Source: Pseudophaeomoniella oleicola
Taxonomy: Eukaryota > Ascomycota > Eurotiomycetes > Phaeomoniellales > Phaeomoniellaceae
Reading direction: 5' to 3'
DNA length: 64,000 nt
NCBI GenBank assembly: GCA_003868215.1
Contig: QWDQ01000044.1
Span: 124,001 to 188,000 of the forward strand
Positions 1-64,000 of the stretch are shown here, piece after piece (within the stretch, counting starts at the first letter, position 1; every line of letters starts with the position of its first letter). The notes under the pieces are model-generated. The model ran no database searches. It saw only the letters and a list, made by a program, of their open reading frames with translations, and had not been told where the DNA came from. A program made the position numbers and the translations under genes.

Positions 1-40
1 GTCAGACGAGCGTAGCGAGATAGGCTGTGCACGGATGGGC

Positions 41-74
41 AAGAAAAGAAAAGAGAAGAGAAGAGAAGAGAAGA
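41..74. repeat. GA-rich simple repeat (AGAAG units)
   Basis: About 34 nt of AAGAAA/AGAAG units with only A and G. A low-complexity tract with no coding frame. Confidence 0.8.
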
Positions 75-400
75 CAGTATTGTAAGGCACGTATCATCAG
101 TATGAATCAGTATGAGTAAGGTGTAGGATCAACCTATGGTGGTAAACGCTGTAGATCAGGTAGACAGACAGCTAGTCGAGCAGGACGGCAAGACAAACCC
201 AGTTGACTGGAGGTAGAATCATTGTTGTTTACCTACTACTCTGTCGATTCGTGTGCCGCGTGTTATTATTGTTGTTGTTGATGTTGTCGTGAGAGGAAAG
301 TGATAATAAGAGATTTCTCTGTTTACAAATCATCATCACCAGCCTCTGACCGATCTCTACGGAGCACGTAGTAATTAGCAGGTAGAGTCAATTACGTGAC

Positions 401-432
401 CTTTTTTCTTTTTTCTTTTCTCTTTTCTCTTT
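401..432. repeat. T-rich pyrimidine tract (TTTTC/TTTTTTC units)
   Basis: Pure C/T stretch of TTTTC-like units, common in fungal promoters. About 1.3 kb before the first gene. Confidence 0.7.
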
Positions 433-1761
433 TAACTACAACAATACATGATACAGGTACAAGTACAAGTGTAAGCACAAGTACTTACAGTTACTGTATG
501 TTAGGTCAATATTCAATATCGGGATAGGCTTCAGTTCCATTTCGGATCCCAGCTAATATCTCATCACCCGCATAAGCTGCAGTCTACCGTTCCAGGTCGA
601 TCCTCTTCCGGCCCACCTCGCCACCTCACTCGTATCAACTCAGTCAAATCCAAGCAAATTCCAACTCGCCAGTCGCCTCGCTCGGTCGTGGGGACGGCCT
701 GAATCAACGATCTGCAACTACGCATAGCTTCCCATAGTCCTGGAGTCTAACCAACCTTCGGGGAAAGACATCTGCTATACCACTTGAGCACTACCTACCC
801 AGGTACCTTACTACGATAGGTACGCTACATTAGTACTGTACTGTACACGGTAAAAGACGACAGCCATTGACCTTGAGCAGTAAAGTGGAAGTGGGTAAGC
901 AGACTCTTTCCTGCAGAACCATCACGTCTTTCTTTCCTTCTTGTCTCGGTCTAATGTATGTACGATTCAGATGAAGAACCAGATGAAGACGGCAGTTGCG
1001 TTTCTGTACGCTCTTGCTTAAGGTCACCGCAATTCCTCGCGACTCTGGTGAGGTCTCTCCATCCACGACTTCTCTTTCCTTCACCATCTCACCCGTCAAC
1101 CTTATCGTCCCCCAAAGTACCGGACGCAGGACTGTCTCGATCCTATTCGAACTCCGTCTACCTTTCTAATACATTCGTTTGCATACTTGTATCTCATTTG
1201 AGACACCTTGACCCTTTACCCATTCACCATTTTCTCTTCGCTGCCAAATCTTTGGACTCAGACCGTCGAATTACTCTCACTGTCTCCCTCGTTGTTCATT
1301 CAATCATTCACGGTTCACGGAGCAAACACTCGAAGTGGAGGATCTACCACACTTCCCCAGCCTCTATCGGACCATTGCATATACCCGAAGATTCTCGCCT
1401 GGTTGCACGGGCCAATATTCGACCTCATCATTGAAGTGACAGGTCATCTCACTTTATCTGTGACATCTGTTTGTGTCACCATCCTGACGTACGCTTGGAC
1501 TGGGAATTCCAACGCACACATACCAGCACCTACAGTTCTCGGGGTTTGTTCTTCTTCTGAACATCGAAGTCGACAATATACTCTGTCCCTAACTTCACCT
1601 TTATCGTCATAGAAGACCACACCAGAAGTTGGCCCAGCCACCATCTCTTCCTGTACCTACTGGCGACGCCTGTGCTTCCCAGGCTCAGACGTTAAATCCG
1701 GCTACTTCTATCTAACATAACACCCCTGATCTCTTTCCCGCTATCACCAATCATAACGATC

Positions 1762-3350
1762 ATGTCACTTCAGCCCAACCAAGACCATGGCCCCTCCACG
1801 GGTGCTGCCTATCCATGGATTCTGGAGCATCTGCTCACGTACCCTGGTACTTACGAGATTCCACTTCGGACAATGTATACCCTCAACGCAACCACTCAAG
1901 CCCAACAAACCCCCAGTAGTCCAACTCAAAACAATTTTCCAGGAAATGCATTCCCTCCGCGTCCTACAAAACCTCAAGAAGGGCAAGCACTTGATACTCA
2001 GACTGCGGCCGCTCAATTGAGGGCAAATCTACTGTCTCACATCTCACAGCAGTCTAATCAACCCGCGTCTCTGCCGCCTAACTTTGTCACATCCTTCGTC
2101 CGCCGTGTCTTTCCTGTGGAGTTAGATGCGGTCGACTTTCCCCAAGCTCTCACGGCCTTGGATTACTTGAAAGATCTCGAAAGACGACGGCGGCGGGAGG
2201 TGGTTGCAGCTCTTGATAGACTGGGTGTTGACAAGAATGATTTGTATGAGAAAGAGAAACTGGGGAAGAAATATCCTGGTGTACTCAAATGGATTGTAGA
2301 CATCGAGGATAAGGAACGGAGAATAGAAGGCTTGTATACGCAAGTCTACCTTGGTCTGAGGAGATGGGTATGTCCTTTATGAAGAGAACGCGGCTTCATT
2401 GCTAACAATAGTGGTAGATCTTGATCAACGAGATGTCCCTTCGTCCTTTCAACAAGTCGAACTGCTTAGCAATGCTTAATACGCTTTACCCTCCGGTCAA
2501 TAATGTCCAACCTACAGCACAACTCACCAATGAAGTCCTCGTTGGTCAGCGCAATGGCTTCTTCCGCTATATCCAGAATGTTGAGAAATCGGGACCAGGA
2601 TTACTCAAGGCACTCATTGATCAAGGCAAGGCTCGAGGCGATGAGACCGGCTGGAACAATATTCGCGACGCAGTAGATCGCTATTTGCGGTCTTCCAATG
2701 CAATCATTGATGAGTGCTATGAGATCCTGGGCAAGAACATGACGACCTCGCCTACATCGCCGACGGCCGAGAGTTTCGAGCAGGAAGGACAGCGGGGAAG
2801 AAAAGTTGACTCCGGTATCAGTTTCACGAGCTCGAAACGGTCCAGCGGGCAGCGTGGATCTATAAGCACTATGAGCTCCACTAAATCCAAGGAAAACCTG
2901 CCGCTGCCTTCTCCAGGCCTTCAATCGACGGAGAAAGCCCCGGGATCAACTTTAGAGAGGATTGCACGCGAGATTCGCAAAATCAAATCAAGAAGTGATG
3001 TCGCTGGAGCAGCGCGGCAGGAGCGGAAACGCGAAAAGTCACGTACCCGTGGGCAAGATTCAGAACAACCAACAGCCTTTGAAGCTCCGCCACCAATGCC
3101 TGAACTCAAAGAAAAGAAGATCCGACTTAAGCCCAGCCTTAAAAAGATGCGATCTATCAGCGCTTTGGGAGAACGGAGCCGTAATATCCGTTCTGCCGGT
3201 AGTATGGGCCCTGGTACTGACGACGACGACGTAAGCCACGAGTTTGATGCCGAAGAGATGAGAAAACGAAGAATGGAATGGGAAGCGAAGAAGGCTGCAA
3301 TGCAGCAAGTCCATCATGGCAGCTCTGACCGTATGGATTTCAAGTTCTAG
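1762..3350 (+). CDS. Conserved fungal protein of unknown function, 512 aa
   Basis: Two exons, 1762-2367 and 2418-3350, joined in phase 0 across a 50-nt GTATGT...TAG intron with a GCTAACA branch point. The N-terminal part (about residues 15-50) has a compact AYPWILEHLLTYPGTYEIPL motif. Residues about 110-300 are predicted helical, with a basic heptad-like stretch (LKDLERRRRREVV). The C-terminal 200 residues are Ser/Lys/Arg-rich and probably disordered, ending in a basic coiled segment (MRKRRMEWEAKKA). No enzymatic motif or membrane segment is visible. I have the impression that this layout is widespread in Pezizomycotina but know no function; the charged tail would fit a scaffold or nuclear role, which is inference only. 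The start is the first ATG of the open frame. Confidence 0.8.
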
Positions 3351-4609
3351 GTGGATCCGGATGACCGATGCTGGGATGTGATGTCGACAACAAGATATCC
3401 GCTTTCATTTCGTGTACAAGTTTATGTTTGCTATTTTCCCTTCAGCGATTTCTTCATTACGACGGTCATGGTTGATGGCTCATCCAAAAGGATTGGGAAA
3501 GGTGACGGCGCATAATATTCTCGGTCTTCGGCTCCGGTGGACAATCGGAAGGGCAAAACTTGGGGCTCTATCGAGCAAACTCGACAACAGTGAATGGTAC
3601 TGTTGGCGTCGTGGTTGACAAAGGAGCACTTCTGTTATAGGCTGTTTGACGATCCATTGGCCGTAACTGTTATCGGGCAATCTTTGCCAGACGTATTAGG
3701 TAGCTAGAAGTCGTCGAAGACAGTCAATGTTCGCATAACGCATGTATACAAATGTGACTGTGTGTGTTATGGCTGCAGTCATCTTGACAGCATATGATGG
3801 CTGTCTGCTCATTTGTTGACTCGACGAGGACGACTAACGAGGGGAGAGCCAAGCGAATTGTCCAGTTTAAAGAAATACAGTAGCTACTACCTCCTTTCCT
3901 CTTAATTAGCAACAATACCACATAATGGGTAATGTCACTCTCCAACAAGTCGCTTGCTTGTTCATCAACTAACTGTGTATTTGATAGAAAGTGGTCTGAC
4001 AACGCTGTCAATGCATCAATTAACATAGGTAGTCAGACCATGTCTTTTCAAGGACATACGGAACACGCCTTACTGACCTTTCTACATCATGCGGGAAATA
4101 GGCGAAAACTGAAGGCATGAAAGGAAACGCCCTAAATACGTAATGCGTACAGGCAAAGCATTCTCTGCTCGCTATCTAGTACTTGATGGCTGATTTTCGC
4201 CCCCTTCTTGATGATCAAGAACCAGAATCTGGCGAGTCTCATCTTATGCGCGTTGTCTGCAAGAGGACTAGGACATGCAGCTGCAGCGGCTAGAGAAACA
4301 ATTCGCGCCAAAGAGAACGAGCAAGTCTAGGTATCTAGGTTCAACTGATTTGCTGTCTGTTGTCATTATCTCAGCCTCACGGCCTGGCGCTTGATTGACG
4401 ACTGCTAAAGGCACTCACATCTTGATGCAGACCTAACATGGGCCCCTGTTCAGGGGGGTGTGGGCTGCGAAGAGAGCTGTGGTGGTGTGGTTGCCTTTGT
4501 CTCGTTATGCCAAAGGCTGCAGTGATAAGTATGTCGGTACCACCTAGATACTGCAGCAATCGTCGAGATCTATCTCTCCAGTAACGAAACAATTCATCCT
4601 TTCTGACAC
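3351..4609. other. Intergenic, no gene seen
   Basis: 3' flank of the 512-aa gene and promoter of the membrane-protein gene at 4610. Only short, unconserved-looking frames on both strands; no repeats or RNA gene recognised. Confidence 0.5.
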
Positions 4610-6007
4610 ATGCCGCCTCGAGAGAGACACGGTTGTATCGATGCCGATGCTTGCTCAACTGCCAACTCGACTGCATCGACTGGTGGAAAGGAATTGGTTG
4701 GTTGGATACTGGAGTCCCCTGGGCGAGGGTCGTTGACGCTCATCACCAGCTGCCTCTTCACTATTTTCCTTTGTACCTGGGTCGTGATACATTCACGGGT
4801 CGAGAAGCGTCCGCTGCTGCAGCGACTACACAAGGTTGCTTTGTTCGTCAAGGCTGTCATCGCACCTGAATTCATTGCCGTAGAAGGGCTTCAAGAATGG
4901 AGCCAGGCCAAAAGGATGGTGAGAGAGTGCGCAGAGCTGACAGATGGGCAATTCAAGCTCATCCACGCTTTCTATATAGGAATGCTCGCTCTGAGATTCC
5001 GCACTGCACGCGGCATCAAGGTGATATGGCCAAATCAGTATACATGGCTGCTACAACAACGTTTGGTCGATTGGAAGGATCACGAATCCTGGGGCTTGGC
5101 TGAGGCAGAGATAAGAGACAAGAGCAATGCAGACGGGACCATCAAGCTAGCTGCCCTAGCCCAGGTTTGCTGGTTCGTCGCACAGAGCATTATGCGTACT
5201 GCTCATGGACTACCTCTCTCTCAGCTGGAATCAATGACCCTTGGTTACATTCCACTGTTCGCCGTTACCTATTTCTTTTGGTGGCTCAAACCAAAAGACA
5301 TCATGACGCCATCTGCCGTAGATTTGCCGGAGATGAGCCCAGAGCAAAAGTCGGATTTCGAGTCGATGGCCGTCAGTAGCAGATTCGACAACGAAGACGT
5401 TGGAGAACAAGACTCTTTGTGGATGATCTGGTCACTGACCCCCCGGGTTTTCGAGAAAGAGGCCGCCGATAGGGCCTTGAAAGAAGCAGAACGGCTGGTA
5501 GCATTACACGAAGAGCAGCACAAACCTTTCCCCGTAGTCAAGCAAGAAAGTGGAAAGGAAGCCAACGAGAAAGACGCTGCGATCATGAACACGAAATGCA
5601 ACTCCATGCCCTCCCTTACCCCACCGAAAGAGACCGTGCTCGCCTACTGGGATCCGGACATATACCACTCCAAGCTCTGGCCCCTAGCCTGCCTCTTCAG
5701 CGCCTCCTTCGGCGCCCTGCACCTGATCTCATGGGACACCGTATTCCCGACCGTCACGGAACTCTGGCTCTGGCGCGCCGCCGCCATCACCTCGATCGCC
5801 TCGATGCTCATCTTCATGCAGTACAAAAAGGTCGTGCTGCGTTGGGACGGCGGCAATCCGCTGACGCTGCTTAGCCTGTTTTCGCCGTTTCTCTATCTGC
5901 TCAGCAGGCTCGTGATGATCGCGGGGGTGATCGCGGCGTTCAGGGCGTCGGATCCAAGGGTGTATGCTACCTATGTTGTGTCGACTTATTGGGTTCATAT
6001 TCTATGA
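4610..6007 (+). CDS. Fungal multi-pass membrane protein of unknown function
   Basis: Single exon, 465 aa, ATG to TGA. It matches a fungal-specific family known only as hypothetical: a first membrane segment after a GRGSLTLI start (residues about 39-60, with FLCTWVVIH), a central block CWFVAQSIMR...GLPLSQLE..TL, the signature WWLKPKD, then a soluble acidic loop of about 120 residues and three C-terminal membrane segments (about 350-372, 382-402, 410-440). The protein ends in a TYWVH-type tail, so it looks full length. No catalytic motif is visible. It probably resides in the plasma or an internal membrane; function unknown. The end of the gene (5596-6000) is noticeably GC-richer than its start. 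Confidence 0.85.
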   Translation: MPPRERHGCIDADACSTANSTASTGGKELVGWILESPGRGSLTLITSCLFTIFLCTWVVIHSRVEKRPLLQRLHKVALFVKAVIAPEFIAVEGLQEWSQAKRMVRECAELTDGQFKLIHAFYIGMLALRFRTARGIKVIWPNQYTWLLQQRLVDWKDHESWGLAEAEIRDKSNADGTIKLAALAQVCWFVAQSIMRTAHGLPLSQLESMTLGYIPLFAVTYFFWWLKPKDIMTPSAVDLPEMSPEQKSDFESMAVSSRFDNEDVGEQDSLWMIWSLTPRVFEKEAADRALKEAERLVALHEEQHKPFPVVKQESGKEANEKDAAIMNTKCNSMPSLTPPKETVLAYWDPDIYHSKLWPLACLFSASFGALHLISWDTVFPTVTELWLWRAAAITSIASMLIFMQYKKVVLRWDGGNPLTLLSLFSPFLYLLSRLVMIAGVIAAFRASDPRVYATYVVSTYWVHIL

Positions 6008-6225
6008 CGGTGGGGCTATATACATGTATAAGCATATCGTTTTATGGTTGATCATTGTTACAACAGATATATCATGGAAACCATACTTTCGGGATATTGC
6101 ATAAATATAAGATTTATTGTTCATAAGAATGAAAACCAGGCCAAGTAGTCTACGAAACGCTAACGTAAAAAATTCTATATAATGGATGCCTGCCTACCTG
6201 CCTGCCTGATCACATTCCCAAACGA

Positions 6226-7425
6226 TCACGTAAACGAAGGATCTGCGGCCTCGAGGATCCGCATCACAGCCATAGTGACCACCGGGTTCCCCATGACGAC
6301 GTCGTGTAAGCCGTACTTCAGTATCTCTTCCCGAATGATACCGTTTGGCGTTCGCCATTCCACGACGGACCCTGCTGCGCCGAGGTCGATCTTTGACCTG
6401 TGTTTCTCCTTTTCGAGTTCATCGTAGCTAATCCCTTCGGGGACGGTGGCGTTGACGGCGTGCCAGAATACGATGTCGGTATGGTGCCATGGGATATCAT
6501 AATCGTCTTCAGCATGGATCAGGGTGATCCGGTAGTTCTCGCCGTTCGCTTCGTTTCTGCGTATATATCTCGCAATGCGATCTTTGCTCGGCCATTTATC
6601 CCGGATGAAACTGCTGAGGTAGTTGAAGAGCGATGGAACTCGGGCCAGCGGTGATAAGATGGGGATGGTACCGGCGACACGGTAGGTTGTCACCAGTGTT
6701 GCAACGTCGACAAAAGGTGCAACTAAGATAGTACCGGCGAATAATACGGGGGGAGATTGCGAGGCAAAATGGTCCGAAAGAACCAGACTCACAGCTGTGC
6801 CGATAGATTGTCCAAAAATGAGAATTCGAGAAGATGGAATACCAGCAACGTTTGTCGCCCAGTCCGCAACTGCAATGGCATCCCGGCACATACTATCCTC
6901 TGATGGGGTCCCTTTGCTCCGGCCGAAACCGCGGTAGTCAAAGGTCAGGACGTGGATTTTGTTGGGCTGTCCTGCTGACAATGCCCGGTAATTAGGGACT
7001 CGATAGCCTGATCCAACGGTCCCTCCAGCTCCGTGCATATGAAGGACCAACTGAGCATCGGGATCATCGCGTAGAAGCTTAAAGGCAAGGCGACCCGTGA
7101 TATCTAGAACGTGTCCAGAATCCTCTGCAAGAAGAGCAAGCTCGTGTTTCCGATACAGTTCAATAGGTAGAATATGCCAAGCATAAAGACTTTCGCCAGC
7201 GGAGGTTGGGATAGAGAAGGGAGTCGCTTGGTTGCGTAGAAACCCGAATGTTTCAGGGACATCTAGGTCCTTGAACCAGGTCATTTGTATGGCATGGAGA
7301 TAGACAGCATGTGTTTGAAATGTAGAAGTCGTGAGCAGACCGAGGAGACAGGCGTATAGTCCCACCAACGTTGCTAATGAAACGGAGGCATACTTGAAAA
7401 ACGAAAAGATGATGGGACCCATCAT
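6226..7425 (-). CDS. ABHD12-like serine hydrolase, membrane anchored
   Basis: Single exon, 399 aa, starting with two consecutive Met codons. An N-terminal hydrophobic segment (about residues 5-32) is a signal anchor. The alpha/beta hydrolase fold follows: oxyanion-hole strand HMHGAGG (129-135), DYRGFGRSKG (163-172), nucleophile elbow FGQSIGT with Ser207, acid Asp in HAEDDYDIP and catalytic His in YGLHDVV near the C-terminus, so the triad is complete. In the ABHD12/ABHD12B family such enzymes cleave lysophosphatidylserine or monoacylglycerols at the ER membrane. The exact lipid substrate here is inference. It faces the prefoldin gene across a 1-kb promoter region. Confidence 0.85.
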   Translation of the reverse strand: MMGPIIFSFFKYASVSLATLVGLYACLLGLLTTSTFQTHAVYLHAIQMTWFKDLDVPETFGFLRNQATPFSIPTSAGESLYAWHILPIELYRKHELALLAEDSGHVLDITGRLAFKLLRDDPDAQLVLHMHGAGGTVGSGYRVPNYRALSAGQPNKIHVLTFDYRGFGRSKGTPSEDSMCRDAIAVADWATNVAGIPSSRILIFGQSIGTAVSLVLSDHFASQSPPVLFAGTILVAPFVDVATLVTTYRVAGTIPILSPLARVPSLFNYLSSFIRDKWPSKDRIARYIRRNEANGENYRITLIHAEDDYDIPWHHTDIVFWHAVNATVPEGISYDELEKEKHRSKIDLGAAGSVVEWRTPNGIIREEILKYGLHDVVMGNPVVTMAVMRILEAADPSFT

Positions 7426-8441
7426 GACGATCTGTCAGAGTTACCAACGTATAATTGACGGTGTCAAAGAGGATCGGAGTCTGCCAGGGAGCGTATGGGT
7501 TGAGTGATAGGCAGAAGCGCGAGGTATTAAGTTGAGGTAGACAGTCTATACCTCATGTGCTTGTGACGGATTGAACAGGGGTTGAACAAACGTCAGGAGA
7601 AAGGCTCTGGTATATACAACTACTACTAAGGCGACATCTTCTGAATAGAGAAGAGGTATCGTGTATTAGAAGTGCGGCGGTACTCGGACGAGGGTATCTC
7701 AAATTACGCGCTTCAAGCTGGTCGCATTATAGGCTCGGTTTCCAGGGCGCTTAGTGTTGCCGAGTGAGGCTGAAGCTCCTGTCCCTCTCAGCCTGACTTC
7801 TAGGTACTGGAGATGATCGTCGATGCAATGGTATAATCAAAGCGTATCAATATAATATAGGGTCGTACATTGATCTTCAGCGATAACAGTATCCCCTTCT
7901 GTTTCGTCTAGGTCCCCTTGGCCGTTCTCGTCCTTCTGTCGAACTTGCGTCTTCGGACGACTACGATACCAACGAGCATTAAAGATCAGCGACAAGCTCG
8001 GAAGGTCAGTCTTCATCGTATGTTTTGCACCTGAAATTCGGCATTATTGTCCTGAACAGCAGGGGAATCTTGGACTGCGTTCTTAGGCTCGGGGAGAAAT
8101 ATCAGGCACTGGACCCCGTACATTTCTTTTATCTCAAGTGGGGAAATATCCCAGAGCTTCAACAGCAAGATCAGAAGCGTGAATACAATTTTGCAACCCT
8201 GCCACAAGTCATTGGGTCTCTTGTCGAGAAGTGATAAGGTGTATACTGTCGCATAGAACAGGACAGCGTCACTCAAGTTCTGTACGCTCTACGCCGACGC
8301 TGAGATAAACCACACCGGCGCAACCTCCCACAAGTCGGATTCACTACCTCACTGTGCTCAAGCTTTTGCTCCATTTACAGGGACTTGCTTGACTATCTCT
8401 ACACATTTGTGTGGTTCAAAGCTTGACCTGGGAGATTAGAC
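7426..8441. other. Divergent promoter region, no gene seen
   Basis: Lies between the start codons of the reverse-strand hydrolase and the forward prefoldin gene. Short frames at 8013-8276 (reverse) and 8025-8234 (forward) overlap each other and show no domain. No repeat recognised. Confidence 0.5.
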
Positions 8442-9322
8442 ATGGCCGCGCCGGGCGGCACGCAAAGGTGAATATACTCCATTTCGCTTTCCGTTCAGGA
8501 TATTCATGACACCTGCCTCCTCTGCGCCTGGAGCCGTCGAGCCCTCCTCGGCGTTTTCCTTTCACTTCCTTGGATGACTTCGCTCGTCATCTAAAGATGC
8601 ATATAACTGACCAAGTTTCCAGGGGCGCTCCTTCGTCAGGACCTTCCAGCAATCCTGCACTACAAAATCTCCCAACGAATGCTCGAGGTATACCGACGGC
8701 CCCATATGCTTCTGATATCGCCGACTATGGGGTTCACACGCGAGCGGATGTTGAGCCGACCTTGAGATCCTTCCAAGAGATGATATCGAAGTATCAGTTT
8801 ATGGAGCTCAACGTGAATAAAAGAGCGGAAGGATTAAGAGACAAGATACCGGAAATGAAGGGCACGTTAGAGACAGTGAAGTTTTTGCTGAAGAAAGCGA
8901 AAGGATCTTCATCAGATGCAAATGGTGCAGATGATGATTTAGAAGACGAGTTGGATGCAGTCAAACTAAACAAAGGCGAAATAAAGACCACCTTCAGCTT
9001 GAACGACACATTATACGCTCACGCCAAAGTCGACACGACCACCCTCACTGAGGTATACCTCTGGCTCGGCGCCAACGTGATGGTCGCCTACCCGCTCCAG
9101 GAAGCCGAAACGATGCTCTCAAGCCGACTCGAAGCCGCACAGAAGAAATTGAAAGAATGCGAGGAAGACGCCGAGTTCCTGCGAGAACAGATCACGACGA
9201 TGGAAGTTGCGACGGCGAGAGTCTACAATTGGGACGTTGTCGAGAGGCGGAAGGAGAAGGGTGTGGATGAAAGTGGTGGTGGTGGTGGTGGTGGTGGTGG
9301 TAGCAAAGAAGATCATGACTGA
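8442..9322 (+). CDS. PAC10: Prefoldin subunit 3 (VBP1/Pac10)
   Basis: Two exons, 8442-8467 and 8623-9322. The tiny first exon (MAAPGGTQ) joins in phase 2 to RGAPSSGP over a 155-nt intron with an AACTGAC branch point. The family signatures then follow: NARGIPTAP, RADVEPTLRSFQEMISKYQFME, the beta hairpins YLWLGANVMVAYP, and the C-terminal coiled coil with FLREQITTMEVATARVYNWDV. It is an alpha-type subunit of the cytosolic hexameric prefoldin that hands nascent actin and tubulin to the CCT chaperonin. The length (about 242 aa) exceeds the usual ~200 aa because of an acidic linker (about residues 110-130) and a C-terminal run of nine glycines encoded by a GGT repeat. Confidence 0.93.
9275..9301 (+). 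repeat. GGT trinucleotide repeat encoding Gly9
   Basis: Nine uninterrupted GGT codons just before the end of the prefoldin subunit 3 frame. A coding microsatellite, probably variable in length between strains (inference). Confidence 0.9.
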
Positions 9323-10214
9323 GAGAAACAAAACTTGCTCTTTTTTCAGCGTCCTTTTATAAGATATCTAGGTATCTGGGAATCATGTCGACGTCCGTGA
9401 TGAAAATACCCTGTCTAATCGACAGTCGACCCTCACCCCCTCTCCCCAATCAACTTCAGTCATACCCATCTCCTCAAGCCCTCGATGCGAACAAAACCAA
9501 CAAACCCAGAAATCAGACTTCAGCTTCCCACCTCCTCTTTACCATCTATCCACCCAAATCCAAAAAGCCATCAGACTTTTGCGCCGACCACGACACGACA
9601 TACTCGAATCCTGCCTGCCTGCCACATCATACCATACCTTACCGTACCGTACGACACCCAGTCACAGCAAGACAATTCATCACATCACGATAGCTGCTGC
9701 TACTTGGGGCCAAGGCAACGCAAGGAAACGAGGATCTCACGTTTAAAATCAGGAGCTTGCTTGCTTTGCTGGTCTCATTACCTAAAGTAACTACCCTAAG
9801 GTAGATACATAACTATGTAGTTATCCACGATATCCAATATTGAAGAAAAAAAAGGAAAAAGAAAAAAAAACAGAGAGAACGAGCAACACAAACTATATCT
9901 GTTATATCATTCCAATGACGAGGAATATGTGTCACGTAGTCTCATCGTCAGATATTTAATGAGATAAGAGGTAGGTATCTAAGTAGGATGAGCATCAAAA
10001 GCCTTTCTTTCATTCTTGTTTACTTTATTCTTTCCTTCCGTCCCTCTCTACTCAAGCGAGGAAGATAGTGAGGTACATAAAATCCTGAGATGCTAAGTCC
10101 TATCCAAAAGGAGAACAAGGACAAACAGACAAAAACAAAACATTAAACAGGACCAATGCCTGGACCTGATCATTCTCTCGCCCATCTCTGGGTCTTTCCC
10201 CCTCGATCAGTTCA
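9323..10214. other. Convergent 3' flanks, no gene seen
   Basis: Lies between the stop codons of prefoldin subunit 3 and POM152. Contains A-rich (about 9845-9880) and CT-rich segments plus TACC/TACG-rich short repeats (about 9630-9660). Forward frames 9385-9790 are proline/serine/threonine-rich translations without a domain. Confidence 0.5.
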
Positions 10215-13200
10215 TTAGTTCTGTAACAATTTCTGTGATCCACTACTACTTCTGGAACCGCCAGATCCGCTCTTGCTGAAACTACAATATCGATCTTTGA
10301 TCGCCGTGACTTCGTAAATACCCGCGTCGCTCGCTCGGATCCTCTTTTCGAATTCCCAGCTTTTCTCACTCCTCGTCTCCAGAACGACGGGTCTGTTGCC
10401 CTTCTTGCCTGCCATGATCCCTCCTTTGTTGGACGAGGACGAGGGTACTTCTGAACGTGTATACGTGAATTCAAAAGGTGGAGTACCTGTGAATTCGAAA
10501 AGAAGTTCTGCCTCTCCTCCTTCGTGGATATCGACAACCGATGTCCTGCCTTTGGAGATCTTGACGGATGGCATGGGATGTATAGATTTTGTGATGTCTT
10601 TCTCGGCACGACATTTGCCGGAAGCATTGTCCGACAAAGCGGTGATGGTGAAATCTCCAGGTTGCTCAGCAATACGGCGGAAGGTTGGGTTGTGGGATGA
10701 GGAAACAGTAGCCTTGCGATCGTGTCCCTGGAAACGATAGAACACTTCGAATGGAGGGAGTCCGGAGAGTGAGAAGGAGATATGCTCACCGACACAGTAG
10801 TCGGTTTGAGACTCGAGCGGTGTAATAGACGGCACATCGGAAACCATGACGCGGACCGAAGACGGGTCATGGTCAATATGACGCTCGCAGCTACGACTGT
10901 CTTGCACTTTGCGTATAAAGAGAGAATGGGTGCCCAAATCGAGGTTATCGCGAGAGAACGACCACGCATAACGATCAGTTGGCACTTTGAGTTTGATAAT
11001 TTCTGGCCGAGAGCTGCCATGGTGAGTTACGCCAATTTCGAGAGTGAAAGGGGCCTGGCCTTCAAGCATGATGGGAATGGTTTCAGAACCAGTGGCTTCA
11101 TTGGTGCAATATCCGTAAGTCTTTCCTGGATATTCGAAACGAGCGGTTGGTAAAGGGTTAACCTTTTGGAAAACAGTAAGGGTTTTGAAACGCCGGGGTT
11201 CATGGTCGTAGAGATTGTCGCTCACAGAGGTGAATTTGTATTCATTCTCGCCGGCTCTGGAAGTGTCCAAGTGGATGGAAGCAGTTCCAATGGCGGCGGA
11301 GATCTTCTTGTTGTGGACGAACCCGGAACCTTTAGTCGGCCGTTGACTATGACTGTAGCTAATCTCATACGGTGGACTGCCGCTCATAGAGAGACGAAGT
11401 TGGTCATCATCGCCTTCGCAGACTTCTGGCTTCCTGTAAACATTCCCAACCTCTTGGCTGATGTTGCCATCTTTGACAGCAATGCTAGGTCGATTGATCC
11501 AAGAGACTTTGAATCTGTTAGCAGCTGTGTCGATGATACCAGGGCAAGTATCATGGACTTCTCTGAGTTCATAAGTGCCTGGTTTCTGCACCGTGATGGC
11601 TGAATTTCTATCTCTGAATTTGTGTGTTGACTCGGAAGTGGCGCCTGCCTCGTCGACGTGGGCTAATTGCACTGTCCAAGGTTGAACACCTTGCAGTCGT
11701 ACAGGAAGACTGACCGACTTCCCTTCCAGCGCAACAGTTGATAGCTGGCCATCGATATCTCCGAATTTGGCTTTGGCTTGTTCTGAGCGTACCTCAAACT
11801 TCAGTTCTTCGTTCAAAGAACGCTTACATTTTGATTTGTCGGTAACGCTTGTCAGGACTATCGAATATTGGCCGCCTCGGTTGAAGTGGTCTGTCGTAAG
11901 AGAGTATTCCTGTGTGTCGACCACTGCCGAACGACGTTCCCTCTTTCCATGATGTACAAGCTCATAGTCCAGGTTCCACGGAGCCTCGCCGATCAAAGAA
12001 ATATCTGCGGTGACAGGCGAGCCCAGACAGACTTTTTCTCGCATATCGCGCTTCGTGAAATGGGCTGAAGCGGCCGGTTTGACATTTTGGGTCAGTATCA
12101 GATTTCTGTCCTTCAAAGAGACAGGTCCATATACATCATCCACAAGCTCTTTGAACTCGTAGACATATGACCCTGCAGACATGGGTATCAGATCCAGATG
12201 ACCTCGAGAGCCGTCGAACTTAGCTGTTTTTGGCCTGAGTTGGCCATCATGTAGGATCGTGTATCGTAATTGGAAAGGTGGAGTTCCTGTCAGGTCGAAG
12301 TCGACACTCAGGCCGACAGGGTTCCCAGCACAAACGTCGGCGACATCTTCAGACTGTATGGCAATGTCAGGGCGTGGAGGATTCACCAGCAAACAGGATG
12401 CCGGTTCCACAACCGTACCCGAACAATGTTTGCTACGAACTGATTGGAGACTGTAAAAACCCGGCTCGCGGATCATGGGCGATGGCTTGGAGCTGGACAC
12501 AATCACTGACTCAAACGTCGTCTCTTGTGCTCCTCCTTCACTCTGTGGGACAAAGCTGTACTCGACTGAAAGTGGAGCATCCTCCTCGGGAATGCTGCGA
12601 AGATGAGCCATGTCAAGGGGTAGTCGGGTCTGGGCACCTTGGGGTGCCTTGAGAGGATTCTGCGGATCGCAACCGACAACCGACATCTTCGGCCTTTGGT
12701 GGACCAATATATCTTGCTGCTGATCTTTGCCCAAGATACGCTTGGACTTTGAACTGTCGTGCTCCGTCTTGTATACGACGATGTTGCCGCTCGCGTCTTG
12801 CACTTCTTCCACAATGTAAGACCAAGTCCCCGTAGTACCCATCAATTCGTTTATTGGCACGGTCACCTCAACCGATTTTGCCCAGTCCATCTGAGGGTTT
12901 CGAAGGTCCACGACTGCACCTGAAGGCTGCTGCATGTTTAATGGACTGAAGAGATCATCTGGTTGGATATTCTGAAAATGCGAACTTGATTCGTGGTTGT
13001 TGATAGCCTTGCTGTATTTTACCTTGAAGGGAGGCAGACCTGACACCTTCAGATGCAGATTAGAGACATCTCCACTACATTTGTCCTTGAAGTCTGTAAC
13101 GATGCTTGCCTGCGGACAACGGGGAACTACTGTGTCGAATGCGCGCTTGTGCACCTCCAGCTTTGACTCGTCCAGTACACGTTGTAACTGATACACTCCG

Positions 13201-14039
13201 GTCTTTTTAATTGGAAGTTGTAACATCCGAGGGCTGGCCTTGTCAGCTTTGGAGTACCCTTTATCTGCCTGTCGTTTTAACTGTTTCGCCTGCTTAGCGC
13301 TGATTGTAATGAGTTCTGTTTCGCCAGTCTCGAGGTCGGTCCGCGAGAGCTCCATCAGTACCGGCGTAGTTTGATTTATTCTTATGGGCAAGTCGACACT
13401 CGTGATTGTTGAGTCTAGACAGAGCGGTATCCGATCAGGGTTCATCACAGCTGAACCTTCGGGCAAGATCTGAATGATCTGTTTCCCTAGAATCAATGAC
13501 GAATTGTGTATAATGTCCGACGGCTTCACTTTCCTCTCCGAGATAGCCAGCTCCCTATCGTATGCAACCTTGACCATCGCCGAGAGCCAAGCAGCAATAG
13601 GAATGGGTATGTGGAACATCAAGAAGGCATCCATGACGGCATGCAGTAAGAACAGCGTCAGTGTGGTCGAAAACCCCCATTCCAGCCATGGTATTCTGAA
13701 TGTTGGCAGCACAAACAGTGCGACAAAATCGATAGATACCCATTTTAAGAACAGCCATGTTGAATCTAGCTCGTCTGCGACTTTCCAATAGTCCATCACT
13801 CTGAACATCGAGAGGATGCCATACGCAGCGACAATCAGTAAGCGTTGTGTGGGAGCATCGATGAGATCGAATGGGATGAGAGGTTGTGAAGAGTCAGAGC
13901 TCGCGGCGGAAATCGGCTGCTTCGCCGGCATAGGCACAGATGGTCGACCATCTTGTCGCTGTTCATACGGGCGTCGTTGAGAGAGGGTTGATTGTGGAGT
14001 TGATGGAAAGGCTGACCGCAGCCGCGGCGTGTGGTACAT
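10215..14039 (-). CDS. POM152: Nucleoporin POM152, nuclear pore membrane ring
   Basis: Single exon, 1274 aa, close to the 1337 aa of yeast Pom152. The N-terminus is a short nucleoplasmic region followed by a membrane cluster (about residues 66-190: LLIVAAYGILSMFRVMDYW, LKWVSIDFVALFVLP, and LTLFLLHAVMDAFLMF). The rest is the lumenal domain, built of repeated Ig-like modules, each with a C-x-G...GxPPFxxxY core (for example VCLGSPV, VCEGDDDQLRLSMSGSPPYEI, YCVGEHISFSLSGLPPFEV). Known role: the transmembrane ring of the nuclear pore complex, oligomerising in the perinuclear space. The C-terminal Ser/Gly-rich tail (SKSGSGGSRSSSGS) looks strain-variable. Not part of an operon-like group; its promoter is shared with the F-box gene. 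Confidence 0.95.
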   Translation of the reverse strand: MYHTPRLRSAFPSTPQSTLSQRRPYEQRQDGRPSVPMPAKQPISAASSDSSQPLIPFDLIDAPTQRLLIVAAYGILSMFRVMDYWKVADELDSTWLFLKWVSIDFVALFVLPTFRIPWLEWGFSTTLTLFLLHAVMDAFLMFHIPIPIAAWLSAMVKVAYDRELAISERKVKPSDIIHNSSLILGKQIIQILPEGSAVMNPDRIPLCLDSTITSVDLPIRINQTTPVLMELSRTDLETGETELITISAKQAKQLKRQADKGYSKADKASPRMLQLPIKKTGVYQLQRVLDESKLEVHKRAFDTVVPRCPQASIVTDFKDKCSGDVSNLHLKVSGLPPFKVKYSKAINNHESSSHFQNIQPDDLFSPLNMQQPSGAVVDLRNPQMDWAKSVEVTVPINELMGTTGTWSYIVEEVQDASGNIVVYKTEHDSSKSKRILGKDQQQDILVHQRPKMSVVGCDPQNPLKAPQGAQTRLPLDMAHLRSIPEEDAPLSVEYSFVPQSEGGAQETTFESVIVSSSKPSPMIREPGFYSLQSVRSKHCSGTVVEPASCLLVNPPRPDIAIQSEDVADVCAGNPVGLSVDFDLTGTPPFQLRYTILHDGQLRPKTAKFDGSRGHLDLIPMSAGSYVYEFKELVDDVYGPVSLKDRNLILTQNVKPAASAHFTKRDMREKVCLGSPVTADISLIGEAPWNLDYELVHHGKRERRSAVVDTQEYSLTTDHFNRGGQYSIVLTSVTDKSKCKRSLNEELKFEVRSEQAKAKFGDIDGQLSTVALEGKSVSLPVRLQGVQPWTVQLAHVDEAGATSESTHKFRDRNSAITVQKPGTYELREVHDTCPGIIDTAANRFKVSWINRPSIAVKDGNISQEVGNVYRKPEVCEGDDDQLRLSMSGSPPYEISYSHSQRPTKGSGFVHNKKISAAIGTASIHLDTSRAGENEYKFTSVSDNLYDHEPRRFKTLTVFQKVNPLPTARFEYPGKTYGYCTNEATGSETIPIMLEGQAPFTLEIGVTHHGSSRPEIIKLKVPTDRYAWSFSRDNLDLGTHSLFIRKVQDSRSCERHIDHDPSSVRVMVSDVPSITPLESQTDYCVGEHISFSLSGLPPFEVFYRFQGHDRKATVSSSHNPTFRRIAEQPGDFTITALSDNASGKCRAEKDITKSIHPMPSVKISKGRTSVVDIHEGGEAELLFEFTGTPPFEFTYTRSEVPSSSSNKGGIMAGKKGNRPVVLETRSEKSWEFEKRIRASDAGIYEVTAIKDRYCSFSKSGSGGSRSSSGSQKLLQN

Positions 14040-14996
14040 GGCTGAATGAAGGTAAAGAGGACGACAGCTCTTGTGGAATCAGTGTCATCGACCAAGTGTG
14101 ACCATTTTCATTGCTGAAGAACGAAGAGGTATCTTGTGGCCTGCTGCGTAACAATAACTGAGAACACAGAGATCATGCGACTTAGGGGCTGCCAGCGTAA
14201 GGCGTACGCAGTATTGCAGAGCAACTCACTCTCGAAGGAGTATGCACATACAGCAATCTGCTATTTTGTCGCCGTAGAGAAGAGAATCTGTGGCCGGTGA
14301 GCGCGGTGTACCTGAAGTCAAAGTTTACATACAATGTATCTTTGTTCTGGTCGCTGCTGAATCGATCTTCAGAATTTCTTTAGTCGCGTCTACCGCGTTA
14401 TGACGCTGCCCTTTCAGGGTCCACTCCGTATAGCAACTTATCCGAGGTTTCTTTCTTGAGCCCATTCATTGTGTACCTACCAACATCGATGCATTTGTAT
14501 AGACACTTAACAGGTACGTACACGGATACCCGTAGTCACATTGCTGTACTTTTTCATTGTCATATCATGAAAGAGACAGTGGGCAGGTCAAGTTGCAAAA
14601 TGATCAATAACCAGCTCTCGGGTAACCCTAAGGAGCTATACTTACCCGTACGATGAGAGAAATTGCAAATGCCCCCAGTCTTTATGACAATAACACCGAT
14701 ACGAACTTACTGATGAGTAGATTCCCGGTGAGATGAGATTGACTTACTTTTGAAAGAGTGATATAACTACTCTTGAGACCTGTAAGCTTCGTCGAGAATA
14801 TCGTCGTGTATTTAAGACCGTAATGGGATGTCAACAGGAGTTATTATGTAATCGGGGAATGACGTTAAGAGTTCAATGGAGTCCGCGCCGCACTTCGCCG
14901 TCATCGAAGCATGGAGCTCAATGTCGTTCACCACGGAAGATACATTAGCTGTCTGCTCAGTCTACCGCCTCCATGAGCGAATTCTGAACGGCAGCC
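14040..14996. other. Divergent promoter region POM152 / F-box gene
   Basis: No coding region supported. The forward frame 14456-14656 has no domain. Contains no recognisable repeat. Confidence 0.5.
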
Positions 14997-17092
14997 ATGG
15001 TTTCGCAAGCCTCAAGTCTGTCTCAGCTTCCAAATGAGATATTACAGTCGATTCTGGAATGGACAAACCCACAAACAGCAATAGCATTAGGCCGAGTATC
15101 TCGGCGTTTTCACGGCGTGACGGATGAGCCATTGTTATGGAGAAATTATTGTCTATCAGAATATGATCATTGGTCTGACAGACACCACATCAAGGACAAG
15201 CTCGCATCGAAAGAGCCTGTCGATTGGAAAAGCCTGTTCCAGCAGAGGCGAGACACAGATCGATCGGTCGTTCGTACCCTGGACGAGACCATTGGATCTC
15301 AAAGAGACAGAAGCGGCAAATTCGAAAGCCTCATCGAATGCGGATACGATGCCAAAGACATCCTTCTACGGAACTTACATGTTGGATTTGATGCCGATGA
15401 CTACCTAGCGAGGAGGTAGGGGTGATGTTAATACTCGAATTAGAAGTCAAAGCTAACACTGCCAAGGTATTGGAGCTATGCGGCTCTGGGAAGTATTCAT
15501 AGAGATGTGGCGCTCAGAATCTGGGGAGACATGAGGCAGTCACCCTCCTCAGGCTGTAGTCTTGAACAGGCACTAGGCGCGTTCAACCTGTTCATTCGCG
15601 AAGCTACCGTTCCTGGATTGGCCGACGTGCGTGATGCCCTACCCTCTATTTCTCTGCTAACCTCGGGCAGGTCACCGATCGGTTAGATCAGATCGCCTAC
15701 GATATAAGGGCAGAGCATCCAAACATAGCGGAAATTTCTGAACGGCAGAGAGCTCATACAGTGGCAGAGTTCCTCCTACGGCATAGACTCGTTGGCATCA
15801 ACTCCGACAGAGAATATCATTCACTATCACATAACTTTATTGGCATTGCTCTCTCGGCTGAGGACCATAGTTCGCTCCCACTAATTACCGTCGCCATATA
15901 CTGTGCCGTCTGTTCCCGCCTTGGTCTCAATGCCGTGCCTTGCAGTTTCCCTTACCACGTTCACGCGATGGTATATGCGAAAGACGGGTTCGACCTAGAT
16001 GGTGCCCCCTCGCCCGAAAAAGCACCACCAATGTATATTGACCCTTGGCGCTCAGCGGAAGAAGTCGACGTCACTGCACTTCAAGAACAGCTTTCAATGT
16101 TACCCACCATCAACCAACTCTCACAGTCTCGTGACGCCTTCCTCGCGGCGTCACCCGTCACTGACATTACCCTTCGCTGTGCCCGCAACATCCTCAACTC
16201 AATCCAACAATTCGGCATTCGAGCCACAACTACAGATGACGAATCACACCGCATCCACGTTCCTTCCGCCCGTTATTCTGCCCTATGGGCATCCGTGGTC
16301 CTATCCTCACCCCCGCCATCATTAAACACCCAACCCGGCATCGCAGGCACATTCCCAAACCAATTCCTGCACCTGCACCACGAACTTCTCACCCTTCTCC
16401 ACCTCTTCGCATCCGACTTCCCCCACGACGCTCACCTGATCGAAAAGCACCTCTTGCCCACGACGCGGACCCTTGGCGGCCGATACCTGAACTACATGTC
16501 AACCGTGCGGCACATGAGGCGGCAGGACGCGCAGCCGCGGACCGAGAAACGGAGGTCGAAATATCCTGCCGGTCATTTGAAGTTTAAAGTCGGACAAGTG
16601 TTCAAACATGAAAGGTACGGGTATCGAGCAGTGATCATCGGGTGGGACGCTAGATGTGAGGCGAGAGATGAGTGGATTGCAACAATGGGAGTTGATAATC
16701 TGTACGATGGGAGAGAACAGCCATTTTACAATGCACTGTAAGTCATCATGTCCCTCATGTCTCACCCATATTACCCCGGAAATCCCACAAACAATCTCCT
16801 TTCCCGAAGACGCCCCCCTTCCCCTTTCTCTCCGCAAAAACCATGCTAACATCCTCCTCTTTCTTCGCCCAACAGCGTCCTCGAAGACCTCTCAACCCGC
16901 TACGTCGCCAGCGAAAACATCTCCCTTGTCCTTCCACCCGAAACAGACGAGTTCTTCCCCTGCCCCCCGGAACCCGTGGACGGGTTGATATCGGGCGATT
17001 TTGCGTTGGAGGTGGGTAAGTACTTCAGGAGGTGGGATAGGGATGAGGGAAGGTTCGTTAGCGCAATCGATGATGAGTATCCTGAGGGATGA
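14997..17092 (+). CDS. F-box protein with transglutaminase-like and YccV domains (FBXO21-like)
   Basis: Four exons, 14997-15415, 15467-15626, 15671-16737 and 16876-17092, giving 620 aa; all junctions keep frame. Residues 5-50 are an F-box (LSQLPNEILQSILEW...RRFHGV..EPLLWRNYC), which would bind Skp1 in an SCF ubiquitin ligase. The middle (about 195-340) is a SirB1/transglutaminase-like core (FIGIALSAEDHSSLPLITVAIYCAVCSRLGL..VPCSFPYHVHAMVY). The C-terminal 130 residues are a YccV/hemimethylated-DNA-binding-like domain (FKVGQVFKHERYGYRAVIIGWDARCEARDEWI...Y.ALVLEDLSTRYVASENI). This is the domain order of metazoan FBXO21. Exon 4 is needed to complete the YccV domain. The substrate of the ligase in fungi is not known to me. 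Confidence 0.9.
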
Positions 17093-17390
17093 TGATGACA
17101 TATGTGACACGATACTGTTTGGTTTCTGGTGGAGTGGTGTTGCGGTCTGCGGCTTTTGAGCGGCGGCAAACGGTTGCGTCGAGGAGAGAGCGTATTTATT
17201 CGGTGGCAGACCGATTGACGTGTCATGCTGTTGTTGAGCTTCCTACAATGGGAGTTTGGTCCCATAGCATCCGGAGATCACATCCATATCATTCTGGATA
17301 TCCAAACTGACTCCGTACTCTCCCATCTTCAATGTCGGAACACTGTGCGAAAGAATCTGTAGTTCTGATAAATTTCCGTCTCCTTACCAT

Positions 17391-18545
17391 TCACCTCCAC
17401 CCAACCCTCTCTTTCAATTCCCTCGTCTCTTCTTCCCCCAATCCCAACCCTTCGAGCATGCCCCCTTCGATCTGCGCCAGAACCGGCGTCCCGAACAACG
17501 TCATCAGCCCTTCGCAGAAGTCGAGGACCAGGGCAATGAACGCCGGTAGCGGATGTTTGGCATGGACCTGCGCGAGGGCTGTTGCGATCGAAGGGTAGGG
17601 AAGTGATTCTGTGGGTTCGAAGGCGGCGCGGAAGGTTTGTTTGTAGTCCTTGAGAGTTGAGGTCCAGTCTGGGACTTCTGTCGAGATCTCGGCATGCTTA
17701 TCTATATCGTCGTCGTCATCCTCTTTGCCGTTTTTGGCTTTGAACATTTCGTTAATGAGTTCGAGTTCGTCGACTTGTAGACCCGTTCTTTCGAATGATC
17801 TTCTGCCGTATTTGGTATATATCCAATTTGCATCGGTGTGATAGCCCCAAGAAGAAAAGGTTTGCAGGCTGCGAGAAACATCGATGTCATCTGGAACGTC
17901 GTTGTCGGCATCGTCAGAGGATAAGGTTACGGAGGATACAGCGGTATGGAAGATGAATTCTGCAGCTAGCTGCAACCATTTGGGACCTGGATGTTCATGA
18001 ATGACATGGACGGAGACGAAGGCACTGAGGTAGAGGAACTCCGGTAATAAGGACCGTAGACTGATAGATTGGTATGATTTGGCCAGGTCCTGTGCCGTCT
18101 TCGGGAACTTTGTGGTCGTGTTATTGTTTACCGCTATCTCGGACTTCGAGAGCACACCGTCTTCAGATACATGTGGGTATGGTCCATTCTCGCACAAGGG
18201 TGAACACGAAGCGATTGTAAACTGAAGTAGCCTGATCTTAAGATCTAGATTGTCGGAACAAGGAGATCTGGACTTGATATCGGCATGATTGTGCCTATAG
18301 ATTTCAATGAAAGCTGCGATTCAGTTAGCTATGCGCCTTCAATATCTACATTACGTCAAGGAGTGCCTACAGTCAAGCATATTGAGCTGAAGAGCGTATT
18401 CATTCGCAAGTGACTGGTGGTCTTGAGAGCTTCTCTCTCTGACGGATGCAATAAAACTACTGCTTGTTTGACATATCATATAGTCCAAGATCATCTCGTC
18501 GACATCCGTAGCATACTGGGAGTGCACTTTACGCGTATCAGACAT
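17391..18545 (-). CDS. Unknown acidic protein, 365 aa
   Basis: Two exons, 18371-18545 and 17391-18313, joined in phase 1 over a 57-nt GTAGGC...CGCAG intron with a CTAACTGAA branch site; the second exon is open through the join, which supports the model. Starts MSDTRKVHSQY. The N-terminal 60 residues are acidic and helical (VDEMILDYMICQ), a central hydrophobic helical part holds LLPEFLYLSAFVSVHVIHEHPGPKWLQLAAEFIFH, followed by a linker with a DDDDDID run and a helical C-terminus (FIALVLDFCEGLMTLFGTPVLAQIEGGMLEGLGLG). I do not recognise a family; the helical repeats without catalytic residues suggest a binding role (inference). Its 3' end faces the F-box gene at under 300 bp. Confidence 0.7.
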
Positions 18546-19052
18546 TCTCAATTGATTGAAGGTCAAGACACGCTCGAGAAGGCACACCCCTAAGTTGTCT
18601 CCGGTGGTCTGTTATAGTGAGACTTGCAGACCGAATGATTGTGTAGTACGAGGCTGTCTTTGATAATGCTATTCGCGGCTTCAACTTGCAGTCGCGTCAT
18701 GAAACGCGTAGCAGAACCACCTTGATTGCGCCAATGCAACCAGTATCGTCTGAAAGTGTTATTCGAACATAAAGTCTGAAGACATTAACTTGCTTGTATT
18801 TGATGAATCAGTACAGTCATAGGACATTCCTTGGTATGTATGGGTAGAGAAATAATGTCCGTGTGGTGTCGAATTATATTACTCTCCACAAGCATCTATT
18901 AGTATTTGTGAAGCTACATGTTTTACTGGTTTCGTCGGATCACCCCTGAAGAAGACATGGATTTCTTTTTGTACTCGATGGAAATTGAATCATTTCCTCT
19001 TCAGCACTTGAATATAACATATATCTGGTTGCTAGTCCCTAATTTTACCATT
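18546..19052. other. Intergenic, no gene seen
   Basis: Between the 5' end of the 365-aa gene and the 3' end of the aldo/keto reductase, both on the reverse strand. AT-rich, no repeat or RNA gene recognised. Confidence 0.5.
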
Positions 19053-20326
19053 CTAGAAACGTGATGTGAGAGGGGCAGGCTTGTTACCGAGGATGTCATC
19101 AATTTCCTTCTTGATCTCCGCTGTCAGCTTGGGAACCAAATCCAGGGACTTGACGGCCGCTGTAACCTGTTCGATTTTCGAAGCTCCAGTAATGGCTGAG
19201 CTGACGTGTGGGTTTGAAATCACCCATGCAAGGGCGAGGGTGGCCATGTCGGTGTCCAATTTCTTGGCAACGGGCATCAGAGACTTGACTTGTTCGATCT
19301 CCTTGAGGAATGCCTCGTCCTTCTCAGCCATCTGTTTCGCCTTGTTCTTGCTGAACGCATCTTGAGCAGAACCCATTCTACTGTCAGGAGGAATGCCGTC
19401 GTTGTACTTTCCTGTCAGGATACCGGCTTTGAGAGGGCTCCAGATTGTCAAGCCAAGCCCGTAATATTCATATAACGAGAGATAGTCTCCCTCACATTTT
19501 CGACGCTCCAATAAATTATATTGCGGCTGTTGTGAATTTATTGTCAGTACTCTGGGGGACACTGGGAGCAGGGAGGTACTTATCCATCAGAGGACCGATA
19601 AGACCTAGGCGATCGGCAATTTGGTGGGCAATGGCAATCTCCTCGGTATTCCATTCCGAGGTGCCCCAGTAGAAGACCTTTCCGGTGTTGATAAGGTAGT
19701 TCATTGCCCGGACGGTCTCCTCAATTGGTGTCTCTCTGTCCGGTCTGTGACAGTAGAGTAGGTCGACATAATCCAGCTGCAATCTCTCGAGAGCGGCGTT
19801 GGTGCCCTCGATCACGTGCTTCCGCGACAGACCCTTGTTGTTGACTGGATTGTCGCCAAAAGCACCACCCCAGTAGATTTTGGTTGAAATGACTAGATCA
19901 TTGCGTTTCCAACCGTACTTCTTGATGGCCTGGCCCATGACAACCTCAGACTTTCCCGCGGAATATGCTTCAGCGCAGTCAAAGAAGTTGATACCCGCGT
20001 CAAAGGCAGCCTTCATGCAGTCGAAGGCGATTTGATCTCCTACCTATATGGACCCCAGTAAGCCAAATGCCATACTTTCTTAAAACGGAGGGGGAAGAGA
20101 AAAAACCATAAGCAAACAATGGACGCAGCCTCGAAGGGACCGTCAGTGAAATTTGACATACCTGACCACCATAAGTAACCCTATAGACATGTTAGATCAA
20201 AGGCCAGAATCTGCAGCCTTGGGTCTTCAAGACTTACCATCCTCCAAGGGAGATAACAGAGACCTTCAAGCCGGAACGACCGAGGTTACGGTATTGCATG
20301 GGTGGTAGGGAATCAGTGGAACCCAT
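19053..20326 (-). CDS. Aldo/keto reductase of the Kv channel beta-subunit type
   Basis: Four exons, 20238-20326, 20162-20180, 19584-20043 and 19053-19531, giving 348 aa. Start MGSTDSLPPMQYRNLGRSGLKV is typical. The AKR tetrad is present: Asp58 and Tyr63 in FFDCAEAY, Lys91 in VISTKIYWGG, His135 in LLYCHRPD. The C-terminal NADPH-binding part reads ITGASKIEQV and ends GNKP. Known relatives reduce aldehydes/ketones with NADPH. Oddities: a 19-nt second exon, and the third intron (19532-19583), which has no GT-AG solution that keeps the frame but does as AT-AC (ATAAGT...TTCAC), restoring the family motif GPLMEQPQYN. Divergent from cpcB. Confidence 0.9.
19532..19583 (-). other. Putative AT-AC intron (52 nt), U2-type
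   Basis: On the coding strand the intron begins ATAAGTACC, has GTACTGACAAT as branch region and ends AATTCAC. Exon 3 ends ATG-G and exon 4 begins AA-CAG-CCG, giving Met-Glu-Gln-Pro-Gln-Tyr-Asn, which matches the conserved EQ..Y of Kv-beta proteins. GT-AG choices give an 18-nt or 35-nt intron or a stop. The donor is U2-like (ATAAGT), not the U12 ATATCCTT. Confidence 0.8.
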
Positions 20327-21415
20327 CTTGCCTATGATATGTCTAACACTGAATACGAAGGAGTTTGAAGGGGACTTTTTGAAGAAGCTTTTCTACAACA
20401 ATAGACACAAATGTATATAAAGAAAGACGATTGTCAAGTCACGACGAGGGCACCATATATCTTTAAAGATTCTTTGCGATAAATACCTATATTTTCATCT
20501 CCTGCCAAACTCGGAGAATAGATTGACTATCGGCGTATTGAGCGGGGAAATGTATGTTGAGGTCATTTTACCTTCTAGAAAAGTGATTTCTGAGGGGCAA
20601 CGTGCATGCGACGGGACGAACGCTAATCTCCAGCAAACAGACCAAGATATCGAGTCCAATGAGCATTCAACATCTGATCAACACCCTCTCTTAAATGGAA
20701 GGTCAATGAACACGACGCGTCTGGGGAATCGTATCCGCCTCGTGTAGCTGGAGTGCCCGTCAACGATGACATACAGGATATCGAGCGGCCAGGGACTTGT
20801 ACGCAGAAATGCCACATACAGGTAGCCTATTGGTCACCCATATTCGAATGATTCAATCTACTCCGATCATGAACCGGTAATGAGTGACAGAACTGCAAAC
20901 GTCGACCAGTTGCACAGTCAACAGTGAGAGATGCGAGGATAGAAAGACTGTCCCGTGGCCCTTGGAGATACGTTCTCAAAGCGTGGCATTACTACTTGCT
21001 GCTGTGATTACCCTTTGACGAAAATGATACGAGGTGCTTCATCTGGGTCGTGTAGACGGAGAGCGATCAAGATAATGAAGTCCGATCTATAGAGAGATCA
21101 GCAAGAAGATTTATATGTCGTTATTTCATAGTTGCTTGATAAAAGTGAACGGTTGACAAAAGGGGAGACTGTTCCCTGCAATTGGTGTTCTTCTCGAGTG
21201 CTTATGTAATCCACCAAAAATCTTGGCATTGGTCTCCTTCCGGCCTAGCTCACCCACACAGTAATTTTTTGAGGAAGGCAGGACGAACCTCCGCGCCAAA
21301 GTTCAATCTTGAAGATCGAAAGTCGAGAGCGACGACCGCATTCCCACAACATCACCAATCACCCTCAGCCAAGTCCAGTCAATTCCTCATTTTTGACCGC
21401 GACATCTCTCCCATC
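20327..21415. other. Divergent promoter region AKR / cpcB
   Basis: No gene supported; the forward frame 20523-20747 shows no domain. The last ~170 nt form the CT/CA-rich 5' leader of cpcB. A TATA-like TTTATATAC on the reverse strand near 20412-20420 lies about 90 bp before the AKR start. Confidence 0.5.
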
Positions 21416-22648
21416 ATGGCTGAGCAACTTGTTCTACGTGGTACCCTCGAGGGCCACAGCGGTTGGGTCACCTCCCTGGCGACTTCTCTCGAAAAGTACG
21501 CTCTCGATGAATTCCAGCATTGGTAAAAATACTGACTGTATGATAGCCCCAACATGCTCTTGTCTGCCTCCCGAGACAAGTCCCTTATCATTTGGAACTT
21601 GACTCGCGACGAGACTGCCTACGGTTACCCGAAGCGATCGCTGCACGGCCACTCGCACATTGTCTCCGACTGCGTATGTGTAACTCTGCGATCAGGAATT
21701 GGTGGAAAAGACTGACGGGGCATAGGTGATCTCATCTGATGGCGCATATGCTCTCTCCTCATCCTGGGACAAGACCCTTCGTCTCTGGGAGCTCTCGACC
21801 GGCAACACTACCCGAACCTTCGTCGGCCACACCAACGATGTTCTGTCCGTCTCTTTCTCCGCAGACAACCGACAAATCGTTTCTGGATCCCGAGACCGAA
21901 GCATCAAGCTCTGGAACACCCTCGGTGACTGCAAATTCACCATCACCGATAAGGGCCACACCGACTGGGTTTCATGCGTCAGATTCAGCCCTAACCCACA
22001 AAACCCGGTCATTGTCTCTGCTGGATGGGACAAGCTTGTCAAGGTATGCAGCAAGATCTCCATATTCGATTGCCAAGGATGCTTTTGCGATTTTCAAGTA
22101 TTTGCTACTTCAGAGTCCGGTTGGGCTATGAGACAAACAATCACCAACGCACTGACGGCAATCCTCTCATCACTTGTTTGCGTATCATCTATTATTTGTG
22201 CGACGTTGACATGATATCCTAGGTCTGGGAACTTTCATCCTGCCGCATCCAAACCGACCACATTGGTCACTCCGGCTACATCAACACCGTCACTATCTCC
22301 CCTGACGGCTCCCTCTGTGCTTCAGGTGGCAAGGACGGTACCACCATGCTCTGGGATCTTAACGAGTCCAAGCACCTGTACTCCCTCCAAGCCGGTGACG
22401 AAATCCACGCTCTTGTCTTCTCGCCAAACAGATACTGGCTCTGCGCTGCTACCGCATCAAGCATCACTATTTTCGATCTCGAGAAGAAGAGCAAGGTTGA
22501 TGAGCTTAAGCCAGAATACGTTGAGAAGGGTAAGAAGAGCAGAGAACCAGAGTGTGTCAGCTTGGCTTGGTCTGCTGATGGCCAGACTCTGTTTGCTGGT
22601 TACACCGACAACAAGATCAGAGCTTGGGGTGTCATGTCAAGAGCATAA
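21416..22648 (+). CDS. cpcB: RACK1/CpcB, ribosome-associated WD40 protein
   Basis: Four exons, 21416-21495, 21547-21673, 21726-22043 and 22223-22648, giving 316 aa, exactly the usual fungal length. Seven WD40 blades can be followed, starting [22 protein letters not shown], with [64 protein letters not shown], and a last [12 protein letters not shown]. Known role: binds the 40S head near the mRNA exit, scaffolds kinase signalling, and in Aspergillus is needed for cross-pathway control, growth and development. The third intron is unusually long (179 nt) because it carries a C/D-box snoRNA, as does the intron of yeast ASC1. Confidence 0.97.
22068..22163 (+). ncRNA. snR24: U24-type C/D-box snoRNA (SNORD24/snR24) in cpcB intron 3
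   Basis: The block TATTTGCTACTTCAGA (22099-22114) holds the D' box region and the 25S rRNA antisense element of yeast U24, as I remember that sequence. It is followed by a C'-like ATGAGAC (22128-22134), a second antisense/TCACCAA block (22141-22147) and a D box CTGA (22152-22155). The ends GATTGCC (22068-22074) and GGCAATC (22157-22163) pair perfectly as a terminal stem. The C box is degenerate (AGGATGC near 22076-22082). Known role of U24: guides 2'-O-methylation of 25S/28S rRNA. Yeast snR24 sits in the intron of the orthologous host gene ASC1, which supports the call. Confidence 0.85.
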
Positions 22649-23384
22649 ATGATTTGAATGTGCCTGCTGGAGGCTGAGGTACGAGATGTGGGGAAGATAG
22701 TCGATGGTTTTGAGGGATTCTGTATTCGGGGCTGGGAAGGTTAATGCCGGCCTGTTTGCAGTAGACCGTGGGGTTGACGGGAGATAATCTGTTCTTTGAT
22801 ACCTGGCGAAACGCGAGTAGTCCAAAAAAAAGTCTCTGGTCACAGACATGGGAACTCATGCATTACGGCTAAAGACAGATATGACCAATTCTCAAAAGAA
22901 AGTTTTCAAAAAAAAAAAAGGTCCTCTTAACTAACCCGTTCGCTGTAATGGCCTGTTCACTCTTCCAACTCACCCCGTGTAGAACTGATACCATGAGCAA
23001 CCTTGTCCAAGCGAAAGAATTGATATGGAATGAAAACACTGTTCTGACTCTCGTACGATACATGAAGCATATAAACAAAAGGGGGTAACAACGAAATCTA
23101 AAGAACGTGCGGAACCTAGATCCCTCCCTCTCTAATTCTCTTCCTGATTTCCATCTGTTTCTACCGAAAAAGCAGAGCGATCTTGCTGATCCGATTTGGT
23201 TTGATTGAGGTTGTTGATGGGTTCGGTTGGAAGTAGGTATATATGCGGTTTGAGGTTTGAGGTGAGGAGGATAAGTAAGATATATAGGTAGGTATGTACA
23301 TATGTATGTATGTGCCGATGGTTGGAGAAGATGGCTGTTGTGTACAGTCGTACGTTTGGTTCAGGAGGAGTCGAGTTTGTAGGT
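22649..23384. other. Convergent 3' flanks of cpcB and the TPR gene
   Basis: No coding region supported. Contains an A-run (about 22908-22919) and a GTAG/GTAT-rich short-repeat stretch (about 23282-23314). Confidence 0.5.
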
Positions 23385-25076
23385 TCAAGGTCCTTGAAGT
23401 TCGAAGGCCTTCTTCCTGCACCTCTCGACAATTCCCATCAATGCTGATTCCCGCTTCTTTCTGGCCTCGTCGGAATCGTTGGAGGTCTGGAGGGCGGCCG
23501 AAATCTGCGGGGGGGTCTTGTCTTCATGTTTAACCACCCGAGACTGTTTATGATATCTCTGATCATTGGATGCCAACTTTTTGTCAGTCTTGATTATATT
23601 GAAAGCAAAGTCTGCGGCCCAGTCGTAAACCTCGGAGGCGCCTCGTAAATCGCCAAGTCTTTCCTTGATAGCACCAAGATCCATCACAGCTATAAGGCAT
23701 GCTATGTCACGCTCTCGGCCCTCTTTGGAGGATTCCAATACGTAGAACTTTCGACTTCTAAAGAGTAGATCTCCAAGTCCCTTTGCAGCACGAAGAGCTT
23801 TCAACTTCTCAGCAGCTACGATGTCTTGAGTGATCAATTCTCCCGTCAACGGAGACACGGTATTGATCATCTGTTCCAGTTTCCAAATCTCCACGCCATA
23901 TGTTAAAGATAGATCAGCACACAGTCGTATCATGTTGCAAAGGATGAGTTGCTCCTCTGGACCTGGCATATAGCCTAATATTGAATCATTTTCCTTAGTC
24001 AAGATTGCCAATGACATTGTCCAGTTCTTGAAGGCTCGGATCGGTGATTTCCCAGACATATACAGTGCCTCAGCTAGATCATTGTAGACCGTCGCTAGCT
24101 CCCTTTGGGACAATACCTTGTCCAAAAGTATTTTGTGATGGAAAAAGGGTCCATTAATAATTCGCTCAACGGCCAAGACACCACTAAGAGCACTGGCAGC
24201 CGCATCATACATCCCAAGAGTGCTCAATATGATGCCGTAATGATGGTTGATGTTTAACCAGCTGGTATATAACCTGTGACGGTTTACACGCTGGTGTTTT
24301 GTCCCACCTGGTGGCGACTTATAGCTGGTGTCCAGCCGTCGGAGAATTTCAGCCATACATCCTTTTTCCATTACTCCAAGGTCTGTGAAATCAAGTTCAT
24401 TTTGTGCCCTGAATGGCCAGCGAAAGTCAGTATCTTCGTATTTGGAAAGTTTCTTGAAGATAGCGTTTGATGGAGACAGCAGCTTCAAGTCGACCATATC
24501 ATTAATAAAAAACCTGGTCAAGAGAATTGACAAGGCAGTGTGAATCTGGGCAGATTTCTGCCAGTTGCCGAATTTCTCTTCCATTTCAGCCAGCCGCAGG
24601 ACAAGACCGATATACTCGCGACTGTAAATATCCATGTTGACAGCGTTCGCTGCCTCGATTGCCTTGTGGAATTCCTGCACTGCATCGTCGTACTGTCCAT
24701 CGATCTCAGAGGCACGAATGCCCTTTCGTAGATGTTTCTCCACTTCGGAGGGAAATACGGACCTCCTCCAGAACCGGTCATATACCTTGAGGACCAGGAA
24801 AGATGTTGCTCCAATAGCAGTAAGCCATAGCAAAGCTCTAGTGAGAGGGTTTTTCTCGTGCACAGGTTTGGCGGAGCTACCACGGTCGACCTTGATGTCA
24901 TATTGCCGTCGGAAGCTATATAATCGTCTTTGAGAATTGAGACTTAAACACGGATGCCCAACAAAGCCATTCCGACAGCGAGAAGATGGGCATACTGCAA
25001 GTCTTGAGAATTCTGACGTTGCCGGCCGTTTTAACAAAACCAAGGTGGCACTTGGGTTAATTGGTCGTAAAACCAT
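23385..25076 (-). CDS. MGR3: Mitochondrial TPR membrane protein, Mgr3-like
   Basis: Single exon, 563 aa. The first 60 residues are basic, Ser/Arg-rich and lack acids (presequence, ending near RRLYSFRRQYD). A single membrane segment follows at about 81-99 (ALLWLTAIGATSFLVLKVY). The remainder is helical with TPR-like pairs: LRKGIRASEIDGQYDDAVQEF (about 118-138), a second around 280-310 (YGIILSTLGMYDAAASALSGVL), one at 320-355 (ELATVYNDLAEALYMSGKSPIRAF), and LGAIKERLGDLRGASEVYDWA towards the end. Yeast Mgr3 is an inner-membrane adaptor that, with Mgr1, delivers substrates to the i-AAA protease Yme1. Assignment rests on architecture and general resemblance, so a different mitochondrial TPR protein is possible. 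Confidence 0.75.
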   Translation of the reverse strand: MVLRPINPSATLVLLKRPATSEFSRLAVCPSSRCRNGFVGHPCLSLNSQRRLYSFRRQYDIKVDRGSSAKPVHEKNPLTRALLWLTAIGATSFLVLKVYDRFWRRSVFPSEVEKHLRKGIRASEIDGQYDDAVQEFHKAIEAANAVNMDIYSREYIGLVLRLAEMEEKFGNWQKSAQIHTALSILLTRFFINDMVDLKLLSPSNAIFKKLSKYEDTDFRWPFRAQNELDFTDLGVMEKGCMAEILRRLDTSYKSPPGGTKHQRVNRHRLYTSWLNINHHYGIILSTLGMYDAAASALSGVLAVERIINGPFFHHKILLDKVLSQRELATVYNDLAEALYMSGKSPIRAFKNWTMSLAILTKENDSILGYMPGPEEQLILCNMIRLCADLSLTYGVEIWKLEQMINTVSPLTGELITQDIVAAEKLKALRAAKGLGDLLFRSRKFYVLESSKEGRERDIACLIAVMDLGAIKERLGDLRGASEVYDWAADFAFNIIKTDKKLASNDQRYHKQSRVVKHEDKTPPQISAALQTSNDSDEARKKRESALMGIVERCRKKAFELQGP

Positions 25077-25555
25077 GATGGCTGATAATCGGAAGGCACG
25101 ATATATGTTGCATCAGCTTGTTGAACAGTACCTTGAAAGACAAATTGATTTATTATATTATGTATGCTCTACTTATACTTCTATCAAATCCTGCGGAGAA
25201 AGAGTGCAAAGGTTGGAGCTCTGAATCCGGTCGACTCAGCTTGCCGCTTTAACCGACCTCTATCTTATCTTATCTCGAGCAGGAAAGTGATCCCTCCCCG
25301 TTCAGCAAAGCAACTATTACTGGAATTGTGTCCTAAGTAATTAGCATCTACGACGTGTGTATGGACCACAAGCACTACGTGCCTTGTAATCACTCTTGGA
25401 TAGGAGGAATGAGGATTTCCCATTGTGTTCGATACGTCGTGGGTACCTTTCCCCACATGCAGCTACGTAGTACTACGTGATATCATTCAGTTCGAAGCGC
25501 AACGTGCTCTTCCTTTAGTCAGGTGTAACCACTCTTGTGACAACATCTCCCTAAA
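25077..25555. other. Divergent promoter region, no gene seen
   Basis: Between the mitochondrial TPR gene (reverse) and the SRAP gene (forward). A short near-palindrome of TACGTAG/TACTACGTG type lies at about 25463-25480. Confidence 0.5.
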
Positions 25556-26968
25556 ATGTGTGGGCGTTATGCTCTGGGTATCGTAAGTTACAGTGGCAAC
25601 CCTTGAACCACCGACACTGACACGCCATCCAAGAGAGCATCGTTCGTACGAAGACAACTCCAGGAACGAGGACTTCCCGTAGACGAAGCTCCACCGGATG
25701 AGGAGGTGCGCGAGACATATAACTTTGCGCCTGGACACTATGGCCTAGTCTATCGTGCAGACGTTCCAGACCAGGGTTTGCGCAATGAAGATGAATCAGA
25801 TGCCTTATCACGAAATGAAGGGGCCGAGTCTGATGCGCTTCATGAGTCTACTGCAGCGAAAGGTGACGCATCGCACTCCGAGACCACATCTGGAGAGCTT
25901 TCAAGCAAGATAGCGTCCGAAGACCTGCTACCAGGAGGCCCTGACAGAAGGTCACACAATGACATCCGTTACCATCTGAAAGCTATGAAATGGGGTCTGA
26001 TTCCATTTTGGACTAAGCGCTCCCCCGACTATGGGTCTATGATGCGGACTATCAATTGCCGCGATGACTCCCTCATCGAGAATCGAGGTATGTGGAACAC
26101 AATGAAGCAGCGCAAACGATGTGTTGTTACATGCCAAGGCTTCTACGAATGGCTGAAGAAAGGACCGGGTGGGAAAGAAAAAATACCCCATTTTGTAAAG
26201 CGAAAGGACGGTGAGCTAATGTGTTTTGCTGGTCTATGGGATTGCGTGAAATATGAAGATGCAGAAGACAAGGTCTACACATACACGATCATCACAACAG
26301 ACTCAAATCAACAATTGAAGTTCTTACATGATCGGATGCCGGTTGTATTGGAGCCGGGCAGCAAGGCAATGAAAACATGGTTAGATCCAAATCGGAAGAC
26401 CTGGTCCAAAGAGCTTCAGAGCATGTTGAAGCCATACGACGGTGAGCTAGAATGCTACCCTGTCAGCAAGGAAGTCGGAAAGGTGGGTAACAACTCTCCG
26501 GACTTCATTGTTCCTATCGATAGCAAAGAGAACAAGAACAACATAGTCAACTTCTTTGGCAACGCTGCGAAGAAGAATGCGGTCAAGAGAGAAGGTGCTG
26601 GTGGATCAATGCATGGCGTCAGCAAAGAGGCGAAGGATCGTTCTACTTCGGACTTGAACCTCAAACAAGAGAAAGGCGAAAATCGAGAGACCAAAGATCA
26701 TGAGGGTTCGGAAGACAACGCGCCTATCCCAGTTCCGAAAGGGGACACCGCTTCGCAGACAGGCATTAAACGATCGCGAAGTCCAGAGGACCTGGATATA
26801 AAGCCTTCGAAGGCACTAAAGAAGGAAGTCCCATCACCAGAGCCTGCACCCGAGTCAACAACGAAGCGAAAGACCCGAAGTGCTACCAGTAATGGTACAC
26901 AACCGAAGAGCCCCTCGAAGAAAGCTGGAGATGGAAGCCAGCGAATCACGAATTTCTTCACGAAATAA
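25556..26968 (+). CDS. SRAP-domain protein (HMCES/YedK family), abasic-site crosslinker
   Basis: Two exons, 25556-25582 and 25634-26968, joined in phase 0 over a 51-nt intron, giving 453 aa. The first exon encodes MCGRYALGI, so the catalytic Cys2 becomes N-terminal after Met removal. Other family landmarks: YNFAPGHYG, AMKWGLIPFWTKR, TINCRDDSL, the catalytic Glu in GFYEWLKK and the His in FLHDRMPVVL. Known role: forms a stable thiazolidine crosslink with abasic sites in single-stranded DNA at replication forks. A 70-residue acidic insertion (about 45-95) and a long Lys/Glu-rich disordered tail are fungal features. Two FF motifs, NNIVNFF (about 300) and QRITNFF at the very C-terminus, look like PCNA-binding PIP-type motifs (inference). 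Confidence 0.93.
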
Positions 26969-27459
26969 GCTGTTTGCGACGATATTGCATCTGAAGTATG
27001 ACTTATGTACGGGAAGGAAAGAGGATGGAACCTTAACGGAATGTGTACAATTGATTTGATACCCTCTGGAAAAGTATTTTGATGGTCTCGGTCGAGACCA
27101 CATGGGTGTTTGGTATGCGCAAAAGAAACTGGGGTCATGAATGTAAACCAGGCGCTTTCCCTGATCGTACAAATCTCTCGTGAATTTAAGTGGTAGGTAC
27201 CTGTCAAGATTCTTCTCACAGATAATTGACCACCGATTGTATGAATATGACATTTTCTCTCCATACATTATTACACCCACAATCATGACCACACCAGCCT
27301 TCTTCCATATCTACCAACTCCCTACGTATCTGTCATTCATTCATCTCTCTGGTTTCCCTAAGGTATTCCCTAATCAATCAAGAAATAATTACTAAGCACA
27401 TTCATCTACAAAACCAAACCAAACCAACTAAAGAAACAAACAAACAAGCCCCCACCGCA

Positions 27460-27473
27460 CCGGCCAAAATGGA
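27460..27473 (+). promoter_or_regulatory. CGG-type operator-like element, copy 1 (degenerate)
   Basis: CGGCCAAAATGGAC; differs at two positions from the palindrome that starts 15 bp downstream. Confidence 0.4.
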
Positions 27474-27474
27474 C

Positions 27475-27489
27475 GCGGCCAAATTGGCC
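27475..27489 (+). promoter_or_regulatory. CGG-N9-CCG palindrome, putative zinc-cluster factor site
   Basis: CGGCCAAATTGGCCG is a perfect 7-bp inverted repeat around one A. It has inverted CGG triplets spaced by nine bases, a known arrangement for Zn2Cys6 regulator sites. It is about 295 bp upstream of the dehydrogenase ATG. Confidence 0.5.
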
Positions 27490-27593
27490 GGTTTACTCAC
27501 TTTTCGCCGGAGTTGGAATGTAGGGGATGGCAACGGCAGGCGAGTTTCAACTAATATTCATTTACAGAGAGGATAAAGGGAGGGTGAGGGCGA

Positions 27594-27607
27594 CGGCCAA
27601 ATTGGTC
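27594..27607 (+). promoter_or_regulatory. CGG-type operator-like element, copy 3
   Basis: CGGCCAAATTGGTC repeats 13 of 14 bases of copy 2, 119 bp further downstream and about 180 bp before the dehydrogenase start. Confidence 0.45.
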
Positions 27608-27784
27608 AGGATGACCATACTTTCATCTCAAGGTCGGCCATAGGATATAACACGGAGGTAAATTAGATATAGATCGTGATTGCTCCCAGAAGAAGTTCTA
27701 TTCTCTCCGGTACAAACATACAGAGTATTCATTGACCTTGCACCGTTTACAAAGCAAAAGCTTGACCACGAGGACTTCCAAACA

Positions 27785-28516
27785 ATGTCGTCCACGACCA
27801 TCACTCTCATCTCTGGCGCTAATCAGGGTATCGGTCTCGCCACGGCCATCAAGCTCGCAAAGGAACATGGGCACCACGTGGTCATCGGCTCGCGAGATGC
27901 GAAGGCAGGAGCCGAGGTTGCAGCGTCGCTAAAAGCAGAAGGCCACGCAGCCTCGAGCGTGCAGCTGGATCTCGGTTCGGACAGCTCGATCGAGGCGGCG
28001 GCCAAGAGCATCGAGGAAGAATTCGGCCGGCTTGACGTGCTCATCAACAACGCGGGCGTCCTAATTGATACCAAGATACCCGATCAGAGCCCCCGCGACC
28101 TCTTCACGCAGACGTTTACTACCAACGTCGTAGGCACTGCCTGCCTGACTGAAAGTTTGCTGCCATTGCTCCGAAAGTCGACGCTGCCACGGATCGTCTT
28201 CGTGTCGTCACGCATGGGCTCATTAGCCCAGGCAACCATTCGCGACACGCCTTTCTTCGCGATTGACTATAAGGCTTATGATGCTAGCAAAGCCGCAGTC
28301 AATATGCTTGCCCTCAACTACGCCCGGATCTTGGAGGATGTTGGTGCCCACGTCAATGTTGCGTGTCCAGGATTGGTGAGCACCAACCTTACCCATCACA
28401 TCTCTTACGGCTCGACGCCGGAAATGGGTGCTCAACGCATTGTCGAGCTGGCCACCGTGGATAAGAATGGCCCTACAGCAACATTCTCCGATAGAGACGG
28501 AGAGATTGCTTGGTAG
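27785..28516 (+). CDS. Classical short-chain dehydrogenase/reductase
   Basis: Single exon, 243 aa, start chosen at the ATG that opens MSSTTITLISGANQGIG; an upstream in-frame ATG would only add a leader. Cofactor motif SGANQGIG (10-17), Arg in GSRDA (36) that suggests NADPH preference, DLGS (62-65), NNAG (88-91), catalytic Ser (141 or 142), Tyr165 and Lys169 in YDASK. All catalytic residues are present. Fungal relatives are carbonyl reductases/SDRs of secondary metabolism or detoxification; the substrate cannot be told. The reading frame is GC-richer than its flanks. Preceded by three CGG-type elements and facing a zinc-cluster regulator gene 3' to 3'. Confidence 0.9.
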   Translation: MSSTTITLISGANQGIGLATAIKLAKEHGHHVVIGSRDAKAGAEVAASLKAEGHAASSVQLDLGSDSSIEAAAKSIEEEFGRLDVLINNAGVLIDTKIPDQSPRDLFTQTFTTNVVGTACLTESLLPLLRKSTLPRIVFVSSRMGSLAQATIRDTPFFAIDYKAYDASKAAVNMLALNYARILEDVGAHVNVACPGLVSTNLTHHISYGSTPEMGAQRIVELATVDKNGPTATFSDRDGEIAW

Positions 28517-28626
28517 GCAAGGCAAGAGATCTAGATGGAGGAGGTCAATGAACTTTGATGTCGACATATCCGTTCGTCAGTAGTTTGTTTATCGATAGGT
28601 TACTTTATCAAACATGACTAGTTCCC

Positions 28627-30159
28627 TCATACCATGGCTACGGCGATGTTGAGCAGAGATCCTAGAGTATCAGTTTTCGCATTCCAAGAGTCCAGTCGTC
28701 GCGCATGGGACATTTCGTTGCATCGCCGTTTTGAGTCCATTAAGCTTCCAAATGTGCATAAGGCGGGTTTGCCAGCCTCGAGCTCTTGCATCCAGGCAGG
28801 GTGGCTTCTCGCTTCCCACTGCGTCTTCGGCGAGGGAAGGGGTAGCATATCGAGATGTTCGGAAGTAAAGCAGCAAGCCTTGGTCTTGACAATGATAGTG
28901 CGCGTGATGAGGAACCAGACACACGAAGTCCTGTTCACTCTTGGTCAGCTTTGGAAGACAAGCGCCACGTTGGTCCTTACCTTCGTCGAGACTCGGCAAA
29001 AATCCAGTCTTCCCATGTCAGGCTAGGATGTAATTGTTCGTCTTCGCAGAAGTGCCCATCACACATACTTAGGAAGCGGTCACAGATGGTCTGGCCCCGT
29101 TAGAAACGATGAGATCTGGAGAGGAAGGACACTGAGCGTACGCTAAGAGATACCGCCATCTCCCGGTTCCATTCGAGAGGCTGCGATGCCCCATCGACCA
29201 CACGCATGATGAGATATACCATGTGGGCCTGTAAAGCAGCAAGAACGTCCTGTTTAGAGAGAGTCGGTAGCTATAACGGCATAGCATTAGCCGAAGATGT
29301 ATAGAACAGGAAACGAGATGCACACTTGTTCGACGGTACGTCTCGACTCTGCCAGTATAGTTCTCCAAATAAATGGTTTAATGTCGGACGTCCTTGAGGC
29401 AAACATCTGGGCGATCCGCATACAGATGGCGAGTGGCTCAGGCATGGCCGGGTGATTCCAATGCGGATGGATGAAAGGAGGAAATGTTTCTCTTCGTAAC
29501 ATCTGCTCGGGAATCGCGCACAGGGCATCCATGACTAGATTTGCGCAGTGGTGGGCAACGGGTTCTGATGTACAAAGACGTGTCAAAAATGCCGTGTCAT
29601 TGGCTGAGTTGATGTGGCTGGTTGTCACGCTTTCAATGGTAAGGCCGTAGGTTTCAGGGAATATATCAATATCACTGAGAAGGGAAGATTGCCCAATGGA
29701 ATCTTCGGCTGCCGTTTCAACATTTGCATCACCGAGCCCACGGTACGGATGTTGGTTGAGTTGTTGAAAATTTGTCAGATCCAAAACAGAATCGTCTTCA
29801 GAAGCAAACAAATCAGGGACTGAGAGCTCTCCCTGGCCGAAGGACACTGTAGATGCATCAGGCGGAATGGACCGATCAATATCCGATGCTGCACTCGTCG
29901 GGAGAGCCGGGCGGTCGTAAATGCAGTCAATCCCTCTAGCAGTGCATCGGGAACAGCGAGCATGAAAGCTGCATTTTGCTTTCGCGACACTGCAGGCACG
30001 ACAGGACGTGCGTCGAATCCGGGGACGGGTCTGCGCACGGCGACAGTATGATAGATGACGGTTATAAGGCGTACCTAATGACAAAGGCTTACCACAGAGC
30101 GGGCAAAATTGCACGGAGCTGGCGGACGCAACTCCAGAGATCTCACTTTGGTTGACCAT
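28627..30159 (-). CDS. Transcription factor with a C2HC finger and a Zn2Cys6 cluster
   Basis: Four exons, 29326-30159, 29142-29249, 28981-29090 and 28627-28930, giving 451 aa. The second intron ends GCCAG with a TTTCTAACGG branch site; all joins keep frame. N-terminal C19-x2-C22-x12-H35-x3-C39 (CPLCG...RHLSYC) is a single zinc finger. It is followed by the binuclear cluster C53-x2-C-x6-C-x5-C-x2-C-x6-C79 after a basic stretch (RPRIRRTSCRAC). The C-terminal fungal-specific region ends with LTWEDWIFAESRRR-TSCVWFLI and LGSLLNIAVAM, typical of this type. The start at 30159 gives the shortest leader before the finger; ATG at 30279 is an alternative. A possible regulator of the facing dehydrogenase (inference). 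Confidence 0.85.
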
Positions 30160-30730
30160 AACGACCTCAACGTTGTGGTGGGCATCATTGATAGAGCGTC
30201 CGGAGAGATGGAGATAAGTAGAGCGTATTATACTTTGTAGACTCTCAAGGGATTTGTAAGCCGAGACAAAGACATTCATGTTACTGTCATCAATCACTCC
30301 TCTCGGGCATATTAATTATTTACCTTGAGAACTTCGAAGTCCTGGCGTGGATTCACGCACATCGATCTACCTCGAAACAATCTCGTTGCAATAAGTAACA
30401 TCCAGAAAACAAGATCCTAGGTCATCTCTTCAATACGACAGAGGAAATCTATCTGGCATAGGTACATGCTATGACTCAAGCTCCACGAGAAGACTTAGTG
30501 ACTGGTTTTCAGCCGGAGCAGAACCCGGAGTGTCCGTTTCAGAGGCCATTTCTAAACATGGAGTACGTGTTACCCATCCGTCGTGAGAAATCTACTGTAT
30601 GCCTACGTTGTTTGGACATGAAAAGGACAGTCGTTTTAGTCGGTTGCCAATCTGCGACCTTGTCCTCTGATGCTTGATCCCCAGGGAATGGAAGGTCTGG
30701 CCATGCTGATGCACCTATATGATCTGCTAG
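30160..30730. other. Promoter region and unresolved 5' end of the DUF427 gene
   Basis: Contains the upstream region of the zinc-cluster gene and, on the forward strand, a 68-codon frame (30471-30677) that might be the missing first exon of the DUF427 gene, but I found no splice join that keeps the frame convincingly. Confidence 0.4.
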
Positions 30731-31739
30731 GCTTGAAGAACTTGCGCAGAAGCTGTTCAATCCCGCCTCGTCCTACGTGCCGAAGATCGAGGATACCCAG
30801 AAACGCATCCGCGGCAGAGTAAATGGCATGTTTATATTCGATACAACCAAAGCTAAACTGGTCTGGGAGCACAAGTGGTTTCCGCAGTAAGTGATCTACC
30901 ATCAGCGCTGGCGGTGAGCAGCTTCGAATACCCCTGTCTCATGGTGCTGCACAGTAATGCTGCAATGTAGTCACGCCGATGTTGTTGCAATTGGAAATAA
31001 CACACATTACTAGGTATTGGGTACCAGCATCATCTATCCAGCCAAGCGACAGAGGTGATTCTTCGGAGATACCAAACTCATCAGGCTCCACGGTGATGTG
31101 GCTCCGAGTACCGAACGCAGTGACCACCACGGAGACAACACTTCCTTTTCTAACCACAGAGAAGGGTCCATTGGCACAATATGTCAAGTTCAATTTCAAG
31201 GACCTCGACGAGTGGCTCGAAGAACAATCCCCCATATGCTTTCACCCCCGCGATCCTTATCACAGGGTTGATGTCCTTCCAACAAGTCGACACATCAGAA
31301 TAGAGATCGCCGGTACAAAGTTAGCGGACACCAAAGACGAGGGGGGAGTGATGAGTCTTTGGGAGACTTCATTTCCTGGACGGTGGTATTTGCCGACAAG
31401 TGCCGTGAGTTTGTTCAGTTCTATAAACAGGACTTACCCATCGGCTAAATGTGGCTATCAGGTGCACTTCGACTATCTTGGGCATTCGTCGACTGAAACA
31501 GGATGTCCTTACAAGGGTACAGCGTCCTACTATGATGCCCATCTGCCAGGTTACAAGATCATAAAAGACGTCGCTTGGTACTACAAATTTCCCTTACCGG
31601 AGAGTGCCAAAATTCAAGATATGGTATGGTTCCAGATATACACCCTTGTGTTGAGTGTCTGAAGCTGATCGCGTTCAACCACCAGTTGTGTTTTTATCCG
31701 GAGAAAGTCGATATGTGGATCGATGGGGAGAAAGTGTAG
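30731..31739 (+). CDS. DUF427 double-domain protein, 5' end unresolved
   Basis: Three exons can be supported: from 30731 (5' limit uncertain) to 30886, 31014-31623 and 31686-31739. The first encodes the start of DUF427 domain 1 (KRIRGRVNGMFIFDTTKAKLVWEHKWFPQ), which continues over a 127-nt intron as YWVPASSIQP. Domain 2 follows (IRIEIAGTKLADT, SLWETSFPGRWYLPTS, TGCPYKGTASYY). The last exon gives LCFYPEKVDMWIDGEKV and a stop; without splicing the frame would end early at 31662. In the frame of domain 1 there is a stop at 30720-30722 and no ATG before the domain, so a further upstream exon is needed, or the gene has lost its start. DUF427 proteins have no established activity that I know. Confidence 0.75.
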
Positions 31740-32206
31740 AAGTTGAACGCTGTTGAACAGCGTTATCTTCTCTCATATGAGAAGTTGATATGAAACATCG
31801 GACAAGGATGAAAGTGATAGTGCCAGTGTGTACAATGAGGACTAGTTAAGGCTTGTACCTAACATTACCTATCTTACGGTATATTATACCCTGTGTGCCC
31901 GTTGAACCTTCGGAATAAGTGATTTCCCGGTTTGTTGACAAACACAAAACACATCCGAAACGGAAAACACCCTAAATCACCCATGACCTCATTTGCGCAA
32001 AGAAAGCTACAATTTCCTATCATTCGTGACCTTTGTATGTACTATTTTAGTATCCCATTACAATGTGTCGTGAGGGAAGCAATCATGGGCATCAACCAGA
32101 TCATTCCCAGAGAATGGCCTTGTGCTTGACCCCGTCGAAGAACCACCTACCGGACAAGCGATCGGCTGCATAGGAGCAGCTTCTGCTGCAACGGCCATCA
32201 CCCATC
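31740..32206. other. Intergenic, no gene seen
   Basis: 3' flank of the DUF427 gene and promoter of the gene at 32207. AT-rich, no repeat recognised. Confidence 0.5.
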
Positions 32207-34243
32207 ATGGCACCGAGTTCAATCCTTATCCCCAAGCTGGAAGAACGCAACTCCGTGAAGCAGGAAAAGTCGTTTGGTCTATCTAGGCCGCTGTTCTTTG
32301 GCTCTATTGTTGTGTTATCAATTGCCCTGTTCGAGTGGCCGCGAAAATGGCTGTTATCTGGCGCCGCCATTGAGACATTTGTCGTCCTCCTCGGAGCTTC
32401 AAAGGGCTATCGAATTCTACCGTTCATTCCATTGTGGACGCTGCTGGCATCTTTCAATCTTGTGTACACTGTCGCGTCCACCTCATGGCTATTGCATTGG
32501 GTCTTCTTGGCCGGCTGTTGGCCAGCGATCCTTTTTACATGCCTATTTCAGTTCAACATAGTCGCCAACTTTGTCCGACGACGACTGCGACAGCTGCTCA
32601 CGGACCTGCAGTTTGTCAATGACACAATTGCGCTGTTCGATCTTCCCGCTCTGGAGATCGACACAGACGTAGACGGCCTCATGGTTATTAGAGGCGTGAC
32701 CCTTTCAATCTCCAGCTTAACTCTCATTGCATACGGGATTGAAGTAGGGATTAAGCTCTCCGATGATATGGAGCTAGCTATACAGGCGGAAAAGGTTCAT
32801 ATTTCCCTATTCAGGCGTATCGATATTGGAGATGTATATGCGAATATCAAAGGAGGCGCTTATGAGATGACCTTCGGAAACATGAACGCTAGAACGAATA
32901 GTGCAGACGGGGATTCATTGATGATGAAAGACAGTGCGCTCCTGAAACGAGCTGCCACTACAGGAGACACCTCGCGGCCATCTATGGTTAAGATGACCTC
33001 GAACATGACCGGTGGTAAGACCATGGAAGACACGTCCGCTAAGGAAGGATTTGATTCGATAACCACACTTACTCCGGATAACCAAGAGGCCACCAGGAAC
33101 TATCAGCACATGCTGAGCTGGATTGAGAAGACCAACACAGTTCATCAATGCCGCAAAGACGTTCTAGAACTGCTGGACGAGAAACTTGATGAGCATGATG
33201 CAGCAGCGCAGAAGGATCTTCGTGCAGCCATTGCTTCGTCTTTGCACTGGAAACCATCCATTCCCCACCCGCCTCGTGCTAGTATAAAAGTGACAACGCT
33301 AAAGAAGCTATCTTCTCTCCGTGTAAGGACATTTCTGCATCGATCACCAATGCTTCTGCGGCTCTTGCTTAGTCCGCTGAGTTACTTCCATCCCGTGAAG
33401 ATCAATTCCATCAACGCTGCTGGATCTGGAAAATGGATCACAGCGCAGCTTCAAGAGCAGGTGTTTAAGAACTACACCAGTGAGAGCTCTGACCTCCGAA
33501 GGCTGGAACGAAGGATTACCGCTTGGCTTTCTGATGCCAACTTTGTGTTCGAGTTGGAGGACGTTACAGGGTTCGCCCAAGTGCCGTTCCTCTCGACATT
33601 CGATATTGCCTGCTACCTAAAAATGGTTGACGTGATTGCCTACCGAACAGTAATATCAGAGGAGCTCAATTGGAAACAAGTCGTTCGAATCGGTGGTGCG
33701 GATGCCACCTTTTCAATTCCAACATTTCTCTTACCGCATCACGAGCACCTGATACCTCCACCGCCAACAAAAGAGGATGAAAGAGAAGTTGCTACGCAGG
33801 TAGCTGAGGCTGATGGAAAACCGCAAAAGGTCCAATTGGAGACCAAGCTCCACCAAACGAAGAAAGATGAAGCCAACTTGACGATCTCGGCCCACGTATC
33901 GTTACCTGCCTGTTTCGACCAGGAGTTACTTAACTTCGTAGCTGCGCTAGTCAAGGCGACGAAAGTCGTGGAGATGGAAAAGGAGCCTGGGGCTATGGAG
34001 GAAGAGATGACGGGTATCAAGGAGTTCGCGAGGTCATTGAACAAGGGGATGAGGGACGGTATGAAAAAGGCGGTGGTGGATGGAGTGGTCAACGACCGGT
34101 GGATTGCAAAAATGGTAGGGAAAATATGCAGGAAGTTAGAAACCCTGCAAGGTGATTTGGGCTACTCAGGTGACATCCCTGTTGCACTGGCCAGTTACAG
34201 GTTGCCTGAAGGGCATGTTGAAACCCGCAAGATTTTGGCATAG
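32207..34243 (+). CDS. Membrane-anchored conserved fungal protein, 678 aa
   Basis: Single exon. Three or four membrane segments occupy residues about 28-125 (FFGSIVVLSIALFEW, FIPLWTLLASFNLVYTVAS, WVFLAGCWPAILFTCLF). After a basic patch (VRRRLRQLL) comes an extended, alternating hydrophobic stretch (LEIDTDVDGLMVIRGVTLSISSLTLIAYGIEVGI...AEKVHISLFRRIDIGDVYANIKGG) that reads as long beta strands. The middle is a charged linker; the C-terminal third contains more beta-type sequence and an acidic/basic helical tail. The N-terminal anchor plus beta sheet recalls Mdm31-type or Fmp27-type lipid-transfer proteins, but I cannot assign it to either. Function unknown. Confidence 0.8.
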   Translation: MAPSSILIPKLEERNSVKQEKSFGLSRPLFFGSIVVLSIALFEWPRKWLLSGAAIETFVVLLGASKGYRILPFIPLWTLLASFNLVYTVASTSWLLHWVFLAGCWPAILFTCLFQFNIVANFVRRRLRQLLTDLQFVNDTIALFDLPALEIDTDVDGLMVIRGVTLSISSLTLIAYGIEVGIKLSDDMELAIQAEKVHISLFRRIDIGDVYANIKGGAYEMTFGNMNARTNSADGDSLMMKDSALLKRAATTGDTSRPSMVKMTSNMTGGKTMEDTSAKEGFDSITTLTPDNQEATRNYQHMLSWIEKTNTVHQCRKDVLELLDEKLDEHDAAAQKDLRAAIASSLHWKPSIPHPPRASIKVTTLKKLSSLRVRTFLHRSPMLLRLLLSPLSYFHPVKINSINAAGSGKWITAQLQEQVFKNYTSESSDLRRLERRITAWLSDANFVFELEDVTGFAQVPFLSTFDIACYLKMVDVIAYRTVISEELNWKQVVRIGGADATFSIPTFLLPHHEHLIPPPPTKEDEREVATQVAEADGKPQKVQLETKLHQTKKDEANLTISAHVSLPACFDQELLNFVAALVKATKVVEMEKEPGAMEEEMTGIKEFARSLNKGMRDGMKKAVVDGVVNDRWIAKMVGKICRKLETLQGDLGYSGDIPVALASYRLPEGHVETRKILA

Positions 34244-35665
34244 ATGAGACGAGAGATTGCCTGATATGAGGGAGTGGGTAGTGGTGAATTTGCGGCGTGG
34301 CAACCCTCCAGTCGAATGCCCATATTGTTGACGACAGCAGAGATTCTTAGAAGGCCGCTTATACTGTGTTACAATGAAACCAAATCATTTGCAAGAGTAC
34401 CTTTTATGAAGTGACAATCCTGTAGATGGTGGTTGGAGAAAAGGTAGAATGCGAGAGTAGTATTCTTATACGCTTGACACTTGGCAGCTTCCATTCAAGT
34501 ATAGTACACTAATTACAAGTACACAACAGCCAGCGGGCGTCTCTTCGAGTGATTGTGCCAATCAGATGATTGAGCGTGGACCATGGCCCGAAAGCAGTAA
34601 ACACAACCGTGCAACAAGGGGTGCGTATCCCCCGCGTGCCACAGTACTTTGTAGGGTACACAATATTATCTCCATAGGCTCAAAAGCTGGGGGTGACCGG
34701 GCCACTGTTTCCTTTACCCGAAAGCATTCTTCCGTCTTGACTAACTAGGTAACATTTACATGGACTGGACAGTAAGATCCGTTGGAGTTATGATTGGGTA
34801 CTCTTCCGCAAGCTATGGAGGGTCATGAGCTCACCGCACACGAGAGAATTCCTTTTTGTTACTGCCGATCACCATAGCGAGTCTTGGATGGCTGAGTCAC
34901 TTACCTAACATCCAGGCCCCTTGGTTATAGGCTGGGCTACTTGTTGATTCTCGGAAGCATCTCGGTCAAATATGCCTATGGCGGGCTTGACGAGGTTATT
35001 TCTCTATCCTTCGATCCTCCACAGATCCGCATCCCATCGAGCCATCTCGCCATACTATGTCAATATGGGGCTCAGTACGGGGGCACCGAGGCACCCAAGT
35101 ATTTCGTGGTAAAGACGACTTGAGACGGCTTGACGGACGGTGTCCGAACAGGGTTTGATGAACACGGATTACCGCATTGGGGAAGCCGGGGTAAGTAGTA
35201 ACCAACCAGTTCAGCGGATCAACAACTGCAATTCACGGGGAGATGGAGACCCTGACGCAATTACCTCCACATCGGCCGGGCACACTCTCGCACTACAACC
35301 CTTTCCTTTCACTCGGAATGGATCCAAGGCACATATTACGTCGAGCTATGTCGAGATGTACACCCCTCGACGTCTCGACACACCTATCCCGACTGCAGCT
35401 GGGCGGCATGGTACTATGTACAGCTATGGTATGACGATGTGACGTAGCCCAAGCTGCATCCACTTCCCACCCTTTCTTCTCCAGACTTTGGGGAAAACTC
35501 CACGACTCTCCTCCTCGCTCCCCGCAGAAAGGTTGGCGTCTCCATGACCATGGGCATGATTGGCCCTGACATCGACCTTGGATGCGGATGACGCCTTGGC
35601 CTTGTGATTCGTCTGTGCGATATGCAACATCGTGCTTCAACCTTCCCGCTATGTCAATTCACTAA

Positions 35666-35691
35666 GATAGTACGTACTACGTAGTACTATC
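35666..35691. repeat. Inverted repeat GATAGTAC ... GTACTATC
   Basis: Perfect 8-bp arms around a 10-bp centre GTACTACGTA, 262 bp upstream of the transporter start. Could be a dimeric regulator site (inference). Confidence 0.5.
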
Positions 35692-35781
35692 AGTCCTGAG
35701 TATGCTGTCTGTTCCCGGTTGATGACTCGGATATCGCCAGCCATGTGCAGAAGATCATCCCGGTCGCGTGTGCTGGTACTT

Positions 35782-35788
35782 TATAAAA
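35782..35788 (+). promoter_or_regulatory. TATA box of the sugar transporter
   Basis: TATAAAA, 165 bp before the ATG at 35953, an ordinary distance for a regulated fungal promoter. Confidence 0.5.
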
Positions 35789-35952
35789 CCCTTCAGAATG
35801 CCCGGCATGTAGATCTGTTTTTGTTGATTGTATCAACCCTATCTTCTTATTTTCATCTTGTGTTACCCAGGCAGTGAATACTGAAGAAGAGCCTGGTCGC
35901 CTTCTGTCGTTTTGCATTGCTCTTTCCTGTCCGCAAACCTGTACAGCCAATC

Positions 35953-37903
35953 ATGATGGGTAAACGATATTTTGGCCTCAGGGGCATGAAGCTCAATATG
36001 GCTATTGGGATTCTGGCAGGCCTGGATTTCCTGTGAGTAGGATCATTTCCTGGTCAATGCTCGTTGCGCTGACGTATCGTAGTCTTTTTGGATATGACCA
36101 GTAAGTTTTCTTGACTTAGTCGTGTTACACGTCGACTGACAGATCAGGGGGGTCATGGGCGGCTTGTTGACCCTGGGATCCTTTGTCAAGGTCTTTCCAG
36201 AAATAGATACTACAGCAGCAGGCGTAGCAGGTTTGACCGCTTCGCAAACAAATCATCGTTCGACTATTCAAGGGACTGCAGTAAGATTCTTGCTCTCATC
36301 GTCTCAGTACAATGGGCCAATACAATATACTCATGGTGCTAGGTCTCGTCCTACAATGTCGGTTGCTTCGTCGGCGCCGTTGCATGCATTTGGTTGGGGG
36401 ACCCATTGGGCCGCCGGAAGACCATCTTCCTGGGTTCCTTGATCATGATTATCGGCGCCGCGCTTCAGTGCTCGGCTTACAGTCTGCCTCATTTCATCGT
36501 TGGCCGTCTAATTACAGGCTTTGGCAATGGTATGAACACCTCCACCGTTCCCACATGGCAATCCGAATGCTCCAAGTCCCATCGCCGCGGTCAGCTCGTC
36601 ATGATCGAGGGTGCTTTGATCACGGGTGGCATCTGCATGTCTTACTGGATTGACTTTGGCTTTTCTTTCCTGGAACCGAACCAAATTTCATGGAGATTCC
36701 CCATCGGCTTCCAAATTCTGTTCGCCTTGATCATTGTTATCTTCATCCTCGAGCTCCCCGAGTCCCCGCGATGGCTCATTCTTAAGGGTCGTGAAGACGA
36801 AGCGTTGTCTGTTCTCTGCGCACTGGCAGATCTGCCACCGGAAAACCCATACGTTCATTCTGAGTTTTCGGCTATCAAGGATACAGTGCTCGAGGCAAAG
36901 CAAGGTTCCTTCCGAGATCTCTTCAAAATGGGTCCTGACAGGAACTTCCATCGTGTCGCATTGGGCTATGTCAACCAAGTCTTTCAGCAAATCAGTGGCA
37001 TTAACTTGATCACTTACTACGCTTCGACAATCTACCAACAGGAGATCGGTCTCTCTGGATTCATGTCTCGTCTGCTCGCCGCTTGCAACGGCACAGAATA
37101 CTTCCTTGCGTCTTGGATTGCGGTGTTCGTTATCGAAAAGACCGGTCGTCGGAAACTCATGCTGTTTGGCGCTGCTGGCATGTCGATCTCCATGGCAATC
37201 CTCGCAATTATGACCCATATTGGCGGTTCTAGCTGCGGTATTGTTGCAGCAGCATTCCTGTTCATATTCAACACCTTCTTCGCTATTGGTTGGTTGGGTA
37301 TGACTTGGTTGTATCCTGCCGAGATTGTTCCTCTCAGGATTCGTGCACCTGCCAATGCACTCAGTACAAGCGGTATATCTTCCTCACATATCTGTAATGA
37401 TGAAGGGCTTTCACTGACAGTTTACAGCAAACTGGGCTTTCAATTTCATGGTCGTTATGATAACACCGGTGTCGTTCTCCTCCATCGGTTACCAAACTTA
37501 CATCATCTTCGCTGTCATCAATGCCTTTATGTTCCCTGTTGTATACTTCTTCTACCCAGAAACCGTATGTCATTCCCCTGAAGCTCGAGGCGGTCCAAGC
37601 ACCGATCTGGCCAATTCTCAATCATGATCCACCACTAACATTGTTTCGCAATAGGCTTACCGTTCGCTCGAGGAGATGGACTCTATCTTCCAGAAAACCA
37701 AGTCAGTCTTCTCAGTTGTCCGCGTCGCGAAACATGAACCTCGCCGCTTCGGCAAGAACGGAGAATTGCTCATCAACTACGACGAGACGGAAGAGCACCG
37801 AAGGAACATGTCCGTGGCCCACGAAAAAGATGCCGACGGGTACTACAAGGGAACCCAAAGTCACATGGAGGACGTTTCAAGAATGAACGGACACAGGGTC
37901 TGA
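35953..37903 (+). CDS. MFS hexose/sugar transporter
   Basis: Six exons, 35953-36032, 36083-36100, 36148-36280, 36343-37372, 37428-37564 and 37655-37903, giving 548 aa; phases agree throughout. Twelve membrane segments are expected, and sugar-porter signatures are present: GYDQGVMGG in TM1, DPLGRRKTIFLGS after TM2, VGRLITGFGNGM, PESPRWLILKGRE after TM6, the QQISGINLITYY sugar-recognition motif in TM7, TGRRKLMLFG, and the PET motif (FFYPET) after TM12. The second exon is only 18 nt and encodes LFGYD. Transports hexoses or related sugars across the plasma membrane; specificity is not readable. C-terminal cytosolic tail of about 80 residues. Confidence 0.93.
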
Positions 37904-38349
37904 GCGGGACTGGGGTCCGACTTTTTTTCTTCTTTTTCTTTTGCAGAAATCAACCTCTGCCGTCAAATGACACTGCGAATCACTGTTTGCTTCCTCTCCT
38001 TCCGCGTGAACTCGGCGTGGCGTTGTAGGAGCCATAAGGCGACGACTGTGGCTTCGATCACATGCATGACATATCAGATACCCCTACCTACCTCTAATTA
38101 CCTACCTACCCAGGTACCCTACACGCATCTCCCATTGTCAAGATTATTGACATGTTTAGAGCAGAATACATATTAGACACATTTGATAGATCAAATAGAA
38201 CGAATGTTCCTCGATAAGAAAAAAACATTTCTATATGCGTAGTACATAAAGGGGGTATCAAAGTCTATGTGTGTATATATGCAACACCGAAAAAGGGAGA
38301 AATCAAACGTCTCTCTGCCTCACTCGACGATCTCGTTCTCCAACCCATT
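37904..38349. other. Convergent 3' flanks, no gene seen
   Basis: Contains a T-rich run right after the transporter stop (about 37919-37942) and CTACC repeats (about 38081-38112). Probable 3' UTRs of the transporter and the phosphatase. Confidence 0.5.
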
Positions 38350-39085
38350 CTATGAAGCAGAGGCAGCAGCACCATCTATCTTCTCCTCCACCTGTCCGCC
38401 GTCCTGTTGGTTTTGATCGTCTCCCAACACTTCCTCCAAAAAGGCCTTGCTGAATCTATCGACCTGCTCGAACACGATTTCGAACCCTTCGTCACCGCCG
38501 TAGTACGGATCGATCACCTCTTCTCCTTCCCACGCCTGCCTATCGACTTTGCCCTTCTTATTTCTCGTCCTGTTACCCTTCTCAACTTCACCGCCAAACT
38601 TGCCGAAAAGGCTGACCTGTGCTCTCGAACGCTGCTTCCTCGCGTTGTGCCGATTCTGCAACGCGCGCAGGTCCTCGACGTTCCACGCGTCCATGCCGAA
38701 CACGTAGTCGAACTGGTCGAAGTCGGCGGGTTGGACCTTGCGGGCGCCGTGCGAGAAGGTGTGGATGCCGTGCGAGTCGAGCGTGCTCATGGTGCGGGGG
38801 TCGGGTGGGTCGAGGATGTGGTAGGCGCCGGTGCCGGCGGAGTCGATGGTGCCGAAGCGTGAGCGTTGGGAAGGGGGGAGTTTCGAGATGTGGTCGAGGA
38901 AGACGGCGTGGGCCATGGGGGAGCGACCTGAAGGTGCGGGGAAAGAGCTCACATTAGTGAAGAGTCGTAGAGGGGAAGAGTGTATGTCTATAGTTGAGGT
39001 ATAACGTACAGATATTTCCTAAGCAGACGAATAGGACATTTATCTTGTCTTTAGGTGTCTCGGTGAGATTGTGTCGCAGCGCCAT
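38350..39085 (-). CDS. Low-molecular-weight protein tyrosine phosphatase
   Basis: Two exons, 39010-39085 and 38350-38927, 217 aa, joined in phase 1 over an 82-nt intron that splits the active-site loop. The join gives VLFVCLGNICRSPMA, with nucleophile Cys21 and the C-x5-R loop to Arg27. The general-acid Asp lies in the IDPYYGG motif, and FDYVFGMDAWN is the conserved central strand. Compared with the ~160-aa family norm it has a Lys/Arg-rich insertion (about residues 120-160, KGNRTRNKKGK) and an acidic/Ala-rich tail. A cytosolic phosphatase acting on phosphotyrosine proteins; homologues are yeast Ltp1 and fission yeast Stp1. Divergent from the dioxygenase gene. Confidence 0.93.
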
Positions 39086-39457
39086 ACTGAAATAGCACAC
39101 AAAAAAGTGCAAGGTCAGAAAGGGTGGCGGGGTGAGAGTCCTCCTCAAAAATGAGAACCTGAATAGTAGGTACTCTTTTGAAGCGTAGCACACTTGGTTT
39201 GCTTGTTTTGAAAAGATGCCAATGTCGTCTACGATAATATGAGTGAGACAGATATATACAGATTCAACGTTACAAAAAGTATCAGATCTCAAGGGTCCAA
39301 TCGATTTACCCCCGCAGATACGCAGCTCTAAGCGAACGGAAATCACCGCTACGGTATCTAATCTATCACGTCGTTCGTTTCTTGATGTCCCTCGTCAGCA
39401 TCTCTTTATCCAGTCCAGCACCGTCAGCATCTCATACTGCAGGTAGTTCATTCCAAG
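39086..39457. other. Divergent promoter region, no gene seen
   Basis: Short shared promoter of the phosphatase (reverse) and dioxygenase (forward) genes; nothing else recognised. Confidence 0.5.
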
Positions 39458-40486
39458 ATGTCGCCTTCGAGAGTGTCGCCCGAACCTGTTCCTACTACTG
39501 GCAAGGCCCAAACCCTCCCCGCACCGGGTCTTACCACAGAGCAAGTCGAAGCGTTCTATCGCGATGGCTATCTGATCATCCCCGACTATCTCTCCAAGCA
39601 GACATGCACCGAGCTCCTCGACCACACCCACGACATGCTCACCTCGTTCGACATCTCTCAACACCCCATGACGAAGTTCACGACGGGCGAAGACGAGTCG
39701 CACATCGGCGATCAGTATTTCCTCACGTCGGGGGATAAGGTGCGGTTCTTCTTCGAGGAAGACGCGTTTCAGCCTTCGCCCACGGATCCCGCTCAGTCGG
39801 TTCTCGCGAAGCCGAAGGAGAAGGCTATCAACAAGATCGGGCACTCTTTACATACCCTCTCAAAACCGTACTCGCAGATCTCCCACTTGGGACACACAGG
39901 CGCCAGGAACGCCGCCATAGCACAGGATCTGGGATTCAGAGATCCGCGCATCCTACAATCGATGGTGATATGTAAGCAACCAGAGATCGGGGGCGCTGTC
40001 CCGAGCCACCAAGACAGCGCCTTTCTGTACACCGATCCTCCCAGCGCAGTGGGTTTTTGGATCGCCCTCGAAGATGCAACCATAACCAACGGCTGTCTGA
40101 GTTTCGCCAAAGGGTCGCACCGACGAGCAAAGATCGCCAGTCGCATGGTGCGGAAAGGCGGTGATTCCGACGGCACAACGTTCGTGGCGGCCAAGGACCC
40201 GTGGCCGAGGAATTTCGAGCATGAAGAAGCACCGCAAGACGATGAGGTATTTGACATCGGGGAAGTGACGGCAGGCACACTGGTGCTGATCCACGGGAAT
40301 ATCCTACATAAGAGCGAAAAGAACCTGAGCCCACGAAGCAGGTTCATTTACACGTTTCATGTTATCGAAGGGCAGGAGGGGAGGGATGAGCAGGGACATG
40401 GATGGGTGTATGATGAGAAGAACTGGCTGCAGATCCCAGGAGGACCGGAGAATTTCACCAAGTTAGTCACGCCAGCGTCGCAGTAA
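39458..40486 (+). CDS. Phytanoyl-CoA dioxygenase family protein (PHYHD1-like)
   Basis: Single exon, 342 aa. Starts with the helical YRDGYLIIPDYLS segment (34-46), typical of the family. The Fe(II) triad is His184-x-Asp186 in PSHQDSAFLYTDPP and His279 in TLVLIHGNILHKSEKN, and the 2-oxoglutarate-binding Arg is in SPRSRFIYTFHV (295). The TTGEDESHIGDQYFLTSGDKVRFF block and the length match PHYHD1 rather than peroxisomal PHYH; no C-terminal SKL and no obvious PTS2 are visible, so a cytosolic location is likely (inference). 2-oxoglutarate-dependent oxygenase; the natural substrate is unknown. Confidence 0.9.
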   Translation: MSPSRVSPEPVPTTGKAQTLPAPGLTTEQVEAFYRDGYLIIPDYLSKQTCTELLDHTHDMLTSFDISQHPMTKFTTGEDESHIGDQYFLTSGDKVRFFFEEDAFQPSPTDPAQSVLAKPKEKAINKIGHSLHTLSKPYSQISHLGHTGARNAAIAQDLGFRDPRILQSMVICKQPEIGGAVPSHQDSAFLYTDPPSAVGFWIALEDATITNGCLSFAKGSHRRAKIASRMVRKGGDSDGTTFVAAKDPWPRNFEHEEAPQDDEVFDIGEVTAGTLVLIHGNILHKSEKNLSPRSRFIYTFHVIEGQEGRDEQGHGWVYDEKNWLQIPGGPENFTKLVTPASQ

Positions 40487-40641
40487 CCCAGTAAATCAAT
40501 CAATGACTTTTGAAGTAACTGTGAGATCTGAACCGAGCCGCTGTGAACATCTATTCCCGGTAACTGAATATGCACTCAATAAACAACGCTGTCCATCCAT
40601 GGTCAAAATCGAGACATGCTCAGAAATAGAGAGCCTCCCTC

Positions 40642-41277
40642 TTAAGTCTGGCCCGCCTTACTGCTAACACACAACCCGATACCGCCCAGCACAAGAGCCA
40701 TACCGATCCACGTGTCCCGACTGATCGTCTTGCCTTCTGCCCACCATTCGCCGAGGACGGTGAAGAGGAAGGCGAGAGAATTGGTGATGGGGATCGTCAG
40801 GGATAGTTCTGTGAGGCGACATGTTAGGAGGAGAGGTGGGATGAGATTGAGACGTAGGTAGGAGGGAGATAACGTAGATAGACAAGGAAGAGAGAAAAGA
40901 AAACGAAATCAATCATTCCAGAAAGCATCACCTAGAGATATAAAAAAAAAAAGAAAAAAAAGAAACATACCAGCCTGACCAACCAACAAAAAAAACCACA
41001 AACTCCCCGTCAAATTCATCACCAACGGCACCGCATACCCCGGACTCCTCAACAACCCCACAACGGTCCAGAACGCGAACGCGACTTTCCGACTGAGCCA
41101 GCTCCGACGCGGGTCCGTGATCGACGGGTGGTTGGGGGCGCGGTAGTTGACGGCCGCACGGCGGATGAAGGGTGTTGTGAGGCCCCAGCAGATTCCGACG
41201 GCGAGGAAGCCGAGGATGTAGGCGAAGGCGGAGGGGGAGGAGGAGGGAGGGGGAGAGGGTGGTGTGTCAGGGTCCAT
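40642..41277 (-). CDS. TMEM234-like small multi-pass membrane protein
   Basis: Two exons, 40971-41277 and 40642-40808, 157 aa, joined in phase 1 over a 162-nt intron with a CTCCTAACAT branch site. A proline-rich N-terminus is followed by four membrane segments: FAYILGFLAVGICWGLTTPFIRR, FWTVVGLLRSPGYAVPLVMNLTGSLWFFLLVG, LSLTIPITNSLAFLFTVLG and WIGMALVLGGIGLCV. The WGLTTPFIRRA and NLTGS..F motifs and GEWW.E...S..TWIG are the DMT/TMEM234 signature. Resembles half a drug/metabolite transporter, so it may dimerise. The cargo is unknown. The very acidic 3' flank of the unspliced frame (ending FWND) argues for the splice. Confidence 0.88.
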
Positions 41278-41711
41278 TTTGGGGAGAGGGAGGGAGGGGG
41301 AGTTAAGATGGGAAGAGGAGGTGGAGGAGGACGAGGATAAGAGCGAGGAATTGGACGGATAGATATTGAAGTTGAGGTCGAGATGTTGATGTTTGATGGT
41401 TTGATTGATTAATATGATTGCTCCGGGCGGAAGTCATCCGGACAGGAAGTTCCATGCTAATTAATCGCGGGATTATCCGCTTACTTGTAATTAATTATTT
41501 ATATTTCCCTCGTAGGAATTATCAAACCTCAATTGACAACTCTCACACTTCTCTCCTGGCAATAATAGAGACCATAGTCTCCAGGAACGACGGCGTATAC
41601 GTATCAGAGTCAATCATGATCGATTGATCACCGCAACATTGTATCTATAGACTATGTGGACATTCTAATCGAATACTACACGTGGTTCTGATGCTATCGT
41701 TTCATGAGCAA
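41278..41711. other. Intergenic, no gene seen
   Basis: Promoter of the TMEM234-like gene (GA-rich leader to about 41345) and 3' flank of the DJ-1 gene; AT-rich middle. Confidence 0.5.
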
Positions 41712-42436
41712 TCACTTTGCTTCAACCTTGTCTTCATAGTACTGTCCTCGTACGGTTGGATCAAAATCCAATCCCTGCCAAGCAGCCTTGGCTATCGCTT
41801 CGTCGAAACGCTGAGCAGCGTACGTAGCAAGCATGTCAATGCCTATCACAACAATTCAGCATTTGTCAGTGATGAGTGACGGCTGAACTTACCACAACCG
41901 GCACCACCGCTGGTCCAGAACTTTGTCTTGTCATCCTCATCGACCACCCATCGTTGATCAAGCCATTCAACACCTTTGTGTACTTCTTTTGCGAGAGGTA
42001 AAGCACCTCGGTTCGTTGTGGCTGTTCGTCCCTCTAGAATGCCAGCGTCCGCGAGCCACAACCCACCGACGCAAGTGGACATGATTATACCGCCAGTGGA
42101 GTCCATTGCGCTCTTGAGCTGTTTGAGATACTCAAGGCTTGCAGGAGGCCTCACACTCAATGGGGGACCACCGACAAGAAGGAGATCCAAGTCAAGAGGA
42201 GCATCCTCGTAAGTATGAGTAGCTGTGATGTTGGCTCCAGCAGTGGTCAAAGTTGGACCGACTTGTTCCGCTATGTAGAAGAACTCCATGTCAACCGCCA
42301 GTGGAAGAAGGTATCCGAAGCCGAACTCGGCAGCAAGCTTGATATATTCTGTGCTGCAATTGGCAATGCAGTCGATGCCAACGATGTCCGAGAGTTGGAC
42401 CGATTGTATGAAGATACCAATGCGGAGAGGTGCCAT
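41712..42436 (-). CDS. DJ-1/PfpI family protein
   Basis: Two exons, 41893-42436 and 41712-41842, 224 aa, joined in phase 1 over a 50-nt intron; the join restores TSGGAGCGIDMLATYAAQRF, the family C-terminal helix. The start is the ATG of MAPLRIGIFI; an earlier non-ATG extension is not used. The nucleophile elbow ISTCVGG (Cys122) follows the DLDLLLVGGPP strand. The usual His after the nucleophile strand is replaced by Asn/Arg in TATTNRGALPLA, as in many fungal members of the ThiJ/PfpI subgroup, so protease activity is unlikely. Possible roles are glyoxalase-like or stress functions (inference). A TATA box lies about 100 bp upstream. Confidence 0.9.
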
Positions 42437-42533
42437 GTCGAATGATTCCAACTTGCAAGTTATGGGGTCGTCTGTTAAGCTGTTGGGGAATCACAGTATG
42501 ATCTGTGGTTGAAGATGACTGCCGTTACCTGTT

Positions 42534-42541
42534 CTTATATA
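42534..42541 (-). promoter_or_regulatory. TATA box of the DJ-1/PfpI gene
   Basis: TATATAAG on the reverse strand, 98 bp before the start codon. Confidence 0.5.
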
Positions 42542-43486
42542 TGCGTTGGTCTCCGGAGTCCGTCTGACGCGGCGACCGGACCGACTTTGACACTCACTGC
42601 TTTTCCTTCCATCACAACATACCTACATGACATTGATGAGCAGATTTGCCTCTAGGCATCATGATTCTTGAGCTCAGCATTGGCTCTGGAATGCCCGTAC
42701 TGAGCATGTTTATATACACTACACCCTATCAGTGTTGTACTACGCGGTGGCTTTCTGTTGCATCCTTAGATGCGGTTAGAGTAGCCCATCGCCATTGTTG
42801 CAGCACAGTTTTCACTTCAGTGAAAAGGATTGAGTGCGATAGTGGAAGAGGAGAGCAAATCATATTCAGGCAGCCGAATTGATGTTGTAGTTACCGGACT
42901 TTCGGCGCTAATGATGTCCAATACGAGGCCGAAGGGCCGAAACAGGAAAGCATCAAGGAACATAGATCGATGTCAGCGTCGCCGAAGTGACGTGAGGCAA
43001 TAACGTTGAAATGAGCATTTTAGAGACGGCGGATAGCGTGCCAATCAATTGTAAATGAAAAAGGATTGATCGAAGGGGGTCTTTAAGAAGAGAAACACCG
43101 GAGCAACAAAATCCAGAAGTAACATGGTTCACAGTATGTGGGCTTGCTGGGAGAAGTTAGAACCCAATACTCTGCGATAGTTACCCTGTTCCTGCCTCCA
43201 CGTCGGTCAGCAGAAAAAAGACAAGGTTTTCTCACGTGTCAACTATATTAGATCCCAACCTGTGACATGAATAAAGTGACAAAGTCAAGAATCATTTCCC
43301 AATTGGCGAATATGATCAATCGAATACTGAAGTTGAAGTTTTCTGTGATATTGTATTGGCAAAGAGAGGACGTGCCGGACTAGAGATAAACATTGAGACA
43401 AGGATTCAGTAGGCGACGATGGTACCGAATGGGAAGGAAGCCGTCTAGACGCCTGGCCAATGTTGGCGTGGTAAAACAAGAATAAG

Positions 43487-43528
43487 AATGAAGTATGAAG
43501 AATGAAGTATGAAGAATGAAGTATGAAC
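43487..43528 (+). repeat. Tandem repeat, 3 x 14 bp
   Basis: Three head-to-tail copies of AATGAAGTATGAAG; the last differs in the final base only. Confidence 0.9.
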
Positions 43529-44444
43529 TATTAGATCCGGATCGCAGTATCCGATGTGCCCGTATGCAGTTCAGATCTGATGCACTTCGAGCGCTAACCC
43601 GAAGGTGGATGTTGCAGACGATCCGATCATTGTTCTATCGTGATGAAGTTATCAAGTGATTCTGTACGATCCGCCATGCGATGATGAGTTGGCAATACCT
43701 CGTCTTACTCGCATTTTGTACAACCCTCAACGAGGATCATCGTCAATATTACACCAGTAACACGAAATGCCCATCAACATTTCTTGAATTGGACATCTCA
43801 GCGAACAATTGGAAATCCATCATTCACACTTCACCATCTGCAACTAGATTTCCTGAACATGTGGACCACGTCCATGGCTAACACATATTAACTTAAAATT
43901 TGATCTGCAATCTTGTGAACTCTTTGGAGTTGTGACCTTTCAACAGCTTCGGCTACATGAGACAAGAGATGTGATGGGTTACACATGATCCTGTTCAAGA
44001 ACCATGGTCGACTCACCTCTCAGCCTCATTATCACATTCGGATGCCGATACTACAGAAGACCCCAAATAGGGCACCGGTCATCAGGTCATCAGCACAGAT
44101 ATTGCTGCCGTTGAGAGTCAATAGACGCCGGTACGAGTATTGTGTCACATTGGCTTCGAATATGCCACCCAAAAAAGTTTCTCGCTTTACGAGAAAGGTT
44201 TCCAAGCGAGCTCCATCAGCGCTTTCGCAAGATTGCAAACATATTCTCCGCGTTGTTACCTGGAGACGAAGCTATCAAATGAGGCTACAACACATGTTTT
44301 GACGAGGTGGCTTGACGCAAAAAAACTCTCCTTTGCATTCGCTTCCCACGGTATCCATGGTTGGGGAACCGCGTGTGGCGTCGAGCCCTGGGATATGCCG
44401 CATTGGTCATATCCGGAAGTATAGTGGCCACTCAACATAAAAGT

Positions 44445-44464
44445 ATCTCATCTCATCTCATCTC
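44445..44464 (+). repeat. ATCTC pentamer repeat, 4 copies
   Basis: Four exact ATCTC units in the region upstream of the Kex2-type precursor gene. Confidence 0.85.
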
Positions 44465-44822
44465 ACAAAAGGGCTGTTCAAGATCCAGCTATATTTGTCT
44501 CACTTATTGCATCAATTGCTAGTTTCTCGGTTTAAGGGTTCGTTCTGCGAGCAGACAAGTCAAGCGGCTCCAAGTGCTTCTGGCCACATCCGGTTCGTAT
44601 GTGACTCATCATGCCACCCAGTCTCTGCAACAATCCCTGGACTGCAGATGAACAGAACCCACGAAATCACCCATCGATCGTTGCTACCGAGTCGTCGGGT
44701 TTTTGATACATCAGATTGGCCATGGGGCTCCGCTTCCTAACAGGAACCTGGTCTGATCCCGCAAGTAGCCGTTCCCAGAGCAATGGTTCCTGGACATCGA
44801 GATCTCACGACCGCTGACCAGG

Positions 44823-44830
44823 TATATATA
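44823..44830 (+). promoter_or_regulatory. TATA box of the repeat-peptide precursor
   Basis: TATATATA about 155 bp before the ATG at 44985; the leader between them is CT-rich, as usual for well-expressed fungal genes. Confidence 0.55.
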
Positions 44831-44984
44831 TGGCCACTGTGTGACCTCGAAGACTCTTTTCATTCCTGTTATCTTTCTTTCCTCCATTGTCCTCATTTCA
44901 ATTCACATTCCAACTCCAGTCTTCCTACTCTGAGCATAGCTCCTCATTATACAGATTGCACGTCACGATAATCTCTCTACTACA

Positions 44985-45800
44985 ATGCATTTCAAGACAC
45001 TCAGCGGAGCCTCGGCTCTCATACTCCTGTTTTCTCATTCTATCGGAGCCCCAATCAAGAACTTCGAGCTCCAAGCCATACAACAAGATCTGGAAAGGCG
45101 TGTAGCCCACGTCCCAAAGAACCCCGAGTTGGAGGATCCAGAAGCCTCCTCTCCTGTCCACATCTCCAAACGCTCGAGCAGCGAAGCAGAGAAGCGTGAT
45201 CCGTGGGAACGTCTTGGAAAAGTATCCAGTGACGACAACGAACAGCCCTCTAAACGCACCGAACTCACCGAGCGTGATCCTTGGGAACGCCTCGATATAC
45301 CCCCACAGGATGAAGCAAGCGACCTCACCAAACGAACACCATGGGAGCATCTGAATGACACCGACGCTGACTCAACGTCAGCAGAAGCAAATCCTTCCAA
45401 ACGAAGTCCATGGGAACGCCTCTCCTCCGAAGACCCGTCAAACAGCCCCATCGCCCCCGCATCCCTCCCCAAACGAGCACCATGGGACCACCTCAACGGC
45501 GACGACGGCGACTCCGACTCAACCTCAGCACCAGCAGCAGAGAAACAAAAACGCACTCCAAACCCCTGGGAACGCCTCTCCAATTCCCCATCCAGCACCG
45601 ACACCCTCTCCAAACGCGCACCATGGGAACGCCTCTCCAAAACCCCACCCGCTGCCCCTATATCCAAACGCAACCCCGGGGAACATCTCTCCCAAACCCT
45701 GCCCCCACCCGCTGCCGCCGTTCCGAAATCCAAACGCGCTTCCTTATCCGCTCGCAATCCATGGGAACGTTTGGATTTGGTGGATACGGAGACCGAGTGA
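44985..45800 (+). CDS. Secreted Kex2-processed repeat protein (PWERL peptide precursor)
   Basis: Single exon, 271 aa. Residues 1-21 are a signal peptide (hydrophobic ALILLFSHS, cleavage near IGA). After a 40-residue pro-region there are ten Lys-Arg sites (62, 70, 90, 116, 139, 163, 189, 210, 228, 250, first residue given) and one Arg-Arg (38). Nine copies of a short core follow these sites: DPWERL (72 and 98), TPWEHL, SPWERL, APWDHL, NPWERL (193), APWERL, NPGEHL (230) and NPWERL (258). Each core is followed by a variable acidic or Ser/Pro-rich spacer of 10-20 residues. This is the KEP (Kex2-processed repeat protein) layout of fungal pheromones, repellents and dikaritin-type RiPP precursors. 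No Cys; the only aromatic residue of the core is Trp. No UstYa-like gene is nearby. Function unknown. Confidence 0.88.
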   Translation: MHFKTLSGASALILLFSHSIGAPIKNFELQAIQQDLERRVAHVPKNPELEDPEASSPVHISKRSSSEAEKRDPWERLGKVSSDDNEQPSKRTELTERDPWERLDIPPQDEASDLTKRTPWEHLNDTDADSTSAEANPSKRSPWERLSSEDPSNSPIAPASLPKRAPWDHLNGDDGDSDSTSAPAAEKQKRTPNPWERLSNSPSSTDTLSKRAPWERLSKTPPAAPISKRNPGEHLSQTLPPPAAAVPKSKRASLSARNPWERLDLVDTETE

Positions 45801-46171
45801 TTCAGCGGCTGCTGAGGAATTATGACTTGTTGATTTCAAAAATGGGATGGGATACTTGCTGATGAGGCAAGGAAAGGAAGAAGGAGAAGGGAATAGAAGA
45901 GTAGTGGAGGACATGTCAGGAGGGAGTAGGTATTTAGTTAGTTAGAAATTTGTATTCGTTAGACAACAACGACAACAAACACCCAGACTCAATCAATGCC
46001 ATCCATCCAATCGTTTGATTTATTTTGCGCATATCTGATTCTATTCCATCGTTATTCCTTCTCCTTTTTTTCCAGACTCAGTCCGACTCCTAAATGGATT
46101 AGATAGATCGGATTAGATAAGGTAGGTAAGGTAGACAAGACTAATAAAAACGGAACGCGATGTGTGTAACT

Positions 46172-46206
<35 letters not shown>

Positions 46207-46505
46207 TTGGAGATGGCATATGATTATTATCCTTATCTGAGGGTTATTTTTGGGTTTCCCTTTTTGTTTCCCTTCCTCCTTCCTCCGTCCTACAGGAAGG
46301 AGAATATGAGAAAGCAGAATGAAGCGGAATGGAGCGACAAATTCAGGACGCACAAGAAGTGAATACAGCCATTACCCTTGTCTCCCAATGCAACGTTGGT
46401 GATCTCAATCCGTATCATGAACACCAACTCAATACACCGAGAAGGAAAGTCGTACTTCATTCGTAATTCTAGAAAAGAATATGAACGTTTTCCAAACAGC
46501 GTCAA
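45801..46505. other. 3' flanks, TG microsatellite, no gene seen
   Basis: Convergent end region of the KEP gene and SNF1; contains T-rich and GGTAG-type stretches and the (TG)n repeat. Confidence 0.5.
46174..46202 (+). repeat. (TG)n microsatellite
   Basis: About 14.5 uninterrupted TG units. Confidence 0.95.
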
Positions 46506-49454
<2,949 letters not shown>

Positions 49455-50385
49455 CGTGGGCAATTGATGGATGCTTCGGTAGAGCTCGCGATGACTGAGA
49501 CGACGAGGAAGGAAGGTGACAGGATCAGGGTTGAGTGCACTCAAGGCCGCTTGTGCTTTTGTCCGAAGTGGTTCTACACAAATGCGTAGAATGTTGAGAG
49601 CAACGTGCTCACAAGGAGCGGGGGTGATCGCAGGAGATCATGCGACAAAGACGACCTCCTCGCGCAGTAGCTTTCGAATATCTTGTTATCTGAGACTGAG
49701 ATGATTTCAAGAAGCTGTCATACTACATGCGACCACTAAGTTGATAGCCAACGACCTAGATGCGAACTCTCGCGGGAATGTTGAACCTTCGAGGAAGCTG
49801 CTGGTTGTATGAGAGATTCTGGGGTGAAGAGCGGACAATGTTAACGGAAGATGGGGCAGCTATTGGCCTTAACCGTAATTTGTCGCTACCGCCCACTTAC
49901 GCTTCTGCCCGCATTTTCACGCCCACTTGTTCGTCCCTTGTTCTTAATTCTTTGCCTCCAGCGAGCCAGGTCCGCTTGAAGCTTCTCTTCCCCGCCATTA
50001 ATAATTATCATCATCGCACAGCAAAAAGCCGCACTCGAGGAGATGGCTAGATATCGAACTGCACTATGCTGTACATTACAAAGTCCTCAGATAATCATAA
50101 TATTCATGTCAATTCAACAGACAGTAGTGGCTCATGCGGTAAGTCCAATATGATCGCAATCTCCCCCACAACCATGTTGGCATGATTCCTTTTATGAATC
50201 CTCAAGCCTTTATGTTGCAGTTCACAAGGTAGGGTGTCACATATCTCATATTGATATACCCTCAATGACCTGCCAGTAAAGTAGCTGGCATTGCTTTTCT
50301 ATTGTACACATTCAGTCACGGTTCATTCGTGGATCTCATTTCCATGTTCCCCGACCACTCCTTTTTCAAATATCCCGCAGATCTT
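49455..50385. other. SNF1 promoter and leader, no gene seen
   Basis: Upstream of SNF1 (reverse) and 3' of the small hydrophilic gene (reverse). The forward frame 49760-50050 has no domain. The unusual 90-nt in-frame extension before the SNF1 ATG lacks an ATG. Confidence 0.5.
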
Positions 50386-50886
50386 TTAGGTTCCCACGAC
50401 GTCGTCGTCATTGTCACCACCACGCTCATTCCTTAGCCTTCGGCTCACGTCCTCAGGGCCTTCACCAGGTGCGCCCTGATCAAAATCACCAGCTTTGGTC
50501 GTTTTGCCAGTCCCTCGCTGAATGTCGCCACCTTCCTCAATAGGAATCTCTCGGTTGTCACCAGCCCCGGAAACCTTGGAGCCGTATTCCGCGGTACTTC
50601 CAGGGAATTTCTGGGTCACGCTTTGGTCAATGCCAGACTCAGCAGCTGCGGAGAAGATGTCAGTCTCTGCTGGGACATGGGACATAGGCATCAACAGAGG
50701 ACGAGAGAAGAGCTCCTCGACCTGCCAATGATGATCCGAAGGCAACTTACTGGAATCACTTGCACCGTGGCCATAGTTTGCCCGTGGGTTGGCGTCATGA
50801 CCAGTCTTTGCGGAGTAAGAGTTGAGGTCTTTTTCTGCCTGAGCAGCAATGTCAAGAGGGTTTTGACCTTCGTATTCTTGCGACAT
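50386..50886 (-). CDS. Small hydrophilic conserved fungal protein
   Basis: Preferred model has two exons, 50751-50886 and 50386-50645, giving 131 aa, across a 105-nt intron (GTAAGT donor, GACTGAC branch region, TCCGCAG acceptor). The intron is a multiple of three and open, so the unspliced frame would encode 166 aa with a 35-residue hydrophobic insert. The protein is Gly/Asp/Glu-rich, disordered and without Cys or Trp in the spliced form (MSQEYEGQNPLDIAAQAEKD, SVTQKFPGSTAEYGSKVSG, GDNREIPIEEGGDI, ending in an acidic GGDNDDDVVG). It looks like an LEA/hydrophilin-type or stress-responsive family found in many Pezizomycotina; a STRE (CCCCT) lies 140 bp upstream. Function unknown. Confidence 0.75.
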   Translation of the reverse strand: MSQEYEGQNPLDIAAQAEKDLNSYSAKTGHDANPRANYGHGASDSSKLPSDHHWQVEELFSRPLLMPMSHVPAETDIFSAAAESGIDQSVTQKFPGSTAEYGSKVSGAGDNREIPIEEGGDIQRGTGKTTKAGDFDQGAPGEGPEDVSRRLRNERGGDNDDDVVGT

Positions 50887-51704
50887 GTTGGATTGTAAGG
50901 AGTTTTGTGATATCGCGGTGATGACTTTACTTCGTTTACTTCCAAGCTGGTGTTTCTTGCAGTTTGATATAAGTAATATGGAAGAGGAAGAAGATTCGAA
51001 AAATATATAAGCAGGAGATGAGACCCCTTTGTGTGAGCAGTGCTGTCCCTGACGCTACTATGAGCGATGATGGAAGAACCTATGACGTGAATTTATTGAT
51101 GTCATTCTCGTGTGCTTCATATCATCCAATTACATATGTTCTCCACAGATCTTTACAGTGACCAAATATTTTCGCACAGGCGAAGCATAATTTCACAGTA
51201 TCTCGAACTCGGGATTAAGTCTGATAATACTAGAGTTTGCTTGAATCTAAATGTTGACTCTGTGTCTGGAAAGTTATCTAAAATATCTCGGACCTCAATC
51301 GTAGTGGAGGTTACTCATTTTCGCAGGCGCTTTCCTTGATGCCAAGATTTGCAGGTTCTATTGGCCCCTGATCCATTATCCCCGAACTGGGCAATATTGG
51401 GCCTGGCCTTGATGAGAGATAAATGTCATGCACGATGTGTTGGGACATTATTCCATGGCTCGTATCATTTCAGGAACTATGAAGTCTTTGAGTAAGCTAT
51501 GCTTGTGTGTTCGAACACCCCATAGGAGAAGCGAGACAAATTGTGAGCAACTAGGCAGCAACATCAGATGGTGAGGATATATTGTGAACAGTTGTCCCGC
51601 GTGAAAGCATGAACCGTGGCGAACACTAGACTGATAGGATCCCGCTATTCAGAATGGATAGCAGGTTTTCCCTAGCGCTTAGCAATACATGGCAGGTGTC
51701 ATGC
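50887..51704. other. Intergenic, no gene seen
   Basis: Promoter of the small hydrophilic gene, with a TATATAT-like run and a STRE, then 3' flank of the DUF3455 gene. Confidence 0.5.
51023..51027 (-). promoter_or_regulatory. STRE-like element (AGGGG on reverse strand)
   Basis: CCCCT on the forward strand, 137 bp upstream of the small hydrophilic gene start. Stress-response elements of this form are bound by Msn2/4-type factors; a single 5-bp match is weak. Confidence 0.25.
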
Positions 51705-52443
51705 TCAGCGGTAGAACCAGAATTCAGCAGCGAAGGGGACGGCGATGTCGCTATCTTCCCCTGCGCAATCTCGAGGTGATTGCCCTCCAGATGTTTCGAC
51801 CATATAAATGCTCAGGTCATCTGTGGCGTCCCCGAAAGTCCATGCATAATCGTATTCGAGAAGAGGAGCTTCCACAGTCTCAGATACGAAAGCTCTGAGC
51901 TGATTGCCAGTAGAAATGCCATTCAAAGGACCTGTAAGGTCATGGTAATCCTGAGTAACACCATCGCTAGACGCCATATGACCAATGCAGATCAGCGTAG
52001 AATTATATTGACCCGAATAATCGTAGTTTCCGAAAGCTTCGACTAGGATATGTAGGTTTCCGACCTCATGCAGGTATTGAACCAGCGGTGCCACGTCATA
52101 AAGCTCGGCCTGTTGGGATGTGAAGTTCGGTATGGTGCTTGATGTGGCTTGTTGACATCCGTAGGAAATGGTTCCACGGCCAATAGCTACAGCAACCAAT
52201 GTACGGCTACCAGGGAATGGAAGCAGAGATGATCCTGCTGTAAGTGTTAGCGGAATCAGCCATGTGTGCCGTAAACATACTGCCAGTAATGGGAACAGTC
52301 CACCCAGATTGAGAAATAGGTGGAACAGTATCGAAATCATCGCGGCGTTCATATTTGCGAGTTGCAAGAGCATGCGTGAATAACATAATCAAGCAGAGGA
52401 CAGTAAGAGCGCTGTATGTACTCAGCCTCGTTGTATGGGCCAT
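51705..52443 (-). CDS. Secreted DUF3455 protein
   Basis: Two exons, 52281-52443 and 51705-52237, 231 aa, joined in phase 1 over a 43-nt intron with a GCTAACACTTACAG end. An N-terminal signal peptide (YSALTVLCLIMLFTHALA) is followed by a dibasic-rich pro-segment (RKYERRDD). The mature domain has the DUF3455 features: LVAVAIGRGTISYGC, a YDVAPLVQYL segment, and a C-terminal MVETSGGQSPRDC...VPFAAEFWFY, matching the family's AGG..P..C and YAAEYWFY ends. Secreted or wall-associated; activity not known. Two Cys could form one disulfide. Confidence 0.85.
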
Positions 52444-53102
52444 CGAGGTTGCAGTTGAAGAAGGTAAGTGGAAAGAGACAAGAGAATTATGACTGAGAGC
52501 AAGAGCAGTACTTGAGGCCGCAGCGAGTGACTTGAAAAACAGAGGGAATGGCTGAATGATTGTTTGAGAAGTGATGAGCCGATTGAAAGACGAGAATTTG
52601 GTATAAAGCAGAAGAAACGAAACGAGACATCGACTTGTGTGACATATCTTGGAGACTGGCGGGATTGGTACATCTGCCAGTCCCATGGCATCAGCGTCCT
52701 CGTGAGTAGAACATCAGAAAGCATGGAAGTGCAGGGAAAGTATTTTAGATTTTGAATCTGCTAAGACTTAGGAGACGTTGGCAAGACAGAACAATACGAA
52801 ACTGATGTACCTTAGTCACTACACCCACTTTTGCAAGAGTTGTAACAAGTATTGAAAGGAGTGGTATTGATTGATTGATATCCCTTTGTTGGTTTTCCCC
52901 CAACAGCAGAGATTTGTTTTTGTACAATGTCGTTGACCAAGACGGTCATTCCTGAAATGCTGATACACAGGATATACCCAAAATTCAAACCCAGCGCCAT
53001 GCTAATTCCAACGAAATTGTTGCTAAAACAGGATCTGCAGCGCAACCAGTAACTCCAAGATATGGAGCCATCTTTAGTGCCAGCTAGAAGTAGAAATGTC
53101 CC
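52444..53102. other. Intergenic, no gene seen
   Basis: Promoter of the DUF3455 gene and 3' flank of the PRELI-domain gene, both reverse-strand. The frame at 52812-53045 (reverse) lacks a domain. Confidence 0.5.
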
Positions 53103-53837
53103 TTAGGCCGGGACAAGACCTGCATCTCGGTCTCTTCGCATACCGTCGAGAGCAGCGACGATGCCACCACTCCTCAACCTGTCCAGGACCATATTCATAC
53201 CATTTCTCCCGTTGACCACGGCGTCTTTAGTACGTCTAACACCGATCATCTCGATAGTTCTTTGAATACCGTTGGCTGACCAAGACGCAAAGAAGCCTTT
53301 AGGGGCTTCGACTTCACCGTCAGCTACTGCTTTTTTAATCTTCCCGTGTCCCAATCTGGACACAAATGTAACAACAGTACTGCAGGAAGTCCATTCATCG
53401 TCACGTTTCTTCTGCTCAACTTCTTCACCAAAAGGGCCCAGCTGAGTGGTATAGCTTGTATCGGATGGCGCTTTTCTGCGAAACGTTTGGCTTTCAATGA
53501 CGCTTAAGATCCCTGTCCATTCCATGTTCCTCGATTCGGTCTTCATCCATCCCTCTTTTACGTCTACGACGCTTTTCTCGACAACGAAGCTTTGACTTGC
53601 GCCGCCGGGTCCGGCCAGGCCTTTGGGTAGGATTTTGAGCATCGCTGAGGGTACCTTCGACTTCTTCAAGACCAATCGTGTTGTATAGAGACGATTTGTT
53701 TCTGGATCGACATATCGATCGATCACGTCAGTGCTGAGGACGTGCTTGGAATAAGGATTCGGATAACGGAGAAAGTAAGCTAAGGTGACGGTTGGGAAAG
53801 AGTAATCGTAGGAGAAAGAGCTTTCGAAGAACTTCAT
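53103..53837 (-). CDS. PRELI/MSF1-domain lipid-transfer protein (Ups family-like)
   Basis: Single exon, 244 aa. The start MKFFESSFSYDYSFPTVTLAYFLRYPNPYSKHVLSTDVIDR is the family N-terminus (F.H....YPW..V..A...KYPNP...HV...D...R in canonical members). The second block is TRLVLKKSKVPSAML and the middle VVEKSVVDVKEGWMKTESRNMEWTGILSVIE, the conserved MSF1 core. In yeast Ups1/Ups2 shuttle phosphatidic acid or phosphatidylserine between mitochondrial membranes together with Mdm35. Which of the Ups paralogues this is cannot be said; the basic C-terminal half resembles Ups3/Slowmo-type members. Confidence 0.85.
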   Translation of the reverse strand: MKFFESSFSYDYSFPTVTLAYFLRYPNPYSKHVLSTDVIDRYVDPETNRLYTTRLVLKKSKVPSAMLKILPKGLAGPGGASQSFVVEKSVVDVKEGWMKTESRNMEWTGILSVIESQTFRRKAPSDTSYTTQLGPFGEEVEQKKRDDEWTSCSTVVTFVSRLGHGKIKKAVADGEVEAPKGFFASWSANGIQRTIEMIGVRRTKDAVVNGRNGMNMVLDRLRSGGIVAALDGMRRDRDAGLVPA

Positions 53838-54271
53838 GTTGTTACATCAAGGGTGATGGTGATGATGATGATGATGAATACAGAGTGATTAAAGGAAATG
53901 GTAGTTGACGAAGAGGATGAGTTGGCAATGCGATGGGTAATCCCTTTGATGGGAGCTTTCGGGAGTGATATAAGAGAAAGTTCTTGGGGCGATTCAGTTG
54001 GGTCTAAGCTTCTTTGGTAATGCGGGGTATTAGTGCAGGGTTCAAGCAAAATGATTGTGAACCGTCGCTGTGACTGTGATGTGCACCGCCAATCATTTGT
54101 CCCGCATTGATTAAAGTCATACTGTAAAAGTAGATTGCGAGTTGTGACTCGACTTTGGAAAAGGATTAATAAGTAGCCACCGAACTCCTGAGAGACAACA
54201 GGGTTGCTCCTATCACTGGTAGTCTCATAACGCTTTCAAAACCTCTGACTTGAGAGGATTTGCACTGCACC
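53838..54271. other. Divergent promoter region with GAT repeat
   Basis: Shared by the PRELI gene (reverse) and tryptophanyl-tRNA synthetase (forward). Holds a GAT microsatellite (53861-53876) and TGACTCG (54145-54151), one base away from a Gcn4/CpcA general-control site, 121 bp before the synthetase ATG. Confidence 0.5.
53861..53876 (+). repeat. GAT trinucleotide repeat
   Basis: Five tandem GAT units in the 5' leader of the PRELI-domain gene. Confidence 0.7.
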
Positions 54272-55641
54272 ATGGCAGACGAACCTGGGCAACCCCCCGC
54301 TCTCACAACCTTGTCGTTGTCAGAACAAGCCCCAGCTTCGCAAGCGGTCGAACAATTGATCACCCCTTTTGAAGTCTCTGGAGGTGTTGATGAGTCTGGG
54401 AAGCTGTTGCCCGTCAATTATGACAAACTTATCCAACAATTTGGTGCAACGCCAATTTCAAAAGAGCTTCTAGAACGGTTCGAGAGAGTCACTGGTCGCA
54501 AACCCCACCGGTTTATGCGCAGAAGTATTGTCTTCAGCCACAGAGATCTGAACGCCATATTGGACCGGTATGAGAAAGGTCAACCTTTCTTCTTGTATAC
54601 AGGACGAGGCCCCAGCAGCGATAGCATGCATGTTGGCCATACAGTCCCATTCGAATTTACAAAGTATGTCCTCAGGCCTGACCCCCTCAAGCCAGCGTCT
54701 CTTGCTAACCCCTGCGCGTGTATAGATGGCTTCAAGATGTTTTCGACTGTCCCCTCGTGATCATGTTGACAGACGATGAGAAGTTCATGCATAGTGGACG
54801 CATCACTGTCGCTGACGCAAAATCCTACACATCCGCGAATGCGAAGGACATCATTGCCGTCGGCTTTGATCCAAACAAAACCTTTATCTTTTCTGATTTC
54901 GACTATGTGGGTGGTGCATTCTATGAGAATGTTTGCCAGATGGCCAAGCGGATCACCATCAACAGCGTCAAGGCAACATTTGGCTTTAACGATTCAAACA
55001 ACGTGGGCGAATTCCATTTCTGCGCTACTCAATCCGCCGCTTCGTTCGCAACTTCATTTCCTCATATATTTGGCGCGGACCCTCTCAAATCGCGTAGCAT
55101 TCCATGTCTGATCCCCTGCGCCATCGATCAAGATCCTTACTTCCGCCAATGTCGTGAACATGCTGAGAAGATGAAGTACAAAAAACCGTCATTGATCCAC
55201 GCCATATTTCTGCCTGCCCTTCAAGGTCCGGGTTCCAAAATGTCTGCCTCTGTCGATTCAAGCGCAGTATTCATGTCTGACACGCCAAATCAAATCAAGA
55301 ATAAGATCAATAAATATGCCTTTTCCGGCGGTCAGGACACAGCCGAACTCCAACGCCAACTCGGTGGCCGAACCAAGGATGACGTGTCATTCCAGTATCT
55401 AACATTCTTCATGGAAGACGATGAGAAGCTGGAGCAGATACGGCAGGACTATGAGACGGGGAAGCTGTTGACAGGAGAATTGAAGAAGATCTGCATCCAG
55501 CTGCTGCAAGAATATGTCAAGGGCTTCCAGGAGAGGAGAGCACAGGTCACGGAAGAGACCAGAATAGAATTCATGTCTCGGCGACCTCTAAAGTGGGTAG
55601 GAAACCCCAATCCAATCAAGCCGGAAGAAAAGAAGAAGTAA
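54272..55641 (+). CDS. WRS1: Cytosolic tryptophanyl-tRNA synthetase
   Basis: Two exons, 54272-54663 and 54726-55641, 435 aa, the yeast length (432 aa). Class Ic synthetase: HVGH signature at residues 120-123 in SMHVGHTVPFEF, a tRNA/Trp-pocket FGFNDSNNVGE region, and the KMSKS-like loop GSKMSAS in exon 2. The eukaryotic N-terminal extension is present (VNYDKLIQQFGATPIS...). The enzyme charges tRNA-Trp with tryptophan in the cytosol. The intron lies just after the HVGH helix and splits a Lys codon. A mitochondrial leader is absent, so the mitochondrial form is presumably encoded elsewhere. Confidence 0.97.
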
Positions 55642-56674
55642 AAGTCCCACGACCATATATGCCTCCTGTGGGGAGACGGGAGATGTCATAGATGAAAGAT
55701 AAATACCTATTATCTTCGACCATAATTGATGTTTGACTTGACTTACGTATGAGACAAAAGGATGCATGGTTCATGAAACTCATACGTCGATATAGAATGA
55801 TATCCCATAAAACCAATCTTTAAGGAGAAAAAGAAGAGAAAGGGAAGACAAAAAGATTACTCCATTGCAGCTCAGAATCAATGAACCCCTTTTATGAGGA
55901 TCAAACTGTAAACCCAATAATACTTATTCCTGTATCAAAATCGGTAGACCATATCATCTCTCCATTAACAAAGTCCCAGTCACCACATATGCATCCCACA
56001 CGAAATATACGCAGCTTGTCTGTCTATACGCCTTGTCTGCATGTATATCTACCTGGTGTAGGTACAGAGTAGACAGACAACAAGAGAAATATCTCTCCAA
56101 TCGACGTAGCCATTATCTCCCCAGTCTGGTCAGCATAGAATACCTCTCTCTCTCTCTCGCCGTATTTTCCCAACACTCGTAGAAACATAGAGGAATAGTA
56201 CAAGTCTCTGTAGTCCCCTCCCTTTGTCTCTGTCCCAGATAGGCCGTTCGTAGCCATACGTCTCGTTTGGGGGAGCCCCGTTCTTTGTATCCCACGACAA
56301 CGATGGCAATAATAACATAGGTGAGACGGCGGATGCAGGTAAACGTGAAAGGAGGGGACCGTTATATGAAACGGTCGAGACGAGAAGGGAAGCGAAGCAA
56401 AGCTCGGCGTTGTTCATCTCTCTCTCCCCCCTCACACACGCTTTCGCAATTGATTTCTCTCTCTACCTCCCTCTCTCTCTTCCGTTCGGAAAACCATCCA
56501 TACATCTTCGATTCCCCTTTTATCCGCTTTGTTTCTCACGGTGCCTTTCACCCAGGTCAGAAGACGTGCACCGTTGCTGTGAGCTTTTCGAAGAACAAAG
56601 AAAGAAAAAGTAGAAGAAAAAGAGGAGGAGAATTCTATTTCTTCTGCTTGCTTTGAAGCCTCTTAGCTCTCTGC
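55642..56674. other. Intergenic, CT-rich, no gene seen
   Basis: 3' flank of the synthetase gene with several short inverted and CT-rich stretches, including (CT)n at 56143-56159 and a pyrimidine-rich run at about 56405-56480. Frames here (56321-56656 forward) have no domain. Confidence 0.5.
56143..56159 (+). repeat. (CT)n microsatellite
   Basis: Short run of CT units within a CT-rich region. Confidence 0.6.
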
Positions 56675-57854
56675 ATGGCCTTTTTGGATCTGCGCGGCGG
56701 ATGGGAATCCCCGGTCGAACCCCGTCTGAGGACATTCCCTTTGGCCATGTTGTCGAGGATTACACCTGACGCAGTGGTGCAAGACACTCGGTCTGTGATG
56801 CTGACCCCGAAACACTTCCCCCTTTTCGCAGTCGCGTATGGATCCTTCGAGCCGGATACAGAGTGGTCGTTGCTGAGCTCGAAGTTGGCGGACTTGTGGT
56901 TTGAGGCGGAAGGTAGAGAGGAGGGTAAGGATATCGACGAACTTATGATCAAACTTGAGGAGACGAAGGCGGCTAGAGTTGGGTTCACGCCCCCGGGTAG
57001 CCTTTGGTCGTATCGGATCATATCTGTTAGCCAGCCGGTGATCACGGAGAAGACTGTAAACGACGATGGTTTCGAGAGAGAGGATACGGAAGGAAACCTA
57101 GCCAGGACCAGAGAAGACATTAATCATGCTCTATGGCAGGCTGTTGTCGAGAGAGCATCAGATCTTACCAACAGCTACACCAAAGATTGGAAGACCTTAG
57201 GAAGTACGTTCACGTATGATAGTATGCTCAGCGACCTCACGTTGGGTGACGAGGCAAGCAAGATCGAGAATGTGCTCGTCCTTGTCATAGATGTTGGTTT
57301 TGTCCTTGCTAATCCCATCGGAGTTATTCAAAGGAAAGCTGACGTTCGCGCAACAGCAAGGCCAGAAAACCCAAGATACTGAAGATGTTGAAGATTTCCT
57401 TCGAAGACAAGCCGGTCATCCACCGTCATCTTGGGCGTCGGACTTGGACTTGGAATTGAAATATTACAGCCCAGATCACACCACCTCTGATCTTTCGCCA
57501 AAGTCAGAGGATTCCGTTGACCTTTATACCGGCGCTCAAGACACAAGCGAGACCTCAGATACACCTGATTTTTCACTTGATTTTTCACTTGATGCCTCCC
57601 TTTCTCCTCAGTCTGAGGTTGACCTCTGCATCGCTCCTTATCTCCTCGAATCCCAGGAAGCACCATCGATGGAACAAGATCAGGTGAAACGACCTGCAGA
57701 GTTCGACGGCGACATATTATCTGACAGCGAAAGCTCTCGAGAGAAGAGACAATCTTCCACAGAACCACTTGCCACGCCGAGGAACAAGCGAATAAAGTTG
57801 GAAGAGGATGAGCAGAAGGAACGTCCAGCATTGGAACTCGAGGAATCGAGGTGA
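56675..57854 (+). CDS. Unknown acidic nuclear-type protein, internal intron approximate
   Basis: Exon 1 starts 56675 (MAFLDLRGGW; ATG 56747, MLSRITPDAV, is an alternative). Exon 2 ends 57854. The frame must change around 57200-57356, so an intron lies there. Strong donors are GTACGT (57204) and GTATGC (57222); acceptors are at 57333 or 57356, and I cannot choose. The N-terminal part is mixed alpha/beta with Trp and Tyr (SLWSYRIISVSQPV, HALWQAVVERASDL); the C-terminal half is acidic and Ser-rich (TSETSDTPDFSLDFSLD) and ends in a basic nuclear-localisation-like motif (PRNKRIKLEEDE). I do not recognise a family. A reverse-strand frame overlaps exon 1 and is described under findings. Confidence 0.55.
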
Positions 57855-58762
57855 AATCGTGATACAAAGATCTAAGCTGAAGTGCGGCCCGCCTGAGGGA
57901 GATGAATCAGCGAAAGTTCTCTAGCCGAAGCCTCTCTACCTCTTTCTCTCCCCCTGGCCATATGATACATCTGTGTACGAAAAAGGGACGGATGGGCAGC
58001 AAATTGTCAGGTCTCGAATGGAACCAACACAACGTGCATGTCCATCATGAACGGATCGTGTATGTTCACGGCACTCATCGCGGTTTCGAATTATTTCTTT
58101 CTTTCTTGACCTTTGCAAAGATCGTCTTACTCTGGATACAGTGACACATTCTGCCTCTGAGCTTTATGGATCTTAGACTACTACGCCTCGAGTTTCGAGG
58201 TCGTGGTCGGACGGAATAATTTTTGAAGGCTCGATTAGGGGATCACTGGAAGATCCAGTCATTGTTTGACCTACAATATTCTCAGCGTATCAAACTAGTC
58301 AGAAAATGTCCTTCAATGCAACCAGACAGCCCCGAATCCAGATGCACATTGAATAATAGGAGTAAGCTTGTAATCCGATGTTGAGACCAGGCACTCATTT
58401 TCCATGCTGGTTATCATGTGCTAAGGACTCGTTTGAGTGTTAAATCGGAGGGGTCAGTGTCGTCGAATATACCTTAGAACACATCCCCTTGTGTATTTGT
58501 ACATGGTAATATTACAGATGTTATATCTGTCTTCGTGCTTCGTGACTCGGTGAAGCCATAGCTTGGGCACTCGCTGATACCATAGCATTCAGATCCTCGG
58601 GCTCTTCGAGACAGAGATGGAGAAGCTCGATCTCTCCGGGATACATAAGGGCCAGTAGGGTCTTAGTTCATATCTGGAGAGCGTGTCCATGAACAGTGTC
58701 AAGGCTCTGTAAGGATCTTCGGCGGGACAACTCTTTTTGCCGTTCTTGCCAAACGACTCACC
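57855..58762. other. Convergent 3' flanks, no gene seen
   Basis: 3' end region of the acidic protein and of the reverse-strand mitochondrial-type protein. No repeat or RNA gene recognised. Confidence 0.5.
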
Positions 58763-59559
58763 TCATCTGCTGGATCTCGCCGTCTCCTCAAGCTTCAGTC
58801 TCTCCACCAACTTCCCTCTAAGATAATCACTCAATCCTAATACGCCGTCTCTCGTGACTAAGCGATAAGTTCCGCTGACTTGGTATGTCCCTGGAAGAAT
58901 CCTCCCCTCGCCGTCGACTTCCAGGCTGCCGAATATATCTTCGGGATCCGCTATCCGCCCGAAGTCAGGAGGATGTCTCTCATCGCTTACATGTATATAT
59001 CCCCCTCTACCAGCACCACCCATGCCGCCTTGAGCATTAGCTGCGCCGCCCACGCCTTCTTTTCCGCTCCCTCCGACGGCATGGGAATCATCGACTCGGC
59101 CCCGTCGATTGCGGTCAGATTTATGAGCGGGTGAGGCAAAGAAGATGCCGCCGGAGCCGAGACTGGCGCCACCTGTAGAAGCGAAGGCGGCGGCTTGAGA
59201 TTGGACGTTGGGGTCCGATGGGGAGTTTTCGGCAACCACCGACTGCAGAATGTGGTGGAAGGTAGGATTCTCGGTCGTGGAGTAGGGAGTAGGCGGTATC
59301 GATGTCGTTGCCCCCAGGGCCAAGTCGGGATTCGGAGGCGATGTCGGTAAGAGTGTTAGGAGGTGGGACTTTGGTTCCCGTGGATGCGGGAAGACGTACT
59401 GCAGGAGCCTACTGTCAGATCGACGTCCATAGCCGTAGTTGAGGCAGGATGTGGACAGCTTACAATGTGTGAGTTTCCTTCCAGCGTACTCAATGGCCGG
59501 ACAGAGATCCTAGGACGGCCCGCAGATGCCAGGACCCGAATTGCACTGCGCGAAAACAT
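58763..59559 (-). CDS. Conserved fungal protein with mitochondrial-type presequence, 243 aa
   Basis: Two exons, 59464-59559 and 58763-59398, joined in phase 0 over a 65-nt intron. The first exon (MFSRSAIRVLASAGRPRISVRPLSTLEG) is a classic mitochondrial presequence with Arg, Ser and no acids. Exon 2 has PHPREPKSHLL, TSIPPTPYSTTENPTF, QAAAFASTGGASLGSGG, a Gly-rich linker (GGMGGAGRGGYIHVSDER) and then PPDFGRIADPEDIFGSLEVDG, GTYRLVTRDGVLGLSDYLRGKLVERLK. I recall this pattern from many Pezizomycotina genomes as an uncharacterised mitochondrial-looking protein. No catalytic motif, no membrane segment. Function unknown; a soluble matrix or ribosome-associated role would be a guess. Confidence 0.8.
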
Positions 59560-60493
59560 TGTAGATCGTAGACAGATACGATGGATGAAAAAACAATCCA
59601 ACCAATGTCATTGATAGCTGGTAAGTTGTCTGCAAGGACAGATCACTATGCTCGAAACAGAATGTACCTTGCTAGGTGCTAGGTAGAAGAAAAAGTGATG
59701 TTAGGCAAAAAGAAATCCAATAAGCTTGGTCTGATGTAAGTACCTCCGCATGTACCTGATCATTTATCACCACTTTGGCGAGGTTTACCATGCCTCCTCT
59801 GTTCACGTTTCTTATTATGTCTAGTACGGCGAATATTTGCTTTTAACAAGCTATCACCAGAGGGGTTGTTGTCTGATTTATGCATTTCGACTGATGATGC
59901 GATAAAGTATGGATCGGCAGTCATTCGGAGCGCTAGAACAGCTGCAGCTCCATGAACCTCGTCGTCCTTGGCTGGTGGGATCAGTTGGATAACGGAAGTA
60001 CTGAGGTCCCTCGACGGATGGATAGACTGTGTGTGCAATTTTTGACGTTATTCTAGGCAATAAGATGGCTTAGCCATAGATGGTTATCTTTGTATCATTG
60101 ACTAGGTACTAATATAATTGCTGAGAAGCTCTTGTGCCGGCTTCCGGGGCAGCTCCTTTGACCGTTCTTACAAGAACCGCTTCTTGGTCTGCAGTCATCC
60201 ATAGGAAGAGCTGGAGTCAAGGCCATTGACGTTCTTGAATTTTTGTTTGCGCTAGCGTCGCCAGTCACAATGATTTTGATGCTGTGCGTCGTCTTCGAAG
60301 CAGCGAGTGCACGCGACCAGTAAGGTATGGACCGGGCGAGTTGCCACGATCCACAGTTGCCTGTTTTGAGTCCAACTGCTCTGGTATAGACCGGAAAATA
60401 CACCAAGCGTTCTGCTGAATCTTCTTTCCCTGGCACCACCAACTCCGAATCAAGAATAATTGTAATCATAACAATAAACGATCATTAGCTCCT
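59560..60493. other. Region of unclear coding content between two reverse-strand genes
   Basis: No complete gene can be built. The reverse frame 59760-60026 has a coherent end (basic RRTRHNKKREQRR tail) and could be a last exon, listed separately. The reverse frame 60095-60469 starts only 25 bp after the eIF3i stop and has no domain. Confidence 0.4.
59760..60026 (-). CDS. Possible orphan terminal exon with basic C-terminus
   Basis: An 89-codon reverse-strand frame, opened at an ACACAG acceptor-like site, encodes STSVIQLIPPAKDDEVHGAAAVLALRMTADPYFIASS, followed by a strongly basic tail (NIRRTRHNKKREQRRHGKPRQ) and a stop. The composition looks genuine, but I cannot find upstream exons that join in frame: possible partner frames at 60100-60210 end in stops or give no clean donor. 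Either a small multi-exon gene or a degraded one. No function can be stated. Confidence 0.3.
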   Translation of the reverse strand, partial: SIHPSRDLSTSVIQLIPPAKDDEVHGAAAVLALRMTADPYFIASSVEMHKSDNNPSGDSLLKANIRRTRHNKKREQRRHGKPRQSGDK

Positions 60494-61660
60494 TTATGAC
60501 TTTCTCGCCATTTCCCTCTCAACCTCATACATAAAGTCGAAATAAGGCTTATCGAAGGCATGCATTCTCACGTAACCATCTTCACCTCCCGAAGCGTACC
60601 CAGTGCCTTGAGGATGGACGGCAATGGTGTTTAGAGGTCCAAAGTGACCCTTGACTCTGCCAATCTCATCTTCGAAGATCTTGTGGTAGAATCTAGCCTC
60701 GAATTTTCCCTGCCTCATTGACGTTGTTGTGACTTCCATTGCAGCTTGACCACCTCCAAGGATAACGAAATCCTTCTTAGACGTGAGAGCCGCGGTGTTC
60801 AGAGGTGTATCAGCGACGTACGTCTTGAGGACTGATAGATCCCGCGTGGAGACAAGCTATGACCGGTCAGCACTAGTCATGAGGAGAGGAAGAGGCGAAT
60901 ATACCTTTGCGGTTTTGTCTTTACCAGCAGTGATGAAGTAGGTCCTATCTGGCGAAAATTGAATATCGTTGATTTGATAGTCGTATTCGTGAATCTCTTG
61001 GTTCATGAGTTGCTCTCCAGTCTGCTCAATTTGTCAGAATGACCAAGAATGACATGCACATGGACCTTACCTTGGCATCGTATTGGCTCACGCTACCGTC
61101 TTCGTGGCCGGCGATGATGTACTTGTCGAGGTAACTCCAACCTGCAACGGTAGCTTTGCTTTCTTCGCAGGTGATTCTAAGGCTGTGCTCATCGCTCTGT
61201 TCCGACAGATCTTCTCCATATCGGATATCAAAGACCACGATGGTACCCAAATATCCCATCCGCTTCTCCGTCACTGCCAATAGTTGCTGACCGTCTTCGC
61301 TAAACGCTATTCGCTTGATGGCCGTCGGGAATTCCCAAGTCTTGACGTTCTCACCCGTTTGTGGGTTCCATAATCTTACTGTGTTATCGGCGCCACCAGA
61401 AGCCAAGATCCTCGTGTTGGGCGAGATGTCGAGAGTCCACACGGCACCCAGATGTCCGTGATATGTACCTAATCGCTCACCATTTGCTGTGAACCAAGCG
61501 CAAATAACTTTGTCCTTTGCTACCGAGAACAGAATGTCGCCATCTTTGGTGTATTTGATCTGGTTCAGGGACCGCTCCTGGTAACAGTGGTCAGTCGCTC
61601 AATATTTCATCGTGGGGGAAGAATATTGCGCACATGGCCTTGGAGTAAGATGGGCCTCAT
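60494..61660 (-). CDS. TIF34: Translation initiation factor eIF3 subunit i
   Basis: Four exons, 61634-61660, 61071-61577, 60905-61021 and 60494-60856, 337 aa; all join in phase 0. The 27-nt first exon encodes MRPILLQGH and is completed by [22 protein letters not shown]. Seven WD40 blades: [81 protein letters not shown], and a final [30 protein letters not shown]. eIF3i binds eIF3b and eIF3g and belongs to the mobile eIF3 module on the 40S subunit that supports scanning. Reverse orientation, divergent from the C1-THF synthase gene. Confidence 0.97.
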
Positions 61661-62509
61661 AGTGAGGCAGTATCTTTCACGACGTGAATGGGAAGGAACC
61701 GAATGAGAGAAATTTCAGAGACACCGGTTGGATCCCTTCGCGTATTCGAGTTTCCGTCGCAGATGTGTGGTGGTGAGTTGCAATATGATGCCTTTCGTGC
61801 ACTTCCACGACCAAAAATGCGCTTGTGGGGAAATTCAACCTGGAAATGTCCAGCGGCGGCCGACTTCTTCGTAATGGTGTATTAAGGAAAGTTTTCCGAG
61901 AAATCATATAACCCGAGTGTGCCTTTTATGACACATAACTGAGTAGTTGATGCTATACGGAAGAAGTACCAGAAGAGATAGCTATTCTGTAGTCAGGGCT
62001 ATGACAGTAGTACGTAAATGAACAGGCGCACATCTTCGTGCTACATAGTACAACATCGTCCTATACCGATATCACGAGCTCCCTGTTGCTCTCCCGGGTA
62101 AAGCAGCCCTCTATTATCGTACCTAAGTACCATAAACCATAATCTTGGCGGTCCGCGGTGTTTAAGGTAAACTGTTTAGTTGCCCGAAATGGTGATACCT
62201 TCCGGCTTGTGCGCCCTAATCACGCCCATCGATTGGCGCTCATCCCGTCCAATTCTTTTCGCTTGCAGGTCCACCCCGCATCCTTCTGACGCCTTGCATT
62301 GAGATCTCACCACCTCGAACGTGACTCTTCCTGTTGTACTTTCCGCCTTCGCTTCTTATTTTCCTTCGTCAGTCACATTGGCTTGCTCACGGCAGGCCTT
62401 CTCTGGTAGGCCCTGGTCGTTGCTGTACCAGCGCGTCCCGGTAAAACCATCCAGAGCAAGGTTATCATTTCAATTACCTCGAAAACCCTTTTCAGCTACC
62501 GCTGTAGCT
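61661..62509. other. Divergent promoter region, no gene seen
   Basis: Between eIF3i (reverse) and the C1-THF synthase gene (forward). The last 250 bases are a CT-rich leader that may carry a 5' UTR intron; TGACTCT at about 62325-62331 is only a weak Gcn4-like match. Confidence 0.5.
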
Positions 62510-64000
62510 ATGGCTGGCACAAAAATCGACGGCACGGCTATCGCTAAGGCCATTCGAGAGAGGTTGCACAAACAGATCGAAGAGACCCAAAAGACGAACC
62601 CTCGCTTCGCGCCGAGCTTGAAGATCATACAGGTTGGCGACAGACCTGACTCAACTACTTATGTGCGCATGAAGCTCAAGGCTGCAGAGGAGGCGAACAT
62701 TTCTTGCGAGCTTGTCAAACTGCCTGCTTCTATAACAGAGGCTGAGCTGCTTCTTCAAATTACTAAGTTCAACAACGACCCATCTGTGCATGGTATCCTT
62801 GTTCAGCTTCCTCTGCCTGAGCATATCTCCGAGCACACTATCACTTCTGCAGTTGCTGACGAGAAAGATGTGGATGGATTCGGTATTGCTAGTATCGGTG
62901 AGCTAGCCAAGAGGGGCGGCAAACCTCTGTTCATACCTTGCACACCCCAGGGCGTGATGGTTCTGCTCAAAGAGAGCGGAGTGGAGCTCAGTGGAAAGAA
63001 TGCAGTAGTGCTTGGGAGAAGTGACATCGTAGGAAGCCCAGTCAGCTACCTGTTAAAGAATGCAGACGCCACTGTGACTGTCTGCCACTCCAGGACCAAG
63101 GACTTGGAGGGCACCATCAAAAATGCAGATATTCTAGTGGCGGCCATCGGAAAGGCAGAATTTGTGAAAGGGGATTGGCTCAAACCAGGCGCTGTCGTAA
63201 TCGATGTGGGCACCAACTATATCCCAGATGCAACGAAGAAATCGGGCCAGCGACTTGTAGGGGATGTCGAGTTCTCATCTGCTGTCGAAGTCGCTTCACA
63301 GATCACTCCAGTACCTGGCGGTGTCGGACCGATGACCGTCGCTATGCTTTTGCAGAATGTCGTCAACTCGGCCAATGCCTCTTTTGACCGATTAAAAGCA
63401 AGGCACATCAGCCCCCTGCCTCTCAAGCTTCAGACACCCGTACCATCCGACATTGCCATATCACGTTCGCAACATCCCAAATACATCACATCTGTCGCTG
63501 AAGAGATTGGCATTGCTCCCGACGAACTGGAACCATACGGCGCCTACAAGGCGAAGGTTGATCTCAGCTTACTAAAACGACTAGGACATCGGGAAAATGG
63601 CAAATATATCCTTGTAGCCGGGATCACTCCGACCCCATTGGGTGAAGGAAAATCGACGACTACTATGGGTCTTACTCAAGCCATCGGTGCGCATATGAAC
63701 CGCATTGCGTTTGCGAACGTCAGACAACCCAGCATGGGTCCCACATTTGGTATCAAAGGTGGTGCTGCTGGTGGTGGTTACAGTCAAGTAATTCCTATGG
63801 ATGAATTCAACCTTCATCTTACGGGTGATATACACGCCATTGCTGCCGCTAACAATTTGCTCGCTGCAGCAATTGAGACGAGGATGTTCCACGAGAACAC
63901 ACAGAAAGATGGGCCATTGTACCGACGACTGGTCCCTGCAAAGAAGGGGAAAAGAGAGTTTGCTCCCATAATGTTTCGTCGACTGAAAAAGCTTGGAATT
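62510..64000 (+). CDS. ADE3: C1-tetrahydrofolate synthase (trifunctional), 3' end beyond window
   Basis: Open from ATG 62510 to the window end, 497 codons, no stop and no visible intron. The N-terminal dehydrogenase/cyclohydrolase part shows [14 protein letters not shown] with Tyr51 and Lys55, [45 protein letters not shown], and [14 protein letters not shown]. The formyl-THF synthetase domain begins about residue 325, with the ATP P-loop [19 protein letters not shown] and the [12 protein letters not shown] strand. It interconverts 10-formyl-, methenyl- and methylene-THF for purine, thymidylate and methionine synthesis. The family is about 940 aa, so roughly half is seen. No mitochondrial leader is visible after this ATG, favouring the cytosolic form. 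Confidence 0.97.

Follow-up and report, generated by a model that had tools for sequence, protein, structure and literature searches.

The window, by which we mean the whole 64-kb stretch of DNA analysed here, contains an open reading frame in which similar short peptide cores recur behind putative Kex2 sites, and it raises the question of what such a precursor releases: a linear signal, a cyclised or otherwise modified peptide, or linear effectors and the like. The ORF is intact, occupies one open frame ending in TGA and encodes 271 aa in a single exon (Table 1). Its hydrophobicity peaks at residues 8-16 (averaged over 9 residues, mean KD 2.34 vs at most 0.88 past residue 30), as expected for a signal peptide, and a putative one was therefore assigned to the N-terminus. 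Recounting reproduced the ORF, the ten KR sites (residues 62, 70, 90, 116, 139, 163, 189, 210, 228 and 250) and the nine cores described in a previous sequence-only reading, and added one RR site at residue 38 and two LxxR sites. As that reading had stated, Trp is the only aromatic residue of the cores: the aromatic residues of the precursor are eight Trp and three Phe, all three Phe lying N-terminal to the repeats. Cys, Tyr and the dipeptide GQ do not occur anywhere in the 271 aa, and the repeat precursor is expected to be disordered.

The nine xP[W/G][ED][RH]L cores start at residues 72, 98, 118, 141, 165, 193, 212, 230 and 258, and the copy at residue 230 is the only one in which Gly replaces Trp. 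Shuffling the protein body 100,000 times produced P[WG][ED][RH]L at most once per shuffle, and all nine occurrences of this motif in the six frames of the window fall inside the precursor ORF.

Table 1. Features of the repeat precursor gene (positions within the window)
Feature	Position	Strand	Basis or remark
TATA-like run (tatatatat), then pyrimidine-rich stretch 5' of ATG	44824..44832	+	sequence; putative promoter role
Precursor ORF	44985..45800	+	one exon, 271 codons and stop
Putative signal peptide, residues 1-21	44985..45047	+	hydrophobic peak; cleavage point judged by eye
Core-less pro-region (residues 22-71) carrying RR (38-39), KR (62-63) and KR (70-71)	45048..45197	+	Kex2-type sites
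Core 1 DPWERL, preceded by KR	45198..45215	+	motif scan
LTER, LxxR Kex2-type site ahead of core 2	45264..45275	+	LxxR motif (PMC8528282, in part)
Core 2 DPWERL, preceded by LTER	45276..45293	+	motif scan
Core 3 TPWEHL, preceded by KR	45336..45353	+	motif scan
Core 4 SPWERL, preceded by KR	45405..45422	+	motif scan
Core 5 APWDHL, preceded by KR	45477..45494	+	motif scan
Core 6 TP-NPWERL (doubled X-Pro), preceded by KR	45555..45578	+	motif scan
Core 7 APWERL, preceded by KR	45618..45635	+	motif scan
Core 8 NPGEHL (Trp to Gly), preceded by KR	45672..45689	+	motif scan
LSAR, LxxR Kex2-type site ahead of core 9	45744..45755	+	LxxR motif (PMC8528282, in part)
Core 9 NPWERL, preceded by LSAR; protein ends 8 residues on	45756..45773	+	motif scan

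In place of orthologues, the nine core copies were compared with one another (36 pairs). Over the five codons P-W-[ED]-[RH]-L, pS was 0.63 and pN 0.097, giving a ratio of 0.15 (0.12 without the Gly copy), whereas the five codons directly 3' of the core, aligned by position and not by homology, gave pS 0.67, pN 0.70 and a ratio of 1.03. Counted against the commonest core, 12 differences are synonymous and 6 are replacements; a simple simulation of mutation predicted 4.3 synonymous differences (P = 0.0003), a value to be read with the non-independence of the copies, which share ancestry and may exchange sequence by gene conversion. As silent change between the copies greatly exceeds amino-acid change, the core looks selected. 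The silent drift among them suggests that the copies are old and that the amino acids of the core were held while the following codons were not. The earlier description of a conserved core with variable spacers thus stands.

A Kex2-type site lies directly before each of the nine cores, KR in seven cases and LxxR in two (LTER and LSAR), which substantiates the earlier assignment to the KEP type. LxxR is an expanded Kex2 motif with Leu or another aliphatic residue preferred at P4 (PMC8528282, in the part consulted). Immediately ahead of W or G, all nine cores have an X-Pro dipeptide: the residue at X is variable (D, D, T, S, A, N, A, N, N), but Pro never changes and is encoded by four synonymous codons. 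Unit 6 (KR-TP-NP-WERL) has two such dipeptides in register, and XPXP is among the sites reported for alpha-factor precursors (PMC10569646, in part). When all 13 KR, RR and LxxR sites were cut in silico, X-Ala or X-Pro followed ten of them, and the three exceptions start the short core-less segments SSSEAE, TELTE and ASLSA. KR was followed by X-[A/P] in 7 of 10 cases in the precursor vs 5 of 35 in the remaining open stretches of 200 aa or more in the six frames of the window, some of which are not genes. As the repeats are homologous, the nine X-Pro sites do not count as nine independent events.

XA or XP after a Kex2 site constitutes the STE13 signature, which in Ascomycota is generally confined to alpha-pheromones and is reported absent from Rep1, from toxic cyclic-peptide precursors and from epichloecyclins, as far as the consulted sections of PMC6339444 go. 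Because X varies at an invariant Pro and the dipeptide matches this signature, x-P is probably a trimming site and not part of the core, W[ED][RH]L being the N-terminal head of the product. The sequence-only reading had counted x-P within the core, which is at odds with its behaviour in all nine units and with its doubling in unit 6; its proposal that the PWERL end is the functional part holds for the constraint on the core, but x-P fits a trimming site and WERL would form the head of the peptide. An STE13-type trimming site in turn suggests that the product is a linear peptide resembling a pheromone or hormone and not a cyclised RiPP. In silico processing left no fragment of 30 aa or more and predicted nine linear peptides of 12-22 residues, eight headed by W (W[ED][RH]L) and one by G, with variable tails of 8 to 18 residues that are acidic or Pro/Ser-rich. 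The net charge of these core-bearing products ranges from -5 to +1 and is negative in seven of the nine.

To place these features in their genomic context, the genome (26.1 Mb, 112 contigs) was searched for processing, receptor and modifying genes. The proprotein-convertase (Kex2) P domain matched once. DPPIV_N matched one protein, which contains GWSYGG and, at its N-terminus, what looks like a membrane segment; we take it to be a membrane dipeptidyl aminopeptidase (DPAP) of the DapB/Ste13 type. STE2 had one match, on contig C65, and STE3 two matching pieces that share a contig. The STE2 and STE3 matches, like those to UstYa (DUF3328) described below, exceeded the curated cut-offs in searches in which the control genomes were silent. 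No match to the MAT alpha box profile was obtained in the genome; the controls were equally silent, hence this search was uninformative.

We propose, with a probability of about 0.5, that the gene encodes a secreted linear signal made on the pheromone processing line, with a Kex2 cut and an STE13/DapB trim yielding up to nine peptides. The repeat precursor would be secreted through its putative N-terminal signal peptide and cleaved by Kex2 at the KR and LxxR sites. Kex1 would likely trim the fragments, and a dipeptidyl aminopeptidase of the STE13/DapB type would remove X-Pro, so that at most nine short linear peptides would be set free, of which eight would have W[ED][RH]L at the N-terminus. 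Recognition would depend on the WERL head, the acidic or Pro/Ser-rich tails being tolerated as spacers, and the peptides would likely act as an extracellular signal perceived by a receptor, Ste2 or another GPCR, on the producing cell or its partner. The genome's matches to the Kex2 P domain, DPAP, STE2 and STE3 support this reading; it is weakened by a conserved stretch of only four residues, by tails of 8 to 18 residues and by the one copy that lacks Trp.

The same linear peptides may instead be effectors, antimicrobials or surface-coat peptides comparable to Rep1 and Ece1, directed at other organisms or at the surface of the hyphae, which we consider unlikely, although it is the alternative that survives best. 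Linear KEP products of this sort are known (PMC7329392 and PMC8528282, each in part), the variable tails are ill-suited to strict receptor recognition, and PMC6339444, where it proposes STE13-signature KEPs as good hormone candidates, also allows them an effector role in the part consulted. However, the mostly acidic predicted products are unlike lytic peptides, and Rep1 is one of the proteins reported to lack the signature.

A modified or cyclised, dikaritin-like RiPP, in which Kex2 would free the hexapeptides and a distant UstYa protein or a neighbouring dioxygenase would modify Trp, is rather improbable. Like the precursors of the dikaritins ustiloxin, phomopsin and asperipin, the protein combines a predicted signal peptide and Kex2-bounded repeats with a short conserved core and variable linkers, and a hexapeptide core between such linkers is reminiscent of RiPP precursors in general. 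The genome also holds at least 22 UstYa matches (exon pieces) on nine contigs. None of them lies on C52, the contig of the window (226,975 bp), and the precursor is at least 57 kb from both contig ends; the earlier statement that the window has no UstYa gene thus extends to the entire contig (0 of 22 matches). Furthermore, the precursor differs from dikaritin precursors in carrying the STE13 signature and in lacking Tyr, the residue of the core used for cross-linking, although cross-linking through Trp is possible.

UstYa accompaniment, defined as a UstYa gene within 15 genes, applies to 22% of KEPs and not to the other 78%, and nearly all annotated pheromones are without a UstYa neighbour (PMC7329392, from the part consulted). 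The precursor is not UstYa-accompanied by this definition, a feature shared with alpha-factor precursors and not with those of dikaritins; since only 22% of KEPs have such neighbours, the missing UstYa is in itself weak evidence. In favour of the RiPP, W occurs together with P in the repeat of Umemura's KEP type P-3 (Fonsecaea, Cladophialophora and mushrooms), as in the precursor, and four of the seven P-3 members have UstYa neighbours (PMC7329392, in part, P-3 being compared by its description only); our precursor has none, and its searches returned no P-3 protein.

The UstYa matches are distributed over contigs C72, C1, C22, C51, C85, C71, C107, C47 and C25, several being clustered on C1 and C22, and these groups are likely the dikaritin-type clusters of the fungus. 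In the flanks (about 1.5 kb per side) of 8 of the 22 matches, no ORF with at least five KR was present; three ORFs with three to four KR occur near UstYa (two at L010, one at L017), and inspection by eye revealed no repeated core in them.

The immediate neighbourhood of the precursor was likewise screened for modifying genes, as the sequence-only reading had suggested. Among 20 chosen neighbouring ORFs there was no match to the UstYa, tyrosinase or methyltransferase families, which counts against the RiPP, but a PhyH-type dioxygenase is located about 4.5 kb upstream. The window further includes a sugar transporter of the MFS type and, at 27-30 kb, a short-chain dehydrogenase and a Zn2Cys6 regulator. 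Genes of all four types can belong to metabolic clusters, and it is therefore possible that a neighbour modifies the peptide.

Least probable is a linear signal that retains X-Pro, with Pro2 of a mature xPWERL... peptide shielding its N-terminus from aminopeptidases: Pro is present in 9/9 cores vs Trp in 8/9, but X is free to vary, the doubling in unit 6 keeps WERL in the X-Pro register, and the genome encodes a DPAP of the right type.

The preferred reading, a linear signal released by the processing route of pheromones, leads to the question of whether the peptide is an alpha-pheromone. Repeats of alpha-pheromones are nearly identical over 9-14 residues and usually contain a GQ/beta-turn dipeptide or a Cys pair, and many alpha-factors start with Trp after trimming, as eight of the nine predicted products of the precursor do. 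With the alpha-factor precursors MF-alpha of yeast, Ccg-4 of Neurospora and PpgA of Aspergillus the protein shares the signal peptide (predicted here), a pro-region, many Kex2-bounded repeats, an STE13-type X-Pro before each repeat that is sometimes doubled, and the absence of a UstYa neighbour. XA or XP between Kex2 site and repeat was found in 9/9 units. In contrast to these precursors, conservation is limited to the four-residue head W[ED][RH]L, the tails vary in length and composition, neither a GQ/beta-turn dipeptide nor a Cys pair (a feature that is itself not universal) is present, and there is no detectable similarity to the sequences searched. Judged by anatomy the precursor operates like that of an alpha-pheromone, but because two of the usual features are missing, we did not file the gene as an alpha-pheromone precursor. 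The core is unlike every alpha-pheromone named in the consulted parts of the literature, which include a Cys-free example, PYGxPxG of Pleosporales (PMC6339444, in part).

Four Cys-type patterns were searched for in the genome to find a canonical precursor. WC...GQ.C had 4 matches (0 in the reversed control), each single in its frame. WC...G..C had 90 (control 63), and the lone same-strand pair within 1 kb, on C59, is in different frames; of the 74 contexts read among these 90, 56 were without an in-frame stop, each again with a single copy in frame. C...GQ.C had 145 matches (control 75), with no in-frame cluster among the matches listed, and C..PGQ.C had 6 (control 2), all apart from one another, of which 3 were read in context. 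This four-pattern search, whose contexts were partly covered, turned up no canonical alpha-pheromone precursor of the Cys type with repeats.

Some single copies have a suggestive setting. At L020, WC...GQ.C lies in a 56-residue frame with KR a few residues downstream. L036 (near C18:180901) has WCSLLGRSC once in a 97-residue frame, between an upstream KR and an RR that follows it immediately, and is a possible alpha-pheromone-like motif. At L094 (C53:183520-183840), KR directly precedes a single CTHPGQAC in a 65-residue frame with no visible signal peptide; the other two C..PGQ.C contexts read have no flanking KR. All four patterns are commoner in the genome than their reversed controls; given this excess and the KR- or RR-flanked singles L020, L036 and L094, the genome may encode an alpha-pheromone elsewhere, in single copy, split or of a different build.

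That the gene is itself an alpha-pheromone precursor which replaced the canonical Cys-bridged one, with Ste2 reading the W[ED][RH]L head alone while the tails drift, is a doubtful extension of the preferred reading, slightly less likely than an effector role and somewhat likelier than a RiPP. The architecture, the STE13 signature, the Ste2 match and the failure to find a repeated canonical precursor favour it; conservation of four residues only, the lack of GQ and Cys, the variable tails and the Trp-less copy speak against it.

Relatives of the precursor were sought by several routes. A phmmer search against 5.8 billion proteins scored 7554 candidates with none at E <= 0.001, and a profile of permuted repeat units gave none at E <= 10 among the 7994 scored candidates sharing most words. 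Neither search returned the window's own precursor, so that both ran without a positive control for the findability of short-repeat proteins; the collection does include relatives of the fungus, as the neighbouring POM152 matched 601 proteins. The cross-species check of the core called for by the sequence-only reading thus brought up no homologue in searches that did not list the query protein either. Pfam matched no domain in the precursor. Three NF-kB entries were the only PDB matches and were rejected as chance (E 0.28-0.6). The genome search gave a single match, with no further copies of the gene, and the DNA pattern for P-W-E-(R/S)-L had 16 genome matches, 5 of them in the precursor gene, the same total as its reversed control. 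In the literature, PWERL retrieved nothing on fungal peptides, its sole match being an unrelated psychology text; six other core strings gave no fungal-peptide title among the matches listed, in which PWEHL and PWDHL scored 0. Queries on alpha-pheromones of Eurotiomycetes or Chaetothyriales and on SNF1 synteny gave nothing usable beyond PMC10569646. Lack of homologues is common in the KEP class, in which 2560 of 7878 proteins stand alone (Umemura, PMC7329392, in part). With a single gene, no orthologue in which to test conservation and stand-alone KEPs so common, the earlier proposal of an undescribed peptide family cannot be upheld.

The precursor is a KEP by anatomy. It shares the general features of the class, with nine repeats between Kex2 sites where at least three are needed; the limits set by Umemura are a repeat of at least 8 aa and no fragment above 100 aa, and its conserved repeat comprises only about 8 aa including KR. 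It combines a pheromone architecture with a non-canonical peptide and is a novel variant, not a novel kind. KEPs with the STE13 signature and of unknown role have been described from Basidiomycota and Rhizophagus (PMC6339444, in part), and they share with the precursor a peptide unlike known pheromones; the precursor differs in coming from a Eurotiomycete-like ascomycete, where the signature generally denotes alpha-pheromones according to the same portion of that source. xPW[ED][RH]L is not among the conserved motifs in the accessible text of PMC6339444, the comparison being with the text alone. By the reasoning in this part of PMC6339444, a clean ascomycete KEP with the STE13 signature is a candidate for an undiscovered fungal peptide hormone. 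The core is short enough for synthesis, and the genome has Ste2, Kex2-type protease and DPAP matches. As a divergent mating pheromone the peptide would widen what Ste2-type receptors can read; as a separate hormone it would be one built on the pheromone processing line.

The lineage of the source was assessed with the POM152 nucleoporin (window 10215-14036, minus strand), for which 601 proteins matched with a best identity of 76%. Among the best 120 of these 601, identity was 66-76% to environmental proteins and about 50% to named fungi, dominated by genera such as Endocarpon, Penicillium and Fonsecaea, which like Cladophialophora are Eurotiomycetes. Because identity reaches only 66-76% at best and about 50% to mostly Eurotiomycete genera, the source is probably an isolated, apparently sparsely sampled Eurotiomycete lineage.

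The window contains no second KEP-like ORF, its two other ORFs with at least five KR belonging to the SRAP and POM152 genes. On one side the precursor is flanked by the MFS sugar transporter, a low-molecular-weight phosphatase, PhyH, TMEM234 and DJ-1/PfpI, and on the other by an SNF1-type kinase with adenylate sensor, DUF3455, PRELI and a class I tRNA synthetase, its own locus lying between DJ-1/PfpI and SNF1. The kinase gene (46506-49454, minus strand) is spread over three ORFs, probably interrupted by introns: one encodes the N-terminal part of the kinase, another its C-terminal part together with UBA, and the third the adenylate sensor. The 3' end of the kinase gene faces that of the precursor gene. 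A TG microsatellite at 46174-46202 is located in the intergenic region downstream of the precursor.
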